The notes under the pieces were generated by a model. That model was not told the DNA's origin and did not search any database. It worked only from the letters and a program-made list of their open reading frames with translations. From NCBI RefSeq assembly GCF_004297405.1, contig NZ_SCVC01000030.1:248001-312000 (forward strand): a stretch of DNA of 64,000 nucleotides, given 5' to 3'. Position 1 is the stretch's first letter; every line of letters begins with the position of its first letter. Source of the DNA: Reyranella sp. (GTDB lineage Bacteria; Pseudomonadota; Alphaproteobacteria; Reyranellales; Reyranellaceae). Of the stretch, positions 1 to 64,000 are shown piece after piece. The translations under genes were made by a program, and so were the position numbers.

Positions 1-215
1 AACTCTGCGCCGGCCCGCAGCAGGACGGCGTGACACCCGTGCCGGTACCCAAGGTCTCGATGGCCGCGCGCGGCCTGCAGGACGAACGTGAGAGCTGGTT
101 CCCACTGGCCTTGCTGCTCGACTGGGCCAAGACCCGCCCTCGTGATGGCGTGAAGCGCACAGGGCCGGAGTGGGTTCAGCGGTTCTTGAAGAGGATCAGC
201 TCGCGACCGGGGTGA
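1..215 (+). CDS. C-terminal end of an unrecognised protein (5' truncated)
   Basis: An open frame enters from the left edge (first whole codon at base 3) and stops at 213-215. About 71 residues are visible. They contain a short hydrophobic helix-like stretch (WFPLALLLDWAK) and end in a basic tail (RFLKRISSRPG). A GTG at 30 could start a 61-residue protein, but the frame is open to the edge without a ribosome binding site at 30, so a truncated longer gene is more likely. I recognise no family. A repeat begins directly after the stop. Confidence 0.4.
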   Translation, partial: LCAGPQQDGVTPVPVPKVSMAARGLQDERESWFPLALLLDWAKTRPRDGVKRTGPEWVQRFLKRISSRPG

Positions 216-223
216 GCCTCTCC

Positions 224-312
224 TGTCATCCTGAGCGAAGCGAAGGATCTCATGCCGGTCGCCCCACTGATGGCAGGTGGCGATGAGATCCTTCGCTTCG
301 CTCAGGATGACA
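224..312. repeat. Perfect 30-bp inverted repeat (REP-like element)
   Basis: Bases 224-253 and 283-312 are exact reverse complements, separated by 29 bases. The core reads CCTTCGCTTCGCTCAGGATG. The right arm recurs identically at 17167-17196 and in a degraded form near 35777-35812. It fills part of the 288-base gene-free stretch before recA; the other visible structure in that gap is the hairpin at 388-428. No coding signal is seen. Confidence 0.85.
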
Positions 313-387
313 TGAAGGTGTGTAGCACCGGCGGTATTTGTTCTGCGCTGAGCGAGCTCTCGCGCCTATGAAGGCGCTGCCGCTCGC

Positions 388-428
388 CCGCCCTTTTCTT
401 TTGCGCTTTGCGCAAAAGAAAAGGGCGG
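388..428. repeat. Perfect 19-bp palindromic hairpin downstream of recA
   Basis: A 19-bp stem with a three-base TTT loop; the arms contain CCCTTTTCTTTTGCGC and its complement. It lies about 75 bases beyond the recA stop. It could end recA transcription or be a dispersed palindrome, but no T-run follows the stem on the recA strand. No second copy was noticed in this window. Confidence 0.6.
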
Positions 429-503
429 CGCCGCGCGTGGGGTGCGGCACCGCCCGGTAAGGAACCCGGAGACAGGGGATACGGGCTCCTCTATTGGCCG
501 CCT

Positions 504-1574
<1,071 letters not shown>

Positions 1575-1739
1575 TGGCTTTCTCCTTCTTCCCACGCCCC
1601 TGTCAGGAGCAGCAATGCGGATAAGTCCGCCGCCCCGCTGCGCTTCGGACGGCGCCTCGGAGGACGCCAATGTACGCCTTTTGTTCCAGTCAGCAATGGA
1701 ACAATTAACCCGCTGAAAGAACTAATGTTCTTGACACAA

Positions 1740-1754
1740 GTTCTAGTTCCGTTC
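1740..1754 (-). promoter_or_regulatory. LexA (SOS) box of the alphaproteobacterial type
   Basis: GTTC-N7-GTTC (equivalently GAAC-N7-GAAC on the recA strand) spans 1740-1754, the direct-repeat operator known for LexA in many alphaproteobacteria. Extra GTTC/GAAC half sites sit at 1719-1730 and 1746-1749, so the exact register is uncertain. It lies upstream of recA, implying a 5' leader of roughly 100-165 bases. Confidence 0.6.
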
Positions 1755-1821
1755 CCCGCGGATTATCCCACCAAGGGGATGAACTGAGCTAGGGGCTAAG
1801 CACCTGCCAGCTCCTGCTCCT

Positions 1822-2607
1822 TCATGCCGATACGCTGGCGCGTGCCTCGTCGCATTCCGCGCAGCCCGCCTCGGCGCCGTGCAGGAACAGCAGCGGCTCG
1901 TCGCGCAGCGCATCGACGGCGAGGCGCACGATGTCCCGCGACCGTGCGAGGCGTGCGATGCCGTGACCGACCGGGCCTTCGGCCTGCAGCCCCCTCGCCC
2001 GCAGCCAATCGTCGGCGAGGGCGAATCGCTGGCAGCAATGATCGTTCTCGCGATAGTCGATGCGCACTGGCCGGCCGTCTTCCCCACGTCCGGTGAAGTG
2101 CTTGGGCACGCCATAAGGAACAGGCGTCAGCAGCTCCGCGACATGCAGCGACGTATCGGCATCGTGGCCGACGCCCAGCAGCAGCACCTGGCCGTCGTGA
2201 TCGCGCACACGGCCGACGGGGCTGTCGGGCGTGTGCGGCGGCAGCGGCAGTGCCGTCTTCACGATCGCCTCGGCCTTCGGGCCCGCGGCGGCGCAGGCGA
2301 AGGCATGATCGGAACGCAACGTGCCGGGCTGGCGCCAGAACAGATCGGCGGTGACGCCGAGATCGGGCGAGGCGGGCGTCGTCGCGGGATCGAAGGGCGT
2401 TGCATCATCGCCGGTCCACGACGGCATCACGAGCGTGCCCTCCGGTCCCAAGGCCGTGCGCAACGCCGCGATCAACCCCAACGGGCCACCTTTGATCGGG
2501 CGCAGGGCGCGAAACGACGTATGCACGAGCAGCACGCCGCCCGCCTCGACGCCAAGCGCCCGAAGTTGATCCACGACTTCGCTCTCTCGAAATTCATGCT
2601 GCAACAT
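1822..2607 (-). CDS. AAC(3)-family N-acetyltransferase
   Basis: This belongs to the aminoglycoside 3-N-acetyltransferase (antibiotic_NAT, YokD-like) fold, which uses acetyl-CoA. Visible signatures are the N-terminal LLVHTSFRAL, then GTLVMPSWTG, then SDHAFACAAAGP, then SPVGRVRDHDG followed by VLLLGVGHDADTSLHVAE, in family order. Length (261 aa) is typical. ATG 2607 was chosen because GGAG lies about 10 bases upstream; in-frame starts at 2634 and 2646 are less supported. It stands alone between recA and a divergent GST gene. Chromosomal homologues often act on unknown substrates, so resistance cannot be concluded. Confidence 0.85.
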   Translation of the reverse strand: MLQHEFRESEVVDQLRALGVEAGGVLLVHTSFRALRPIKGGPLGLIAALRTALGPEGTLVMPSWTGDDATPFDPATTPASPDLGVTADLFWRQPGTLRSDHAFACAAAGPKAEAIVKTALPLPPHTPDSPVGRVRDHDGQVLLLGVGHDADTSLHVAELLTPVPYGVPKHFTGRGEDGRPVRIDYRENDHCCQRFALADDWLRARGLQAEGPVGHGIARLARSRDIVRLAVDALRDEPLLFLHGAEAGCAECDEARASVSA

Positions 2608-2715
2608 CCGCCGGCCACTCCTGCTGAGTGCCATACATAGGCGCAATTACCTCGCAGGCAATTGCCAGTACTTTCCGGCATTCCCAGCTTGCATCGACTA
2701 ACGACGAGGTGACGC

Positions 2716-3534
2716 GTGACGACACTGCGATTGCACCACAGCATCTTCTCCGCCTCCTCGCAGAAGGTGCGGCTGGCGCTGGTCGAGAAGGGCCTCGCCC
2801 ATGAGAGCGTCACGGTCGATCTGCAGGCCGGCGAGCAGCACACGCCCGCCTATCGCGCCCTCAATCCGCGCGGCGTCGTGCCGACCTTGATCCACGATGG
2901 CGCAGTGCTGATCGAAAGTGCGGCTATCCTCGAATATCTCGACGACGTCTTTCCCGAACCGGCGCTGCGGCCGCGCGATCCGGTGGCGCGCCAGCGCATG
3001 CGGGCCTGGGTGCGTCGCCTTGACGACGTGCATCATCCCGCCAACGGCATGATGCACTACGCCATCCTTGGCCGACCTGCGTTGCAGGCGCTGCCGCCGG
3101 AACGGCTGGAGGCGATGCTGCAGGCCATGCCCAACCGGCGCGACCGGGCACTGCGCGCGGCGGCGGCACGACAGGGCGTCGAGGCGCCGGAGTTCGCCGA
3201 CGCGGTGAGGACGCAGGAGGAAATGCTCGACGCGCTCGACGCGAGTCTAGCAGCGGGCCAGCCGTTCCTGATCGGCGATGAGGTCAGCCACGCCGATCTG
3301 GTGGCGCTCCCCTACGTTGCGCGCCTGGAGCAAATGGCGTTGCTGGCGTTGATCGACGATGCCGACCGCGCCTCTCTCGTTGGCTGGTACCAGCGCATGA
3401 AGGCCCGGCCCTCATGGCGGGAGACTATCGGCGCCCTTCGCCCACAGGTGATCCAGCACTGGCAGTCGCTCGGCCGGCAGGCGTGGCCGCAGATCGCGCA
3501 GCAACTGCGGCGACAACCGGCCGAGTGCAATTGA
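2716..3534 (+). CDS. Glutathione S-transferase family protein
   Basis: The 272-residue protein has an N-terminal thioredoxin-like GST domain. Residues 1-80 hold the FSASSQKVRLALVEKG start, the cis-proline segment GVVPTLIHDG and the glutathione-contacting LIESAAILEYLDD. A helical C-terminal domain follows, with the DEVSHADLVALPYVARLE segment typical of GST C-domains. The GTG start at 2716 has GAGGTGA just upstream. It would conjugate or otherwise use glutathione on an unknown substrate in the cytosol. It is divergent from the acetyltransferase gene and convergent with the CoA-transferase gene. Confidence 0.9.
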   Translation: MTTLRLHHSIFSASSQKVRLALVEKGLAHESVTVDLQAGEQHTPAYRALNPRGVVPTLIHDGAVLIESAAILEYLDDVFPEPALRPRDPVARQRMRAWVRRLDDVHHPANGMMHYAILGRPALQALPPERLEAMLQAMPNRRDRALRAAAARQGVEAPEFADAVRTQEEMLDALDASLAAGQPFLIGDEVSHADLVALPYVARLEQMALLALIDDADRASLVGWYQRMKARPSWRETIGALRPQVIQHWQSLGRQAWPQIAQQLRRQPAECN

Positions 3535-3549
3535 TTGCACAGCCGAGAG

Positions 3550-4743
3550 TTAGGCCGGTCCCAGCATCCCTGCCGTCTTGAGCTTGCCGATACCGGCCGC
3601 GTCGTAGCCCAGCGCTGCCAGCACCTCGTCATTGTGTTGGCCGATCTCCGGCGGATCGCTGACAAGCGGCGGACGCCAGCCCATCATCTGGAACGGCAGC
3701 AGCGGCAGGCGGGTCTGCACGCCGCCCGGCAGGGTCGTCGGCGCCAGCGAGCCGTTGGCCAGCAGGTGCGGATGGTCGAACAGCTCCTGCGGCCGAGCCA
3801 CGGGCGCGAAGGAGATGTCGGCGTCGAGGCAGAGCTGTTCGAGCGCCGCCCGATCGTGGCGCTTGAAGACCTCGGCCACCGCTGGGACAAGCCAGGGCCG
3901 GGCCTCGATGCGCTGGTTGTTGGTAGCGAGCCGGAGATCGGCCGCCAGCTCCTGCTGGCCGAAGATCTCGCAGAAGCGCTTCCACTGGCTGTCGCTGGTG
4001 ATGCCGATGAAGACCTGCTGGCCGTCGGCGGTGTTGAAGATCTCGTAGACCGCCCACGAGCTTACGCGCTCGGGCATCGGCGGAGGTGCGGCGCCGCCGT
4101 TCATCGCCGTGATGGCGAGATGCTGGCCCATCAGGAACACCACCGATTCGAACAGCGCGCTTTCGACCAGCCCGCCCTTGCCCGTGCGCTCGCGCTGCTT
4201 CAGCGCCAGCACCGTGCCGAAGGCGCCGAAGATGCCGCCCATGATGTCGACCACCGAGGTGCCGGCACGCAGCGGCCGGCCGCTGGGCCCGGTCATGTAG
4301 GCGAGCCCGCCCATCATCTGCACGACTTCGTCGAGCGCCGGCCGCTTCTCGTAGGGTCCGGGCAGAAAGCCCTTCAGCGAACAGTAGACGAGACGCGGGT
4401 TTATCTTCTCGAGATGTGCCGGCCCCAGCTTGCGCTTGGCCATCGAGCCCGGCGCGAAGTTCTCGATCAGCACGTCGGCCGATTCCAGCAGCTTGGTGAG
4501 GACCGCCCTGCCTTCGGCTGCATCCGAGTCGAGCGCGAGGCTCTTCTTGTTGCGGTTGAAGTAGCCGAAGAAGCCGGCGCCGAAACCGCACAGCTTGCGT
4601 GTGCGATCGCCGTCCACCGGTTCGACCTTGATCACCTCGGCGCCGAGATCGGCCAGGATCATGCCGCAGGACGGCCCGAGAATGGTGTGCGTGAGTTCGA
4701 CGACGCGAACGCCCTTGAGAGGCGGAGTCATGGTGGAGGTCAT
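3550..4743 (-). CDS. CaiB/BaiF family (class III) CoA-transferase
   Basis: Class III CoA-transferases move CoA between carboxylic acids through a mixed-anhydride mechanism with a catalytic aspartate. The family start GVRVVELTHTILGPSCGMIL, the segment DLGAEVIKVEP and NRNKKSLALD are all present, and the 397-aa length is normal. GAGGGAC precedes the ATG at 4743. The carboxylate substrate cannot be read from the sequence, and no dedicated partner gene is adjacent. It ends convergently with the GST gene, 15 bases away. Confidence 0.92.
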   Translation of the reverse strand: MTSTMTPPLKGVRVVELTHTILGPSCGMILADLGAEVIKVEPVDGDRTRKLCGFGAGFFGYFNRNKKSLALDSDAAEGRAVLTKLLESADVLIENFAPGSMAKRKLGPAHLEKINPRLVYCSLKGFLPGPYEKRPALDEVVQMMGGLAYMTGPSGRPLRAGTSVVDIMGGIFGAFGTVLALKQRERTGKGGLVESALFESVVFLMGQHLAITAMNGGAAPPPMPERVSSWAVYEIFNTADGQQVFIGITSDSQWKRFCEIFGQQELAADLRLATNNQRIEARPWLVPAVAEVFKRHDRAALEQLCLDADISFAPVARPQELFDHPHLLANGSLAPTTLPGGVQTRLPLLPFQMMGWRPPLVSDPPEIGQHNDEVLAALGYDAAGIGKLKTAGMLGPA

Positions 4744-4801
4744 GTCCCTCTTTACCTCACGGTGGGCAGGCTTGCAGCCTTACTGTCGTCTTGGCAGAAC
4801 T

Positions 4802-4820
4802 GTATATTATGGTAATATAC
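4802..4820. promoter_or_regulatory. Perfect AT-rich palindrome: likely operator of the toxin-antitoxin pair
   Basis: GTATATTA-TGG-TAATATAC is an exact inverted repeat that ends four bases before the GTG of the BrnT-like gene. A plausible promoter is TTGGCA (4791-4796), 16 bases, TAATAT (4813-4818), so the palindrome covers the -10 element. Ribbon-helix-helix antitoxins usually bind such palindromes to repress their own operon, hence the operator reading. Confidence 0.7.
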
Positions 4821-4824
4821 GCTC

Positions 4825-5127
4825 GTGATTGATTTCGACGGGATCGAAGGCTTCAACTGGGATGAGGGCAACGCCCGGAAAAGCGTCGAGAAGCACGGCG
4901 TCAGCCAAGCGGAGGCTGAGCAGATCTTCTTCAACGATCCGCTGCTCGTCGTCGCGGACGTTGGCCACAGCACCCACGAGACGAGGCTACATGCCTTAGG
5001 CCGTACGGATGCGGACCGACTGCTTCATGTCACGTTCACGCTGTGTGGCGACGGCCGGTTCATCCGGGTGATCTCGGCAAGGACAATGCATCGCAAGGAG
5101 CGGAGTCGCTATGAGCAGGAAACCTAG
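4825..5127 (+). CDS. BrnT-like toxin (DUF497 family)
   Basis: The 100-residue protein matches the BrnT/DUF497 pattern: FNWDEGNARKSVEKHGVSQ near the N-terminus, an EAEQIFFNDP segment, a central ETRLHALGRTDADRLLHVTFT strand region, and RFIRVISARTMHRKERSRYE at the end. BrnT toxins have an RNase-like fold and inhibit translation. The GTG start follows the palindrome at 4802-4820. The antitoxin gene overlaps its 3' end by 17 bases, the usual toxin-first order for this family. Confidence 0.88.
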   Translation: MIDFDGIEGFNWDEGNARKSVEKHGVSQAEAEQIFFNDPLLVVADVGHSTHETRLHALGRTDADRLLHVTFTLCGDGRFIRVISARTMHRKERSRYEQET

Positions 5128-5383
5128 GAACGTTCCGAAGTTCCGTAACGAAGCCGAGGAGCGGCGCTTCTGGGAAACCCACGACTCCACGGGGCTCGTC
5201 GACTGGAGCAAGGCGGAGCGCGTTCGCCTGCCCAACCTCAAGCCGTCGACGACGTCGATTTCCCTCCGGCTGCCGGTGACGCTGCTCGAGCGCATCAAGA
5301 TCGCCGCCAACAAGCGAGACGTGCCCTACCAATCCTTGATCAAGACCTGGTTGGCCGAGAGGACAGAGAAAGCAGATCGATAA
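5111..5383 (+). CDS. BrnA/CopG-like antitoxin (ribbon-helix-helix)
   Basis: A 90-residue partner of the upstream toxin. The C-terminal half (TSISLRLPVTLLERIKIAAN then KRDVPYQSLIKTWLAE) is a clear ribbon-helix-helix DNA-binding module: beta strand, helix A, turn, helix B. The N-terminal part (EERRFWETHDSTGLVDWS) resembles the toxin-binding region of BrnA-like/CopG antitoxins. It probably neutralises the toxin and, with it, represses the shared promoter through the palindrome at 4802-4820. Confidence 0.88.
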   Translation: MSRKPRNVPKFRNEAEERRFWETHDSTGLVDWSKAERVRLPNLKPSTTSISLRLPVTLLERIKIAANKRDVPYQSLIKTWLAERTEKADR

Positions 5384-5414
5384 CGCCGCCCCTGTCGGGT
5401 GTGCACAACGCCGG

Positions 5415-6053
5415 TTAGGCGAACCAGCTCTCTATGTCTTTGGTGAGGGGCAGGCCGGCGGTTTCGGCGAGCACGCGGTGGGACATGCCGGCGCCGACCA
5501 TGAACGCCTCCTGGTGCGGCAGCGCGTTGGCCTTGAGCATCGTCCGGATCGCGGGACCGTCATGGCCCCAGCCGATCGCTTCGACCTTGCCGTCGAAGGC
5601 GCGGTTGAGGGTCGCCAGGAAGTCGGCGCGCTCCGTTTCGCTGAGCGCGGGAACGGCGTCGATGTCACCCAGGATGAAAAGACGGCCGCGGAACTTCGCG
5701 ACGAGGTCGGCCACCGAGTTGCGCGGCTCGATGATGATCTCGCGATTGGGTCCGCGGCGGACGCGCGCGGCCAGCGACAGCGGCATCACGGCGGCGCTCA
5801 TGTGGGCGCCCGAATCCATGATGACCGAGGCCAGTTCCTTGTAGGTGATGCCCAGCCGCTCCGCCCGCTTCAGCCGCATCATCGCGACCTCGGGCTTGGG
5901 GGTTTTCCACACCTTGGCCGAGGCCCGGCGCCACACCCAGGCTTCCCAGGACATGTCGAAGGTCGGGCCATTGTTGTGGCCGATGCCCGGACGGCGCAGC
6001 AAAGCCTCGACATTGGCATGTCGGACACTTAGACGGTCGAAACGATCACCCAT
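5415..6053 (-). CDS. Hypothetical protein
   Basis: This 212-residue soluble protein is not recognised. Near the N-terminus it carries GIGHNNGP, a short motif seen in many unrelated alphaproteobacterial hypothetical proteins, then a basic helical region (MMRLKRAERLGITYKELAS) and a beta/alpha C-terminal half. No signal peptide or membrane segment is visible. It is divergent from the flavoprotein gene, leaving about 60 bases for both promoters. Confidence 0.7.
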   Translation of the reverse strand: MGDRFDRLSVRHANVEALLRRPGIGHNNGPTFDMSWEAWVWRRASAKVWKTPKPEVAMMRLKRAERLGITYKELASVIMDSGAHMSAAVMPLSLAARVRRGPNREIIIEPRNSVADLVAKFRGRLFILGDIDAVPALSETERADFLATLNRAFDGKVEAIGWGHDGPAIRTMLKANALPHQEAFMVGAGMSHRVLAETAGLPLTKDIESWFA

Positions 6054-6113
6054 GGCCCTATTTTAGCGCTATTTTGGCGTTCCCGGGTTCGTGAGATGCA
6101 AAAGGAGTGCCAA

Positions 6114-7604
6114 GTGGACGATTTCCAGGTCGATGTGTTGGTGGTCGGTGCTGGCAATGCGGCGGCCTGTGCGGCCCTGGCGGCGCGCGAGACGGGCGCG
6201 TCCGTGGCGATGCTCGAAGCAGCCCCCGAGGAAGAGCGTGGCGGCAACAGCACCTATACGGCCGGCGCCATGCGCGTGGTCTTCCACGGCGTCGACGACC
6301 TGGTCCAGCTCTACGACCTCACCGAAGATGAGAAGCGCGATGTCGATTTCGGCAGCTACAGCGCCGACGAGTATCTCGACGACATGGGCCGCGTGACCAA
6401 CTACCGCTGCGACCCGGAACTGACCGATATCCTGATCAACCGCTCCTTCGAGACCATGAAGTGGATGCGCTCGAAGGGCGTGCGCTTCCAGCCGAGCTAC
6501 GGCCGTCAGGCCTTCAAGGTGAACGGCAAGTACAAGTTCTGGGGCGGGCTGGCGGTCGAAGCCTGGGGCGGCGGTCCGGGTCTGGTCGATCTCGAGCACA
6601 AGGCTGCCGTCAAAGCAGGCATCCCCATCCACTACGAGACGGCGGCGGTGTCGCTGATCGAAGAGGACGGCGTGGTGCGCGGCGTGATCGCTCGCCACAA
6701 GGGACGTCGCGTGAAGATCGGCGCCAAGGCCGTCGTGCTGGCGTGCGGCGGCTTCGAGAGCAATGCCGAGATGCGCACGCGCTATCTCGGCCCGACCTGG
6801 GATCTCGCCAAGGTCCGCGGCACGCGCTTCAACACCGGCGCCGGCATCAACATGGCGCTGGCGATCGGCGCCAAGCCGCACGGCAACTGGTCGGGCGGCC
6901 ATGCCGTCGGCTGGGACATGAACGCGCCGGAGTTCGGCGACCTCGATGTCGGCGACAACTTCCAGAAGCACTCCTACCCGCTCGGCATCATGGTCAACGC
7001 CAATGGCGTGCGCTTCGTCGACGAAGGCGCGGACTTCCGCAACTACACCTACGCCAAGTACGGCGCGGTGATCCTGTCGCAACCGCAGCAGTTTGCCTGG
7101 CAGATCTTCGACGCCAAGGTGCTCGACAAGCTGCGCGACGAATACCGCATCAAGCGCGTGACCAAGGTGCGCGCCGACACGATCGAGGAACTGGCGACCA
7201 AGCTCGAAGGCGTCGACCCGCAGGCGTTCCTGAAGACCATCAAGGAATGGAACGCCGCCGTGATGACCGAGGTGCCGTTCAACCCGGCGATCAAGGACGG
7301 CCGCAGCACCCGAGGGCTCGCCGTGCCGAAGAGCCACTGGGCCAACACGATCGACCAGGCGCCGTTCGAGGCCTATGCCGTGACCTGCGGCCTCACCTTC
7401 ACCTTCGGCGGGCTCAAGATCACCACCGAGGGCGAGGTCGAGAGCACCGATGGCCATACCATCCCCGGCCTGTTCGCCGCGGGTGAGCTGGTGGGCGGGC
7501 TTTTCTACCACAACTATCCCGGCGGCACGGGCCTGGTGTCGGGCGCCGTCCTCGGCAAGCTGGCGGGCGATGGCGCGGGGCGCTACGTTTCCGGCAAGAA
7601 CTGA
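6114..7604 (+). CDS. tcuA: FAD-dependent oxidoreductase, tricarballylate dehydrogenase (TcuA)-like
   Basis: It belongs to the fumarate reductase/succinate dehydrogenase flavoprotein group. Visible are the dinucleotide-binding start VDVLVVGAGNAAACAALAAR, the substrate-side motif RGGNST also seen in TcuA, VVLACGGFE in mid-protein, and the C-terminal GLFAAGELVGGLFYHNYPGG with GTGLVSGAVLG. The GTG at 6114 has AAAAGGAG seven bases upstream, which decides the start over an ATG at 6096. The next gene, 17 bases on, is a TctC-type binding protein, so the pair may oxidise and import a di- or tricarboxylate. Tricarballylate as the true substrate is only a family guess. Confidence 0.82.
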   Translation: MDDFQVDVLVVGAGNAAACAALAARETGASVAMLEAAPEEERGGNSTYTAGAMRVVFHGVDDLVQLYDLTEDEKRDVDFGSYSADEYLDDMGRVTNYRCDPELTDILINRSFETMKWMRSKGVRFQPSYGRQAFKVNGKYKFWGGLAVEAWGGGPGLVDLEHKAAVKAGIPIHYETAAVSLIEEDGVVRGVIARHKGRRVKIGAKAVVLACGGFESNAEMRTRYLGPTWDLAKVRGTRFNTGAGINMALAIGAKPHGNWSGGHAVGWDMNAPEFGDLDVGDNFQKHSYPLGIMVNANGVRFVDEGADFRNYTYAKYGAVILSQPQQFAWQIFDAKVLDKLRDEYRIKRVTKVRADTIEELATKLEGVDPQAFLKTIKEWNAAVMTEVPFNPAIKDGRSTRGLAVPKSHWANTIDQAPFEAYAVTCGLTFTFGGLKITTEGEVESTDGHTIPGLFAAGELVGGLFYHNYPGGTGLVSGAVLGKLAGDGAGRYVSGKN

Positions 7605-7621
7605 GAAAAGTGGAGGAAACG

Positions 7622-8599
7622 ATGACCACCCTGTCCCGGCGTTCCGCCCTGGCTCTCGGCAGCGGTGCGCTCTTCGTACCCTCTGCTCTTCGCGCGCAAG
7701 CGACATGGCCGACGCAGCCGCTCTCCTTCGTCGTGGGCTATGCAGCCGGAGGTGGTGCCGACATCGTGGCCCGCGAGCTGGCGCATCTCATGACGCCGTT
7801 GCTTGGCCAGCAGGTGATCGTCGAGAACAAGGGTGGCGCGGCGGGCGCCATCGGCGCGCGCTTCGTGTCCAACGCCAAGCCCGACGGCTACACGATCTTC
7901 TACGCCGTCGGCACCAACGTCGTGACCAATCCGCATGTGCTCAAGAGCTCGATCGACACGCTGAAGGGGCTGGTGCCGATCATCCAGACCACCGACTACC
8001 AGTACGTGCTGGCGGTCAATCCCAACGTGCCAGCCAACAACGTCAAGGAGCTGATCGCGCTCGCCAAGAAGGAGCCGGGCAAGCTCACCTACTCGTCGTC
8101 GGGCGTCGGCGGCAACAACCACCTGGCGGGCGCGCTGTTCGCCGAAGCGGCCGGCATCCAAATCACACACGCGCCCTACAAGGGCACCGGCCCGGCGCTG
8201 ATGGACGTGATCTCGGGTGTCATCACCATGAACTTCTCCTCGCTGCCGCCAGCGGTCGGCCAGATCAAGTCCGGACGCCTCAAGGCGCTGGCCGTGACTG
8301 GCGAGAAGCGTGTCAGTTCCCTTCCCGACGTGCCGACGCTCAAGGAGCAAGGCGTCGATGTCGCGGTCACCGGCTGGCATGGCCTGTTCGCCCCGCCCAA
8401 GACGCCCGACGCCATTCTCGATCGCCTTCACAAGGAAACGACCGTGGCAATGAAAGAGGCGAAGTACACCGAGGCGCTGGCCAAGGATGGTCTGGAGCTG
8501 CCGCCGGCGCGCAGCCGCGCCGATTTCACCAAGTACGTCCACGACGAACACGCCTTCTGGGGTAAGAAGCTGAAGGCGCTGAACGTCCAGGCGGAGTAG
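7622..8599 (+). CDS. Tripartite tricarboxylate transporter substrate-binding protein (Bug/TctC family)
   Basis: A periplasmic solute receptor of the Bug family. The N-terminus has a twin-arginine/Sec-like leader (LSRRSALALGSGALFVPSAL then RAQ), followed by WPTQPLSFVVGYAAGGGADI, the family hallmark, and VENKGGAAGAIGA. ATG 7622 is preceded by GGAGG at ideal distance. No TctA or TctB membrane subunit is nearby, which is normal for orphan Bug proteins. Its partner is probably the upstream flavoprotein gene product, acting on an imported carboxylate. Confidence 0.93.
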   Translation: MTTLSRRSALALGSGALFVPSALRAQATWPTQPLSFVVGYAAGGGADIVARELAHLMTPLLGQQVIVENKGGAAGAIGARFVSNAKPDGYTIFYAVGTNVVTNPHVLKSSIDTLKGLVPIIQTTDYQYVLAVNPNVPANNVKELIALAKKEPGKLTYSSSGVGGNNHLAGALFAEAAGIQITHAPYKGTGPALMDVISGVITMNFSSLPPAVGQIKSGRLKALAVTGEKRVSSLPDVPTLKEQGVDVAVTGWHGLFAPPKTPDAILDRLHKETTVAMKEAKYTEALAKDGLELPPARSRADFTKYVHDEHAFWGKKLKALNVQAE

Positions 8600-8630
8600 C
8601 CGCAGCCGCTTGCGGCCGGCGTCATGGGCC

Positions 8631-9653
8631 TCAGAGGCGCATGACGATGCGGCCGTCGATCTTCGCCTGCTCCATGCGGTGGAAGATGTCGTTGATGGCG
8701 TCGAGCGGCTCCCATGAGAAGTGCGGCTTGACCTTGCCCTCACCGGCAAATTCCAGGCATTCGACCAGGTCCTGCCGGGTGCCGACGATCGAGCCGCGCA
8801 CCGTGATGCGGTTGAGCACGGTGTCGAAGATCGGCAGGGGGAAGTCGCCGGGAGGCAGCCCGACCAGCACCATCGTGCCGCGCCGGCGTAACATCGCCTG
8901 TGCCTGGGCGAAGGCCTTGGGCGACACGGCCGTCACCAGCACGCCATGCACGCCGCCCATCGCCTTGTGCAGCGCCGGACCGGGATCTTCCTCGCGGGCG
9001 TTGATCACCATGTCGGCGCCAAGCTTCGTGGCGAGTTCGAGTTTCTCGGGATGCACGTCGATCGCCGCACAGTGCAGGCCCATCGCCTTGGCGTACTGCA
9101 CTGCCATGTGCCCGAGCCCGCCGATACCGGAAACCGCCACCCACTCGCCGGGCCGCGCTTCCGTCTCCTTGAGTCCTTTGTAGACGGTGACGCCGGCGCA
9201 CAGGACCGGTGCAGCCGGCCCGAACCCGAGGCTTGCCGGGAGCTTTCCCACGTAGTCGGGGTCGGCGACCACGTAATCGGCGAAGCCGCCATTGACCGAA
9301 TAGCCGGTGTTCTGCTGCTCGTGGCAGAGCGTCTCCCAGCCGGTGCGGCAGTGCGGGCAATGCCCGCAAGCGGTGTAGAGCCAAGGCACGCCGATGCGGT
9401 CGCCTTCCTTGACGCCTTTCACGTCGCGTCCGACGGCAGCGACGAAGCCCACGCCCTCGTGCCCCGGAATAAAGGGCGGCGACGGCTTGACCGGCCAGTC
9501 GCCGTGCGCGGCGTGGAGGTCGGTGTGGCAGACGCCCGACGCTTCCACCTTCATGAGGATCTGGTTAGCGCCGACTTCGGGAACAGGAACTTCGCGGATG
9601 ACGAGCGGTGCCTTGAACGCTGTCACTACGGCGGCCTTCATCGTCTTTGCCAT
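8631..9653 (-). CDS. adhP: Zinc-dependent alcohol dehydrogenase (AdhP type)
   Basis: A 340-residue medium-chain dehydrogenase. Catalytic zinc ligands lie in GVCHTDLHAAHGDW and PGHEGVG, the structural zinc site is the four-cysteine segment CGHCPHCRTGWETLC, and the NAD site is GIGGLGHMAVQYA. It should interconvert primary alcohols and aldehydes in the cytosol with NAD. The ATG at 9653 follows GAGGAGGGCCCC; an in-frame extension to 9710 lacks a comparable site. It is convergent with the TctC-type gene. Confidence 0.93.
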   Translation of the reverse strand: MAKTMKAAVVTAFKAPLVIREVPVPEVGANQILMKVEASGVCHTDLHAAHGDWPVKPSPPFIPGHEGVGFVAAVGRDVKGVKEGDRIGVPWLYTACGHCPHCRTGWETLCHEQQNTGYSVNGGFADYVVADPDYVGKLPASLGFGPAAPVLCAGVTVYKGLKETEARPGEWVAVSGIGGLGHMAVQYAKAMGLHCAAIDVHPEKLELATKLGADMVINAREEDPGPALHKAMGGVHGVLVTAVSPKAFAQAQAMLRRRGTMVLVGLPPGDFPLPIFDTVLNRITVRGSIVGTRQDLVECLEFAGEGKVKPHFSWEPLDAINDIFHRMEQAKIDGRIVMRL

Positions 9654-9772
9654 GGGGCCCTCCTCGGATCGACCGTCTGGATCGACGACGAATAGTACCC
9701 GCAATGCCACGGCTTGGCGAAGTCCTGCGGTCCCACCGATGTTCCGGTGGGACCGCCGTCAGTTCCCGTTCT

Positions 9773-10330
9773 TCAGCCCTTGTTCCGTTGCGGCACCATG
9801 CAGAAGCCCTGCGCTTCGACGCCCAGCGTCGGATTGAACTTCGATCGGAAGTTCTCCATCGCAATCGCGGCGGTCAGCTCCACCACCTGCGCTTCGGTGA
9901 AGTGCTTGCGCAGTTCGGCGAAGAACGCGTCATCGACCTGCTGGTCGGTGTAGGTGATGCGCTCGGCATACTCCAGTGCCAGCCGTTCACTCGGACTGAA
10001 CAGCTTGCTGTCGCGCCAGTTCAGCACCTCTGCGACCTTCTCCAATCCGCCTTCGCTTTCCGTCACACGGACGGAATTGATGTCTATTCAAAAGGGACAG
10101 CCGTTGATCGACGCCACGCGCAGGTAGATCAGTGGCGGCAGGTCCTTCGGCAACTGACCCGACTGCTCGATCGAGGCGCCCAGCATCTTGGCGGCACGCA
10201 AGATCGGCGGGCAATGCGCCAATACCTTCGTTGGATTCAAGAGATCACCGAAGATCTCGCGCTCCTTGTCGAACACGGCCTTCAAGGTCGGATCATCACC
10301 ATCTTCCTCGATCTCACTGACGCGGGGCAT
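9773..10330 (-). CDS. Carboxymuconolactone decarboxylase/AhpD-like protein, probable selenoprotein (CxxU)
   Basis: Two open stretches, 10330-10091 and 10087-9773, are in the same frame and separated only by a TGA at 10090-10088. Read through, they give a 185-residue protein. The context is RVASINGCPF-[TGA]-IDINS, so the TGA replaces the second cysteine of the redox CxxC motif (Cys78, Sec81) of this peroxidase-related family. The hairpin at 10076-10058 fits a bacterial SECIS element. AhpD-like selenoproteins with CxxU are known. The downstream half (FSPSERLALEYAERIT and the helical remainder) is intact and family-like, which argues against decay. Annotation pipelines would split it into two genes. 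The remaining alternative is a recent nonsense mutation; no sel genes lie in this window. Confidence 0.82.
10058..10076 (-). promoter_or_regulatory. Candidate bacterial SECIS hairpin
   Basis: On the minus strand, 11 bases after the TGA, TTCCGTC and GACGGAA form a perfect 7-bp stem closing a five-base loop, CGTGT. The loop begins 18 bases after the TGA and has G at its second position. This satisfies the usual bacterial SECIS pattern (loop 16-37 bases from UGA, small apical loop with G in the first two positions). Confidence 0.75.
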
Positions 10331-10516
10331 CGGACGCTCCTCAAGTTGTCGGGGACGGCGACCCTACGCCGGCTTCTCTGATTCATCCAGTTGGAGGCCC
10401 CGCTGTGGCCATTCGGTGACTCGGACGGCGCGCGATGGCATTTGCCGGTCCGCGGTTCAAGATAGGCGCCAACACTCAACGCAAACGTTGACCACGTCCG
10501 AAGAGAGGAACGCGCC

Positions 10517-11728
10517 ATGGCAATCTACGGCGACACGTCGGGTATCCTTCGTCATCGCGCACAGGGTGGCGATCAGAATATCGTGCTCGAGGGCAGCGTC
10601 GGTGGAACCGCCTATGGCGATGCCGGTCAGATGCTCAACAAGAGCCGGGGTGGCGACGACACGCTGACCGGCGGCGCCTTTGCCACCAACATCCTCTTCG
10701 GCGATGCCAATACGATGCACGATCGCTCCCAGGGCGGGAACGACACGCTGATCGGGAGCAGCCGCAACGACATCCTCTATGGCGACGCCTACGGCCTCTA
10801 CAATCACGCAAGCGGCGGCGACGACATGCTGGTGATGGGCGGGCCGCAGGCACATCTGTTCGGCGATGCCTACGACATGTTCGGCCATTCTTCCGGTGGC
10901 GACGACACGCTGATCGGCAGACCCGACCAGATCGAGATCGGCATCGGGCCGCCCGGCTTTCTCCTCGGTGATGCGTTCAACATGTATGGCCAGACTCAGG
11001 GCGGCAACGACACGCTGAGCGACACCGCCGTCGCAAGCGGCGACGCCAACAGCATGTTCGATCGCGCCCGGGGCGGCGACGATACGCTGACCGGCGGCAA
11101 CGGCCGCGCCAACAATCTGATCGGCGATGCCAACCACATGTCCGACCGCACTGTCGGCGGCGACGACACGATCACCGGCGGCAACGCTGCTGTGGAGACC
11201 CTCTCGGGCGATGCCGAGGACATGTCCGGCCGGGCGCGCGGTGGCAACGATCACCTGACGAGTGAGGCCTCGATCGGCGGGACCCTCTACGGCGATGCCC
11301 GGATCATGAGCGATCGCACGGTCGGTGGCGACGATGTGCTGACGGCGAGCGGCTCCAACAACCGCCTTTACGGTGACGCCCAGACGCTCGACGGCAAGAG
11401 CCGCGGTGGCGACGACACGCTGATCAGCGGACGTGGAAGCGACCACATGTGGGGTGATGCCGCCGTCGTGGAGGCCGGGGCGCACACCGGCGCCGATGCG
11501 TTCGTCTTCGCGCCGGGCGGCGGCCACGACGACATCAACGATTTCCGTCAATGCGACGGCGACCGTATCGATGTCAGTGCCTACGGCTTTGCGGGCCTTG
11601 AAGACATGACGATCACGACCGACGGCAGCGACACCACCATCGCGTTCGACGCGACCTCCAGCGTCGTCCTGGTCGGCTTCGCCGATTCCGAGTCGTTGCA
11701 CGCGTCGGACTTCATCCTTTTCGCCTGA
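10517..11728 (+). CDS. RTX-like calcium-binding repeat protein, probable type I secretion substrate
   Basis: The 403-residue protein is almost entirely built from about eleven units of 24-35 residues. Each begins GDA, followed by about ten residues, then GGDDTL or GGNDTL. The acidic glycine-rich loops resemble haemolysin-type calcium-binding repeats, though the spacing is longer than the nine-residue RTX unit. The C-terminus (DAFVFAPGGGHDDINDF, then DRIDVSAYGF and a strand-rich end) is typical of RTX proteins exported by type I secretion. There is no N-terminal signal and no transporter gene nearby. GAGG precedes the ATG. No catalytic domain is seen. Confidence 0.85.
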   Translation: MAIYGDTSGILRHRAQGGDQNIVLEGSVGGTAYGDAGQMLNKSRGGDDTLTGGAFATNILFGDANTMHDRSQGGNDTLIGSSRNDILYGDAYGLYNHASGGDDMLVMGGPQAHLFGDAYDMFGHSSGGDDTLIGRPDQIEIGIGPPGFLLGDAFNMYGQTQGGNDTLSDTAVASGDANSMFDRARGGDDTLTGGNGRANNLIGDANHMSDRTVGGDDTITGGNAAVETLSGDAEDMSGRARGGNDHLTSEASIGGTLYGDARIMSDRTVGGDDVLTASGSNNRLYGDAQTLDGKSRGGDDTLISGRGSDHMWGDAAVVEAGAHTGADAFVFAPGGGHDDINDFRQCDGDRIDVSAYGFAGLEDMTITTDGSDTTIAFDATSSVVLVGFADSESLHASDFILFA

Positions 11729-11731
11729 GCT

Positions 11732-12880
11732 TCAGCCGACCGGCACCAGCGCCGTCAACACCAGGCGCACGAGATCGACCTGCGAGGCGGTGTCGGTCTT
11801 GGCGCGCGCACTCGCCAGTTGCGTACGCGCCGTCTCGAAGCTCACCCCCAGCCGTTTGGCGATCGCCGGCAGCGACAGTCCTGTCGTCAGCAGGCCGACG
11901 AGGCGTGCTTCGGCCGGTGTAAAACCGAACAGGGCGGACAGTGTTCGCGGTTCGACCGTGCGTGCCGTCTCGGGATCAGTGATGATCAGCATGACAGCCG
12001 CGTGCTGTGGCGTGAGCATGCCGCGGTCGAAGCCGCGATCCAGGCCAAGAGGCGTCGCGACAACCGTATAGGCCCGCCGGCCCGACGGCCGCGCGATGCG
12101 CAGATAGCCGCCTGCCCCACCCCCGACCTCGCCGGCGGTGGTTTGCGCAGCCTGCGCAATCGCGAGTTGCAACTTCGCATCGTCGCCCGCCAGCACCGCA
12201 TGCACGCCGGCGGCGGTGAGCAGAAGGCCGTCGCCCCCGCCCAGCATTGCGAGCGCCGCACGATTGGCGGTGACCAGCCGGCCGGCCACAGAGAGCTGCA
12301 CGACGCCGAACGACAGGTGATCCAGCGCCGCGGCCGCGACGACTTCCGCCCGATGAGCGGCGCCGAGACGCGCCCTCACCTGCAGCGCGCGGCCGACATG
12401 CGGCAGCAAGCGTTGCAGCACCTCGGTCGCCTCGCGCGCAAAGGGCGCGGCACGGCGCGGCCGATGGATGCCGAACGCATAGACGCCGCCACCGGGCAAG
12501 GTGCAGCTGGCCATGACGCCGTGAAAGACATCGGTATGAGGACGGATCAGCTCGCTGTAGATGCGGCTGTTCTGCCATTCGAGGTTGCTGACGAGATCGG
12601 TGCCCAGCACCGCGCGATCGAAGACGCGGTGCTTGAGCGCGGCCAAACGCCAGGGATCTTCCTCGTAGTAGTGAGCGCCGTAGAGCTCGACGACCTTCGG
12701 TATCATCCCCTGCATGTCGACGATGTCGACAGGGCTGTCGGGGGAACTCTGCATCGTCAGAGTGAACGTCGAACCATCAAACAAAGACGTCAGGCAACGC
12801 CCGACATCGCTCCAGGCGACATGACCGAGCGTCGCGTCATATAGCAGACCGATGGCTTCGGTTTCCCGATCGCTCCCCAC
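11732..12880 (-). CDS. LuxR-family transcriptional regulator
   Basis: The 382-residue protein has a C-terminal LuxR-type helix-turn-helix: LSALFGFTPAEARLVGLLTT then GLSLPAIAKRLGVSFETART. The middle contains a PAS-like segment (ALDHLSFGVVQLSVAGRLVT then ANRAALAML). No receiver domain is present, so it probably senses a small molecule or partner through its N-terminal 250 residues. The start is a GTG at 12880 next to GGAGG. It is convergent with the RTX-like gene, only three bases from its stop, so that gene is not an obvious operon partner. Confidence 0.87.
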   Translation of the reverse strand: MGSDRETEAIGLLYDATLGHVAWSDVGRCLTSLFDGSTFTLTMQSSPDSPVDIVDMQGMIPKVVELYGAHYYEEDPWRLAALKHRVFDRAVLGTDLVSNLEWQNSRIYSELIRPHTDVFHGVMASCTLPGGGVYAFGIHRPRRAAPFAREATEVLQRLLPHVGRALQVRARLGAAHRAEVVAAAALDHLSFGVVQLSVAGRLVTANRAALAMLGGGDGLLLTAAGVHAVLAGDDAKLQLAIAQAAQTTAGEVGGGAGGYLRIARPSGRRAYTVVATPLGLDRGFDRGMLTPQHAAVMLIITDPETARTVEPRTLSALFGFTPAEARLVGLLTTGLSLPAIAKRLGVSFETARTQLASARAKTDTASQVDLVRLVLTALVPVG

Positions 12881-12978
12881 GACCTCCGCTCCCCGGTGGC
12901 ATTCTTTTCGTTACACCGAGGATAGCGGGAGCAGAAAGATCCTCCACTCAATTCGACGCGAGCGGGATCGAGGCCTCT

Positions 12979-14562
12979 TTAGAAGCCCAGCACCTTCGCC
13001 TGGACAACGCCTTCGACCGCACTGATGCTGCCGATCAGGTCCTTCGAGATCGGCTGGTCGACCTGGACCAGCGCGATGGCCGATCCGCCCGGCTTGTCGC
13101 GGCCGAGATGGAAGGTCGCGATGTTGACGTTGTTTTCGCCCAGGATCGTGCCCAACCGACCGATGAAGCCCGGCTTGTCGTCGTTGGTGATGTAGAGCAT
13201 GTGCGGGGCGAACTCGGCCTCGATCTCCATGCCCTTGATCTCGACGATGCGCGGATGCTTGCCGCCGAACAGCGTACCCGTCACCGAGCGCGTGTACTTC
13301 TCGGTGGTAACCGAGAGGCGGATCAGCGAGTTGTAGTCGCTGTCGCGCTCGTGCTTGACCTCGGCCACTTCGATCCCGCGTTCGCGGGCGATCACCGGCG
13401 CGTTGACCATGTTCACCGTGTCGAGCTGCGGGCGCAGCACCCCCATCAGCGCCACCTGGGAGAGCGGCTTGATGTTGAGCGCCGCCACCTGGCCTTCGTA
13501 CTCGATCGACACGGCCTTGATGTCGGTGTCGGTGAGCTGGCCCGCGAACGAGCCCAGCTTCTCGGCGAGGTCGAGGAACGGCGCCAGCTTGGGCGCATCC
13601 TCGGCCGAGACGTTCGGCATGTTGAGCGAGTTGGTGATGGCGCCGGTCAGCAGATAGTCGGCCATCTGCTCGGCGACCTGCAGCGCCACGTTCTCCTGCG
13701 CTTCCACCGTCGAGGCGCCGAGATGCGGCGTGCAGACGAGGTTGGGCGTGCCGAACAGCACGTTCTGCTTGGCCGGCTCCTCGACGAAGACGTCGAAGCC
13801 CGCACCGGCGATGTGGCCGGAAACCAGCAGGTCGCGCACCGCCAGCTCGTCGACCAGTCCGCCGCGCGCGCAGTTCACGATGCGCACGCCCTTCTTGGTC
13901 TTCATCAGGTTGGCGCGGCTCAGGATGTTCTTGGTCTGCTCGGTGAGCGGCGTGTGCACGGTGATGAAGTCCGCACGCGCCAGCACCTGGTCGAGCGTCG
14001 CTTTCTCGACGCCGAGCTCCGTGGCGCGCTGGTCGCTCAGGAACGGGTCGTAGGCCACGACGCGCATCTTGAGGCCAATCGCGCGCTCGGCCACGATCGA
14101 GCCGATGTTGCCGCACCCGATCAGGCCCAGCGTCTTGAAGCTGAGCTCGGTGCCCATGAAGCGGTTCTTCTCCCACTTGCCGGCCTGGGTCGAGGTGTTG
14201 GCATCGGGCACCTGACGGGCGACCGCGAACATCAGCGCGATGGCGTGCTCGGCCGTGGTGATGGCATTACCGAACGGCGTGTTCATCACCACGACGCCGT
14301 TGGCGGTGGCGGCCTTGATGTCGACATTGTCGACGCCGATGCCGGCGCGGCCCACGACCTTGAGCTGCTTGGCTTCCGCCAGCACCTCGGCCGTGACCTT
14401 GGTCGCGGACCGGATGGCGAGGCCGTGATAGTTGCCGATGATGGCGCGCAGTTCGGCCGGCTTCAGGCCCGGCTTGAAATCGACGTCGCAGCCGCGCTCG
14501 GAGAAGATCTGGACAGCGCGCTGGGACAGCTCGTCGGAAATGAGAACTTTAGGCTTGGCCAT
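12979..14562 (-). CDS. serA: D-3-phosphoglycerate dehydrogenase
   Basis: SerA oxidises 3-phosphoglycerate with NAD as the first step of serine synthesis. The 527-aa length is the long form. The nucleotide site LGLIGCGNIGSIVAERAIGL, the NCARGGLVDE loop, VEEPAKQNVLF and the catalytic histidine in TPHLGAST are present. After residue 320 come an intervening domain and a C-terminal ACT domain (IEAEFAPHMLYITNDDKPGF then IGRLGTILGENNVNIATFHL), which usually binds serine. serC lies 79 bases upstream on the same strand with a palindromic repeat between them, so the two likely form one transcription unit. Confidence 0.97.
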   Translation of the reverse strand: MAKPKVLISDELSQRAVQIFSERGCDVDFKPGLKPAELRAIIGNYHGLAIRSATKVTAEVLAEAKQLKVVGRAGIGVDNVDIKAATANGVVVMNTPFGNAITTAEHAIALMFAVARQVPDANTSTQAGKWEKNRFMGTELSFKTLGLIGCGNIGSIVAERAIGLKMRVVAYDPFLSDQRATELGVEKATLDQVLARADFITVHTPLTEQTKNILSRANLMKTKKGVRIVNCARGGLVDELAVRDLLVSGHIAGAGFDVFVEEPAKQNVLFGTPNLVCTPHLGASTVEAQENVALQVAEQMADYLLTGAITNSLNMPNVSAEDAPKLAPFLDLAEKLGSFAGQLTDTDIKAVSIEYEGQVAALNIKPLSQVALMGVLRPQLDTVNMVNAPVIARERGIEVAEVKHERDSDYNSLIRLSVTTEKYTRSVTGTLFGGKHPRIVEIKGMEIEAEFAPHMLYITNDDKPGFIGRLGTILGENNVNIATFHLGRDKPGGSAIALVQVDQPISKDLIGSISAVEGVVQAKVLGF

Positions 14563-14586
14563 TTTCTAGGACTCCTAAGAAGGGAA

Positions 14587-14633
14587 CCTCACCCTGAGGA
14601 GCGTCGCGCGGCGACGCGTCTCGAAGGGTGAGG
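14587..14633. repeat. REP-like double palindrome between serC and serA
   Basis: CCTCACCCT (14587-14595) pairs with AGGGTGAGG (14625-14633), and inside it GCGTCGC pairs with GCGACGC across GCG. The flanks GAGGAG and CGTCTCGAAGG match the dispersed element common in Bradyrhizobium-like genomes; relatives lie at 15926-16032. It may trim or attenuate the serC-serA transcript. Confidence 0.75.
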
Positions 14634-14641
14634 TGATTTTT

Positions 14642-15814
14642 CTAGGCCGCAGCCTTGCCGAACTCGCGCTCGATCTCGCCATAGGCCCAGTCGAGCCACG
14701 GCAGCAGGGCTTCGAGGTCGCTCTTCTCGACCGTGGCGCCGCACCAGATGCGCAGGCCCGGCGGGGCGTCGCGGTAGGAGCCGACGTCGTAACCCGCCTT
14801 CTCGGTTTCGAGCAGGTCGGCCATCTTCTTGGCCGCCGCCGCCTGCTTGTCGGCCGGCAGCGCGGTGAACCACGGCGCGGTGATGACGAGGCAGACCGAG
14901 GTGTTGGAACGCACGGCCTTGTCGGCCGCGAGGAAGGCGATCCACTTGCGATCGGCCACGAACTTCTCGAGCACGCCGAGGTTCGCCTCGGAGCGCGCCA
15001 TCAGGCCCTTCAACCCACCGGCGCTCTCGCCCCAGCGCAGGCCGTCAATCGCGTCCTCGACGCAGAGCATCGACGGCGTGTTGATCGTCTCGCCCTTGAA
15101 GATGCCTTCGGAAAACTTGCCGCCCGAGGTCAGGCGGAAGATCTTCGGCAGCGGCCAAGCCGGCGTGTAGCTCTCCAGGCGCTGGATCGCGCGCGGACTC
15201 AGCACGAGCATGCCGTGCGCGCCCTCGCCGCCCATCACCTTCTGCCAGGACCAGGTCACGACATCGAGCTTCTGCCACGGCAGGTCCATGGCGAAGACGG
15301 CCGAGGTCGCGTCGCAGATCGCGAGACCTTCGCGGTCGTCGGCGATCCAGTCGCCGTTCGGCACCTTCACACCGGAGGTCGTACCGTTCCAGGTGAAGAC
15401 GACATCGTGCGTCCAGTCGACCGCCTTGAGATCGGCGATCTGGCCGTAGGGCGCCTTCAAGGTGCGGGTGTCCTTGAGCTTGAGCTGCTTCACCACGTCG
15501 GTGACCCAACCCTCGCCGAAGCTTTCCCAGGTCAGCATGTCGACGGGCCGCGCGCCGAGCAGCGACCACAGCGCCATCTCGACCGCGCCGGTATCCGACG
15601 CCGGCACGATGCCGATGCGATAGTCCGCCGGAATGCCCAGTACGCTGCGCGTGCGATCGACCGCTTCGACAATCTTCTTCTTGCCGAGCTTGGATCGGTG
15701 GGACCGCCCCGTGGCGGCATCTTTGAGAGCTTCGGGCGTCCAGCCAGGACGCTTGGCGCAGGGTCCGGATGAAAAATCGGGACGCGCCGGACGCATGTTC
15801 GGCTTAGTCATCAT
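14642..15814 (-). CDS. serC: Phosphoserine transaminase
   Basis: SerC makes O-phosphoserine from 3-phosphohydroxypyruvate and glutamate using PLP. The 390-residue product is of the alphaproteobacterial/archaeal subtype. It shows the family start [15 protein letters not shown], the substrate segment [19 protein letters not shown], and the PLP lysine region [19 protein letters not shown]. The ATG-ATG at 15814/15811 follows GGGAGAGG; a longer in-frame reading to 15916 lacks support. It heads the serC-serA unit. Confidence 0.96.
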
Positions 15815-15925
15815 AACCTCTCCCTTACAGAAGAGCTGCACTCCGGTGGGGGAGCGTGGCCCGGCGCCGATATACGGGGAGAGGCGCGTGACGTCAATGT
15901 GGGGAGATTGTCGCAAGCTGGATTA

Positions 15926-16032
15926 CCTCATCCTGAGGAGCACCGTGTAGCGGTGCGTCTCGAAGGATGGGCCTCAGGCATGGTGCTCGCGCCCACCGAG
16001 ACGCTCGCTGCGCTCGCTCCTCAGGGTGAGGC
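15926..16032. repeat. REP-like repeat pair in the gap upstream of serC
   Basis: CCTCATCCTGAGGAG, a GCACCG/CGGTGC inner stem, and CGTCTCGAAGGATG form one element (15926-15972). A partial inverted copy (GCTCCTCAGGGTGAGG) lies at 16017-16032. The 15815-16177 gap otherwise holds the serC leader and the upstream region of the next gene; I see no further gene in it. Confidence 0.7.
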
Positions 16033-16177
16033 GGTGTTGCTACCTCAATTGCGCCTCGTTGGCGGCCCACCCGACTTCAAAAAATAAGCGATGTGTGTAG
16101 CTTGGAGCAGTGCGCGTGCTCGGGATCGGCTCAGCTCGGCGCGACAAAGTGCAAGGCAATCGAAAGGAGCCAACCTT

Positions 16178-17098
16178 TTGAAGCACGATGGATTAATCGC
16201 TGGCCTATCGGTGAGCGAGGGTCGCGCCTTGCTGCGCCACTTCGCGAAGCACCATCAGGTGAACCAAGAGATCGTGCGCGATTATCTGAGCACTGAACGC
16301 TGGTACGCCGGGATCGAGGCCGCCCTGAAAGCCGGTCGCATCACGCGCGACCTGCGCAATATCCTTCGCCGCCATTGCAACGATACCGATTGCGTTGAGA
16401 TATCAGCGCGCTGGGAGTTGGGCTACAAGCCCGCCACCCTCCGTGAGGCACAAGCCATCTGGAAGCGCCTGATCTCGGAGGGCTTGGTCGCCGCCGCGAC
16501 CGCCGGTGAGCGCTCCGCCTTCTCCAAGAAGATGAGTAGCAAGTGGAAGCTGACGGAAAAGGGCGAACGTCTGCGCACCGTTCGCCTTACCCGGCGTTTC
16601 GACCGGAAGAAAGCGGCCCAGGCCATCTCTGCCGCGCTCGAACGCGCGCGTGAAATCAACGCCTGCGATCAGTCGCCACTCTACATCAAGCGTATCGTCC
16701 AATACGGCAGCACACTCGACCCCGATGCAGTTGACTTCGGCGACGTCGACATATGGATCGATTTCAGCTCTCGCATCGGCGCCCTCAGCGATGATGCCTT
16801 CTCCGAGCGAGTGGAGGCAGTCGCAGAGGCCGCCGGACAGCGATACACTGGGAACTTCATCAACGACATCCCGCGCTTCTTCCTTGAGCGCCAGTTGCGA
16901 AAGCACCTGCGCGCCATGTCTATCATCGGCATGGACACTAGCGGCCTCGGGCCGGTGAAGAGCGGCTGGCCGCACAAGGTGATCTTCAAGGGTGTCAAAC
17001 CGAAACCGTTGGCAGATGAACTCGGGCCGCTGCCCGAGTGGCTAGTCTTCAAGTCCCGGCGGCAACGTGATCAGGATGGGATAGACGACGAAGCCTGA
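16178..17098 (+). CDS. Winged-helix/nucleotidyltransferase-like protein
   Basis: A 306-residue protein from a TTG at 16178, chosen because AAAGGAG ends eight bases upstream; in-frame codons back to 16091 run over repeat DNA. The N-terminal half looks like a winged helix (REAQAIWKRLISEGLVAAAT then KWKLTEKGERLRTV). The second half carries QYGSTLDPDAVDFGDVDIWI, the GS...DxD signature of the DNA polymerase beta-type nucleotidyltransferase fold (MNT/KNT-like). A nucleotidyl-transfer role is likely, but the target is unknown. No HEPN partner is visible next to it. Confidence 0.72.
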   Translation: MKHDGLIAGLSVSEGRALLRHFAKHHQVNQEIVRDYLSTERWYAGIEAALKAGRITRDLRNILRRHCNDTDCVEISARWELGYKPATLREAQAIWKRLISEGLVAAATAGERSAFSKKMSSKWKLTEKGERLRTVRLTRRFDRKKAAQAISAALERAREINACDQSPLYIKRIVQYGSTLDPDAVDFGDVDIWIDFSSRIGALSDDAFSERVEAVAEAAGQRYTGNFINDIPRFFLERQLRKHLRAMSIIGMDTSGLGPVKSGWPHKVIFKGVKPKPLADELGPLPEWLVFKSRRQRDQDGIDDEA

Positions 17099-17123
17099 GT
17101 GTGTCGAGGCACCAGCGGCCCTT

Positions 17124-17196
17124 GTCCTGCGCGAAGCGAAGGACCTCGACGCCGTTTGCAACCGGCATGAGATCCTTCGCTTCGCTCAGGATGACA
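17124..17196. repeat. Second copy of the REP-like inverted repeat
   Basis: The right arm (17167-17196) is identical over 30 bases to 283-312. The left arm (about 17121-17147, GCGAAGCGAAGGACCTC) is diverged. It sits between convergent genes, where it could act as a bidirectional transcript end. Confidence 0.8.
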
Positions 17197-17226
17197 GTGA
17201 GTCCCGTGAAGGAAGGCCCGACGCTG

Positions 17227-18819
17227 CTACTGCGCAGCGATGGCGGCGGGTGGTATGAAGATTTGTTCCGGTTCGTTGTCGAGTTCCGCGATCTGGCGAT
17301 CGAGATCGCGTTGCACGTATTGCGCGAACGGGCCGAGATGGAGATAGAGCACCATCTGGATCAGGCAGGCTTCCAGCGCCGCCGGATTCTTCTTCGCCAC
17401 CTCGACGACGGTGCGCCAGAACGGGCGGCGGAGCTGCGGCCGCAGGATGTTCATCTGCACCATGATCTTCATCAGCGCGACGGCCTCGCGCCAGCCGATC
17501 TTCTTCGGTGCACCATCGCCCAATGTCGGACGACGCAGCGCCAGCGCAACCGTGCGTACGCGATCGAAGTACGCGTCGGGTGCATAGACCGACGCCAGGA
17601 TCTCGCGATAGTCCGCGAGGATATCGCGGCGCGGCCGCTTCGGGATGAAGTTGATGCCGGCGGTGCATTGATCGCCGCTGAAGTCACTCTGGAACGGCAG
17701 CAAGCGCTGTTCCTTGTCGAGGCGGCGGAAGAGCTGCGTGTTGGGCAGCGCCGTCAGCAGGCCGACCATGCACGCGGGAATGCTGGTCGCCTCGATGCAG
17801 TCGATCATGCCCTCGGCGACGCCGGCCTTCTCCGTGTCGAAGCCGACGATGAAGCCGGCGATGACGAAGATGCCGGCGGCGTAGATCTTGTGCACGCTCT
17901 CGGCCAGGCTGCGGCGCGTATTCTGCTTCTTGCGCGTGGAGATCAGCGTGTCGGTGTCGGGGCTTTCGATACCGACGAAGATCGCGAAGAAGTTGGCGCG
18001 CGCCAGCATCTGGAGAAGCTGCGCATCGTCGGAGAGATTGATCGACGCCTCGGTCGAGAACATGAAGGGAAAGCCGCGCTCGGCCTGCCACTGTTCCAGC
18101 ACCGGCAGGAAGCGCTTCAGCGCCTTCTTGTTGCCGATCAGATTATCGTCGACGAAATCGACATGGCCGCGATGGCCGGTATCGTAGAGCGCTTGCAGCT
18201 CGGCAAGCATCTGTTCGTTGGTCTTCGAGCGCGGCACGCGGCCGTAGAGCTCGATGATGTCGCAGAACTCGCAGTTGAACGGACAGCCGCGCGAGAACTG
18301 CACGCCGACATAGAGATAGTTGCCCGTCGTGATCAGATCGAAGCGCGGCACCGGGCTCGTCGTGACGTCCGCGGTGAACTTCTCCGCCCGCAGCTTGCCC
18401 TTGCGCTCGCCGCGGTTCCACGCGGCCACGAACTCGCCGATGATGCCCTCGGCCTCGCCCAACACCAGCATGTCGGCGCTCTCGTAGATCTCCTCGCAGG
18501 AGGTCGGATCGGGGCCACCCACGACCACCGTCTTGCCCGCTTCGTGGCAAAGCCTGATCACTTCGAGTGTGTCGACGCGCTGGGGCAGCATGCCTCCGGT
18601 CATCACGACGTCGGCCCAGGCGAGATCGGCCGGTTTCAATGTCTGCGCGTTGCGGTCGACCAGCCGCATGTTCCATTCCTGCGGCAGCAGTGCAGCTAGC
18701 GTAATGAGCCCAAGCGGAGGTGCCGGACATTGAGCGCCGTAGATCTTGCAGGCCGCCCTCAGGCTCCAGAACGAATTCTCGTTGAAGCGAGGGAAGACCA
18801 TGAGCACTTTTAGGCTCAT
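17227..18819 (-). CDS. B12-binding domain radical SAM protein
   Basis: The 530-residue protein has an N-terminal cobalamin-binding-like domain (start KVLMVFPRFNENSFW, then PAPPLGLITLAALLP and VVVGGPDPTS), then a radical SAM core with the 4Fe-4S cysteines in FSRGCPFNCEFCDIIELYGR, and VDFVDDNLIGNKKALKRFL. A roughly 150-residue C-terminal extension follows, as in the DUF4070 group. Related enzymes methylate or rearrange lipids (HpnP, BchE relatives); the substrate here is unknown. ATG 18819 follows GGAGG. It is divergent from hisZ across 111 bases. Confidence 0.9.
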   Translation of the reverse strand: MSLKVLMVFPRFNENSFWSLRAACKIYGAQCPAPPLGLITLAALLPQEWNMRLVDRNAQTLKPADLAWADVVMTGGMLPQRVDTLEVIRLCHEAGKTVVVGGPDPTSCEEIYESADMLVLGEAEGIIGEFVAAWNRGERKGKLRAEKFTADVTTSPVPRFDLITTGNYLYVGVQFSRGCPFNCEFCDIIELYGRVPRSKTNEQMLAELQALYDTGHRGHVDFVDDNLIGNKKALKRFLPVLEQWQAERGFPFMFSTEASINLSDDAQLLQMLARANFFAIFVGIESPDTDTLISTRKKQNTRRSLAESVHKIYAAGIFVIAGFIVGFDTEKAGVAEGMIDCIEATSIPACMVGLLTALPNTQLFRRLDKEQRLLPFQSDFSGDQCTAGINFIPKRPRRDILADYREILASVYAPDAYFDRVRTVALALRRPTLGDGAPKKIGWREAVALMKIMVQMNILRPQLRRPFWRTVVEVAKKNPAALEACLIQMVLYLHLGPFAQYVQRDLDRQIAELDNEPEQIFIPPAAIAAQ

Positions 18820-18930
18820 TCGTCCTCCAGATGACGTAGGTCGCGGGCTTCGAGGAAGGACCTTACAGGCCTTGCGCGCCTGCCTCAAGCCGCTCCCCTT
18901 GGCGACGGCAATCGGCTATCAAGCGGCATC

Positions 18931-20094
18931 ATGCCTTCCAATGACAATGACCATCGTGGCCTTTTGCCGGCCGGACTTGCCGATCTTCTGCCTCCCGATG
19001 CGACGCGCGAAGCTCGCGCCATCGACATCGCCATCGAACGTTTCGCGGCCTTCGGCTACGAGCGCGTGAAGCCGCCGCTGGTCGAGTTCGAGGAATCTCT
19101 CCTGGGCGGTCCCGGCGCCGCGCTCGCATCGCAGACCTTCCGGCTGATGGATCCCGTCTCGCAACGCATGATGGGCGTGCGTCCGGACATGACGGTGCAG
19201 GTAGCGCGCATCGCTGTCACACGACTGAAGCACGAGCCGCGGCCGTTGCGCCTCTCTTATGGCGGCAACGTGATCCGCGTGCGCGGCAGTGCGTTGAAGC
19301 CCGAACGCCAGTTCGCTCAGGTCGGCACCGAGCTGATCGGCGTCGACAGCGCCGAAGCCGACGCCGAGGCAATCCTGCTCACGATCGACGCGCTGCGCGC
19401 CATCGGCGTCGGCGAACTCACGGTCGATCTCAACCTGCCCACCCTGGTGGCTGCCGTCGCCGCCGGCCTGAAGCAGCCGGCCGAGGCGCTGCGCAAGCTG
19501 CGCCGTGCGCTCGACCGCAAGGACGAAGGCGCCCTCGCCAAGGCCGCGACCGACAAGAAGGCGGCGGACATGTTCGCAGGCCTCCTGCGCGCCGCCGGCC
19601 CGGCCGATCGCGGCATTGCCCAGCTCGGCAAGCTGAAACTGCCGGCGGATGCCGCCGCCGAAGCCGCGCGGCTGGCCGAGGTGGTGACGCTCATCCAGGC
19701 CGCCGAGCCCGACCTGCCGCTCACCATCGATCCCGTCGAATATCGCGGCCTCGAATATCAGACCGGTGTTTCCTTCTCGGTGTTCGCGCTGAAGGGCCGC
19801 GAGGAGCTGGCACGCGGCGGCCGCTATTCGGCCGGCTATCCCGAGGATGGCGTCAGCGAACCCGCCACCGGCTTCACGCTCTATATGGATGCCGTCCTGG
19901 CCGCGTCCGAGCCGCCGCTCGACCGGCCGCGGCTCTATGTCGAGATGGGCACGCCCTGGCGCGACGCCGCCCCGTGGCAGGCCAAGGGCTATGCCGTCGT
20001 GCGCGCTGTCGTCGCAGCCCCGGAGCCCCGCGCCGAAGCCAAGCGTTTACGCTGCAGCCATGCCCTGATCGATGGGGAGGCAGTCCCCCTCTGA
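18931..20094 (+). CDS. hisZ: ATP phosphoribosyltransferase regulatory subunit
   Basis: HisZ is a catalytically dead histidyl-tRNA synthetase paralogue that activates short HisG in histidine synthesis. The 387-residue product starts LLPAGLADLLPPDA, has the class II core (VRPDMTVQVARIAVTRL then RLSYGGNVIRVRG) and motif-3-like RGGRYSAGY. A C-terminal anticodon-binding domain is absent, as expected. hisG is not next to it in this window. A terminator-like hairpin follows before purA. Confidence 0.93.
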   Translation: MPSNDNDHRGLLPAGLADLLPPDATREARAIDIAIERFAAFGYERVKPPLVEFEESLLGGPGAALASQTFRLMDPVSQRMMGVRPDMTVQVARIAVTRLKHEPRPLRLSYGGNVIRVRGSALKPERQFAQVGTELIGVDSAEADAEAILLTIDALRAIGVGELTVDLNLPTLVAAVAAGLKQPAEALRKLRRALDRKDEGALAKAATDKKAADMFAGLLRAAGPADRGIAQLGKLKLPADAAAEAARLAEVVTLIQAAEPDLPLTIDPVEYRGLEYQTGVSFSVFALKGREELARGGRYSAGYPEDGVSEPATGFTLYMDAVLAASEPPLDRPRLYVEMGTPWRDAAPWQAKGYAVVRAVVAAPEPRAEAKRLRCSHALIDGEAVPL

Positions 20095-20142
20095 GGATGC
20101 ATTTGACCTCGCCCCCGGCGAGGGGAAGTGCTATCCGACCTC

Positions 20143-20177
20143 ACGCCTCTCCGGCACCGGCCCCGGGGAGGCGTTTT
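20143..20177 (+). terminator. Terminator-like hairpin between hisZ and purA
   Basis: ACGCCTC (20143-20149) pairs with GAGGCGT (20168-20174) across an 18-base loop, followed by TTT. It could end hisZ transcription or act as an attenuator in the purA leader. The T-run is short. Confidence 0.5.
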
Positions 20178-20198
20178 CATGTCTGAAGGGATAGTGGA

Positions 20199-21491
20199 AT
20201 GGCCAACGTGGCAGTGATCGGCGCCCAGTGGGGCGACGAAGGCAAAGGCAAGATCGTGGATTGGCTCAGCGAGCGCGCCGAGGTGGTGGTGCGTTTCCAG
20301 GGTGGCCACAATGCCGGCCATACACTCGTCATCGGCAACCAGACCTACAAGCTGGCGCTCCTGCCGTCGGGCGTGGTGCGCAAGGGCAAGCTCTCGATCA
20401 TCGGCAACGGCGTCGTGGTCGATCCCTGGCACTTCCTCGAAGAGGTGAAGAAGGTCACGAGCCAGGGCGTCTCCGTGACGCCCGAGACGCTGAAGATCGC
20501 CAACCATGCCGTTCTGATCCTGCCGCTGCATCGCGACCTCGACGGCTGGCGCGAGGACGTGCCGGGCACCATCAAGATCGGCACGACGCGCCGCGGCATC
20601 GGCCCGGCCTACGAAGACAAGGTCGGCCGCCGTGCCATCCGCGTCGGCGATCTCGGCGAACCCGACATGCTGGAGAAGAAGGTCAACACCCTGCTGGCGC
20701 ACCACAATGCGCTGCGCCAGGGGCTGGGCCGGCCGACGGTCGACGCCGGACAGCTCCTCGCCGACCTGCTCAAGCTGGCGCCCAAGATCCTGCCCTTCGC
20801 CGAAGACGTGTGGGAGCGGCTCGACGCGCTGCGCGCCGACGGCAAGCGCATCCTGTTCGAGGGCGCGCAGGCCACGATGCTCGACATCGACCACGGCACC
20901 TACCCGTTCGTGACCTCGTCGAACACGGTGGCAGCGCAGGCGATGATCGGCAGCGGCATGGGCAACGGCGCGGTGGGTTACGTGCTCGGCATCGCCAAGG
21001 CCTACACGACGCGCGTCGGCGATGGCCCCTTCCCTACCGAACTCACCGACGAGATCGGCCAAGGCTTGGGTGATCGCGGCAACGAGTTCGGCACCAACAC
21101 AGGTCGCCGCCGCCGCTGCGGCTGGTTCGATGCGGTGATGGTGCGCCAGGCCGTGAAGCTGAACGGCATCGACGGCATCGCGCTCACCAAGCTCGACGTG
21201 CTGGACGGCATGGAGGAGATCAAGGTCTGCGTCGGCTACGAAGTCGACGGCAAGCGGATCGAACGCTTCCCCTTCACCATGGGGGCGCAGGCCCGCCTGA
21301 AGCCGATCTGGGAAACCTTCGAAGGCTGGAGCGAGAGCACCCGCGGCGCCCGCTCCTTCGGCGAGTTGCCGGCCACTTGCATCAAATACGTGCGCCGCGT
21401 CGAGGAGCTGGTGGGTTGCCCGGTGGCGCTGCTCAGCACCAGCCCGGAGCGCGAAGACACGATCCTGATGACCGATCCGTTCCGCGACTGA
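20199..21491 (+). CDS. purA: Adenylosuccinate synthetase
   Basis: PurA joins IMP and aspartate using GTP, the first committed step to AMP. The 430-residue product has family length and motifs: [20 protein letters not shown] at the N-terminus (GTP loop), [10 protein letters not shown] with the catalytic histidine, [12 protein letters not shown], and the IMP-binding [18 protein letters not shown] small membrane protein gene starts eight bases after its stop, likely in the same transcript. Confidence 0.98.
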
Positions 21492-21498
21492 CACTCCG

Positions 21499-21759
21499 GT
21501 GGACTATCTCAAGGAACTGCTGAACCGGGCAGGTCTCGGTTCCTGGGAAACGTGGAGCACGCAATATCGTGTGCTCGCCGTCGTCGTCGGCCTGCTGGTC
21601 GCCTACTGGGGCCTGCGGGTCGTCGTGCCCACGGTGCTGCGCATCCTGCGGCCCGCCCTGTTCCTGGTCATCGTACTCGCCGCCGTCTGGGTGCTCTTCC
21701 CCAACGAAATCTGCTCCATCGAGATCTTCTCGAAAGTGCCGCTGATCTGCGCGAAGTAG
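21499..21759 (+). CDS. Small membrane protein, unknown function
   Basis: An 86-residue protein starting with GTG eight bases after purA. Two hydrophobic stretches (VLAVVVGLLVAYWGLRVVV and PALFLVIVLAAVWVLF) predict two membrane helices. Two cysteines lie near the C-terminus (NEICSIE and PLICAK). No known domain is recognised. The tight spacing suggests co-transcription with purA. Confidence 0.6.
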   Translation: MDYLKELLNRAGLGSWETWSTQYRVLAVVVGLLVAYWGLRVVVPTVLRILRPALFLVIVLAAVWVLFPNEICSIEIFSKVPLICAK

Positions 21760-21803
21760 CTGTCGGGGCGCGACTGCGCCACCGCGCGCGGGAAGACAGG
21801 CAC

Positions 21804-22694
21804 TCAATGCGGCATCAGGTCCTCGAAGCGCTTCAGATACTCGCGGGCATGCGCCTTGTAGTCGGCGCCGGGTACGTGGAGATGGGCGTCCGACACCATC
21901 GCCCACATCGCCTCACGCAGAGCGCTGGCGGCCTTCATGGCATCGAACGACCGACGAATGGCCTTCGTCACCTCGCCCTCGAAATAGGCATCTAGCAGGG
22001 CCGCGTCGTCGGCCTCGGTGAAGCCGCCGTTGGACGACAGGTTGGCGAGATCGAACAGCGGCGTGCCGAAGCCGCCATATTCCCAGTCGATCAGCCAGAG
22101 CCGCTTGCCGTCGTCCATAACGTTGCCGGGCAGCAGGTCGTGATGGCCAAAGACGATCGGCATCGGTGCCTGCTGGTGCTCCAGCTTCCCGGCTGCGTCG
22201 AGGTAGCGTGGCAGGTCGGACGTGAACAGGCTCTCCGCCGCCGCGATGGAACGCGCATAGTCGCGGATCACGCGGAAGACGGAGAAGAAGTTTGGCGGGC
22301 CGGCGAGATGCTGGCCAACGTCGCGATGGCAGCGCTTTAGGAGCGACGCCAGGCGGCCGATATTGGCGCGGAGATCGGCCTCGGTGAAGGTCCGCGCCTC
22401 GAGGTGGCGCATCACCATGAGGCCGGGTTCGAGATGAACGATCTCCGGCGACAAGCCGGCCGCGTGTGCCGCTTCGGAGGCGGCGCGCTCGCGGTCGCGG
22501 AAAACGTGATGGACGGGAATGTCCTCGCCGCAGCGCACGACGAACTTCTCGCCGCCGTCTTCGACGACATAGGAGATGTTGGTGAGCCCGCCCATCAGCG
22601 GCGACATCGCCACCGGCCCGCGCCAGCAGCGCAGGCGTTCGATCCTCTCCTCCAGATCGGTCTCCGGCTTTCGCATCGCGGCGTCGCCTTTCAT
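21804..22694 (-). CDS. Choline/ethanolamine kinase-like (APH fold) phosphotransferase
   Basis: The 296-residue kinase-like protein shows LMGGLTNISYVV with the nucleotide-binding loop, KFVVRCGEDIPVH, the catalytic-loop motif VFGHHDLLPGNVM and the metal-binding LIDWEYGGFGTPLFDLAN. These are arranged as in choline kinases and related aminoglycoside-phosphotransferase-fold enzymes. It probably phosphorylates a choline-like or sugar-alcohol substrate with ATP in the cytosol. It is divergent from the ThDP enzyme gene, 76 bases away, and convergent with the purA unit. Confidence 0.85.
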   Translation of the reverse strand: MKGDAAMRKPETDLEERIERLRCWRGPVAMSPLMGGLTNISYVVEDGGEKFVVRCGEDIPVHHVFRDRERAASEAAHAAGLSPEIVHLEPGLMVMRHLEARTFTEADLRANIGRLASLLKRCHRDVGQHLAGPPNFFSVFRVIRDYARSIAAAESLFTSDLPRYLDAAGKLEHQQAPMPIVFGHHDLLPGNVMDDGKRLWLIDWEYGGFGTPLFDLANLSSNGGFTEADDAALLDAYFEGEVTKAIRRSFDAMKAASALREAMWAMVSDAHLHVPGADYKAHAREYLKRFEDLMPH

Positions 22695-22770
22695 TGGCCC
22701 CCCACAGGATCATTCCACGGCCTGCACCGCCGCGCTACGTTCGCCCCGGATTTTGAAGAGGGAGCGAACC

Positions 22771-24450
22771 ATGCCCGACGCGCGCGTCACCAACACCATC
22801 ACCGGTCGCGATGCCTTTCTGCGCGTGCTGAAGGACGAAGGCGTTTCGCGGATGTTCGGCAATCCCGGCACGACCGAACTGCCGATCATGCATGCCCTCT
22901 CCTCGGCGCCGGAGATGGGCTATGTGCTGGGCCTGCAGGAAGCGATCGTGATTGCCATGGCCGACGGCTATGCCCGTGCCTCGGGTAAGCTGGTGTCGTG
23001 CAACGTCCATGTGGCGCCGGGCCTCGGCAATGCCATTGGCTCGATCTACACCTCGTTCATGTCGGGCACGCCGATGATCGTGACCGCGGGCCAGCAGGAG
23101 CAGGGCCACGGCCTAACCGAGCCCCTGCTCTACGCCCCGCTAGTGCCGATCGCGCAGCCGGTCGTGAAGTGGGCGACCGAGGTCAACCGCATCGAGGACC
23201 TGCCGCGCATCCTGCGCCGCGCCGCCAAGGTCGCCACGACCGAACCGACCGGCCCGGTGTTCATCTCGCTGCCGGGCGACATCCTGAACAACGAAGCCGC
23301 CATCGACATGGGCGAAGCGACGCGAGTCGACACCGCGGTGCGCCCGAGTGATGCCGCGCTCGACCAGCTCGCCCGCCGCCTGCTCGCGGCCAAGAAGCCG
23401 GTGATCCTCGCCGGTCACGAGATCGCGACCTCCGATGCCTTCGCGGAAGCGACGGCACTCGCCGAAGCGCTGGGCGCGCCGGTGCTGCAGCAGACCGTGG
23501 CCTGGGGCGCACACTTCCCGTCGGAGCATCCCGCCTATCTCGGCGCGCTGAACCGGGACCAGAAGTACGTGCGCCGTGTGCTCTCCGACTACGACTTCAT
23601 GCTCTGCGTCGGCGCCGATCTCCTGAAGATGTCGGTGTGGAGCGAGACCGACCCGCTGCCCGAGACCACCAAGGTGGCGATGATCGGCCAGCGCGACTGG
23701 GAGATGGGCAAGAACTTCCCGGCCGAGATCGCGCTGCGCGCCGACGTGAAGGAGACGCTGAAAGCCCTTGTGCCGCTCCTGAAGAAGCTGGGCGGCGCAG
23801 CTCTCGCCGACCGCGCCAAGGCTGCGATGGCGGAGATCGCGCCGCGCAACTGGAGCGCCCAGCGCGCGCAGCGCAAGGCCAAGCTCGCCACGCCCGCCAC
23901 CACCGACAAGCCGCTGCCGGCCGAGTGGGTGATGATGCGCATGAGCGAGAAGTTGCCCAAGGACGCCATCGTGGTCGAGGAAGGCCTCACCAGCACGACG
24001 ACCCTGCCGAGCTACTTCCCCTTCCGTGACCGCAACAGCTTCTTCGGCAATGTCAGCGGCGGCATCGGCTGGGGCATCGCGGCGGCGGTCGGCGTGCAGA
24101 TCGCCGAGCCGAAGCGCCGCGTCGTCGCCGTGATCGGCGATGGCAGCGCCATGTACTCCATCACCGCGCTGTGGAGTGCGGCCAACCAGAAGCTGCCGGT
24201 GATCTTCCTGATCACCAACAACGAGGGCTACCAGATCCTCAAGAACCGCCTAAAACTGTTCCACGGCAATGACACGCCGATCGGCATGGACTTCAACGAT
24301 CCGCCGATGAACATCACCGCCATCGCCCAGGGCTTCGGCGTCGCGGCAGAACGGGTGGACACGACGGCCGGCTTCGACGCCGCCCTCGACAAGGCCCTCG
24401 CCCGCACCGACGGCCCCACCCTCCTCGAGGTGATGGTGAAGAAGGCATGA
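22771..24450 (+). CDS. Thiamine diphosphate-dependent enzyme, benzoylformate decarboxylase-like
   Basis: A 559-residue enzyme of the acetolactate synthase/decarboxylase superfamily. The N-terminal domain has FGNPGTTELPIMHAL and the ThDP-activating glutamate in LQEAIVIAMADGYARASG. The C-terminal domain has the ThDP/Mg motif VIGDGSAMYSITALWSAANQ followed by NNEGYQILK, most like benzoylformate decarboxylase. GGGAGCG precedes the ATG at 22771, which decides the start over a longer in-frame reading. A 2-oxoacid is the probable substrate. It stands alone, so the pathway is unknown. Confidence 0.9.
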   Translation: MPDARVTNTITGRDAFLRVLKDEGVSRMFGNPGTTELPIMHALSSAPEMGYVLGLQEAIVIAMADGYARASGKLVSCNVHVAPGLGNAIGSIYTSFMSGTPMIVTAGQQEQGHGLTEPLLYAPLVPIAQPVVKWATEVNRIEDLPRILRRAAKVATTEPTGPVFISLPGDILNNEAAIDMGEATRVDTAVRPSDAALDQLARRLLAAKKPVILAGHEIATSDAFAEATALAEALGAPVLQQTVAWGAHFPSEHPAYLGALNRDQKYVRRVLSDYDFMLCVGADLLKMSVWSETDPLPETTKVAMIGQRDWEMGKNFPAEIALRADVKETLKALVPLLKKLGGAALADRAKAAMAEIAPRNWSAQRAQRKAKLATPATTDKPLPAEWVMMRMSEKLPKDAIVVEEGLTSTTTLPSYFPFRDRNSFFGNVSGGIGWGIAAAVGVQIAEPKRRVVAVIGDGSAMYSITALWSAANQKLPVIFLITNNEGYQILKNRLKLFHGNDTPIGMDFNDPPMNITAIAQGFGVAAERVDTTAGFDAALDKALARTDGPTLLEVMVKKA

Positions 24451-24453
24451 TGC

Positions 24454-24518
24454 GCCGGGGGTGCGCCACTCCAGTGGCGCGATTCATGACCGCGCCACTG
24501 GAGTGGCGCGCCCCCGGC
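24454..24518. terminator. 28-bp stem-loop between convergent genes
   Basis: Bases 24454-24481 pair with 24491-24518, broken only by one G-T wobble, with a nine-base loop. The arms contain GCGCCACTCCAGTGGCGC, itself nearly palindromic. It begins three bases after one stop codon and reaches into the other, so it probably ends both transcripts, though without a T-run. Confidence 0.65.
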
Positions 24519-25366
24519 TAATCTGCCGCCTTCTCCTGCTTCTTGATCGCGGGCATCAGGCCGGTCGGGTCGATCAGCTTGCCGTGGACCAGCATGTTGT
24601 GGGTGTGCGCGAGGTGATGGAGCGCAAATGATGTCTGCATGGCGCTCACCCGGCCCTGCGCATCCTGGGCCGCGTTCACGGCCTGCTTGACGAGCTTCAG
24701 CGCGAACAGCGGCTTCAGCGCGATGCGCTCGGCCATCGCGAGGCCGAACGACTGCAGGTCCTGGCGTGGCACGACGTGGTTCACCATGCCGACGCGATGG
24801 GCTTCCTGAGCCGTGAGCCAGTCGGCGGTGAACAGGAATTCCTTGGCCTTGCGCACGCCCATCTCCCAGGGATGCGCGAAGAACTCCGCGCCGCCGACGC
24901 CCATCGCCACGGTGTGGTCGAGGAACTCCGCGTCCTCGGCGGCGACGATGAGATCGCAGGGCCACATCAGCATCAGGCCGCCGGCGATCACCTTGCCGTG
25001 CACCAAAGCCATGGTGGGCTTGGGGAGGTTGCGCCAGCGTTCGCAGAAGCCGACGTAGATTTCCTGCTCGCGCGCGTACTGCGCCTCCGCGCCCGGCTTG
25101 CCGAAGCCGCCCCAGGTGCCGACAGTCTCGTGCTTGGCCATGTTGCCGTGGCCGTCGACCTCGCGCAGGTCGTGGCCCGAAGAGAAGTGCGGGCCGTTGG
25201 CCGAGAGCACGATCACCTTCACGCTGTCGTCGAGCGCGGCGCGGTCGAAGGCCTCGTTCAATGCATAGAGGAAGGCCGTGTCCTGGGCATTGCGCGTGTC
25301 GGCGCGGTTGAGGACGATGTGGGCCACGCCGGGCTTCGGCACGTCGTACAGAATGGCATCGGTCAT
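24518..25366 (-). CDS. Enoyl-CoA hydratase/isomerase family protein
   Basis: A 282-residue crotonase-fold enzyme. Typical features are HIVLNRADTRNAQDTAFLYA near the start, the oxyanion-hole segment GPHFSSGHDLREVDG, and KPTMALVHGKVIAGGLMLMW with the second glycine oxyanion element. The C-terminal part has FLFTADWLTAQEAHRVGMVN. ATG 25366 follows GGGAGGAAGAG; the long in-frame extension to 25852 overlaps a divergent hydrolase gene and is not credible. It acts on acyl-CoA; the exact reaction is unclear because the catalytic glutamates are not obvious. Confidence 0.92.
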   Translation of the reverse strand: MTDAILYDVPKPGVAHIVLNRADTRNAQDTAFLYALNEAFDRAALDDSVKVIVLSANGPHFSSGHDLREVDGHGNMAKHETVGTWGGFGKPGAEAQYAREQEIYVGFCERWRNLPKPTMALVHGKVIAGGLMLMWPCDLIVAAEDAEFLDHTVAMGVGGAEFFAHPWEMGVRKAKEFLFTADWLTAQEAHRVGMVNHVVPRQDLQSFGLAMAERIALKPLFALKLVKQAVNAAQDAQGRVSAMQTSFALHHLAHTHNMLVHGKLIDPTGLMPAIKKQEKAAD

Positions 25367-25399
25367 CTCTTCCTCCCGCGAACCAGGGTTGTTTTCGTT

Positions 25400-26284
25400 A
25401 TGCCCACAGTAAAGCACACCTTCGTCGAGACACGCGGTTTCACCACTCACCTTGCGGAAGCCGGCAGCGGCGCGCCGCTCTTCCTCCTGCACGGCTGGCC
25501 CGAGTTCTGGGCGACCTGGGAGCCGATGTTCGAGCGCCTCGCCGATCGCTGGCGCCTGATCGCGCCCGACTTCCGCGGCTTCGGCGACAGCGAGAATCCG
25601 GTGTCGGGGCCGTCGGATCAGGCGGGGCCGGACGTGCTGGCCGACGACATCGCCGCGCTGATGGACAGGCTCGGCATCGCCAAGGCGGGCTTCGTCGGCC
25701 ATGACGTCGGCGCCTATGTCATGCAGCGCCTGGCGCTTCGCCATCCCGATCGCGTCGCCGGGCTGTTCTTCTTCAACTGCGGCACGCATGGCGTCGGCGC
25801 GCGCTGGCGCGACCCCGCCCAGATCAACGAGATCTGGTACCAGACCTTCCATCAGATGCCTTTCGCGCCCGCGATCGTCGGCGCCTCACGCGACAGTTGC
25901 CGCGCCTACTTCCGGCATTTCCTGACGCACTGGTGCCATCGCAAGGATACCTTCGACGCCGTGCTGGAACGCTGGGTCGACAACTTCATGCGCCCCGGCA
26001 ACCTGCAGGGCGGCTTCAACTGGTACATCTCGCAGAATGCCGGCCGGCTCGCGGTGATGTCCGGTACCGCGCCCAAGCCGCCCAAGATCACCCAGCCCGC
26101 GAGGGTGCTGTGGGGCCGGCACGATCCTGTGCTGAAGTCGGCCTGGATCGACGTCGTGCCGGAGTATTTCGAGACTGTCGAAGCGAGCATCGCGGAGGAT
26201 GCCGGCCACTTCGTCCACTACGAGCGGCCCGACCTCGCCGCAACGGAGATCGGGCGCTTCTTCGAGCGGATCGGCTACCGCTGA
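25400..26284 (+). CDS. Alpha/beta hydrolase, epoxide hydrolase-like
   Basis: A 294-residue alpha/beta hydrolase. It shows the oxyanion HGWPEFWATWEP, the segment PDFRGFGDSENPVS, the nucleophile elbow GFVGHDVGAYVMQR (aspartate, as in epoxide hydrolases and haloalkane dehalogenases), LWGRHDPVLK with the acid residue, and the final histidine in EDAGHFVHYERPD. The Asp nucleophile makes an ester hydrolase less likely. The ATG at 25400 is 33 bases from the divergent hydratase start. Confidence 0.88.
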   Translation: MPTVKHTFVETRGFTTHLAEAGSGAPLFLLHGWPEFWATWEPMFERLADRWRLIAPDFRGFGDSENPVSGPSDQAGPDVLADDIAALMDRLGIAKAGFVGHDVGAYVMQRLALRHPDRVAGLFFFNCGTHGVGARWRDPAQINEIWYQTFHQMPFAPAIVGASRDSCRAYFRHFLTHWCHRKDTFDAVLERWVDNFMRPGNLQGGFNWYISQNAGRLAVMSGTAPKPPKITQPARVLWGRHDPVLKSAWIDVVPEYFETVEASIAEDAGHFVHYERPDLAATEIGRFFERIGYR

Positions 26285-26305
26285 GCGCGCCGGGCTTGCC
26301 CGGCG

Positions 26306-27331
26306 TTATTCCGCCGCCTGCGCGCGGGCGGGCTTGGCGAGTTCCTCGGCGATCTGCACGGCGTTCCAGGCCGCGCCCTTCAGGAGCTGATCGCCGGCGG
26401 CGAACAGCACCAGGCCGTTGGGGTTCGAGAGGTCGCGGCGGATGCGCCCGACATGGATGTCGAGATCGCCGCTGGCTTCCAGCGGCATCGGGAAGTGATT
26501 GGCGGCGGCATCGTCCACCACCTTCACGCCCGGCGCCTTCTCCAGAATCGCGCGCGCCTGTTCGGGCGAGAGCGGCTTCTCAAGTTCGAGGGTGATCGCT
26601 TCCGAGTGGGCACGCAGCACCGGCACTCGGATGCAGGTCGGCGTGATCGGGAGGTCGGGCATGTGGAACATCTTCCGCATCTCCTCGACCACCTTGTTCT
26701 CTTCCTCGTTGTAGCCGTTCTCGGCCACCTTGGTGTTGTGCGAGAAGACGTTGAAGGCGATCTGGTGCGGAAACACGGAACGGGTCAGCTCCTTGCCCTC
26801 GCCGTACTGGCGCACCTGGTCTTCGAGCTCCTGCATGGCGGCAGCGCCCGCGCCCGAGGCCGACTGGTAGGTCGAGACCACGATGCGGCGGATGCCGGCG
26901 GCCTGATGGATCGGCCACACCGCCGTAGCGAGGATCGCCGCCGTGCAGTTCGGGTTGGCGATCACGCCCTTGTGGTGCGCGAGATCGCCCGCGTTCACCT
27001 CGGGCACGACCAGCGGCGTCTCGGGGTCCATGCGGAAGGCCGAGGAGTTGTCGACGACGACCGCGCCCGCCGCCTTGGCGGCCGGCACGAACTCGCGGCT
27101 GCGCGTGGCGCCGGCGCTGAAGAAGGCGATGTCGATGCCCTTGAAGGCGGCGGCGGTCAGCTCCTCGACCGGATAGGTTTTGCCTTTGAACTCGAGCGTC
27201 TTGCCGACCGAGCGGGCCGAGGCGAGCAGCTTGAGGGAGGCAACGGGGAAGTTCCGTCGCTCGAGGACACGGAGGATTTCGACACCCACCGCGCCCGTGG
27301 CGCCGACAATGGCGATGTTTTGAGCGTTCAT
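26306..27331 (-). CDS. asd: Aspartate-semialdehyde dehydrogenase
   Basis: Asd reduces aspartyl phosphate to aspartate semialdehyde with NADPH, the branch point to lysine, methionine and threonine. The 341-residue protein has the nucleotide-binding start IAIVGATGAVGVEILRVLER, SAGATRSREFVP, the catalytic cysteine in VIANPNCTAAIL, and YQSASGAGAAAMQELE. Length and motif order match the family. It lies downstream of rpoH on the same strand, but a strong terminator-like hairpin separates them. Confidence 0.97.
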   Translation of the reverse strand: MNAQNIAIVGATGAVGVEILRVLERRNFPVASLKLLASARSVGKTLEFKGKTYPVEELTAAAFKGIDIAFFSAGATRSREFVPAAKAAGAVVVDNSSAFRMDPETPLVVPEVNAGDLAHHKGVIANPNCTAAILATAVWPIHQAAGIRRIVVSTYQSASGAGAAAMQELEDQVRQYGEGKELTRSVFPHQIAFNVFSHNTKVAENGYNEEENKVVEEMRKMFHMPDLPITPTCIRVPVLRAHSEAITLELEKPLSPEQARAILEKAPGVKVVDDAAANHFPMPLEASGDLDIHVGRIRRDLSNPNGLVLFAAGDQLLKGAAWNAVQIAEELAKPARAQAAE

Positions 27332-27458
27332 GACGCAATAATACAGGACCGCCCGGAACGCCGGAACGGGTCAGCCCGCCGCGCCTTCAGTGTTCTTTCT
27401 CATCGCAGGCATGAGCCCCATTGGGCCGATCAGCTTGCGAGACCGATCTTCCAAAAGG

Positions 27459-27490
27459 AAGGGCCGGCACCCCGAGGATGCCGGCCCTTT
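27459..27490 (-). terminator. Rho-independent terminator of rpoH
   Basis: On the minus strand GGGCCGGCA and TGCCGGCCC form a GC-rich stem around a short loop, followed by TTCCTTTT. It lies 25 bases past the rpoH stop. Confidence 0.75.
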
Positions 27491-27514
27491 CGTCGTGTCC
27501 TGTGGTCCGGGTGG

Positions 27515-28450
27515 CTACCGGGCGCCAGCCGCCTCGACGGCGGGCCGGGTCGGCGGCCGCTGCGCGGCCTCGACCACCATGTTCTTCATGGCCTTCTGCA
27601 GCTTGTCGAAGGCGCGCACCTCGATCTGGCGCACGCGCTCGCGGCTGATGCCGTACTTCGAGCTCAGGTCCTCGAGCGTCTTCGGCTCGTCGACCAGACG
27701 ACGTTCCACGATGATGTGGCGCTCGCGGTCGGTGAGCTGCTTCAGAGCCGCCGCCAGCATGTGCTTGCGCTGGTTGAGCTCCTGGCTCTCGCCGAGGCGG
27801 GCCTCCTGGTTGGGCGAATCGTCGACCAGCCAGTCCTGCCACTCCATGTCGCCTTCGGCCTTCACCGGGGCGTTGAGCGACGAGTCCGGGGCGGCGAGGC
27901 GGCGGTTCATGTTCACCACCTCCTCCTCGGGCACGCCGAGGCGGGTGGCGATCTTGGTCACCTGCTCGGGCGACAGGTCGCCTTCCTCGATGGCCTGCAT
28001 CTGGCCCTTCAGCTTGCGCAGGTTGAAGAAAAGCTTCTTCTGCGCCGCCGTCGTTCCCATCTTCACCAGCGACCAGCTGTGCAGGATGTATTCCTGGATA
28101 GAGGCGCGGATCCACCACATGGCATAGGTGGCCAGACGGAAGCCGCGGTCCGGATCGAACCGCTTGACCGCCTGCATCATGCCGACGTTGCCCTCGGAAA
28201 TCAGCTCGGCCACCGGCAGGCCGTAGCCGCGATAGCCCATGGCGATCTTGGCGACGAGACGCAGATGGCTGGTGACGAGCCTGTGGGCGGCTTTCGAGTC
28301 GCCGTGCTCGCGCCAGCGCTTGGCCAGCATGAATTCTTCCTGGGGCTCCAGCAGCGGAAACTTCCGGATCTCAGACAGATATCGGCTGAGATTGCCCTCG
28401 GGCGTCAGCGAAGACGGCAGGGCGGGAAGGTTGGCAGTGGCTGCACTCAT
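27515..28450 (-). CDS. rpoH: RNA polymerase heat-shock sigma factor RpoH (sigma 32)
   Basis: A 311-residue sigma-70-family factor. Region 2 contains LRLVAKIAMGYRGYGLPVAE, ISEGNVGMMQAVKRFDP and RLATYAMWWIRASIQEYIL; region 4 contains TLEDLSSKYGISRERVRQIE. The RpoH box (QKKLFFNLRK, residues 137-146) and the EWQDWLVDD segment identify it as the heat-shock sigma rather than RpoD. ATG 28450 follows GGGGGAG. The promoter region carries a palindrome over the -10 element and a terminator follows. Alphaproteobacteria often have several RpoH paralogues, so its stimulus may be heat, oxidative or general stress. Confidence 0.96.
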   Translation of the reverse strand: MSAATANLPALPSSLTPEGNLSRYLSEIRKFPLLEPQEEFMLAKRWREHGDSKAAHRLVTSHLRLVAKIAMGYRGYGLPVAELISEGNVGMMQAVKRFDPDRGFRLATYAMWWIRASIQEYILHSWSLVKMGTTAAQKKLFFNLRKLKGQMQAIEEGDLSPEQVTKIATRLGVPEEEVVNMNRRLAAPDSSLNAPVKAEGDMEWQDWLVDDSPNQEARLGESQELNQRKHMLAAALKQLTDRERHIIVERRLVDEPKTLEDLSSKYGISRERVRQIEVRAFDKLQKAMKNMVVEAAQRPPTRPAVEAAGAR

Positions 28451-28511
28451 GGCTACTCCCCCTTTCATACGCGGGATGGGCCGGTGAACGAGTGTTTAGC
28501 ACTCTCGCCCC

Positions 28512-28571
28512 CCGACTGCTAAATCCGACTATATTAGTCGGGTAGTCCCTCGGTCAATTTAATTCCGACTA
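28512..28571 (-). promoter_or_regulatory. rpoH promoter with overlapping palindromic operator
   Basis: On the minus strand TTGACC (28557-28552), 18 bases, then TATAGT (28533-28528) make a sigma-70-like promoter. The perfect palindrome CCGACTA-TAT-TAGTCGG (28525-28541) covers the -10, and further CCGACT half sites lie at 28512-28517 and 28565-28571. This arrangement suggests binding of a repressor; which one is not known. Confidence 0.55.
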
Positions 28572-28593
28572 ACCCACTGGGACTTTGGGGACT

Positions 28594-29568
28594 TTACTTA
28601 ACGCTGTTCAGTGACTGGACCAACTTGCTGAAATCTTGAGGCAATTCTGTGGCGAAGTGCATTTCCTTGCGCGTGGTCGGATGTCTGAACTCCAGGACAG
28701 CCGCATGGAGGGCCTGTCTCGGGAATTCCCTCAACGCCTCGGGTGCGTTCGCGTTGCGGGTCTTGCGGCCATAGACGGGATCGCCCACCACGGGACAGCC
28801 GAGGTGCGCCAGATGCACGCGGACTTGGTGGGTTCGGCCGGTCCCGAGCTTGGCGCCGATGAGACTCGCCAGGGGATGGAGGGGCGGACCAAAGCGCTTC
28901 TCCAGCCAATAGTCGGTGATGGCCATGCGCCCGCTGCTGTGACGCACCGCCATCCGCTTGCGATCCACGGGATGGCGGCCGATTGCCGCCTCGACCCGGC
29001 CCCGGTCCAATTTGGGCGCCCCCCAGACCAGCGCCTGGTAGATGCGGGAAAGGTCGTGGGCGGCAAAGAGCTTCGAGAGTGCCACATGGGTGCGGTCGTT
29101 CTTGGCCACGACCATCACGCCCGACGTGTCCTTGTCGAGCCGGTGCACGATGCCCGGCCGGCGCACGCCGCCGATGCCCGAGAGGCTGTCCCCGCAATGA
29201 GCCAGCAGGGCATTCACCAGGGTACTGTCGGGGTTGCCCGGCGCCGGATGGACCACCATCCCTGCCGGCTTGTTCAGGACCAGGAGGTCCCCGTCCTCGT
29301 AGAGGATGTCGAGCGCCAGCGCCTGAGGCACCGGCACCGCGGGTTCGGGCTCCGGAATATCGACCTCGAAGCGCTCGCCCGTTTTGACCTTGCGGGACGG
29401 CTCTTCTATCGTCTGCCCCCCCGTCAGCGCCACGCGACGGCCCTCGATCAGCGCCTTTACGCGGCTTCGCGTGAGGGCCGGCAAGGCAGCCGCCAGAGCG
29501 CGGTCCAGCCTTTCGCCGGCCGCGGTCTCGTCGATGGTCACGAAGTGGCGCTCCGTGTTGATCGTCAC
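28594..29568 (-). CDS. rluD: Ribosomal large subunit pseudouridine synthase RluD
   Basis: RluD makes pseudouridines in helix 69 of 23S rRNA. An N-terminal S4 domain (ERLDRALAAALPALTRSRVK) is followed by the catalytic motif RPGIVHRLDKDTSGVMVVAK with the essential aspartate, then GRTHQVRVHLAHLGCPVVGD. The GTG at 29568 gives 324 residues, aligns with normal RluD starts and avoids overlap with the divergent neighbour. An ATG at 29616 in the same frame would overlap it by 28 bases. RluA/RluC paralogues are possible, but the length and S4 domain favour RluD. Confidence 0.93.
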   Translation of the reverse strand: MTINTERHFVTIDETAAGERLDRALAAALPALTRSRVKALIEGRRVALTGGQTIEEPSRKVKTGERFEVDIPEPEPAVPVPQALALDILYEDGDLLVLNKPAGMVVHPAPGNPDSTLVNALLAHCGDSLSGIGGVRRPGIVHRLDKDTSGVMVVAKNDRTHVALSKLFAAHDLSRIYQALVWGAPKLDRGRVEAAIGRHPVDRKRMAVRHSSGRMAITDYWLEKRFGPPLHPLASLIGAKLGTGRTHQVRVHLAHLGCPVVGDPVYGRKTRNANAPEALREFPRQALHAAVLEFRHPTTRKEMHFATELPQDFSKLVQSLNSVK

Positions 29569-29588
29569 GTGTCGCTCATGGAGTTGTC

Positions 29589-29930
29589 TTGGCGTCCCCT
29601 GCTCGGGCCTCTGCACCGTTTTGGCTGAAGGTGCTGGTTATCTCGATGGGCCTGCTGATCGTGGCGGGCTTCGTCGTCATCGTGGCCGAGATCGGCCGGC
29701 GCATCTCTACGCCCAACGCCGGCGGTTCGCCAGCTTCGGGCCCCGGCACGACGTTCACGGAGCGTATCGCGCTGCCGTCCGGTGCGCGCGTCGTGTCGAT
29801 GAACGCAGCGGGCGATCGCCTGGTGGTGCATGTCGAGACGCAGGGCGGTCCCTCCGCCGCCTATATCGTCGACCCGCGCAACGGTGCCCTGCTGGGCACG
29901 GTCGAGTTCCCGCCCGCCGCCGGCCGCTAG
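29589..29930 (+). CDS. Small single-pass membrane protein next to rluD
   Basis: A 113-residue protein with one N-terminal membrane helix (VLVISMGLLIVAGFVVIVAE) and a periplasmic, strand-rich tail (ARVVSMNAAGDRLVVHVETQ, ending AYIVDPRNGALLGTVEF). Proteins of this layout next to rluD are common in alphaproteobacteria (DUF6476-like, from memory). The proposed start is TTG at 29589 with GGAG just upstream; a GTG at 29631 or ATG at 29646 would cut into the helix. The next gene begins three bases after its stop, so it is probably co-transcribed. Confidence 0.7.
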   Translation: MASPARASAPFWLKVLVISMGLLIVAGFVVIVAEIGRRISTPNAGGSPASGPGTTFTERIALPSGARVVSMNAAGDRLVVHVETQGGPSAAYIVDPRNGALLGTVEFPPAAGR

Positions 29931-29932
29931 CG

Positions 29933-30334
29933 ATGTTCGACCATCTGTCGATCACCACGACCGATCTCGATCGGGCGCAATCTTTCTATGACGCGGTGCT
30001 GGCGCCGCTGGGTGTGCCGCGGGTGAACCGGCGCGAGCGGTCCGTCGGCTATGGCGAGCGGTCCGGCGTCGATGGCGGCCCCTGCTACCTCTCGGTCTAT
30101 CTCAGCAGCAACGTCGTACCCGACAACCGCCACTGGTGCTTTCGTGCGCCCAGCCGGGCCGCTGTCCGCGCCTTCCACCAAGCCGCTCTCGCCCATGGCG
30201 GAACCGACGACGGCCGCCCTGGCATTCGCGAGATCTACAGTCCTGATTACTACGCAGCGTTCGTACGCGATCCCGACGGCAATCGCCTCGAGGCCGTGAC
30301 ACGCCAGCCTGAAAAACTGGGGCCCGAGGAATGA
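29933..30334 (+). CDS. VOC-family (glyoxalase/bleomycin-resistance fold) protein
   Basis: A 133-residue vicinal-oxygen-chelate fold protein. It starts MFDHLSITTTDLDRAQSFYD, has a paired beta-alpha-beta layout, and ends in the typical YYAAFVRDPDGNRLEAV with the conserved glutamate metal ligand. The histidine at position 4 is the other probable ligand. The reaction is unknown: lyase, dioxygenase or binding protein are all possible. Its stop overlaps an ATG (ATGA) at the start region of the threonine-aldolase-like gene. Confidence 0.88.
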   Translation: MFDHLSITTTDLDRAQSFYDAVLAPLGVPRVNRRERSVGYGERSGVDGGPCYLSVYLSSNVVPDNRHWCFRAPSRAAVRAFHQAALAHGGTDDGRPGIREIYSPDYYAAFVRDPDGNRLEAVTRQPEKLGPEE

Positions 30335-30336
30335 GC

Positions 30337-31377
30337 ATGAACTTTCGCAGCGACAACGAGGTCGGCGCCCATCCCGATATCCTCGAGGCCGTCAGACGAG
30401 CCTTCACGGGCAGCACCGCGCCGTCCTACGGCGCCGACGACTGGACGCACCGCGTCGAGCGTCGCCTGCGCGAGATCTTCGAGAAGCCTGATCTGCTCGC
30501 CTTCCCGGTCGCCACGGGCACGGCGGCAAACGTGCTGGCGCTTTCCTGCTGCACGCCGTCCTGGGGCTCGATCTACTGTCATCCGGAAGCGCACATCGTC
30601 GTCGACGAAGCGAATGCACCGGAGTTCTTCACCTCGGGCGCCAAGCTCGCCCCCATTCCCGGCGCGGCCGGCAAGATGGATCAGAAGAAGCTCGCCGGCG
30701 CGCTGGCCCAGCCGGTCTATGGCGTGGTCCATCATCCGCAGCCGGCCGTCGTCAGCATCACGCAGGCGACGGAGTGCGGCACCGTCTACGATCCCGACGA
30801 GATCGTCTCGATCGCCACGACCGCGCATCGCCACGGGCTCAGGCTGCACATGGACGGCGCGCGCTTCGCCAATGCGCTCTCCTATGTCGGCTGTTCGGCG
30901 GCCGAGATGTCGTGGCGCGCCGGCGTCGACGTGCTGAGCTTCGGCGCCACCAAGAACGGCGCGCTGGCGGCCGAGGCCGTCGTCTTCTTCGAGCCGGAGC
31001 TGGCGCGCGAGTTCGAATTCCGTCGCAAGCGCGGCGGCCACCTCTTCTCCAAGATGCGCTTCCTCTCCGCGCAGCTCGACGCCTATCTCTCCGACAGCCT
31101 GTGGCTCAGCAATGCCCGCCATGCGAACACGATGGCACGCCGGCTGGTCGCCGGACTCACGACCATGAAGGGCACGCAGCTCCTCTACCCGGTCGACGCC
31201 AACGAAATCTTCGTCATCCTGCCCTCGTACATGCATGATGCGTTGCAGGCGGCAGGGGCGCAGTATCATCCCTGGCCGTCGGACCGGCCGGGCGAGCGCG
31301 CCTTCCGCCTCGTCACGGCCTTCAATACCGATGCCGACGACGTCGACAAGTTCCTGTCCATTGCCAAGGCTGCCTGA
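30337..31377 (+). CDS. Threonine aldolase-like PLP enzyme (beta-eliminating lyase family)
   Basis: A 346-residue type I fold PLP enzyme. The N-terminus MNFRSDNEVGAHPDILEAV, the ATGTAANVLALS phosphate-binding region, HMDGARFANAL with the PLP-pyridine aspartate, and FGATKNGALAAE with the Schiff-base lysine match low-specificity L-threonine aldolases, which split threonine to glycine and acetaldehyde. GAGGA lies six bases before the ATG at 30337; an ATG at 30331 overlaps the VOC stop. It belongs to the unit beginning at 29589. Confidence 0.9.
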   Translation: MNFRSDNEVGAHPDILEAVRRAFTGSTAPSYGADDWTHRVERRLREIFEKPDLLAFPVATGTAANVLALSCCTPSWGSIYCHPEAHIVVDEANAPEFFTSGAKLAPIPGAAGKMDQKKLAGALAQPVYGVVHHPQPAVVSITQATECGTVYDPDEIVSIATTAHRHGLRLHMDGARFANALSYVGCSAAEMSWRAGVDVLSFGATKNGALAAEAVVFFEPELAREFEFRRKRGGHLFSKMRFLSAQLDAYLSDSLWLSNARHANTMARRLVAGLTTMKGTQLLYPVDANEIFVILPSYMHDALQAAGAQYHPWPSDRPGERAFRLVTAFNTDADDVDKFLSIAKAA

Positions 31378-31407
31378 GACCAAATCTCCCCGAGACCAAA
31401 TCTCCCG
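31376..31407. repeat. Two-copy tandem repeat of 16 bases
   Basis: GAGACCAAATCTCCCC occurs at 31376-31391 and again, with one change, at 31392-31407. Each unit can fold (GAGA/TCTC). It fills the short gap between the aldolase-like gene and the molybdoenzyme gene; no role is evident beyond a possible transcript end. Confidence 0.6.
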
Positions 31408-31420
31408 AGAGTAGAGTGAC

Positions 31421-33721
31421 ATGACCCACCAGCGCACGCTCACTGCCGCCCATTGGGGCGTCTACGAAGTCGAATACGACGACGCCGGCAACGCCACGAA
31501 GCTGCATCCCTTCTCCAAGGATCCCGATCCCTCGCCCATCGGCCTGCACATGCTGTCCGACGAGGTGTCCCGGCTGCGCGTGCTCCGCCCCTCGATCCGC
31601 AAGAGCTGGCTGGAGAAAGGCCCCGGCGCAAACCCCGAGCTGCGCGGCCAGGAACCGTTCGTCGAAGTGCCGTGGGACGAGGCGCTCGATCTCCTCGCCG
31701 GCGAACTGAAGCGCGTGAAGGAGACCTACTCCAACCACGCGATCTTCGGCGGCTCGTACGGCTGGTCGAGCGCGGGCCGCTTCCACCACGCGCAGAGCCA
31801 GGTGAAGCGCTTCCTCAACTGCTACGGCGGCTTCGTGCGCCACCAGGATTCCTACAGCCTGGGTGCCGCGCGCGTGCTGATGCCGCACATCGCGGCCAGC
31901 ATGGAAGAGCTGATGGCCATGCACACGCGCTGGGACGTGCTGGCCAAGGAGTGCAAGCTCTTCGTGACCTTCGGCGGCGTGCCGCACAAGAACGCGCAGA
32001 TCAACGCCGGCGGCGCCACGCTCCATCACGTGAAGGGCGGCCTCTACGGCATGCGCGAAGCGGGCGTGCGCTTCGTCAACGTGACGCCGACGGCCGAGGA
32101 TCTCGACAATGGCGGCGACGTCGAGTGGCTGGCCATCCGGCCCAACACCGATGCCGCTCTGATGCTGGCCCTCTGCCACACCTTGCTGGCCGAGAACCTG
32201 CACGACCGCGCTTTCCTCGATCGCTACACGGTGGGCTTCGACAAGTTCGCCGCCACGCTCAAGGGCAAGGACGCGGCGTGGGCCGAGAAGATCACCGGCA
32301 TCCCGGCGCACCGCATCGTCACCCTCGCGCGCGAGATGGCCGCGACACGGACGATGCTCTCCATCGGCTGGTCGCTCCAGCGCAGCCATCACGGCGAGCA
32401 GCCTTTCTGGGCGCTGGTGACCTTGGCCTGCATGCTGGGCCAGATCGGTCTGCCGGGCGGCGGCTTCGGCGTCGGCTATGGCCCGGTCAACCTGATGGGC
32501 AGCCCGCATCCGCGCTACTCCGGCCCGACCCTGCCGCAGGGCTCGAACCCGGTGCCGGATTTCATTCCCGTCGCGCGCTTCACCGACATGCTGCTGCATC
32601 CCGGCGAGCGCTTCGACTACAACGGCAAGAGCCACGCCTATCCTGATATCCGGCTGGTCTATTGGGCGGGCGGCAATCCATATCACCACCATCAGGACCT
32701 CAACCGCCTGCGCACGGCGTGGCGCAAGCCGGACACGATCGTGTTCCACGAGCAGTTCTGGACGCCGGCCGCCAAGATGGCCGACTTCGTACTGCCCGCG
32801 ACCACCAGCCTGGAACGCGACGATATCGGCTACGGCACGCGCGAGCCCTATGTCATCGCCATGAAGAAGGCGCGCGAACCGATCGGCGAGTCACGCGACG
32901 ACTACACGATCTTCAATGCGCTGGCCGAGCGCCTCGGCGTCGGTGCGGCGCATTCCGAAGGCCGCAAGACGGCGCAGGAATGGCTGGAGCATCTCTATGA
33001 GGAAGCGCGGGTGAAGTCGGCCAAGGCGGGCGTCGCCCTGCCGCCCTATGCCGAGTTCTGGGAAGCCGGCATCGCCGAAGCCAAGGGCGAGAGCCGCGAC
33101 CCGGTGATGCTCGCCGCCTTCCGCGCCGATCCCGAGAAGAACAAGCTCAAGACGCCGTCGGGCAAGTTCGAGATCTTCTCCGAGACCATCGCCTCGTTCG
33201 GCTATGACGATTGCCCCGGCCACGCGACCTGGCTGGAGCCGATCGAATGGCTGGGCGCGAAGACGGCCGAGCGCTATCCGCTGCACATGCTGTCGGACCA
33301 GCCGGCCGACAAGCTGCACAGCCAGCTCGACCACAGCCCGCATTCGCGCGCCACCAAGATCAAGGGACGCCAGCCCATCACCTTGCACCCCGACGACGCC
33401 ACGGCGCGCGGCATCGCCGCCGGTGATCTGGTGCGCGTGTTCAACGATCGTGGCGCCTGCCTCGCGGCAGCCCGCCTCAGCGATCGCATCCGTCGCGGAG
33501 TCGTGCGGCTCTCGACCGGTGCGTGGTTCGATCCGGCTGATGCCGGCTCCAACCGGCCACTGGAGAAGCACGGCAATCCCAACGCACTGACGCTCGACAT
33601 CGGCGCCTCGAAGCTCAGCCAGGGCTGCATCGCACAGACCTGCCTGGTCGAGATCGAACGATACGACGGCCCGGCACCTGTGGTGACGGCGCACCAGCTC
33701 CCGGCATTTGCCGGGCGCTGA
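31421..33721 (+). CDS. Molybdopterin-dependent oxidoreductase, biotin sulfoxide reductase/TMAO reductase (BisC/TorA) type
   Basis: A 766-residue DMSO-reductase-family protein. It lacks the N-terminal 4Fe-4S cysteine motif and has the Mo-ligand serine region GGSYGWSSAGRFHHAQSQ, as in BisC, TorA and DorA. Other family segments are MLSIGWSLQRSHHGEQPFW, YWAGGNPYHHHQDLNRL and the C-terminal dinucleotide-binding domain with LHMLSDQPADKLHSQLDH. No Tat or Sec leader is visible, so it should be cytoplasmic, like BisC, which reduces biotin or methionine sulfoxide. The substrate is not provable from sequence. No membrane or cytochrome partner gene is present. Confidence 0.9.
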   Translation: MTHQRTLTAAHWGVYEVEYDDAGNATKLHPFSKDPDPSPIGLHMLSDEVSRLRVLRPSIRKSWLEKGPGANPELRGQEPFVEVPWDEALDLLAGELKRVKETYSNHAIFGGSYGWSSAGRFHHAQSQVKRFLNCYGGFVRHQDSYSLGAARVLMPHIAASMEELMAMHTRWDVLAKECKLFVTFGGVPHKNAQINAGGATLHHVKGGLYGMREAGVRFVNVTPTAEDLDNGGDVEWLAIRPNTDAALMLALCHTLLAENLHDRAFLDRYTVGFDKFAATLKGKDAAWAEKITGIPAHRIVTLAREMAATRTMLSIGWSLQRSHHGEQPFWALVTLACMLGQIGLPGGGFGVGYGPVNLMGSPHPRYSGPTLPQGSNPVPDFIPVARFTDMLLHPGERFDYNGKSHAYPDIRLVYWAGGNPYHHHQDLNRLRTAWRKPDTIVFHEQFWTPAAKMADFVLPATTSLERDDIGYGTREPYVIAMKKAREPIGESRDDYTIFNALAERLGVGAAHSEGRKTAQEWLEHLYEEARVKSAKAGVALPPYAEFWEAGIAEAKGESRDPVMLAAFRADPEKNKLKTPSGKFEIFSETIASFGYDDCPGHATWLEPIEWLGAKTAERYPLHMLSDQPADKLHSQLDHSPHSRATKIKGRQPITLHPDDATARGIAAGDLVRVFNDRGACLAAARLSDRIRRGVVRLSTGAWFDPADAGSNRPLEKHGNPNALTLDIGASKLSQGCIAQTCLVEIERYDGPAPVVTAHQLPAFAGR

Positions 33722-33734
33722 CGGCGCTACGCCT

Positions 33735-35438
33735 TCAAGAGCTGCGGACGAGGCGGCCGGGTAATGCGCCCGTCGCCTCACCGTTGCGATAGACGACCTC
33801 ACCCGAAACGATGGTCGCATCGAAGCCGTCGGTGCGCTGGACCAGACGCTTGCCGCCTGCCGGCAGGTCGTAGGCGATCTCCGGGCGCCGCAGCCGCATG
33901 TTGTCGTAGTCCAGCACATTGATGTCGGCCTTCAGGCCGGGCCTGAGCAGACCGCGATCGCGAAGTCCCATCTCGATTGCATTGTCGGCGGTCAGGCGCT
34001 TGATGCCCCATGTCACGGGAAACAGCGAGCCGCGCCGGCGGTCGCGCGTCCAATGCGTCAGCGTATAGCTGGTCGCGGTGGCGTCGCACATGATGCCAAC
34101 ATGGGCGCCGCCGTCGCCGAGACCGATCAGGCTGTTGGGCGCGGCAAGCATCTCCTCGACGACATCGAGATTGCCCGCCGCGTAGTTGGTGACCGGCAGA
34201 TAGAGGATGCCCTTGCCGTCCCGTTCCATCAGCAGGTCGTAGGCAACCTCGTCCGGTGAACGGCCTTCGCAGGCCGCACGCGCGGCGACGCTCTGGTCGG
34301 CAGAGGGCTCGTAGTCGGGCGGATCGCCGAACGGGAACATGCGCTTCCAGCGTTCGACGCGCCTTGAAGCGTATTCGGATTCGTCGATGGAGTCGGCCAG
34401 CATCCGTGCTCGAAACTCGGGCTGGCTCAGCATCGCCACACGTTCGGCGAAGGGAAGATGGGCGATCTTCTTGTAGGTCGGCCGGCCGCTGAACGGATTC
34501 TGCGACAGCTCGAAGCCCAGAAGCACGCTGGTCGGCCGCGAACGGATTTGCGCGGTGATGCGCAGGCCCTCGGCGTTTGCCCTATCGATCTCGCTCATCA
34601 GGTCGCGCCAGCCGTTCGGACGCGCGTCCGACTGCGTCAGCGTGATGGTGACGGGCCGGCCAGACTCGCGCGCGAGCCGGCGGAACAAACCGATCTCGCC
34701 CTGCTGGTCCTCGAAATCCGATACGATCTGCAACCAGCCAGAGCCCACCGAACGCATGGCCTGCGCGATCGCCGTCAGCTCCGCTTCCTCGGCGCGCAGG
34801 GTCGGGATGTGCCGTCCATCGGCCGCGCGATGGTTGAGCGTGCGCGAGGTCGAGAAGCCGAAGGCGCCGGTGCGCAGGCCTTCGACGGTCAGCTCGGCCA
34901 TGCGCCGGCGGTCCTGTTCCGTGGCCGGTTCGCGGTTGGCCCCGCGCTCGCCCATCACATAGACGCGCACCGCGGCGTGCGGGACCTGAGTGGCGACGTC
35001 GGCGTCGTAGGATCGCGCCGCCAGCGCATCGAGGAAGTCCGGGAAGCTGTGCCAGTTCCACGGCAACCCCTCGGACAGGACGATCTCGGGGATATCCTCC
35101 ACGCCTTCCATCAGGTTGATCAGCATGTCGTGCTGATCGGCATGACAGGGTGCGAAGCCCACGCCGCAATTGCCGAGCAGGACGGTCGTCACGCCGTTCC
35201 AGGTCGAGGGCGAGAGCCGATGACTCCAGGTTACCTGCGCGTCGTAGTGCGTGTGCACGTCGATGAAGCCCGGCGTGATCAGCTTGCCGCGCGCCTCGAT
35301 CTCCTCGGCGCCCTTCGGGAGGTTTTTGCCGATCGCTGTGATCTTGCCGTCGGCGATGGCGAGGTCTGCCTCGTAAGCATCGTTCCCCGAACCATCGACG
35401 ATCGTGCCGTTGCGAATCACCAAACTGGGAGGCGACAT
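33735..35438 (-). CDS. Amidohydrolase, D-aminoacylase/N-acyl-D-amino-acid deacylase-like
   Basis: A 567-residue TIM-barrel amidohydrolase. The N-terminal composite domain (LVIRNGTIVDGSGNDAYEAD) leads into the metal-binding ITPGFIDVHTHYDAQVTW. GNCGVGFAPC, DGGAHVGIMCD and the C-terminal GLKADINVLDYDNM complete the D-aminoacylase/dihydroorotase-like pattern. ATG 35438 with GGAG seven bases upstream decides the start. Substrates in this group include N-acyl-D-amino acids and cyclic amides. It is convergent with the molybdoenzyme gene. Confidence 0.9.
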   Translation of the reverse strand: MSPPSLVIRNGTIVDGSGNDAYEADLAIADGKITAIGKNLPKGAEEIEARGKLITPGFIDVHTHYDAQVTWSHRLSPSTWNGVTTVLLGNCGVGFAPCHADQHDMLINLMEGVEDIPEIVLSEGLPWNWHSFPDFLDALAARSYDADVATQVPHAAVRVYVMGERGANREPATEQDRRRMAELTVEGLRTGAFGFSTSRTLNHRAADGRHIPTLRAEEAELTAIAQAMRSVGSGWLQIVSDFEDQQGEIGLFRRLARESGRPVTITLTQSDARPNGWRDLMSEIDRANAEGLRITAQIRSRPTSVLLGFELSQNPFSGRPTYKKIAHLPFAERVAMLSQPEFRARMLADSIDESEYASRRVERWKRMFPFGDPPDYEPSADQSVAARAACEGRSPDEVAYDLLMERDGKGILYLPVTNYAAGNLDVVEEMLAAPNSLIGLGDGGAHVGIMCDATATSYTLTHWTRDRRRGSLFPVTWGIKRLTADNAIEMGLRDRGLLRPGLKADINVLDYDNMRLRRPEIAYDLPAGGKRLVQRTDGFDATIVSGEVVYRNGEATGALPGRLVRSS

Positions 35439-35537
35439 GCGGTTACTCCGGGACGCGGCGGCGCAGGGTGACAGCCGATCGCCGCACGAACAAGCACAGG
35501 GGGTCGTTCCCCATTGACAAAGCGTGCGAATCGTCTG

Positions 35538-35560
35538 CAAATGCGAGTGAGTTGCATTTG
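35538..35560 (+). promoter_or_regulatory. Fur/iron-regulator-like palindrome upstream of hemP
   Basis: CAAATGC-N9-GCATTTG is a perfect 7+7 palindrome of 23 bases ending 16 bases before the hemP ATG. The core ATGCGAGTGAGTTGCAT resembles alphaproteobacterial Fur/Irr-class operators. Its position before a haem-uptake gene supports iron regulation. Confidence 0.6.
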
Positions 35561-35576
35561 TAAGGGTGAGGCGACC

Positions 35577-35762
35577 ATGGATCAGATCGTGCAATTGCAT
35601 CCTGCCGCGGAGACGACATCGCGCGGCAAGCCCGACCGCGACGTGCCGAGCGTCGAGAGCAGCCAGCTCATGAGCGGCCGCCGCGAGCTTCTCATTCGCC
35701 ACGGCGCCAGCACCTACCGCCTGCGCGTCACGGCCTCCGAGAAGCTGATCCTCACGAAGTAG
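35577..35762 (+). CDS. hemP: Hemin uptake protein HemP-like
   Basis: A 61-residue protein whose C-terminus RRELLIRHGASTYRLRVTAS then EKLILTK is the HemP/HmuP signature. HemP is a small protein linked to haem uptake; in rhizobia HmuP helps activate haem-transport genes. ATG 35577 follows GAGG, and the iron-type palindrome lies just upstream. No haem receptor or ABC transporter gene is adjacent, so it may act in trans. A degraded fragment of the repeat also seen at 283-312 follows the gene. Confidence 0.85.
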   Translation: MDQIVQLHPAAETTSRGKPDRDVPSVESSQLMSGRRELLIRHGASTYRLRVTASEKLILTK

Positions 35763-35850
35763 TTCTCCGCGGGGCTCTCTTGTCGTCCTTTGCTCCGCTC
35801 AGGATGGCAACGAGCCCTTGCTGAGGGCGTGCTGCTCCCGCAGCGCGCCC

Positions 35851-36912
35851 TCAGGCCTGCGCGCGGCTGGCCTGGCGCATATCGCGGGGCGTCGCGCCGT
35901 AGCGGCGTTTGAACATTCGGGTGAAGGTCGGCAGCTCGCGGAAACCGCAGAGCATCGCGACATCGGAGATCATCAGGTCGGTGCCTTCCTGCGACGTGAG
36001 CAGGCGCCGAGCCCGTTCGATACGTGCCGCCCAGATGGCTTCGGCCACCCCCTCGCCCCGACGTGCGAAGACCCGATAGAGCGAAGCGCGCGAACAGCCC
36101 AGCCCGTTCGCCACACGATCCGGCGTGAGATCGGGATCACCGCACTGCGTCTCGATCAGCCGGCTCGCCGCGACATGGAAGCCGTCGACGAACTGCTCGG
36201 CATCGCCGGTCCCTACCCGTGTTGCCTGCAGGATCACCAGCGCCATCTCGGCCGCCGCATTCGTGGCCACGACCCGCTCGGCCTCGGACATGAACAGCGC
36301 TTCGTCCAGCGTGATCTTGAGATGCTGGCGCAGGATGCCTGCCATGCCGCGCGGGGCAATTTGCCGGCCCGCCAGCGCCGACAGATCCCCGCCCATGACC
36401 TCGGCAACCCGTCGCCGCGACAGCACGATGCCGCTCGAGCGATGGCGCGAGCGGATGATCTGCATCGGCTTGGCGTAATCCACGACATAGAGGTCGCCCG
36501 ACTTCAGCCGGTGCTCGCCGTCATGGTCGAGCAAGGCGCTGCGGCAGTCGCGCATCAGTTCGACGGCGATATCGTCGCCACCGTCGAAGCGCGAGCGGCC
36601 AGGCGCCCGCAGCGCCTGCACAGCGTCTGAGGTGTGCTCCACCAGTTCGGTGCGTTCGAGGACGATCCGTTTCAGCCGGGCCTTGAACGGCTGGCCGTTG
36701 CGGATGATTTGCGGCTGGGTCCGCTTCAGGACGGTGTCGCGCCAGAACGCCAGACGTTCCTCGGCCGGCACGCCGTCAGTGTTCAGTTCGACCAGCCGGC
36801 CGTATCCGGGCACCGGCGCATGAGACGCTGGATTAAATTCCACAGGGATGCTTTGAGACAACCGGCCCTCACTCCGACCGCGAGGATTGGGCCAATAATG
36901 CCAGAGCGACAA
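35851..36912 (-). CDS. AraC-family transcriptional regulator
   Basis: A 353-residue regulator. The C-terminal 100 residues contain two helix-turn-helix motifs: LTPDRVANGLGCSRASLYRV and ISDVAMLCGFRELPTFTRMF, ending KRRYGATPRDMRQ, the AraC signature. The N-terminal 200 residues resemble the AraC-binding-like domain of FeaR/NphR-type regulators (FWRDTVLKRTQPQI near residue 56). It neighbours the regulator and the porin-molybdenum hydroxylase cluster and might control it; that is inference. Confidence 0.9.
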   Translation of the reverse strand: MSLWHYWPNPRGRSEGRLSQSIPVEFNPASHAPVPGYGRLVELNTDGVPAEERLAFWRDTVLKRTQPQIIRNGQPFKARLKRIVLERTELVEHTSDAVQALRAPGRSRFDGGDDIAVELMRDCRSALLDHDGEHRLKSGDLYVVDYAKPMQIIRSRHRSSGIVLSRRRVAEVMGGDLSALAGRQIAPRGMAGILRQHLKITLDEALFMSEAERVVATNAAAEMALVILQATRVGTGDAEQFVDGFHVAASRLIETQCGDPDLTPDRVANGLGCSRASLYRVFARRGEGVAEAIWAARIERARRLLTSQEGTDLMISDVAMLCGFRELPTFTRMFKRRYGATPRDMRQASRAQA

Positions 36913-37023
36913 AAGCCTGGGGAGGATTTTTGCGCTCGCAACGAAGCTATCTTGGGGGCTGATCCATATGCGCTACGCGTCCATTCGGGCGGCCGCGGCC
37001 ACTGATCCCAAGGAGCGAGACCT

Positions 37024-38745
37024 CTAGGAAGCGACAGTACCAGTGCGTCCGTCGAGCCTCAGCGTTCGCAAGATGCGCTGGAAGCGCGGGTTGCCATAAA
37101 GGGGTCGGAAATAGGGATTCTGCCCCACAAAGCACAGGTACGTCGTGCGCGCATTCACGCAGTGTTCGAGGGCGTCGAGCGCGCGTGCCGGCTCGCCGAC
37201 GGCCATCCATTGCATGGCGGCCCCTTCCCAGCGACCGGTCCGCTCGAGAATGGCGATCCACAAGAGCATCGCCTCTCGCCAGCCTTGGCTGGCGACGACC
37301 TCTTCCAAATGATCGGCGAGACCTTGAGCGACACTCAGCCCCTTCAGGGTCTTGAGGCGCTCGGCCATGGCTTCGTCGCGACGCCCGAGCTGGTCGAGAA
37401 TCATCATGCGTCCGTAGTGGCCCCGGACCGAATCGGGTGCGAGCGCCAGGCTATCGCGTACGACGTCGAGCGCTTGCTCGCCCTCGCCTGCCATCCAGTA
37501 GACGATCCCGAGATGCTGGAGCGTTTCGACGCGCCGCGGGTCGAGTCGCCGAGCCTGCTCCATTGTCTCGATCGCTTCATCGTGACGGCCCATTGCACTC
37601 AGGAACTGGCCGAAGGTCGCGAGCGCTTCGACCGAGCTGGCATTGAGGGCGACGGCATGCGCCAGATCGGCTTCGGCGCCGTCCCAATCCCAGTCGTATT
37701 CCATCTTCACGCGGCCGAGGGCTGCCCATGCCTCGGCCAGCCCCTCGTCGAGGGCGAGCGCGCGCTCGGCCGCCCGCCGCGCCATCGGCATCGCCTCGTC
37801 GACCGGCAGCGGCCGCAGCATCGCCGTCGACGCCATCAACAGATAGGTCGAGGCGAGCCCGGCATGGGCCATCGCATAGTCGGGATCGAGCACCAGGGCC
37901 TGTTCGAACAGGCCCAGCGCCTTCAGCAGCGGCAGCCGCGTAAAGGGCATGAGGTGCGCACGCGCCTGGAGCTGCAGGAAGTAGGCCTCTGCCGTGCGCG
38001 GCCGGTAGCTGCGGAGGCCCTGCTCCATGGGCAGCAATTGTGGGAGCGAGGTCGCGACCCAGGTGGCGATCGCATCCTGCAAGGCGACACCATTCACCTG
38101 GGACTGCTCGAAACGCTCGCTCCTCTGGGTGCGGCCGCTTTCCACGTCGACCAGACGCGCCGAGACATGGAGTTTTTCGGCCTCGCGCCGCACAGCCCCC
38201 TCGAGCATGTGCGCCAGCCCGAGGGTGCGCGCACCGGCAAGATCGTCCACGGCGCCGACGGACGAGACGGCAAGCCCTGGCAAGCTCCCCAGCATCGTGC
38301 CGACCGCATCGGGAATGCCGATCCCGAGATAGGTGTCGGCTTCGGCCAGGTCGCCAGTCGAGAAGGCCTGCACCGCGAGCGGCATGGCGCCGGCCATCTG
38401 CGGCTCGCCGGCATCCCGCGGCGGCTGGTCGGCCCTGGACAAGGCCCGCACCGGCACGGACAGGCGATAGCCTGCGCCGGCGACCGTCTCGATGATGTCC
38501 GCGGGATCGGCTCCGAGCGCCTTGCGCAGGGTCGACATGTGGACGGTGAGCGTGCGGTCCTCGACCACGATGTTGGGCCAGAGCCTGGTCCGGAACGTCT
38601 CGTGCGGCACCAGGCGGCCACCGGCCTCGGCCAGCAACAGGAGGATCTGCAAGGCCTTGCCGGGAACGGCTATACGCCGGCCGGCGCGCGTCAGCCGTCG
38701 CTCGGCAGGGTGCAGGGCAAACGGACCGAACACGTAGATCAGCAT
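37024..38745 (-). CDS. Winged-helix (OmpR/CadC-type) regulator with TPR repeats
   Basis: A 573-residue protein. Residues 1-95 form an OmpR-type winged helix (FGPFALHPAERRLTRAGRRI, then VEDRTLTVHMSTLRKALG and IETVAGAGYRLSVPV). A middle domain resembling the TolB-like sensor of other such proteins follows (LGLAHMLEGAVRREAEKLHV), then TPR-like helices (residues about 270-490). No receiver domain and no clear membrane helix are seen, so it is probably a soluble one-component regulator. ATG 38745 was chosen as the family-like start. It is divergent from the porin gene across 105 bases and is a good candidate regulator of it. Confidence 0.85.
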   Translation of the reverse strand: MLIYVFGPFALHPAERRLTRAGRRIAVPGKALQILLLLAEAGGRLVPHETFRTRLWPNIVVEDRTLTVHMSTLRKALGADPADIIETVAGAGYRLSVPVRALSRADQPPRDAGEPQMAGAMPLAVQAFSTGDLAEADTYLGIGIPDAVGTMLGSLPGLAVSSVGAVDDLAGARTLGLAHMLEGAVRREAEKLHVSARLVDVESGRTQRSERFEQSQVNGVALQDAIATWVATSLPQLLPMEQGLRSYRPRTAEAYFLQLQARAHLMPFTRLPLLKALGLFEQALVLDPDYAMAHAGLASTYLLMASTAMLRPLPVDEAMPMARRAAERALALDEGLAEAWAALGRVKMEYDWDWDGAEADLAHAVALNASSVEALATFGQFLSAMGRHDEAIETMEQARRLDPRRVETLQHLGIVYWMAGEGEQALDVVRDSLALAPDSVRGHYGRMMILDQLGRRDEAMAERLKTLKGLSVAQGLADHLEEVVASQGWREAMLLWIAILERTGRWEGAAMQWMAVGEPARALDALEHCVNARTTYLCFVGQNPYFRPLYGNPRFQRILRTLRLDGRTGTVAS

Positions 38746-38850
38746 CACGGCGCTTATACACTGCCCCCGCCAAATCTTGACCATTTCTTGACCCGACGGC
38801 GGACACAGGCTGACGCAGGATGCGGGCGTGGGTTCTGGTGGGACGAACCG

Positions 38851-40194
38851 ATGGCATCAGGCGGCCTGCTGAAGAGGCCTCGACTTTCCGTTTGCAGTCG
38901 CGCGGTAGCCGCCGGCCGCCGGGCCGCCTGTTTCGCCTTGTTTTCCGGAGCTCTCCTTTTGTCCGGCGGTGGAAGCGCCGAAGCGCAAGCCCCGAAAGTG
39001 GCCTCGGTCAGCGGCAACCCGGCCGCCACCGACTATGCAACCGGAACCGGCTGGCTCGGCCGCACGCTCGGCCTACGCGACGAGTGGGGCGTAACGCTGG
39101 GTGGACTGTGGCTCGCCGACACCAACCTCGTAGCAGCCGGCGGAGCACAGCCCGGCGGATGGACCAACAACAGCGCGCTGGTGATCGGCCTCGGCATCGA
39201 TGCCGAAAAGCTCGTCGGCTGGCGCGGGGCATCGTTCGGTTTCGAGTTCCTGCAGTTCAATGGTGCGGACACCAATGCCGAGGCGGGCAGCGTCGCGGGC
39301 TACAACGGCATCGTCGGCGCTCCTCCCTTCCAGCGCACCGAACTCCTCGAAGCCTGGTACCTGCAGGAGATGATCAAGGACGTTCTGCAGGTCCGGATTG
39401 GCCGAAGCACGCCAGGTTACGACTTCGGCAATGTCCTGCGCCCTGTCGCCCTCGACGACGCGACCCAGAACATCCCGGCCGTGAGCGGCCTCCTCTACTC
39501 GCCGCTGTTCGTCAACGGCTCGATCATCGGCGCCATGCCTGGCTACTACAATCCGGGGAATGGCGTGACCGTCAATTTCACGCCGACCAAATCCTTCTAT
39601 TTCAATCTCGGCGTCTATGACGGCAATCGGGCGCGCGGCGTCCAGACGGGCGTCACTGCCCCGCAGTTCAACGGCTACTACTTCAACATCGCCGAGATCG
39701 GCATCAACTGGCTGCTGGGCGACGGCAAGCATCCCGGCCAGTTCGGCATCGGCCTGTGGCGGCAAACGGGTCTGCTCACGGCACGCGGCGTCACGCAGGA
39801 AGGCACCGGCGGCTTCTACGTGTTCGGCTCGCAGCGTATTGCCTTCGGCCTGAACCCGAGCGTGGCCAAATCGTCGGTCTCCGTCTTCTATCAGGTCGGC
39901 GCGAACGACTCCCTCACCCTTCCGATCACCCAGTATTACGGCGGCGGCATCACGGGCTTCGGTCTGATCGGCAACCGCGAACGGGATTCGATGGGCATCG
40001 GCGTGGGGGTATCGCGGCTGAACCCGCTTCTGTTCGCCCGTCCGACCGAACTGATGTTCCAGGCCTATTACCAGGCCCATCTGTTCGCTTCGATCTTCCT
40101 GCAGCCGACCGTGACGTTGATCCCGACGCCGGGCCTCTCGCCCGACCTGCCTTGCGCCCTGACCACGACTCTGCGGCTCACGGTGCTTTTCTAA
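38851..40194 (+). CDS. Outer-membrane porin, OprB-like
   Basis: A 447-residue protein with a long Sec signal (FALFSGALLLSGGGSAEAQA, cleavage likely after AEA). The mature part is rich in alternating beta strands with aromatic girdles and ends in RLTVLF, a terminal phenylalanine suited to outer-membrane insertion. Segments such as FGFEFLQFNGADTN, GRSTPGYDFGN and AYYQAHLFASIFLQPTVTLI resemble carbohydrate-selective OprB porins. ATG 38851 gives the signal peptide; the frame is open far upstream only as a shadow of the regulator gene. It heads the apparent molybdenum hydroxylase operon. Confidence 0.87.
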   Translation: MASGGLLKRPRLSVCSRAVAAGRRAACFALFSGALLLSGGGSAEAQAPKVASVSGNPAATDYATGTGWLGRTLGLRDEWGVTLGGLWLADTNLVAAGGAQPGGWTNNSALVIGLGIDAEKLVGWRGASFGFEFLQFNGADTNAEAGSVAGYNGIVGAPPFQRTELLEAWYLQEMIKDVLQVRIGRSTPGYDFGNVLRPVALDDATQNIPAVSGLLYSPLFVNGSIIGAMPGYYNPGNGVTVNFTPTKSFYFNLGVYDGNRARGVQTGVTAPQFNGYYFNIAEIGINWLLGDGKHPGQFGIGLWRQTGLLTARGVTQEGTGGFYVFGSQRIAFGLNPSVAKSSVSVFYQVGANDSLTLPITQYYGGGITGFGLIGNRERDSMGIGVGVSRLNPLLFARPTELMFQAYYQAHLFASIFLQPTVTLIPTPGLSPDLPCALTTTLRLTVLF

Positions 40195-40219
40195 CGGTGC
40201 TTTTCTAGAGGAGAAAACA

Positions 40220-40267
40220 GTGACAAACCGCAACGCTCGAATGGCTTACGAAGGGGAGAAGGTCTGA
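40220..40267 (+). CDS. 15-codon mini-ORF, translationally coupled leader
   Basis: A GTG at 40220 preceded by GAGGAG encodes MTNRNARMAYEGEKV and stops in TGATG, overlapping the ATG of the secreted protein gene by one base. The ribosome binding site and overlap suggest it is translated and coupled to the next gene. No function is known. The sequence just before it is a direct repeat, ACGGTGCTTTTCTA twice, in which one copy holds the porin stop. Confidence 0.4.
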   Translation: MTNRNARMAYEGEKV

Positions 40268-41373
40268 TGACGAGAGCTGGAATTCTGTCGCGGCTCGCGA
40301 TCGGATTGATTGCGGCCGGAGCCGTCGTCGGCCCGGCCTCTGCCCAGACCGGCAACCTGCCCGAGTATCTGAAGAACATCTCGGGGACGACGGCGCCGAC
40401 GCCGCCGGAGCTGGCCAACCGCGACGTGCTGCAGCTCAACACCACGATGTTCGCGCTCTATGACAATGCCGCCCGCACCTTCCGGCGCAACATCATGGCC
40501 AACCACCCGATCATCCTGGCCCTGTTCTCGGGCGCCGGCGGCCGCATGATCCTCTACAAGCCCGGACAGCCGCCCCAGGAAGCACCCTCGGTGCCGATGG
40601 TCTATCAGGTCATGAAGTCGACCGGTCACAGCGTCATGGCGATCTCGCAGGTCGTCGTGCCCTATATCGGCAACGCCGCCGACAAGAGCTGGGTGACGCC
40701 GCTCGCCTCTTATCGCACCCAGATGAAGGCGGCCCTCGACGGCGTCGATGCGCTGGACATCCAGGCCGACTGGAAGCCCACCCTCAAGACCATCCTCGGC
40801 AACAACGTCGCCTACATGGACGACTGCCTCGCCAAGGGCGTCATCAACCTCGCCGACCTCCAGGCCTTCGCCAAGAAGCAGGCGCCGGACGTGAAGCTCA
40901 TCATCAACTGGGCGGCCTCGACCCAGGTGAAGCACTGGATGGGCGTGCTCGATGGCTGGAAGGCCAATCTCGGCCCCGACTTCGACAAGGCCTACGCCGC
41001 CTCCAACACCATCTACGTCGCCCGCCAGAACAACGTGCTGTTCAGCGTGCTGGCGCAGTATTTCGGCCCCGAGGCGATCAACGACCGGCTGATGCTGATC
41101 GAGACGATCAACTTCACCACCACGCCCGAGGACATGCTGGGCTCGCTGACCCGCATCATCGCCGACCGCACCGTGGGCGAGCTGTTCTTCGGCAACTACA
41201 AGCTGATGGATTTCGAGCTGATGGGAGGCGACGGCCGCAAGACCATCATCTCGGAGATGAAAGCGCGCGGCCGCGAGGCCTTCCTGCCCCCCGCGGTGCC
41301 CTTCGGCTCCAAGCAGTGGCCGGCCCTCGTCACACCGGGCCCCGGTCCGACCTCGCTCGACGACCTGAAGTAA
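40267..41373 (+). CDS. Secreted protein of unknown function in the molybdenum hydroxylase operon
   Basis: A 368-residue protein with a Sec signal peptide (SRLAIGLIAAGAVVGPASAQ, cleavage likely after ASA). The mature part is mostly helical, with no metal-binding cysteine cluster and no further membrane segment. Segments include FALYDNAARTFRRNIMANHP and YMDDCLAKGVINLADLQAF. I recognise no family. Its place between a porin and the FAD subunit suggests periplasmic handling of the substrate or product of the downstream oxidase. GGGGAG ends seven bases before the ATG. Confidence 0.75.
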   Translation: MTRAGILSRLAIGLIAAGAVVGPASAQTGNLPEYLKNISGTTAPTPPELANRDVLQLNTTMFALYDNAARTFRRNIMANHPIILALFSGAGGRMILYKPGQPPQEAPSVPMVYQVMKSTGHSVMAISQVVVPYIGNAADKSWVTPLASYRTQMKAALDGVDALDIQADWKPTLKTILGNNVAYMDDCLAKGVINLADLQAFAKKQAPDVKLIINWAASTQVKHWMGVLDGWKANLGPDFDKAYAASNTIYVARQNNVLFSVLAQYFGPEAINDRLMLIETINFTTTPEDMLGSLTRIIADRTVGELFFGNYKLMDFELMGGDGRKTIISEMKARGREAFLPPAVPFGSKQWPALVTPGPGPTSLDDLK

Positions 41374-41465
41374 GGGTCGCCTTTCAAACTCACCTGCCGA
41401 GGCGGGCGCTTGGGGCCCGCCTCGTGGCAAAAGACACTGCGCGAGGCCCGAGTACGGGGAATGGC

Positions 41466-42278
41466 ATGAATCTCAACACGATCGTCGAAGTAAAGCGGCC
41501 CGAGTCGTTGGACAAGATCGAATGGGGCGAAGGCCATGCCTGGCTGGGCGGCGGCACCTGGCTGTTCTCCGAACCACAGGTCAACACCCATACGTTGATC
41601 GACCTCGAACGGCTTGGCTGGCCGGCGCTGACCATGACGGCCCAGGGTCTCGACATTGCGGCGACCTGCAAGATCGTCGAACTGCACGACTTCAAGGGCC
41701 CGCCGGAATGGCGCTCAGTGCCGCTGTTCAGCAAGTGCATCGACGCGTTCCTGATGTCGTTCAAGATCTGGAACGCCGCGACCGTCGGCGGCAACATCAT
41801 CATGTCCCTGCCGGCGGGCGCGATGATCTCGCTCACAGCGGCGCTCGAAGGCGTACTGACCCTGTGGCCGCGTAAAGGTGAGCCGCGCCAGGTGCCGGTC
41901 ATGGATTTCGTCACCGGCAATCACCAGAACATCCTGCAGCCCGGCGAACTCCTGCGCTCCATCCACCTGCCCGCCTCGGCACTCAAGAAGCGCTTCGCCA
42001 TGCGGCAGGTGTCGCTCACCCATCTCGGCCGCTCGGCGGCGCTGATCGTCGCCACCGTCGACGACAACGACGACGACTTTCTGCTGACGATCAGCGCGGC
42101 GACGCCGCGGCCTGTCCATCTGCGTTTCAAGAAGACGCCTTCGGCCGCCGAGCTGCGCCAGGCAATCGACGAACGCCTGCCGGCCGACGCCTGGTTTCAG
42201 GACGTCCATGGCTCGGCCCCCTACAAGCGCCACGTCACCCACTACCTTGCCGAACAGATTCGTGCGGAGCTGTCATGA
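41466..42278 (+). CDS. FAD-binding subunit of a xanthine dehydrogenase-family molybdenum hydroxylase
   Basis: A 270-residue medium subunit of the CoxM/XdhB type. FAD contacts are expected in AWLGGGTWLFSEPQ and NAATVGGNIIMSLPAGAM, and the C-terminal domain follows with the FAMRQVSLTHLGRSAALIVA strand region. It passes electrons between FeS clusters and NAD or another acceptor. Its stop overlaps the ATG of the fused large subunit (ATGA), so translation is probably coupled. Confidence 0.9.
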   Translation: MNLNTIVEVKRPESLDKIEWGEGHAWLGGGTWLFSEPQVNTHTLIDLERLGWPALTMTAQGLDIAATCKIVELHDFKGPPEWRSVPLFSKCIDAFLMSFKIWNAATVGGNIIMSLPAGAMISLTAALEGVLTLWPRKGEPRQVPVMDFVTGNHQNILQPGELLRSIHLPASALKKRFAMRQVSLTHLGRSAALIVATVDDNDDDFLLTISAATPRPVHLRFKKTPSAAELRQAIDERLPADAWFQDVHGSAPYKRHVTHYLAEQIRAELS

Positions 42279-44986
42279 GTAACTACGAGGTCAATGGCCG
42301 CTCCTACTCGGCGGAGCCAAAGCCCGGCCAGTGCCTGCGTACCTTCCTGCGCGACCTAGAGGTGTTCGGCGTCAAGAAGGGTTGCGACGCCGGTGACTGC
42401 GGCGCCTGCACCGTGTGGATAGACGGCAAGCCGTTCCATTCCTGCCTCGTGCCCGCCTTCCGTGGCGAGGGCCGCAAGATCACCACCATCGAAGGCCTCG
42501 CCAAAACCTGCGGCAACGGCGCCGACATGCATCCCGTGCAGCAGGCGTTTCGCGACGCCCAGGCCTTCCAGTGTGGCTACTGCGCCGCCGGCATGATGAT
42601 GACCGTGGCGAGCCTCAGCCCGGAACAGCGGGAGGACCTGCCGCACGCGCTCAAGGGCAATCTCTGCCGTTGCACCGGCTATCGCTCGATCGAAGATGCC
42701 CTGCATGGCCGCTCCAACATCGAGGAGGATGTCGCAGGCAATGCCTGCGGCGCCAGCCTGCCCAATCCCTTCAGCGACACGATCCTGACGGGCAAGGCGC
42801 ACTACACGATGGACGTCGCCATGCCAGGCCTGCTGCACCTCAAGGTGCTGCGCTCGCCGCATGCCCATGCCCGCGTCACCCACATCGACAAGGCCAAGGC
42901 GGAGGCCGTGCCGGGCGTGGTCGCAGTCTATACCTGGGAGGACGTGCCGCGGCGGCTCTACAGCACGGCGCTGCATGAGGACCATCTCGTCGATCCCGAC
43001 GACACCTACATGCTCGACAATGTCGTGCGCTTCGTCGGCCAGCGCCTCGTCGCCGTCGTCGCCGAAAGCGAAGCCGCGGCCGAGGCAGGCTGCCGGGCGG
43101 TCCATGTCGACTACGAACTGCTGCCTGCGGTCTTCGATCCGGTCGACGCCATGGCGCCCGATGCGCCGCTGCTGCACGACAAGGATGTCCTCACCGAAAA
43201 TGGCAACATCTACTGCGACCTGCACGGCGAGATCGGCAACGTCGCCAAGGGCTTCGCCGAGGCCGATGTCGTGCACGAGGCGACCTACTCGACGTCGCGC
43301 GTGCAGCATGTGCACCTCGAGACGCACGGCTCGATCGCCTGGCAGGGCGACGACAAGCGCTGGCACGTGCGCACCAGCTCGCAGGGGCCGTTCGCCGCGC
43401 AGAAGAAGCTCTGCTACCTGATGGGCCTGCGCACCCGCGACCTGCATGTCTTCACCGAGCGCGTCGGTGGCGGCTTCGGCGGCAAGCAGGAGATGATCTC
43501 CGAGGACCTCGTGCTGTTTGCCACGATGAAGCTCGGCCGCCCAGTAAAGTGGGAATGGACGCGCGAGGAGGAGTTCATCGGCGCCACGACACGGCACCAG
43601 ATGACGACCAAGATCAGGATCGGCGCCCGCAAGGACGGCACCCTGACGGCGATGGATGTCCAGGTCGTGTCCAACACCGGCGCCTACGGCAACCACGGCA
43701 GCGAGACCCTGGCCGCCGCCATGGCGAGCCCGATCGCGGCCTATCGCTGCGAGAACAAGAAAGGTGTGGGCTACGCCGTCTACACCAACATGGTGCCGGG
43801 CGGTGGTTTCCGTGGCTACGGTGCCTCGCAGACGACCTTCGCCATCGAATGCGCGATCGACGATCTGGCGCGCAAGCTCGACATCGACCCGATTGCGATG
43901 CGACGCAAGAACGTCGTGCGCCCCGGCGACAACATCGAATCGATCTGGAAGGAGCCGAGCGACGCCAGCTTCGGCAGCTACGGCATCGACGAATGCATCG
44001 ACATCGTCGAGCGCGAACTGGCTCGCGGCAACGGCGTCCAGAAGCCCGCCGGCGAGGAGTGGGCGGCTGGCACCGGCGTGGCGCTCGCCATGCTGGAATG
44101 CGGTCCGCCGACCGAACATCGCTCCGGCGCAGAAATCCGGCTGCTGTCCGATGGCAGCTACCACCTCGCCTGCGGCTCCTCCGAAATGGGCAACGGCATC
44201 ACCACGGCGCACCAACAGATCGCCGCGTCGATCCTGGGTGTCCGCGCGCGCGACATCGACATCATCAATGCCGACACCGACCGCACGCCCTACGATACCG
44301 GCACCTTCGCCAGCACCGGCACTGTGGTGGCCGGCAAGGCAGTTCACCTCACGGCCGAGGCGATGCGCGAGGACATCCTCGACTTCGCCAGCCGCCACAC
44401 CGGGACCGACCGGGCCAACTGCCGCCTCGACAACGATGCCGTGATCTGCGGCAACAAGCGGGTGCCTCTCACCGAGCTCCATGCTGCCGGCACCAAGGTC
44501 GAGCACCGCTTCACCGTCGCCCGCAAGGCCTACCTCTCGCCGCGCACCATTGCCTTCAACGTGCAGGGCGTGCGGCTGGCCGTGCATCGCGTGACCGGCG
44601 AGATCCGCATCCTGCACAGCGTGCACGCCGCTGACATCGGCCGGCCGATCAACCCCATGCAGTGCCGCGGCCAGCTCGATGGCGCCATCACCATGGGCTA
44701 TGGCTGGGCGCTCACCGAAAACATGGTCTACGATGACGGGCACATGGTGAACGCACAGCTGCGCAACTATCGCATCCCCGCCTGGGCCGACGCGCCGCGC
44801 ACCGACCTCTTCCTGGCCGGCACCGTCGACGCCATCGGGCCGCTCGGGGCCAAGTCCCAGGGTGAATGCGCCATCAATCCGGTCGCGCCGGCGGTGTCGA
44901 ACGCGTTGGCCAATGCAACGGGCGTGCGCTTCGCCCACCTGCCCTTCACACCGGACCGCCTGTTCGCCAAGCTGGCGAAGTCATGA
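42275..44986 (+). CDS. Molybdenum hydroxylase: fused 2Fe-2S and molybdopterin subunits
   Basis: A 903-residue fusion. Residues 1-150 are the ferredoxin-like small subunit with CDAGDCGACTVWIDG (plant-type cluster) and the second cluster in CGYCAAGMMM plus NLCRCTGY. Residues about 165-903 are the Mo-binding large subunit with FTERVGGGFGGKQE, PGGGFRGYGASQ and a catalytic-glutamate region GAKSQGECAINP. Small and large subunits are normally separate genes, so the fusion is notable, with the FAD subunit kept apart. It should hydroxylate an N-heterocycle or oxidise an aldehyde. The start overlaps the FAD-subunit stop and its own stop overlaps the next start. Confidence 0.93.
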   Translation: MSNYEVNGRSYSAEPKPGQCLRTFLRDLEVFGVKKGCDAGDCGACTVWIDGKPFHSCLVPAFRGEGRKITTIEGLAKTCGNGADMHPVQQAFRDAQAFQCGYCAAGMMMTVASLSPEQREDLPHALKGNLCRCTGYRSIEDALHGRSNIEEDVAGNACGASLPNPFSDTILTGKAHYTMDVAMPGLLHLKVLRSPHAHARVTHIDKAKAEAVPGVVAVYTWEDVPRRLYSTALHEDHLVDPDDTYMLDNVVRFVGQRLVAVVAESEAAAEAGCRAVHVDYELLPAVFDPVDAMAPDAPLLHDKDVLTENGNIYCDLHGEIGNVAKGFAEADVVHEATYSTSRVQHVHLETHGSIAWQGDDKRWHVRTSSQGPFAAQKKLCYLMGLRTRDLHVFTERVGGGFGGKQEMISEDLVLFATMKLGRPVKWEWTREEEFIGATTRHQMTTKIRIGARKDGTLTAMDVQVVSNTGAYGNHGSETLAAAMASPIAAYRCENKKGVGYAVYTNMVPGGGFRGYGASQTTFAIECAIDDLARKLDIDPIAMRRKNVVRPGDNIESIWKEPSDASFGSYGIDECIDIVERELARGNGVQKPAGEEWAAGTGVALAMLECGPPTEHRSGAEIRLLSDGSYHLACGSSEMGNGITTAHQQIAASILGVRARDIDIINADTDRTPYDTGTFASTGTVVAGKAVHLTAEAMREDILDFASRHTGTDRANCRLDNDAVICGNKRVPLTELHAAGTKVEHRFTVARKAYLSPRTIAFNVQGVRLAVHRVTGEIRILHSVHAADIGRPINPMQCRGQLDGAITMGYGWALTENMVYDDGHMVNAQLRNYRIPAWADAPRTDLFLAGTVDAIGPLGAKSQGECAINPVAPAVSNALANATGVRFAHLPFTPDRLFAKLAKS

Positions 44987-45942
44987 GCCAGGCCGCCAGC
45001 ACCGCCCAACGCAGCGTCAGCATCGTCACACAGACCTGCGTGCGACCGGAGCGCTCCGAGGACTTTGCGCGCTGGCAAAGCGAGACCAGCTCGCTCATCC
45101 AGGGCTTCCCCGGCTTCATCGAGCAGCGCCTGCTGCCGCCGGCGCCACCGCTGCAGGTCGATTGGGTGATCCTTCAGCGCTTCGCCAGCCTGACCGACGC
45201 CCAGCGGTGGCTGGGCTCCGTCGAACGCCAGAAGCGTATCGAGGGTGCGGCTCCCATGCTGGTCGGCCGCGACGACGTCCATATCGTCCAGGACGAGGCC
45301 GGTGGCATCAAGCCGGCGCCGGTGTCGGCGGTGATCTCGACGCGCGTCCTGCCGGGCAAGGAAGCCGAATACCGCGTCTGGGAACGCAAGATCGCCGCCG
45401 CGCAATCCAAGGCGCGCGGCCTGCAGGGCTACCGCTTCGAGCCGCCGGTGCCCGGCGTGCAGGAGGACTATGTCGCCATCCTGCGATTCGATACGGAGGC
45501 CAATCTCCAGGCCTGGCTCGATTCGCCGGAACGCAAGAAGCTGGTCGACGAGGCCGCGCCGCTCACAGAAGAGTTCCACGCCCGCATTGCAAGCGCTGGC
45601 TTCGAGCAGTGGTTCCGCGACGTCTCTCCCGGCGGCGCGCCGCTGCCGGTGTGGAAAATGGATATGCTCGTCCTACTGATGCTCTACCCTATCGTCTTCC
45701 TGTGGAGCGTCTGGATCGGCATGCCGTACATGTCCAACCTCTCCTTCGCGGTCTCGCTGTTCATCGGCAATATCGTGAGTGTCGGGCTGACCGGCTTCCT
45801 CGTGCCCTGGGTCGCCAACCGTTTCGGCTGGTGGTTGCAGCCGGCCGGCCACAGGAACGCCCTCGCCGTCCATTTCCTCGGCGCCGGCGTCATCCTGGCG
45901 CTCTACGCCGCCATGATCTTCGTCTTCTGGCGCTTCTTCTGA
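44983..45942 (+). CDS. Tandem antibiotic biosynthesis monooxygenase (ABM) domains with membrane anchor
   Basis: A 319-residue protein. Two ABM-like ferredoxin folds (VTQTCVRPERSEDFARWQSE, then TRVLPGKEAEYRVWERKI with GLQGYRFEPP) cover residues 1-210. Two or three hydrophobic helices follow (MLVLLMLYPIVFLWSVWIG, AVSLFIGNIVSVGLTGFLV and AVHFLGAGVILALYAAMIF). Such proteins are common in alphaproteobacteria and their role is unknown. The start overlaps the large-subunit stop (ATGA), so it belongs to the molybdenum hydroxylase operon and may handle the product at the membrane. Confidence 0.83.
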   Translation: MSQAASTAQRSVSIVTQTCVRPERSEDFARWQSETSSLIQGFPGFIEQRLLPPAPPLQVDWVILQRFASLTDAQRWLGSVERQKRIEGAAPMLVGRDDVHIVQDEAGGIKPAPVSAVISTRVLPGKEAEYRVWERKIAAAQSKARGLQGYRFEPPVPGVQEDYVAILRFDTEANLQAWLDSPERKKLVDEAAPLTEEFHARIASAGFEQWFRDVSPGGAPLPVWKMDMLVLLMLYPIVFLWSVWIGMPYMSNLSFAVSLFIGNIVSVGLTGFLVPWVANRFGWWLQPAGHRNALAVHFLGAGVILALYAAMIFVFWRFF

Positions 45943-45982
45943 GCCATCGTCCGCCTTAGACTGATGGCCGGAGGAAAAACCG

Positions 45983-46816
45983 ATGGCCAAACGTCTCAGC
46001 GCGGAAGCAGTCGCCCAATACCGCCGCGACGGATTCTATTTTCCCCTACCAGTCCTGTCGGCCGACGAAGCCCGGGGCTACCGCCGCAAGCTCGAAACCT
46101 ACGAGCAGCAGATTGGCGGACCAATCGCGTCCAACATGCGCCACAAGACGCACCTCCTCTTCACCTGGGCCAACGAGCTGGCGCGCCATCCCGCCGTGCT
46201 CGACGCCGTCGAGGACGTGATCGGCCCCGACATCCTCTGCTGGAGCACGACCTTCTTCATCAAGGAGCCACAGACTCCCGCCTTCGTTTCCTGGCACCAG
46301 GACGCGACCTACTGGGGCCTGAGCACCGACGACGTCATCACCGCCTGGGTGGCCTTTGCCGACGCACCGGTCGAGAGCGGCGCCATGAAGTTCTGGCCGG
46401 GCAGCCACCTCAAGAACCAGCTCGAGCATCGCGACACGTTCGACAAGAACAACCTGCTGAGCCGCGGCCAGGAGATCGCGGTCGACGTGCCGGCGGGCGA
46501 AGGCGTCGACGTGGCGCTGAAGGCCGGCGACATGTCCTTGCACCACGTATTGCTAGTCCACGGCTCAGGCCCGAACACCACGCACGACAGGCGCATCGGC
46601 TTTGCCATGCGCTACATCCCGCCTCACGTGAAGCAGCTCAAGGTGCGCGACTCCGCCATGCTGGTGCGCGGCCGCGACACCCACGGCAACTTCGACCTGG
46701 AGCCCTCGCCCAAGGCCGATCTCGACGAGGCGGCGCTGGCCGTCCATCGCGACTCCGTCGAACGGTCCGTGAAGGCTCTCTACGCCGGCACCGACCGCAC
46801 GGAGTTCAGAGCTTAG
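45983..46816 (+). CDS. Phytanoyl-CoA dioxygenase (PhyH) family protein
   Basis: A 277-residue Fe(II)/2-oxoglutarate-dependent oxygenase. The first metal ligands are in FVSWHQDATYWGL (HxD), the distal histidine is in LLVHGSGPNTTHDRRIGFAM, whose arginine would bind 2-oxoglutarate, and FFIKEPQ and GAMKFWPGSH are family-like. It likely hydroxylates a small molecule. It follows the ABM gene by 40 bases on the same strand and may belong to the same catabolic set. Its 3' end overlaps the convergent aldolase gene by four bases. Confidence 0.9.
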   Translation: MAKRLSAEAVAQYRRDGFYFPLPVLSADEARGYRRKLETYEQQIGGPIASNMRHKTHLLFTWANELARHPAVLDAVEDVIGPDILCWSTTFFIKEPQTPAFVSWHQDATYWGLSTDDVITAWVAFADAPVESGAMKFWPGSHLKNQLEHRDTFDKNNLLSRGQEIAVDVPAGEGVDVALKAGDMSLHHVLLVHGSGPNTTHDRRIGFAMRYIPPHVKQLKVRDSAMLVRGRDTHGNFDLEPSPKADLDEAALAVHRDSVERSVKALYAGTDRTEFRA

Positions 46817-47616
46817 TTGCGCCAGCTCGTATCGGTCTTGTCGAGCTTGCGCAGGAGGGCGGCGAATTCGAGATCGCCGATGCCTACGGCCGACTCCATC
46901 TCGGAGAAGCGATCCATGTCGGCGCCCGACTTGGCCGCGAGATTGTCGCCCATGACGTTCAGCGCGCCGGCTGCAGCGGCATCGACCTGTATCTGACACG
47001 CCCGCTCCAACCGGTAGAGCCGCAGAAAGGCTTCCGGCACCGAGCGGCCGGTGGTCAGCAGGCCGTGGTTGCGCAGCATCATCGCCTGGTTGTTGCCGAG
47101 GTTCTTCAGCAGCCGCTCCCGCTCGTCGAGATCGAGGCTGGGGCCTTCGTAGTCGTGATAGGAGAGCTTGCCGTGGAAGGCCGTGGCCGTCATGGAGATC
47201 GGCAACAGGCCATCCTTTAACGCGCAGACCGCCATGCCGGCGCGCGTGTGAGTGTGCATCACGACCTTGTGGCGCTCGGCATGGGCCATGTGGACGGCCG
47301 AGTGGATCACGAAGCCCGCGTAGTTCACGGGATGCGGGCTCGGTTCGACGATCTTGCCGTCGAGGTCGATCTTCACCAGGTTCGAGGCCGTGACTTCATC
47401 GTAGTTGAGGCCGAAGGGATTGATCAGGAAGTGCGGCGCCTCGCCGGGCACCCTCGCGGTAAGATGGCCGTAGATCAGTTCCGTCCAGCCGAAATGATCC
47501 ACCAAGCGATACGCGGCCGCGAGCTGGCGGCGCAGCACCCATTCGCCGTCGCCCGGCGGCAGCGCGTTGATGTCGACACCGGTGAGCGGCAGTTCGGACG
47601 CGATCGGCATATCCAT
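46813..47616 (-). CDS. Class II aldolase/adducin family protein
   Basis: A 267-residue zinc-dependent aldolase-fold protein. Features are FGWTELIYGHLTARVPGEAP, the zinc histidines in KVVMHTHTRAGMAV, and a distal LRNHGLLTTGRSVPEAFLRL. The ATG at 47616 has GGAGAGCACGTC upstream. It would split or isomerise a phosphorylated or hydroxylated sugar or acid. It is convergent with the PhyH gene and divergent from the O-methyltransferase gene. Confidence 0.9.
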   Translation of the reverse strand: MDMPIASELPLTGVDINALPPGDGEWVLRRQLAAAYRLVDHFGWTELIYGHLTARVPGEAPHFLINPFGLNYDEVTASNLVKIDLDGKIVEPSPHPVNYAGFVIHSAVHMAHAERHKVVMHTHTRAGMAVCALKDGLLPISMTATAFHGKLSYHDYEGPSLDLDERERLLKNLGNNQAMMLRNHGLLTTGRSVPEAFLRLYRLERACQIQVDAAAAGALNVMGDNLAAKSGADMDRFSEMESAVGIGDLEFAALLRKLDKTDTSWRN

Positions 47617-47707
47617 GACGTGCTCTCCTTCAGACGGGCCCTCCGCGAGCAGCGACGAAGCTTAGGCCCGCGCGCTAGGATCGGGCAACCAAGGAGGAAG
47701 CATATCA

Positions 47708-48712
47708 ATGTCGGACAAACAGCGCCTGGACACGACCCGCCTGCAGAAGATCGCCCAGGCCTATTGGGAAAGCGCGGCCCTGATGGCGGCCGTCGAACTG
47801 GAAATCTTCACCGCGATCGCCCATGGCCATGACACGATCCCGACCGTCGCCAAGGCGATCGGCATCACCGAACGCAATGCCGAGCGCATCCTGACCGTGC
47901 TGGCCGCCATGACGCTGCTCTCGCGCGAGGGCGAGCGCTTCACCAACGCGCCCGACGTGCAGCGCTTCCTGGTCAAGGATGGCGAGCGCTATGCCGGGCC
48001 TTGGATCCTGTTCACCAAGCCACGCTGGACCGCGTTCGGCGAACTGTCCGACCGGCTGCGTCGCAAGGAGGAGAACAAGCTCGGCGCCTATGTCGACTTC
48101 TCGGTCGACGACGCACGGCGCTATCACGCCGCCACCTACTCGATCGGCATGGGCGCGGCGCGACTGTTCAGCCGCAGCGTCGATCTCACCGGTCGCAAGA
48201 AGCTGCTCGACCTCGGCGGCGGCTCCGGCGCCTACAGCATCGTGGCGACCAAGACCTATCCCGGCCTGAAGGCGATCGTGCTCGACCTGCCGCCGGTTAC
48301 AGTCGTGGCCGACGAATACATCTCCGCCAACGGCGCGGCCGACAGGGTCAGCACCCTGCCTGGCGATTTCACGAGCACCGAGTTCCCCGGTGGCGTCGAC
48401 GTCGTCGTCATGGCGAGCAACCTGCCGCAGTACGAGCCCGACCTGATCCGCCTCGTCGTCAAGAAGGCCTTTGCGGCCCTCGAGCCCGGTGGCGAGATGC
48501 ACTTGATCGGCGAAACCCTGCACGACGACCGCCGCGGCCCGCTCTCCGCCGCCCTGTGGGGCCTGAACGAAGCGGTTCAGGGCAGCACCGGCCTCGCCCA
48601 CACCGAAGCGGAGGTGAAGGGATATCTGCAGGGCGCAGGTTTTGCCGACGTCACGGTCCACCCGTTCGTGCCTGGCGTCCTGTCGCGGGTCACGGGGCGA
48701 AAGCCATCCTGA
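47708..48712 (+). CDS. O-methyltransferase, acetylserotonin O-methyltransferase-like
   Basis: A 334-residue SAM-dependent methyltransferase. The N-terminal winged-helix dimerisation domain (YWESAALMAAVELEIFTAIA) is followed by the SAM site KKLLDLGGGSGAYSIVATK, the acidic IVLDLPPVTVVADEYI, VVVMASNLPQYEPD and the C-terminal GETLHDDRRGP. This is the plant-like/polyketide OMT type. The acceptor is unknown. AGGAGG precedes the ATG. A tRNA gene follows 55 bases later. Confidence 0.88.
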   Translation: MSDKQRLDTTRLQKIAQAYWESAALMAAVELEIFTAIAHGHDTIPTVAKAIGITERNAERILTVLAAMTLLSREGERFTNAPDVQRFLVKDGERYAGPWILFTKPRWTAFGELSDRLRRKEENKLGAYVDFSVDDARRYHAATYSIGMGAARLFSRSVDLTGRKKLLDLGGGSGAYSIVATKTYPGLKAIVLDLPPVTVVADEYISANGAADRVSTLPGDFTSTEFPGGVDVVVMASNLPQYEPDLIRLVVKKAFAALEPGGEMHLIGETLHDDRRGPLSAALWGLNEAVQGSTGLAHTEAEVKGYLQGAGFADVTVHPFVPGVLSRVTGRKPS

Positions 48713-48767
48713 ACGGGAGGGGTTGCGCGCGGGCAGCCGTTCGACTATCTGTCCGCCTCCAGCCTCT

Positions 48768-48843
48768 GCTCCCTTCGTCTAGAGGCCTAGGACGTGGCCC
48801 TCTCAAGGCTAAAACACGGGTTCGAATCCCGTAGGGAGCGCCA
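48768..48843 (+). tRNA. tRNA-Glu (anticodon CTC)
   Basis: The 76-base cloverleaf is complete: acceptor GCTCCCT pairs with AGGGAGC, followed by G and an encoded CCA. The anticodon stem TGGCC/GGCTA closes the loop CTCTCAA with anticodon CTC, and the T arm reads CGGGTTCGAATCCCG. tRNA-Glu 3' ends are frequent integration sites; a recombinase remnant and less GC-biased DNA follow. I found no clear second copy of the 3' end to mark the other side of an insertion. The 160 bases after it hold no convincing gene. Confidence 0.97.
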
Positions 48844-49004
48844 AGGCTGGATACCCGTAAAATCTAGCTTTTATGCGCATCGGACCGATTGTGGTTCGCT
48901 GTGCGGCGCACCCTCTTCCTGGGTGCCTTTGTACATCCAAGATCTGCGCATGACCGACACAACGAGGCCGGTGACTTGCTTCGCAAGCGCCTGGCTGTCG
49001 CCCA

Positions 49005-49187
49005 CTAGGGCATTGTGCCGCCGGGTCTCTTTTCGCTGGGATTGATGCGACGCTCTTCATCCTCGGGCCCGACACGGCGCGGGCCGGCGTCTCCTTCCTT
49101 CCGCTCAGGGCCGGTGCCTCGCTCGATATCGGTACTCTGCTCACGTTCTTCTGGGGTTACCGCGGGTCTCGGGCGTGGTTCGGCCAT
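49005..49187 (-). CDS. Small disordered hypothetical protein
   Basis: A 60-residue, very hydrophilic product (MAEPRPRPAVTPEEREQSTD onward), rich in Glu, Arg, Pro and Gly and predicted disordered. ATG 49187 has GGAG seven bases upstream. No homology is recognised. Whether it is expressed is uncertain; the codon pattern is weakly coding-like. Confidence 0.4.
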   Translation of the reverse strand: MAEPRPRPAVTPEEREQSTDIERGTGPERKEGDAGPRRVGPEDEERRINPSEKRPGGTMP

Positions 49188-49294
49188 TTTTGTCTCCAGC
49201 TTTGATTGCAGGCTGGCCGTAGAACGGTTCATCTGAACCAGACGTTGCGCCGCTTCCCTTCACTTGGCCGGGAACAGTCCAATGGACGGAAAAT

Positions 49295-49537
49295 CTAATC
49301 TTCGTCCGGATCGCGGTCCGGTTCCTGAATGGCAATAGCATCGGCGAACCTCTTGGCCACGACGGGGCTGCCAGCCGCCTCGGCGGCGCGCAGACCCTCC
49401 CGGTTGGCATCGAGTCGGAGAAGGTCGTTGGGGGCGGCCGCCGCCAGCGCCTTTTCGATAAGGTCTATGGCCTCGCTGTACCTCTGCTGATCACGCAAGG
49501 CGGCCGCGACCTTGATGGCGTCAGCCAAGCTGCTCAT
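49295..49537 (-). CDS. Small TPR-like hypothetical protein
   Basis: An 80-residue helical protein. SLADAIKVAAALRDQQRYSE and AIDLIEKALAAAAPND look like one TPR hairpin with its partner, and the C-terminus is acidic (PDRDPDED). GGAG lies seven bases before ATG 49537, and its start overlaps the stop of the upstream gene (ATGA), so the two are co-transcribed. Function unknown. Confidence 0.6.
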   Translation of the reverse strand: MSSLADAIKVAAALRDQQRYSEAIDLIEKALAAAAPNDLLRLDANREGLRAAEAAGSPVVAKRFADAIAIQEPDRDPDED

Positions 49538-49809
49538 GACTTCACTCCGGCGACGTGATCTTGTCCCAACACTACGACAACCATGCACTCAAGCTCTTCG
49601 TGATCGACGACAACGATCTGCCTGTTACGTAGTTCCCACCAGCTGACGATTGGTACGGCGTAATCGCTGTGTGCGTGCCTGATGCCGACACTTCGCCATA
49701 CCTGCAAGGCTGCGGAGAGCCTGTTGCCCGCCTCGAATACTAGTCCTACGCTTTCGGTAGCTTCTTCGGGAGATGCCGTTGGCGCGTGAGCAGCGCAAAC
49801 TGGCGGCAA
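49534..49809 (-). CDS. Hypothetical protein paired with the small TPR-like protein
   Basis: About 91 residues from a TTG at 49809; the true start is uncertain because it overlaps the 5' end of the divergent cyclase gene by 37 bases. The body (YAVPIVSWWELRNRQIVVVD then HEELECMVVVVLGQ) alternates strands and hydrophobic residues. It is not recognised. The ATGA overlap with the next gene supports a real two-gene unit. Confidence 0.45.
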   Translation of the reverse strand: MPPVCAAHAPTASPEEATESVGLVFEAGNRLSAALQVWRSVGIRHAHSDYAVPIVSWWELRNRQIVVVDHEELECMVVVVLGQDHVAGVKS

Positions 49810-51584
49810 TCGTTGCTGCGGACGTAGTTGGCTACTCCCGCCTGATGGGGCGTGACGAGAGCGGGACGCTGGCGCGCCTGCGTACGAACCGCTCAGAACA
49901 TCTCGACCCCATTCTGGCGAAATACGGAGGCCGCTTAGTCAAGCTAACCGGCGACGGTGTCCTGGTCGAGTTCGCCAGCGCAGTTGATGCGTTGTCAGCC
50001 GCCATCGAGTTTCAGCAAATCATGGCGGAGGCCAAGCGCGGCCAGTCCACTGACATAGCCCTCGTGTTCCGCATAGGTTTGCATTTGGGCGATCTGATTG
50101 TCGAGGGCGATGATCTTTATGGTGATGGCGTCAACGTTGCAGCGAGGTTGGAAGGAGAAGCGCCATCCGGTGGTATCCTGATTTCGCGCAGCGTGCGCGA
50201 TGCCGTTAGCGGACGGGTGAAAGCGACATTCGAGGATTTGGGTGCCCTGTCGCTGAAAAACATCGAACGGCCGATCCGCGCCTTCAGGGTGCATTGGGAG
50301 GCACTGGATTGGCCGACGCAGGCCGCTCCCGAAGTGCCAGGTGCGCCGTCGGTGACGTTGCAGTCTTCACCAACGCCGCTGACGTTGCCTGACAAACCCT
50401 CCATCGCCGTGCTGCCTTTCCAGAACATGAGCGGCGATCCCGAGCAGGAGTACTTTGCCGACGGCATAGTCGAGGACATAATCACTGCGCTGTCTCGGAC
50501 CAAGCAATTGTTCGTCATAGCCCGCAACTCCTCGTTCACCTACAAGGGCCGAAGCGTCGACATAAAGCAGGTGGGCGACGAGCTGGGCGTGCGCTATGTC
50601 CTCGAAGGAAGCGTTCGTAAGGCGGGTAATCGCCTGCGAATTGCTGGACAGTTGATTGACGCAACAACAGGCTCTCACATATGGGCGGATCGCTTCGAAG
50701 GTTGCGTCGAGGACCTGTTTGATCTTCAGGATCAGGTGACGACGCGTGTGGTCGGTGCCATTGAACCGGAGCTCGAGCAAGCTGAAATCGACCGGGCACG
50801 CCGCAAACCCACTCGCGATCTCCAAGCGTACGACTATTACCTTCGCGGCATGGCGAGCCTATACGTTCAAGTAAGGGAAGCAACCAGCGAAGCCCTCGCG
50901 TTCTTTCACAATGCCGCCCACCTCGACACCACGTTCGCCCTACCTCTCGCTCAAGCGTCGCTCTGCTACGTGCAGCGCAAAGCGTACGGTTGGAGCGTGG
51001 ACCATGACCAGGAAATGGTCGAAGCTGAGAGATTGGCCCGATGTGCATTGGAGCTGAATAGGAAGGACCCACGAGTGCTTGCCAGTGCAGGGTACTCATT
51101 GGCGTACGTATGCGGGCGCTTGGACGAGGGAGCGGACCTGATTGATCAGGGAGTTGACCTCGATCCCAACTATGCCCTTGCTTGGACTTGGAGGGCGTAC
51201 ACAAAGATGTGGCTTGGCGCTAGGAAGTCCGTGATCGAAGATTACGAACGCGCGCTGCGCCTCAACCCTCTCGATCCCTTCGCGTTCCTTGCACAGGCAG
51301 GAATGGCCCAGGCTCATTATCTTGCTGGTCGATATGTTGATGCAGTGGCTTGGGCGGCAAAGTCGCTGCATCTGAGGCCGCATCACTTGCCTACACAGCG
51401 CATTTACATGGCATCACTCGGGATGTTGGGGCGCAATGTCGAAACTCGAAAGGCATTTGAGGTTTACCGCCAGTTGGACCCAACCGCGCGGATACTGACC
51501 ATCAGGGAGCGCACGCCCTTGCGCTTGGAAGAAGACATAGAACGACTTGTGGCAGGACTGCGTCTCGCCGGGCTTCCCGAATGA
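49773..51584 (+). CDS. Class III adenylate/guanylate cyclase with TolB-like and TPR regions
   Basis: A 603-residue protein. Residues 8-175 are a class III cyclase domain: KLAAIVAADVVGYSRLMGRD with the first metal aspartate, KLTGDGVLVEF with the second, and DDLYGDGVNVAARLE. Residues about 205-330 match the TolB-like N-domain (KPSIAVLPFQNMSGDPEQEY). The rest is TPR-like (NRKDPRVLASAGYSLAYV). This layout is common in alphaproteobacteria. It would make cAMP or cGMP in response to an unknown cue. ATG 49773 sits very close to GGGAG; TTG 49779 is an alternative. A remnant of a second cyclase follows directly. Confidence 0.9.
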   Translation: MPLAREQRKLAAIVAADVVGYSRLMGRDESGTLARLRTNRSEHLDPILAKYGGRLVKLTGDGVLVEFASAVDALSAAIEFQQIMAEAKRGQSTDIALVFRIGLHLGDLIVEGDDLYGDGVNVAARLEGEAPSGGILISRSVRDAVSGRVKATFEDLGALSLKNIERPIRAFRVHWEALDWPTQAAPEVPGAPSVTLQSSPTPLTLPDKPSIAVLPFQNMSGDPEQEYFADGIVEDIITALSRTKQLFVIARNSSFTYKGRSVDIKQVGDELGVRYVLEGSVRKAGNRLRIAGQLIDATTGSHIWADRFEGCVEDLFDLQDQVTTRVVGAIEPELEQAEIDRARRKPTRDLQAYDYYLRGMASLYVQVREATSEALAFFHNAAHLDTTFALPLAQASLCYVQRKAYGWSVDHDQEMVEAERLARCALELNRKDPRVLASAGYSLAYVCGRLDEGADLIDQGVDLDPNYALAWTWRAYTKMWLGARKSVIEDYERALRLNPLDPFAFLAQAGMAQAHYLAGRYVDAVAWAAKSLHLRPHHLPTQRIYMASLGMLGRNVETRKAFEVYRQLDPTARILTIRERTPLRLEEDIERLVAGLRLAGLPE

Positions 51585-51649
51585 CCGAGCAGCGTCGCCT
51601 TGCCGACACCTTATCGGCCGATGTCGCTGGCAACTCGCGGCTGAGGTAG
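51581..51649 (+). pseudogene. 22-codon N-terminal remnant of a second cyclase
   Basis: An ATG overlapping the cyclase stop (ATGA) opens MTEQRRLADTLSADVAGNSR and stops two codons later. This matches the EQRKLAAIVAADVVGYSRL start of class III cyclases, including the neighbour's own. The stop codon and the absence of the rest of the domain mark it as a broken or deleted tandem copy. Confidence 0.55.
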
Positions 51650-51787
51650 ATGTCGCTCTGACAAAGCGACAGGACTAGCGAAAGGTCAGAGAGAAAGCGG
51701 GCCTCGACAAACAATCCCAACGGGCTCAATGTTTTCTTTGCGATGGGTCATCTTTTGTGCGCCTCGATGCATAGCGAGGGGTGTTCA

Positions 51788-52210
51788 ATGACGACGCTTT
51801 TGCCCTGCTCAAACCACACACGCTTCTATCTCAGGCTCACGGCGACGCTTTTTGCCATAACGGTAGCCGTCACGCCAAAAGCCGAGGAGCTGGGCCATCT
51901 TCGATATCACGACAGCGACTATCGTCATTGGAAGCAACCAGGCACCAACATTTCATGCTGTTCGGACCATGATTGCGCACCTGTGCGAGCGGAACTGCGG
52001 CAAGGTCAGTGGTTCGCGCTTCGGCACGGCGACTTGTACGCTGAACTTGACGAGATGGGTCAGGGCGAATTGCTGCTGTGGCGAAGCGAATGGATCGCTG
52101 TGCCCGACGAAAGAATAATTCTGGTACCCAATCCTACCGTTGAGGGCGGACACCTTTGCTATTCGAGGGGCACGGTTCTTTGCTTTGTTCCCCCGAATAC
52201 TGGCGGCTGA
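51788..52210 (+). CDS. Hypothetical exported protein, Cys-rich
   Basis: A 140-residue protein with a hydrophobic N-terminal segment (LRLTATLFAITVAVTPKAEE), probably a signal peptide. The mature region has ISCCSDHDCAPVRAELRQGQ and ends HLCYSRGTVLCFVPP, so four or more cysteines could form disulfides. Similar short proteins occur in alphaproteobacteria next to mobile DNA; the function is unknown. The ATG at 51788 removes an in-frame extension to 51743 and keeps the signal at the start. Confidence 0.6.
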   Translation: MTTLLPCSNHTRFYLRLTATLFAITVAVTPKAEELGHLRYHDSDYRHWKQPGTNISCCSDHDCAPVRAELRQGQWFALRHGDLYAELDEMGQGELLLWRSEWIAVPDERIILVPNPTVEGGHLCYSRGTVLCFVPPNTGG

Positions 52211-52331
52211 ATTTTGTACCCTAACCCGTTGCGCTACGCGCCATGGCGTCAATAAGGATCTCGATCTGACATCAGGGTCCCGCTTGTCGTCATGCCATCA
52301 CCGCGACAGGAGCTGACATCATTCGAAACAG

Positions 52332-52540
52332 TTGCAGCGCCAGCACTTTCAAGGACATCTCCAAGGGCCCAACGAGTGGTTCGGTCGCTACTGCGAGGAC
52401 ATAGGCATGGACGAACGTTTCAGGGATTTCCACTCGTTGCGTCATGGCTGGAAGAGCGTTGCCCGTGGTGCGCGTATGGGTTCGACTTTGAATCAAGATT
52501 GCGATTTGGTCACAGCTCGAACGTATACGTTCGAGAAGTC
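52332..52540 (+). pseudogene. Tyrosine recombinase (phage integrase) remnant
   Basis: The frame encodes NEWFGRYCEDIGMDERFRDF followed by HSLRHGWKSVAR, matching the HxxR box region of tyrosine recombinases (usual form FHSFRHTFK). The N-terminal core-binding region and the catalytic tyrosine segment are missing, and the frame continues into unrelated sequence. It is a dead fragment, consistent with an old integration near tRNA-Glu 3.5 kb upstream. Confidence 0.65.
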
Positions 52541-52554
52541 CTCTGGTTTGCTTC

Positions 52555-53058
52555 ATGCGGGGCAAGGCGATTTCAGGGGAGGCGACCATTCAAACCGTCG
52601 AAGCAAACTCCATCCAGCGGCACTGGCAGATGCCCCTGCCCATCCCTGCCGGTGAGACTTTTAGGACCGCCCTAGTAGATCACACGCGTGGCATCATCAT
52701 CGTAGCGGTGATCGATCAGATCGATGACACACTGAAGCATCGGATTCGGTTCGATCACCTACTTCTGCCGAGCCCGGCTGAGTTCGCGGCTGGTGCCTGC
52801 GATCCCGATGAACTGCCTCTCGAACCAGGTGAATGGGTGATCCAGTGGACCAACGAGGGTTATGCGCTCATCGACGGTGGGGATAATCCAGCAGCCGACG
52901 TAAGGACGATCCAGACGATCATGGCGGACTGCTATTCATCCCAGGGACGGACACGTAGTCTATTGGAGCTGGGGCGATTACTAACTGAGGTTGTCGAGGC
53001 CGAACTCGACAGGATCAGGCGAACTGCCATTCGGCGTGGTCTGATGCAGCTCCATTAG
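52555..53058 (+). CDS. Hypothetical protein
   Basis: A 167-residue soluble protein, unrecognised. It has an alternating strand region (RTALVDHTRGIIIVAVIDQI) and a helical C-terminus (LLELGRLLTEVVEAELDRIR). The start is uncertain: ATG 52555 lies at the end of the recombinase remnant, and ATG 52630 is an alternative. A terminator-like hairpin follows 23 bases after the stop. Confidence 0.55.
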   Translation: MRGKAISGEATIQTVEANSIQRHWQMPLPIPAGETFRTALVDHTRGIIIVAVIDQIDDTLKHRIRFDHLLLPSPAEFAAGACDPDELPLEPGEWVIQWTNEGYALIDGGDNPAADVRTIQTIMADCYSSQGRTRSLLELGRLLTEVVEAELDRIRRTAIRRGLMQLH

Positions 53059-53080
53059 CCTGGCCGCGGTTCAAGCGAAA

Positions 53081-53118
53081 AGGCCCCGATATCTCAACCG
53101 TCGGAGCCTCTAGTTTTG
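53081..53118. terminator. Hairpin terminator between convergent units
   Basis: AGGCCCCGA (53081-53089) pairs with TCGGAGCCT (53101-53109) with one mismatch across an 11-base loop, with TAGTTTT after it on the plus strand and AAAA before it (TTTT on the minus strand). It could end transcripts from both sides. Confidence 0.6.
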
Positions 53119-53176
53119 AGTCGCACATACCAGGCGCGACGGCCCAATCGAAGCTCCTGGTGGTCGCCCCTGCCAA

Positions 53177-53932
53177 TCAAATGTCGATGTTCTGGATGTT
53201 CTCCGTCACGAACGGCGTGATCTTCTTGGCGAGGGCCTCTTTGGTGTCTTCGAGCACCTTGGCGCTGAGCACTGTCTCGCTGAGCGCGCTCTTCACCGTC
53301 GCGCCGGAGGTCGAGACCCTGACGAACAATACCTGCGTAATGGTGCTCGTCGCCTTGATGCCGAAGAATACCGTCTTGATCTGGGCGCCGCCGTCCGCGC
53401 CGGCATCGACGGCAGTCAGCCCGAACTTGGCGCCCTTGACGGCCTGGCTTTTGCGCTGGAACAGCGTCAGCCAGGGGCTGTCCTTGTTCATCTCCTCGAG
53501 ACCCTTGAGCGCGGCCAGGATGATCGCGCCGGCCGCAACCCCCGGGCCGAGCGCCGTAGTGAGCACGGGGATGATGGCCTTGTGCAACTCCGCGTTCTTG
53601 TCGGAGATTTCCTGCTCGCTCATCTCGACGCTGGTCACCGACCAGCCGATCTTGCCCATGACCTCGTTGTACTTCTCGAACCAGGTGAGTGGTTCGATGT
53701 TGCCGGGGCTCGCCTTGTCGGCCGCGAGCTGGCCGAGCAGCAGGCCGTAGCTGATCGTCGGCCGCAGCGACAGCGGCACCTCGCCGCCGAACGCCGCCAG
53801 CTGCGAGTTCACGACCAGCGCCTGCTTGCCGCTGGTGAACGACGCTGCCAACGGCGCCATCGTATCGTCGCGGCGGCCCGACGGCGGCGTGGGAAGGTCG
53901 ACCGCCTGGATGTAGCTGACTGATTTGCTCAT
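53177..53932 (-). CDS. Unrecognised protein with one hydrophobic segment, end of the CHAT operon
   Basis: A 251-residue protein of no known family. The N-terminal half is helix/strand mixed; a single strongly hydrophobic, glycine/alanine-rich segment (TALGPGVAAGAIILAALKGL) sits mid-protein. The C-terminal part is strand-rich (KTVFFGIKATSTITQVLFVR) and the end is helical. No signal peptide is seen. The layout could fit a membrane-inserting effector, but this is speculation. GGAG precedes the ATG. It lies 33 bases after the muramidase gene and closes the leftward operon. Confidence 0.75.
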   Translation of the reverse strand: MSKSVSYIQAVDLPTPPSGRRDDTMAPLAASFTSGKQALVVNSQLAAFGGEVPLSLRPTISYGLLLGQLAADKASPGNIEPLTWFEKYNEVMGKIGWSVTSVEMSEQEISDKNAELHKAIIPVLTTALGPGVAAGAIILAALKGLEEMNKDSPWLTLFQRKSQAVKGAKFGLTAVDAGADGGAQIKTVFFGIKATSTITQVLFVRVSTSGATVKSALSETVLSAKVLEDTKEALAKKITPFVTENIQNIDI

Positions 53933-53965
53933 GACGTGGCTCCTTGCTGCAGGATTACATGAGGG

Positions 53966-54586
53966 CTAACGCCATTTCTCCAGCGCCTGGCCTGGACCGA
54001 GATCCGGCACGCGTTCGATGAAGTTGGTGTCGCCGAAGTCGATGGTGCTGTCGCGCGAGCGTGTGAAACCCGGCAGCCTCGCCTCGGCCCTGAGGTCGTT
54101 CAGCCTGTTGAGCCAGCCCCTCAGAAACTTCGCCTGGCCCGGCCGTGCGGCGAACGTGTGATACAGACCCTCGCGGATGGCGCAGTACTTCACGACGGCG
54201 TCGGGCAGCGCACAGGCATCGCAGGCCGCCTGGGTCTTCGCCCCGAAACCACCATCGACATCGGTGCCGACCGCCTCCTGCAGGATCCTGACGGCCCGGC
54301 CCGGCCCCATATTGACGCTGGTGTCGAACGTCACGAGGTCGAGCGCACTGCGCAGAGTCTCGCAGCGTGCCGGTTTCCAGTAGCCCCGTGAGTAAATGTC
54401 TCCGAGTTCTGCATCCTCGATGACGGCGACGTCGCGGGTGCTGAGACCATTGTTTTGCCGCCAGGTGTCGTAGACGCGCTGCGTCACGCCTTTCATGGTG
54501 CGTCCGCCGTGATCGTCGGGATCGTCGGCAAGGCCGCCTTCCCAACGTAGGACAAAGGCTATCGCCTGAGGGTAATTCGCATCCAT
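53966..54586 (-). CDS. GH108-family N-acetylmuramidase (lysozyme-like)
   Basis: A 206-residue peptidoglycan hydrolase. The GH108 signature FVLRWEGGLADDPDDHGG, with the catalytic glutamate at residue 16, is followed by RTMKGVTQRVYDTWR. The C-terminal part (VNMGPGRAVRILQEAVGTDV then DGGFGAKTQ) is the PG_binding_3-like domain. No signal peptide is visible, as in phage endolysins and secretion-linked muramidases. It cuts the glycan backbone of the cell wall. It is 28 bases downstream of the CHAT gene, so it is probably an effector or delivery component of the same unit. Confidence 0.9.
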   Translation of the reverse strand: MDANYPQAIAFVLRWEGGLADDPDDHGGRTMKGVTQRVYDTWRQNNGLSTRDVAVIEDAELGDIYSRGYWKPARCETLRSALDLVTFDTSVNMGPGRAVRILQEAVGTDVDGGFGAKTQAACDACALPDAVVKYCAIREGLYHTFAARPGQAKFLRGWLNRLNDLRAEARLPGFTRSRDSTIDFGDTNFIERVPDLGPGQALEKWR

Positions 54587-54614
54587 CGCTCTCTCCCTCT
54601 CGTGGTTGACGCTT

Positions 54615-57497
54615 TCAGACTCGAAACTCGGTGAGCGCCTTGCTCATGCGGCGGATGGGCGCGACCAGGCTCTGCCGGAACGACGCGGTCTCGGGGCAGC
54701 CGAAGCCCAGCATGTCCTCGTAGAAGTCGAGCTGCTCGATGACCGACAGGAGTTTCACCGGCGAACCGACATGCTTCCAGGCGTCGAGGTAGGATTGCCG
54801 TATGCCGACCTCCTCCCTCTCACCAAATGAGTCGCTGGCCATCGCTGTCATCATCCTGAGGTCGGTCGTGGCAATCAGCAGCCAGAAATCGTCCGGCTCA
54901 GGAGTTCCGACCTCCCTGGCAAGCGCCAGGAGCTCGTCGTGCAGCCCCTTCGTCGACTTGCCCGACCGCAACGCCGTGATCAGCCGCGCCGAAAGGCGCA
55001 TCAGCATCGGGTAGCTGCGATGGATAGGACGCAGGCCGCCGGCCCGCCCTTCGGGCAAGCAGCCTATGGCCTTCTCATAGCATTCGGCCATCCGGGCCAG
55101 GGCTTCGTCGGCGGCCTCCGACTTCGCCCGGACCTGCGCCAGCCGCTTCCAGCACCCACCGGCAATCGCCAGCCGCTCCGGCGTCGGTCCCAGCACGCCG
55201 ATGAGATCCTCGATGAGTTTGCGGGACGCCTCGATTTCTTCGACTGCAACCTCCAGCAGGCTGTCGCTATGACCGGCGTAGTGGAAGCCGACAGCCGCGC
55301 TCCGCGCCCTGAGGTTGGCGAGCTGCTCGATCGCCTTTACGTTGAAACGTGAATCAGCTCCCGCCCGCGCCGCCTCGTAGTGCTCGATGGCCTTGCTCAG
55401 CTCGCTGAGCTCGGCTTGCGCCTCACCGAGCGCCACACGCAGCTCCGCGACGCCGAGCCAGTTCCGCGCGCTCGCCTCGATTTCGATCGCGTCGAGGCGC
55501 GCACGCTGCTGCTCGATGTCGCGTTCGAGTCCGATGTTTACGTCGTCCCGGATCTGCTCGACCGCAGCAATCGCTTCGGCACAGGCAACGAAAGGCTCGT
55601 GATGGCCTTCCCTGCTGCTGCTGTCACCCTGGCTTGCCTGCCGGTAGACGCGCGGCAATGCATAGTCGGGCTCGCCGTAGCACTGATAGGCGCCCCAGGT
55701 CGTTCCCGACGGCCGGACCTCATAGGCGGCGCGGCGCGCAAACAGGGCAGCCTCGCCGAAGCCGACGCCACTCAGCATGTTCTTGTAGAATTTCTTGCTG
55801 AACGCCAGCGCAGCGTCGTCGTCGACCGCCCAACCGGCGGCGACGACGGCACGCACGCCACCCCTGATGAGCTGGACGGCGACGCTGGCCGCAAGTTCCG
55901 GCTGGTTGATCACCAGCGCCGCCTTGCGCGCCTCCTCCTCGGCTCCGGGCTCGACCTTGCCGATGTGGCAGCAATTCAGGAAAAAGAGATTGGGCGCGAC
56001 CGGCATCTTCGACAGCACCGACGGCCCCAGGACCACGCCGCTGCCCAGCACCACGCCGGTCATCGGCCGCAACACGCCGTCGCTGCCCGCCATCTTCTTG
56101 CGCACGACGCCGTGGGCGGCGATGTGCACGATCTCCCAGGCCTCGGCCACGAGATGCTGGCAGATGTTCTCGGGTGTCGCGTCACGCTCGCTGAGTACGG
56201 TAACATCATGCGAGGCTGCGAGCAGCTCGCGCACCGCGATCGCTTCGTCGAGCGCGCCCGGCAAGGGCAGGAAGCCCATGGCGTGCGCTTCGGGCGGATC
56301 GCAGACGACCAACGCCTTGGGCCGGCCAGTCGGCACCACAACACGCTCCTGGAACCGGGATTGCAGGAGCTGCCGCACGAGGCCGTAGCGCACGGCCGGC
56401 GGATCGCGTGCCGCATCGCCCAGCACGCTGTCCATGGCCCATGGTCTGCGATCGTCCAGGAGCTCCCACGGAAACTGCGCGCTGTCCTCGTCGAGCACGA
56501 GCCGCCGGTTGCGCTCCTCGAGGCTCTGGTCCTTGAGGTTCGACGGCCACAGCAATTCGAACAGTGCGCGGCCCGGCGACACCGTGGCGCCCTCCGGACC
56601 TTCGGCCTTGATCGCGCGCCGCATCAGCGGTCCGACGACGTCCAGGTCGGCGGCGATGGTGCGTAGCTCGGCACGGGCCCGACCACCTGACACCGCGAAT
56701 GCAAGGCCGCGCTGGCCCTCCTCGCCATTGGCGCCCGCCTTCATCATCGTGATCTGGATGGGCTCCCACCAGCTTCGATCGCGCGCCGCAGCACTCCATC
56801 GCCGGGCCCCGCCGCGCCGTTCGATTTCCCTGTCGCAGATGAACAGCTTGCCGAGATTCGCCTGCGCCTCGACCGCACGATCGAGGATCCGCCAGACGGC
56901 GTGGGCACGCGCCTCGAGGACCTCGAGTATCTCGATCGACGCGAGCCTCGCGGCCAGTCCGGCGCGCGTCGCGAGAGCGGACTGCGCTTCGGCCATCGCC
57001 TGCAGGAGCGCCGTCACGCAGGTCGTGAGGTCGAGGCCACCCTCACCCGATCCGACCAGCAGGGCGCTCACCTTGATGTTGCAGGCGGTGCCGTCAGATG
57101 TGGTGCGACGCTGGTCGGCCTCGTCGGCGGCGAGAGCAAGGACTCCCTGCCTTATGGTGCGGCGAAGCCCGCCAAGGGAAAGGTTGGCTGCCTCGCCGAG
57201 GCCTACGACGACCGCACCGGGCGGCTTCTGCAGCGAATCGAGCACGACGACTGACGTTTCGAGCGGCCCCGGATAGAGGCCGAGATGGCGTCTTTGTGAC
57301 AGCCGGCCATCGAGCACGCGATCGAGCTGCGCCTCGGCGCCGGCGAAGGTATCGCCATTGTAATGACCGACCAGAACAGGATGCTTGGCAAAAGCCAGAT
57401 GGCCATGCACCACCTTGATCTGGATCTTCCCGCACGACGCTGATGCGGCCTCCCCCTGGGCAGAGGCTGAAAGACCCCGTGTCGCATCTGTATCCAC
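54615..57497 (-). CDS. CHAT-domain caspase-like protease
   Basis: A 960-residue protein. Residues about 25-240 form an N-terminal domain often found on CHAT proteins (KIQIKVVHGHLAFAKHPVLV). Residues about 330-640 are the CHAT peptidase: the histidine in EIVHIAAHGVV (His462) and the cysteine in NLFFLNCCHIGK (Cys510), then SVAVQLIRGGVRAVVAAGWA and AYQCYGEPDY. Residues 640-960 are helical and TPR-like. CHAT proteases are relatives of caspases and separase and act in several prokaryotic immune systems, including type III-E CRISPR. GTG 57497 follows GGAGG. No inhibitor gene is obvious. Confidence 0.88.
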   Translation of the reverse strand: MDTDATRGLSASAQGEAASASCGKIQIKVVHGHLAFAKHPVLVGHYNGDTFAGAEAQLDRVLDGRLSQRRHLGLYPGPLETSVVVLDSLQKPPGAVVVGLGEAANLSLGGLRRTIRQGVLALAADEADQRRTTSDGTACNIKVSALLVGSGEGGLDLTTCVTALLQAMAEAQSALATRAGLAARLASIEILEVLEARAHAVWRILDRAVEAQANLGKLFICDREIERRGGARRWSAAARDRSWWEPIQITMMKAGANGEEGQRGLAFAVSGGRARAELRTIAADLDVVGPLMRRAIKAEGPEGATVSPGRALFELLWPSNLKDQSLEERNRRLVLDEDSAQFPWELLDDRRPWAMDSVLGDAARDPPAVRYGLVRQLLQSRFQERVVVPTGRPKALVVCDPPEAHAMGFLPLPGALDEAIAVRELLAASHDVTVLSERDATPENICQHLVAEAWEIVHIAAHGVVRKKMAGSDGVLRPMTGVVLGSGVVLGPSVLSKMPVAPNLFFLNCCHIGKVEPGAEEEARKAALVINQPELAASVAVQLIRGGVRAVVAAGWAVDDDAALAFSKKFYKNMLSGVGFGEAALFARRAAYEVRPSGTTWGAYQCYGEPDYALPRVYRQASQGDSSSREGHHEPFVACAEAIAAVEQIRDDVNIGLERDIEQQRARLDAIEIEASARNWLGVAELRVALGEAQAELSELSKAIEHYEAARAGADSRFNVKAIEQLANLRARSAAVGFHYAGHSDSLLEVAVEEIEASRKLIEDLIGVLGPTPERLAIAGGCWKRLAQVRAKSEAADEALARMAECYEKAIGCLPEGRAGGLRPIHRSYPMLMRLSARLITALRSGKSTKGLHDELLALAREVGTPEPDDFWLLIATTDLRMMTAMASDSFGEREEVGIRQSYLDAWKHVGSPVKLLSVIEQLDFYEDMLGFGCPETASFRQSLVAPIRRMSKALTEFRV

Positions 57498-57680
57498 GTT
57501 CGACCTCCGCTGATGCGGGGTGGGACCGAAAACCTAGGGAGGGGACAAAAGCCTACTAACCACGCGGGGCCAAATCAAGAATCTGCGTGTAGCTGCCTAA
57601 CACAGTACAACCTGATCCTTCTGTGACATTTACCGCTCGGGCGGAAATCGAGCGCGTTCCTGCCGAATCACTCACCGTCG

Positions 57681-59675
57681 TCAAAGCGACCCGGGATCGA
57701 TGATCTCGGGTTGGCGTCCCGTCAAGGTGCGTACCAGGTTGGTCATATGCTGCGTGCCGCCCGGGCCATCGCCCTTCTCGCCATTCCAAAGTGCTACGAA
57801 CGACACTTTCAGCAAACCTTGCGACAAGGCGCTGTAGAGCATCCAGCGGTTACAGCGGTCATGAACGCTCACATCCTTCGGTCCGGGACCGAGCTCGTCC
57901 TGCATGACGAGAAGCGTCGTATTGGCGTGTGCCTTGGCGTCGAGGAAGCCCTGCTCCCAGCGGTGATCGGGATCGGCAAAGGTCACGGATTCGGCCAGGA
58001 ACTGCGGCTCCGGCCGGGCGAGCCGCAACTCGAGCCGCATGCCGCGCTCCAGGCAGGCTTCGGCGAACAGCAGGTCGCCGCCGCTGGCGCCGCCACAGAC
58101 GCCGAGATCGCCTTTGCCGGCACCGAGCTTGTCGAGGCGCGCGCGAATCGCCGCCACCGCCGCTGCGACTTTGGACGCCGGAAAGCGCGCTTGCTTGGCC
58201 TTGCCCGGGCCGCGAACGGCGGGATCGTCGATCATATGGCCGCTGAACAGCACGACATGGCTCGGCGACGCGGCGCGTGGGCCAACCAAATTGTCGAGCT
58301 GCTGGTCGGCCCGCTCAATGGCGCGCGACGCTTCCGGCACGATCTCGGGACGGAAGCCGAGCGTGCCCAGGATGCGAAGCTGCTGCAGCATCGAATCGAG
58401 TGCGAACCGATCTCGTGCCGCCGCCGCCAGCGCTGCCGCCTCCGCATAATCGTCGATCGCATCGTCCTTGCGGTTCTCGACCAGGGCGAGTTCGGCGCGG
58501 CTGGCGAGCGACCAATAGTTCTTGGCCTTCTCCACCTCCACCGCGACGCACCAGCTTACACCTGCCGCCATCTGATCGAGTGGCATTCTGCTCTTGCGTC
58601 CCGTGACATGCTCCCAGAGCTTGCCAAGGCTCAGCGCATTGATGCCAGGATAATGGTTGGCCGGCTCGGCGCGGAAGGCATCGAGATAGGCATTGGCTGC
58701 CGCCTGCAGGCTCGGTGCCGTGTCGCGCGCCGCCCCGCCGGGGTCGGCCTGGCGCTGCGGATGGGCTTTCCAGGCCTCGGTCCACTCATCCTTCAAGGTG
58801 CGGGCGAGAATGCTCAAAGTCTCGCCATCCTTATGGTCTGCGGAGAGGCGTTGCAGAGCCTGACGCGCGTCTGCGTGGCGCCCGGCGCGGCCCAGCGCCA
58901 CGCCTTCGAGTTGGCGTGCCTTGAGATCGTCTGGATCGACTGCCAGCGCGCGCTGGGCAATCGCTAGCGCATAGAGCGGCCGCCTGAGTTCGAGGAGGGC
59001 CTTGGCTGCCTCGCGCAGTGCTTCTAGTTCGAGGACGCTGTTGGGCGTCTCCTCGGCCAGCACCAGAATGTCACCCGGACGCTCCTTGCGATGGGCGACG
59101 TCGATCCTGTTCTGCCAGTCCTCCAGCGCCTCCCACAGTTCGTTGGTGTCGCCAACCTTGAGGGTCTTCCAGTCCGGCTCCTGCAGACTAGGCAATTGCT
59201 GGAACACCGGACTGGCGCGCCGCCCTCGCCAGGCACCCAGGGTCGCCTCGATCGCACTGGTGAGGCCTTGCCGCTCACGCTCGACGGAATCCGGATCGAG
59301 CCTGCCGTCCCTCAAAGTGTATCGATGCATGCGCTGGCCAGCGAGATCGAAAGGTAAACGCTCGCGCATCGCATAAGTCAGTACGGTGCCGCCGGACCGC
59401 AATGCATGGCGCACGCCGATCTCGTACCAGACATTGGGATTGTCCATCGTCAGGTCGGCGACGACGAACTCCGCCAGCAGCAGGTCTTGAAACATATCGG
59501 CATGGATCGAACCTGCGCGCCAGTCGGCGTCGGCGCGATGAGGCGTAAGGTTCGCCGCTTTGATCGCCGGCGCCAGCAGCTCGGTATAGATCGCATCGCA
59601 ATCGATCTCCGTGCCGTCAGCCAGCTTCTTCCGGCCAAACGGCATGATCACGAAAGCACGACGGGTCGAGGTCAT
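57681..59675 (-). CDS. Deoxyribosyltransferase-like/TPR (TRAFs-binding-like)/SLOG-like protein
   Basis: A 664-residue protein. Residues 5-135 resemble nucleoside 2-deoxyribosyltransferase-like domains (FVIMPFG, then FVVADLTMDNPNVWYEIGVR with glutamate 85), a fold that can act on nucleotides or NAD-related compounds. Residues about 150-470 are TPR-like (LLELRRPLYALAIAQRALAV) and resemble the MAP3K TRAFs-binding region found in conflict-system proteins. The C-terminal part has VCGGASGGDLLFAEACLERG, a SLOG/LOG-like nucleotide-binding loop. The ATG overlaps the patatin stop (ATGA), so the two are coupled. Domain names are from pattern recognition and need profile confirmation. Confidence 0.75.
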   Translation of the reverse strand: MTSTRRAFVIMPFGRKKLADGTEIDCDAIYTELLAPAIKAANLTPHRADADWRAGSIHADMFQDLLLAEFVVADLTMDNPNVWYEIGVRHALRSGGTVLTYAMRERLPFDLAGQRMHRYTLRDGRLDPDSVERERQGLTSAIEATLGAWRGRRASPVFQQLPSLQEPDWKTLKVGDTNELWEALEDWQNRIDVAHRKERPGDILVLAEETPNSVLELEALREAAKALLELRRPLYALAIAQRALAVDPDDLKARQLEGVALGRAGRHADARQALQRLSADHKDGETLSILARTLKDEWTEAWKAHPQRQADPGGAARDTAPSLQAAANAYLDAFRAEPANHYPGINALSLGKLWEHVTGRKSRMPLDQMAAGVSWCVAVEVEKAKNYWSLASRAELALVENRKDDAIDDYAEAAALAAAARDRFALDSMLQQLRILGTLGFRPEIVPEASRAIERADQQLDNLVGPRAASPSHVVLFSGHMIDDPAVRGPGKAKQARFPASKVAAAVAAIRARLDKLGAGKGDLGVCGGASGGDLLFAEACLERGMRLELRLARPEPQFLAESVTFADPDHRWEQGFLDAKAHANTTLLVMQDELGPGPKDVSVHDRCNRWMLYSALSQGLLKVSFVALWNGEKGDGPGGTQHMTNLVRTLTGRQPEIIDPGSL

Positions 59676-60850
59676 GGCTTGGGAGCGAACTGACTGAAAT
59701 GGTCGAGTGAAACCTGCCGGGAATAGGCCTCGCCTACTCGCTGGATGTTGCGAATGAACTTGACGGAGTCCATGACCTGTACGTCCTCCGGCTTTATGTC
59801 GCCGAGGCCCAGCGCCTGCAGGCCGGGACCGGAAACGTCCGGATCATAACGGACATAGGTGAACTGCTTCGACCCGGACCAGTTTGCCCCATCGCCCGGC
59901 TTCGTCACGCCATCGCCGAACTCGCGATCGATTGGCGCGCCGAAGCGGCAGTCGCCGATCATCCTACAGGTCATGTCCCAGCCCGCAGCGGCTGCATTCA
60001 TCAGTGCCGCCGGCATGCTCTTTGCATGGTCGAGAAGCCAAAGGTCACCGGGCTTCAGCCCCAGCCTGGCCCGCGGCGCCGTCCCGGTACCAACCGAGAC
60101 GATGAGGAGGTCGTCGACGCCGGTCTTCCAGTTGACCTTGTACGGTGCCGCCGTCGCCATCTGAAAGGCTAGGAAAGCCGGATTGTTGTAGGTGGTGACG
60201 CCGCCATCGACGAAGACGAATGAATACTCCTTCGACGTGCCCTCGCCGAAGACGACCACTTCCGGGGGAAAGAAAGTGGGTGCCGCGGTGCTGGCGCGCA
60301 CCAGCTGCCACAAGGGCAGCCTGAGATTGCAGTCGCCCCGGCTGGGGTCGTTGTAACGCGCGTGCGGATTGTTGCTGACCGGCCACGGCGAATCCGTCGT
60401 GTGGTTGCGCATTACCATCATCAGCAGGCATTGCAGGTTTTCGTTGCCCAATGTCGCCAGAGGCGCGCCATCCTTGTAACCGAGCGCGCGATTGATCTCG
60501 GTCTGGAGAATCTGGGCCAGCGGCCCATCGTTGTAGCTGTAGCGCAGGCGCTTGGTGAAGGAGGACGGTTCGAACATCGTCGCGCCGCTTTTGACGTAGA
60601 ATTCACGGATCTGGCCCGTCGACATTCCCGCGGCGAGGCAGGTCGCGATGATCGCGCCAGTGCTTGTTCCGCAGACGAAGTCGAAGAAATCAGAGAGGAC
60701 GAGGTCGGGGTTGCCGCCGTGCTGGCGCAGGTCGGCCTCGAGCTTCGCCAGGATTTCCACACTCATCAGGCCCAGGATGCCACCGCCGTCGCATGCCAGG
60801 ATCTTCTTCGGCCCCTTGGCGGTCATGCGTGCACGCACTCGATCAGTCAT
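59672..60850 (-). CDS. Patatin-like phospholipase, first gene of the leftward unit
   Basis: A 392-residue patatin-fold lipase. The oxyanion loop KILACDGGGILGLMSVEIL, the nucleophile serine in FVCGTSTGAIIATCLAAG (Ser63) and the catalytic aspartate in FVFVDGGVTTYNNPA (Asp215) are intact. It would cut acyl ester bonds of phospholipids. Patatin effectors degrade membranes in CBASS and other anti-phage systems. ATG 60850 leaves 284 bases to the divergent TIR gene; an in-frame extension to 61027 is unsupported. Its stop overlaps the next gene's start. Confidence 0.93.
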   Translation of the reverse strand: MTDRVRARMTAKGPKKILACDGGGILGLMSVEILAKLEADLRQHGGNPDLVLSDFFDFVCGTSTGAIIATCLAAGMSTGQIREFYVKSGATMFEPSSFTKRLRYSYNDGPLAQILQTEINRALGYKDGAPLATLGNENLQCLLMMVMRNHTTDSPWPVSNNPHARYNDPSRGDCNLRLPLWQLVRASTAAPTFFPPEVVVFGEGTSKEYSFVFVDGGVTTYNNPAFLAFQMATAAPYKVNWKTGVDDLLIVSVGTGTAPRARLGLKPGDLWLLDHAKSMPAALMNAAAAGWDMTCRMIGDCRFGAPIDREFGDGVTKPGDGANWSGSKQFTYVRYDPDVSGPGLQALGLGDIKPEDVQVMDSVKFIRNIQRVGEAYSRQVSLDHFSQFAPKP

Positions 60851-61054
60851 GGCGACCTCACGTTTTTTTGATGTGATGCCCTTATGCCGGTGCCCCCCAC
60901 TCCGCCTCTCCGGCCTGGGCCGGGAGAGGAGTGCGAAGGGAAAAATGCGACGCGACTGTCGACGACACGTTGGGGCAAGGCGGGCGCGACGGCAAGACTC
61001 GTCGGATGGTTCCTGGATGCGGACCATATGACATTGCTACCCAAGGTTTAATCG

Positions 61055-61082
61055 TTGACCTGAAGTGAATTGAGCTTAGACT
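61055..61082 (+). promoter_or_regulatory. Candidate promoter of the TIR-nSTAND unit
   Basis: TTGACC (61055-61060), 16 bases, TAGACT (61077-61082), 52 bases before the TIR gene ATG. The divergent 60851-61134 region should hold promoters for both units; no obvious palindromic operator was seen in it. Confidence 0.4.
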
Positions 61083-61134
61083 TTGTGGGCAAGTGTGCGT
61101 GTCAGGCGGCCGACCTGTGGGGAACCGGTAGCTA

Positions 61135-62616
61135 ATGGCCTACGCGAACGGGTACAAACACGACGTTTTCATCAGTTTTGCCCTCGTCGACGATGCCGGT
61201 GCATCTGACGAGCCGGGCTGGGTCGTGCGCTTTGCCGATGACTTTTCCAATGCGTTGAAGGCCCGGTTGGGCGGGACGCCCGAGCTCGAAATCTTCTTCA
61301 GCCAGCGAAAGTCACAGGGCGGCAGCTACTCCATTGCGAGCTTTGCGTCCGATGCACGCGAGTCGGCGTTGATGCTGTCGATCGCCTCGCCGAGCTATGT
61401 CGGCGACAGGGCCGGCGCCAAGCCAGTGTCGCTGCAGGAGCTCGACGCCTTCGCTGGCGTTCATGGCGCCCAGAGCGTCGACCGGTTGTTCCTGGCCCAG
61501 GTTCTGCCCTTCCTGGAGAGTGAGCCGTGCCCCGAGATGCTGCGCTCGAAGATCCCTGTACGCTTCTGGTACGAGACAGATGCCGGGGCGGCCATAACGC
61601 TGGAGCCAACTACACCCGAACGGAGGGAGCAGTACAAGGCCCGGCTCGGTGACCTCGCGGAGGCGATGAGCCGGCAGTTGCTGGCCTTGCGCAGGGCAAG
61701 CCAGAAGCCGGGAAACGGTGGACCAGCCCTCGGTCAGAATCAGCCCGGGCCGTCGCCGCAAGATCCAGCGGTGGGTTCGGGAGCCACTCCCAGCCTGGGT
61801 ACGGTCCTGCTGGCGCAGGTGACGGACGATCTCGAGGAAGAGCGCGAGCAGGTGCGACGCCATCTGCAGCAGTATGGTGTACGTGTCCTGCCGGAGGAGC
61901 AGTTCTATCCGGCCGAGTCGGAAGCGTTCACGAAGGCCTTCGAAGCCGATCTGGCGCGCGCCGACATGGTCGTGCAGCTCCTGAGCCGCCTCAAGGGCAG
62001 CCGTCCAGATGGCCATGTTCAGCTCCAGGCCGGGCTCGCGGCCAAGTCGGGCAAGGCGCTCGCACAATGGCGCCATCCGGAGACCTCCATTGACGGCCTC
62101 AGCGACCAGCAACGCGCGCTACTCGAGAGCTCGACAGTCTTCGTGAGTGGCCTGGAAGCCTTCAAGCTCGACGTGGTCGCGCGGCTCCGTGTGCTGCTCA
62201 ATCCCAAACCGGCTCCATCGAAGCTCGCTGTATCTGGCGGGGTGCTCGTCTTCATCAACGCCGACACGCCCGACATATCGATCGCCGAGGGCGTCGGACA
62301 GACGATCACGGGCGCCGGCCACGGCTGCTCGTTCCCGCTTCTCGAAGGCTCGCAGCAGGATATGCGCGAGGACCTCGAGAATAACATCGTCGGCTGCGAT
62401 GCGCTGGTGCTTGTCTACGGTGCCACGCAGGCGAAATGGGTGCGCGCCCAGTTGCTGAACTACAACAAGGTGAAGAACAGGCGTCAGCTCCCGGTGCGTG
62501 TGCTCGCGATCTATACTGGCGAGGACGAGAAACCACCCGTCGGCATGACCCTGCCCGAGCTGATGCAGGTCAATTCGGCCAGACTGCCGAACGCACTCGC
62601 CTTGCTGGCTAATTGA
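61135..62616 (+). CDS. Protein with three TIR/TIR-like modules
   Basis: A 493-residue protein. Residues 8-185 form a TIR domain: HDVFISFALVDDAG, then WVVRFADDFSNALKARLGG, LEIFFSQRK, and SIASPSYVG followed by QELDAF, where glutamate 102 is in the place of the NAD-cleaving glutamate. A proline/glycine linker follows. Residues about 221-355 (TVLLAQVTDDLEEEREQVRR) and 366-490 (VLVFINADTPDISIAEGVGQ) look like two more TIR-like folds without the catalytic core. The likely role is NAD depletion or signalling on activation, with the other two modules for assembly. The next gene, an nSTAND ATPase, starts eight bases after its stop. Confidence 0.85.
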   Translation: MAYANGYKHDVFISFALVDDAGASDEPGWVVRFADDFSNALKARLGGTPELEIFFSQRKSQGGSYSIASFASDARESALMLSIASPSYVGDRAGAKPVSLQELDAFAGVHGAQSVDRLFLAQVLPFLESEPCPEMLRSKIPVRFWYETDAGAAITLEPTTPERREQYKARLGDLAEAMSRQLLALRRASQKPGNGGPALGQNQPGPSPQDPAVGSGATPSLGTVLLAQVTDDLEEEREQVRRHLQQYGVRVLPEEQFYPAESEAFTKAFEADLARADMVVQLLSRLKGSRPDGHVQLQAGLAAKSGKALAQWRHPETSIDGLSDQQRALLESSTVFVSGLEAFKLDVVARLRVLLNPKPAPSKLAVSGGVLVFINADTPDISIAEGVGQTITGAGHGCSFPLLEGSQQDMREDLENNIVGCDALVLVYGATQAKWVRAQLLNYNKVKNRRQLPVRVLAIYTGEDEKPPVGMTLPELMQVNSARLPNALALLAN

Positions 62617-62623
62617 GGGCGCC

Positions 62624-64000
62624 ATGGACTCCCTTGCCGAACCGCGCGCGCCCTACCCCGGGCTGCGGCCGTTCCTGCAAAGCGAAGTCGATCTGTTCTT
62701 TGGCCGAGATGGCGATGTCGACGAGATCCTTAACCGGCTGAAGACCAACCGCTTCGTCGCCGTGCTGGGCGCTTCGGGCAGCGGAAAGTCCTCCCTGGTG
62801 CGGACCGGCGTGCTGGAAGCCCTCGAGCTCGGCCTGCTCCGGAAGGCGGGCTCGTCGTGGCGCTTCGTCGACCTCAGGCCCGGTGGCCGGCCGATCGCCA
62901 ACCTGGCGCGCGCCCTGCTGGCAAGCCGCGCCGCCGGCAAGATGGATCCTGCGGAGGGAGCCGGAAAGGTTGATCCCGAAGAGGCGGAAAGCCTCGCCAC
63001 CATGCTGCAGCGCGGACCGCGCAGCATCATCGAATGGAGCCATGCCGCACTGGAGTTCGGCGGCGCCTCGGGCCCGCGCACCAATCTCCTGATCCTCGTC
63101 GACCAATTCGAAGAGCTGTTCGGCTACGACACCTACGCCAAGCAGGAGCAGGCGCAGGCTTTCGTCAACCTGCTGATCGAGAGCGCAAGCGAGCCGAGCT
63201 TGCCGATCTACGTCATTCTGACGATGCGCTCGGAGTATCTTGGCGCCTGCGCCCTGATCGACGGGCTCGCAGAGGCGATCAACCGCGGCCAGTACCTGAC
63301 GCCTCGCCTCTCGCGTGAGCAATGTCGGCTCGCCATCGAGGAGCCGGCGCGGGTGTGCGGCGTCGAGATCGAGAGCGCGCTGACCAACCGCCTGCTGAAC
63401 GACCTCGCGGCCTTTGCGCCATGGAACGAGATCGAGGTCCGCCCCGCCGAGGGCAAGGAGCCCGGCAGCCTGGCCGGCACGGCACAGCTCGACCGGCTGG
63501 CGCGGCGGGCCGACCAGCTCCCACTGATGCAGCACGTCCTCAATCGGCTGTGGACACAAGCGATCGATCGCGGCGAGACGCCGCCAAAGCTGAAGCTCAA
63601 AGACTACAACGCGAGCGGCGGCTTGCGCGGCACCTTGAGCGGTCATGCCGATGAGGTGCTGGAAAAGCTGGTCAAGGAGCGTGGCGAGGGGATCCGACCA
63701 GTTGCCGAGACGGTGTTTCGCGCCCTGGTCAATGGCGCGTCGGTCGCCGATGCGGTTCGCCGGCGAACCAGCATCGGCAAGCTCGTGGAGCTCAGCAACG
63801 GCAAGCGGGACGATGTGCTGGCGGTCGTCGAGGCCTACCGCGCGCCACGCTGCAACTTCCTCGTAACCGAGCGGGAGGAGCTCGACGAGGATACCCTGGT
63901 CGACATCAGTCACGAGAGCCTGATCCGCCAGTGGAAAAAGCTGCGCGAATGGGTCGAGGCCGAGGCGGCAACGGCGGCTTGGTGGCGCAGGCTGCGCGAG
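62624..64000 (+). CDS. nSTAND (STAND-class) NTPase, N-terminal part
   Basis: The frame runs off the right edge; 459 residues are visible. YPGLRPFLQSEVDLFFGRDG leads to the Walker A GASGSGKSS (49-57). Walker B LLILVDQFEELFGY has the DQFEEL signature of the nSTAND1 group. Helical winged-helix regions follow (QLPLMQHVLNRLWTQAID and TLVDISHESLIRQWKKLREW), matching the pattern that usually precedes WD40 or TPR sensor repeats. STAND NTPases act as ligand-triggered switches, like NLR receptors. It is co-transcribed with the TIR gene and is the probable sensor of the cluster. The C-terminal sensor domain is outside this window. Confidence 0.9.
   Translation, partial: MDSLAEPRAPYPGLRPFLQSEVDLFFGRDGDVDEILNRLKTNRFVAVLGASGSGKSSLVRTGVLEALELGLLRKAGSSWRFVDLRPGGRPIANLARALLASRAAGKMDPAEGAGKVDPEEAESLATMLQRGPRSIIEWSHAALEFGGASGPRTNLLILVDQFEELFGYDTYAKQEQAQAFVNLLIESASEPSLPIYVILTMRSEYLGACALIDGLAEAINRGQYLTPRLSREQCRLAIEEPARVCGVEIESALTNRLLNDLAAFAPWNEIEVRPAEGKEPGSLAGTAQLDRLARRADQLPLMQHVLNRLWTQAIDRGETPPKLKLKDYNASGGLRGTLSGHADEVLEKLVKERGEGIRPVAETVFRALVNGASVADAVRRRTSIGKLVELSNGKRDDVLAVVEAYRAPRCNFLVTEREELDEDTLVDISHESLIRQWKKLREWVEAEAATAAWWRRLRE

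Follow-up and report, generated by a model that had tools for sequence, protein, structure and literature searches.

CxxU selenoproteins of the AhpD-like kind have been known since 2005, when 27 sequences of COG2128 were described from Sargasso Sea data (PMC1088965). The GOS survey of 2008 listed 299 sequences as 'AhpD-like 1' (PMC2398784), and the group appears in reviews of 2022 and 2026 (PMC9312934, PMC13188914). The sequence-only reading of the DNA analyzed here was thus correct in treating AhpD-like CxxU selenoproteins as already known (PMC1088965, PMC2398784, PMC9312934). The gene considered here lies in a window from Reyranella sp., that is, the whole stretch of 64,000 nucleotides that was analyzed. 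Its predicted product shares with the COG2128/YciW type the CMD/AhpD domain, a selenocysteine (Sec) in place of the second Cys of CxxC, a closely following hairpin with a G in the loop, and widespread Cys homologues. It differs from that type, for which the published group was compared by description only, in a Sec that is fixed family-wide and in the motif CPFU[I/M]DxN.

Among the curated models, NCBIfam NF053654 ('YciW-related (seleno)protein') gave the best score, with a full-length alignment over positions 1-175 of 179, and it was matched by all 14 aligned orthologues at E <= 0.001. The Reyranella protein scored 126.3 bits against a cut-off of 310; by the curators' rule it is therefore not a member, and the Reyranella clade is probably a sister group of NF053654. 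Since this score is far below the nearest NCBIfam cut-off, automatic annotation would probably split the gene. The model for peroxidase-related enzymes, TIGR01926, scored 45.5 bits (cut-off 81.8). A literature search on Reyranella with selenocysteine returned nothing relevant. What is new is a subclade with Sec fixed throughout the family, which none of the models tested names.

Gene structure, fold and likely activity

The features of the locus, in window coordinates, are the following.

9773..10330, minus strand: predicted selenoprotein gene of the AhpD/CMD family with 185 codons, Sec81 among them, and the terminal TGA (read-through translation, PF02627 match, 69 distinct orthologous CDS)
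10088..10090, minus strand: in-frame TGA, codon 81, predicted to be read as Sec, second position of CxxU (TGA in 84/84 orthologues; Cys in remoter homologues)
10097..10099, minus strand: Cys78 of the CPFU motif, the probable resolving residue (encoded by TGC or TGT in every orthologue)
10058..10076, minus strand: SECIS hairpin with stem TTCCGTC/GACGGAA and loop CGTGT at 10069-10065 (fold, covariation, best of 6,210 placements, loop Arg codon)
10337..10342, minus strand: GAGGAG, a probable ribosome-binding site 6 nt before the ATG at 10330 (read directly from the sequence)

From the ATG at 10330-10328, 80 codons lead to the TGA at 10090-10088; another 104 open codons follow before the TGA at 9775-9773. 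The earlier description of two open stretches in one frame, split by this TGA, was exact in coordinates and frame, and the TGA indeed falls on the second cysteine of the family redox motif, C78-P-F-Sec81 (NGC78-P-F-U81 in its context). Standard translation, as had been expected of standard annotation, yields two fragments in the ORF list, 10330-10088 (80 aa) and 10066-9773 (97 aa). When Sec was entered as Cys, the product matched PF02627 (CMD) with 34.7 bits against a cut-off of 23 over residues 48-123, so the domain covers the TGA codon. A genome-wide search with PF02627 found 20 places, and the selenoprotein gene was the only one with an internal stop. A search for promoter and terminator consensus sequences gave none.

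Within the window, serA and the serC-like gene preceding it (12979-14562 and 14642-15916) lie upstream; a LuxR-type gene and a repeat-rich ORF separate serA from the selenoprotein gene. A divergent ORF at 10517-11728 carries repeated GGDDTL/GDA units that resemble calcium-binding RTX-type repeats. Of 66 loci flanked by 1 kb or more, 33 have serA upstream on the same strand. Since serA is present in about half of the loci and at a distance of 95 nt to 3 kb, its position was taken as synteny and not as an operon. The downstream zinc alcohol dehydrogenase was also rejected as an operon partner, since it neighbors the gene in three other loci only, which belong to the genome itself and to its two closest relatives.

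The AlphaFold model, built from 14 orthologues, had a mean pLDDT of 74, and every ten-residue block within 51-160 exceeded 80. The model is all-helical, and the CxxU lies at the start of helix 79-90. Foldseek assigned a probability of 1.00 to PA0269/AhpD, Atu0492, Bmp8, and peroxidase-related proteins, and the profile search agreed. Mycobacterium tuberculosis AhpD and the PA0269-type CMD proteins (7xw1, 2ijc, 2gmy) share the helical fold and the CxxC/CxxU at a helix start. The Reyranella protein differs from them in having Sec for Cys, the extra conserved Cys40 and Cys177 (both invariant in the 14 aligned orthologues), and Asn85 (CPFUIDIN) where they carry His after CxxC; Asn likewise stands at this position in the near Cys homologues of the same clade. 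In classical AhpD, the second Cys of CxxC is the peroxidatic Cys. The CxxCxxxH pattern of classical AhpD, with its catalytic His, is thus absent from the Reyranella protein, and with Asn85 in place of this His, peroxidase activity is not to be assumed.

Judged from the sequence, thiol/selenol redox chemistry by the Cys78-Sec81 pair is most likely, and a general role as thiol peroxidase or reductase is somewhat favored. The default substrate, by family, would be a peroxide or a disulfide. Sec81 would attack the oxidized substrate, and Cys78 would then resolve the selenenylsulfide. We consider it quite unlikely that this Sec-fixed subfamily, near-universal in Reyranellaceae, has an indispensable Sec that catalyzes a non-peroxide reaction, such as a deiodinase-like reductive dehalogenation. 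Another proposal, which we regard as very unlikely, is a Sec-dependent reductive dehalogenase remotely related to the debrominase Bmp8 and chemically akin to the Sec-containing iodothyronine deiodinases. Among relatives of solved structure, Bmp8 (6ohi, 6ohj) is one of the nearest in sequence (E 9e-15) and in fold; it is similar in length, and its CxxC aligns with C78/U81. However, the identity to Bmp8 is just ~25%, Bmp8 has Cys and not Sec, and the debromination of tetrabromopyrrole is an activity of Bmp8, to which the Reyranella protein bears a remote likeness in sequence and fold. Moreover, the first hits were PA0269/AhpD, the family members are mostly uncharacterized or named AhpD, and no genes for halogenated compounds tie in; synteny is limited to serA and a transporter receptor.

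The downstream hairpin and the selenocysteine machinery

The hairpin noted earlier is present as described (TTCCGTC-CGTGT-GACGGAA, 10076-10058): it starts 11 nt past the TGA and has a stem of 7 bp and a G-containing loop of 5 nt. Its folding energy was not exceptional against shuffles (z -0.92), and covariation was therefore used instead. Over 28 distinct sequences, 96.9% of cells were paired, with double changes in five of the seven pairs. Covariation as high was reached in 0 of 500 shuffles, and six slid versions were also nowhere near. A scan along the gene of every 6-7-bp stem with a loop of 3-8 (6,210 placements) ranked the site hairpin best; compensatory cells numbered 62-67 at the site and its shifted versions, which alone were rich in them, and 7 at the next best placement. 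The suggested check of hairpin conservation thus returned covariation beyond the 500 shuffles and a near-constant xGU loop.

The stem variants were TTCCGTC/GACGGAA, TTCCAGC/GCTGGAA, TTCCGCC/GGTGGAA, and TTCCGCG/CGCGGAA, around a loop of CGTGT or CGTGC, which was replaced by AGTTT, AGTCT, GGTCT, or CGGGC in four sequences. Two genera (g3 and g5) have GCATCA-CGTG-TGATGC instead, which we read as the register moved by one base. The loop Arg codon was CGT in 64 of the 65 sequences bearing Arg there, while CGT makes up ~10% of the other Arg codons. The most conserved synonymous sites of the gene were those of codons +3 to +10. A search of Rfam with the hairpin gave no match, as expected for short SECIS elements.

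The genome (6.46 Mb, 98.8% complete; closest named relative Reyranella massiliensis) was searched for selA, selB, selD, and selC, and all were present. The selA (559 bits), selB (461 bits), and tRNA-Sec (anticodon TCA) genes lie within 5 kb on contig C44, and selD is on C30. We also read an ORF preceding selA/selB/tRNA-Sec on C44 as FdhE-like. A Sel1-repeat-like ORF was observed between selA and selB (L124, 3992-4801). The formate dehydrogenase alpha gene, fdhA (L154), has its own in-frame TGA (at 2086, context U-HGPTVASL), with the selA-selB-selC cluster just downstream; it is the expected second selenoprotein of the genome. The sequence GGCCA-GTCT-TGGCC after the fdhA TGA is likely its hairpin, and this putative element and the hairpin of the AhpD-like gene have a G-U in the loop in common.

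In other systems, a conserved hairpin following a stop codon may promote read-through. A programmed read-through of the TGA by a near-cognate tRNA (e.g., Trp) rather than Sec would draw on this, yet we find it extremely unlikely. Residue 81 was Cys or Sec only across 59 homologues, which answers the proposed alignment check, and the homologues without Sec carry Cys, never Trp or Arg. The genome also encodes all of the Sec machinery together with a Sec-type fdhA, and the xGU loop motif is common to the likely fdhA hairpin (GTCT).

By comparison, the Sec reading of codon 81 is close to certain, and Sec is almost certainly inserted there, as predicted from these sequences. SelB-GTP-Sec-tRNA(Sec) would bind the hairpin right after the UGA, and Sec would be delivered at codon 81 instead of termination. 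The resulting single protein of 185 residues would be all-helical and AhpD-like, with Cys78 and Sec81 as its CxxU redox pair. The account as a whole, that is, one 185-residue CxxU selenoprotein directed by a SECIS, with an AhpD-like fold and a Cys78-Sec81 redox pair, is held with high confidence.

Conservation of the TGA codon and exchange of Sec and Cys

The ortholog search covered 76 genomes of the order, 75 of the family and 1 of another family. As a result, 69 full-length orthologous loci were found in 68 of the 75 family genomes. Fifteen loci from a second collection, largely of the same genomes, were added, giving 84 sequences with 69 distinct CDS. Codon 81 was TGA in 84/84 sequences (69/69 distinct CDS), down to 60% identity, and codon 78 encoded Cys in every one; no Cys revertant at codon 81 occurred among the 69 distinct orthologous genes. 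A sequencing error at the TGA is excluded, since the codon is present in every orthologue, including those in the single-contig assemblies G013/NZ_HE997181, G049, and G052. The median pairwise dN/dS was ~0.19 upstream of the TGA and ~0.27 downstream, so both halves are maintained by purifying selection. Decayed downstream halves were not seen in the homologues, and the downstream length was intact. A pseudogene, in which a point mutation to TGA truncates the gene and leaves the downstream half dead, would fit the two fragments of standard translation, but it is already refuted by the TGA conserved in all 69 distinct CDS and in single-contig assemblies, together with the conserved downstream frame, and has next to no probability.

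The earlier proposal of a probable selenoprotein is therefore supported: its three named grounds for rejection were checked, and the genome has selA/selB/selC, the TGA is genuine, and the downstream halves are intact.

The TGA gene was seen once in another family (G131, hairpin TTCCATC-CGTGT-GATGGAA), in a genome with selB and tRNA-Sec. G001, which alone represents the order's other family, was without the gene, without selA, and without selB over the cut-off. A metagenome-assembled genome (G024; L043/L110) has kept the TGA and is missing the 18 codons right after it, the hairpin among them; either misassembly or decay of the gene may explain this copy. Among the order's 76 genomes, 68 gave a selA match over the cut-off. 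Five genomes have the TGA gene and no selA match, or a weak fragment far below the cut-off. Both selB and tRNA-Sec are present in three of them (G027, G051, and G006), and a fourth (G042) has tRNA-Sec and an adjoining C-terminal piece of selB. The fifth (G017, 89% complete) had no selA, selB, or tRNA-Sec over the cut-off. As four of the five have selB and/or tRNA-Sec, the selA gaps look like assembly loss.

In the tree, the Sec clade of Reyranellaceae was separate from a Cys clade with the motif CxxC[V/I]D[I/L]N (support 88/88), and at least three changes between Sec and Cys were counted over all homologues. A second AhpD-like paralogue, found in a few Reyranella relatives (genomes G025, G046, and G063), alternates between the two residues, with Sec in L118 and L119 and Cys in L123. 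The Sec copies have the hairpin GCTGCC-GTG-GGCAGC; the Cys copy has GCCGCC-AAG-GGCAGC, which lacks the loop GU and one pair of the stem. This single case fits relaxed selection on the hairpin after Cys replaced Sec, with the direction of change being assumed. A third AhpD-like type with an in-frame TGA, GC[KA][YH]UISHN (L179, L180, and L181 in G176 and G281), was observed in a different family of Alphaproteobacteria, where one genome has two copies.

Implications for Reyranella

Selenoproteins are routinely split by annotation, and the present one, which extends through a family, would probably be missed even by the NCBI selenoprotein models. The 69 distinct genes provide a large orthologue set for reading bacterial SECIS elements by covariation, and the paralogue that alternates between Sec and Cys, with a decayed hairpin in the Cys copy, is also on offer. 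For the organism, selenium use in Reyranella would go beyond formate dehydrogenase.
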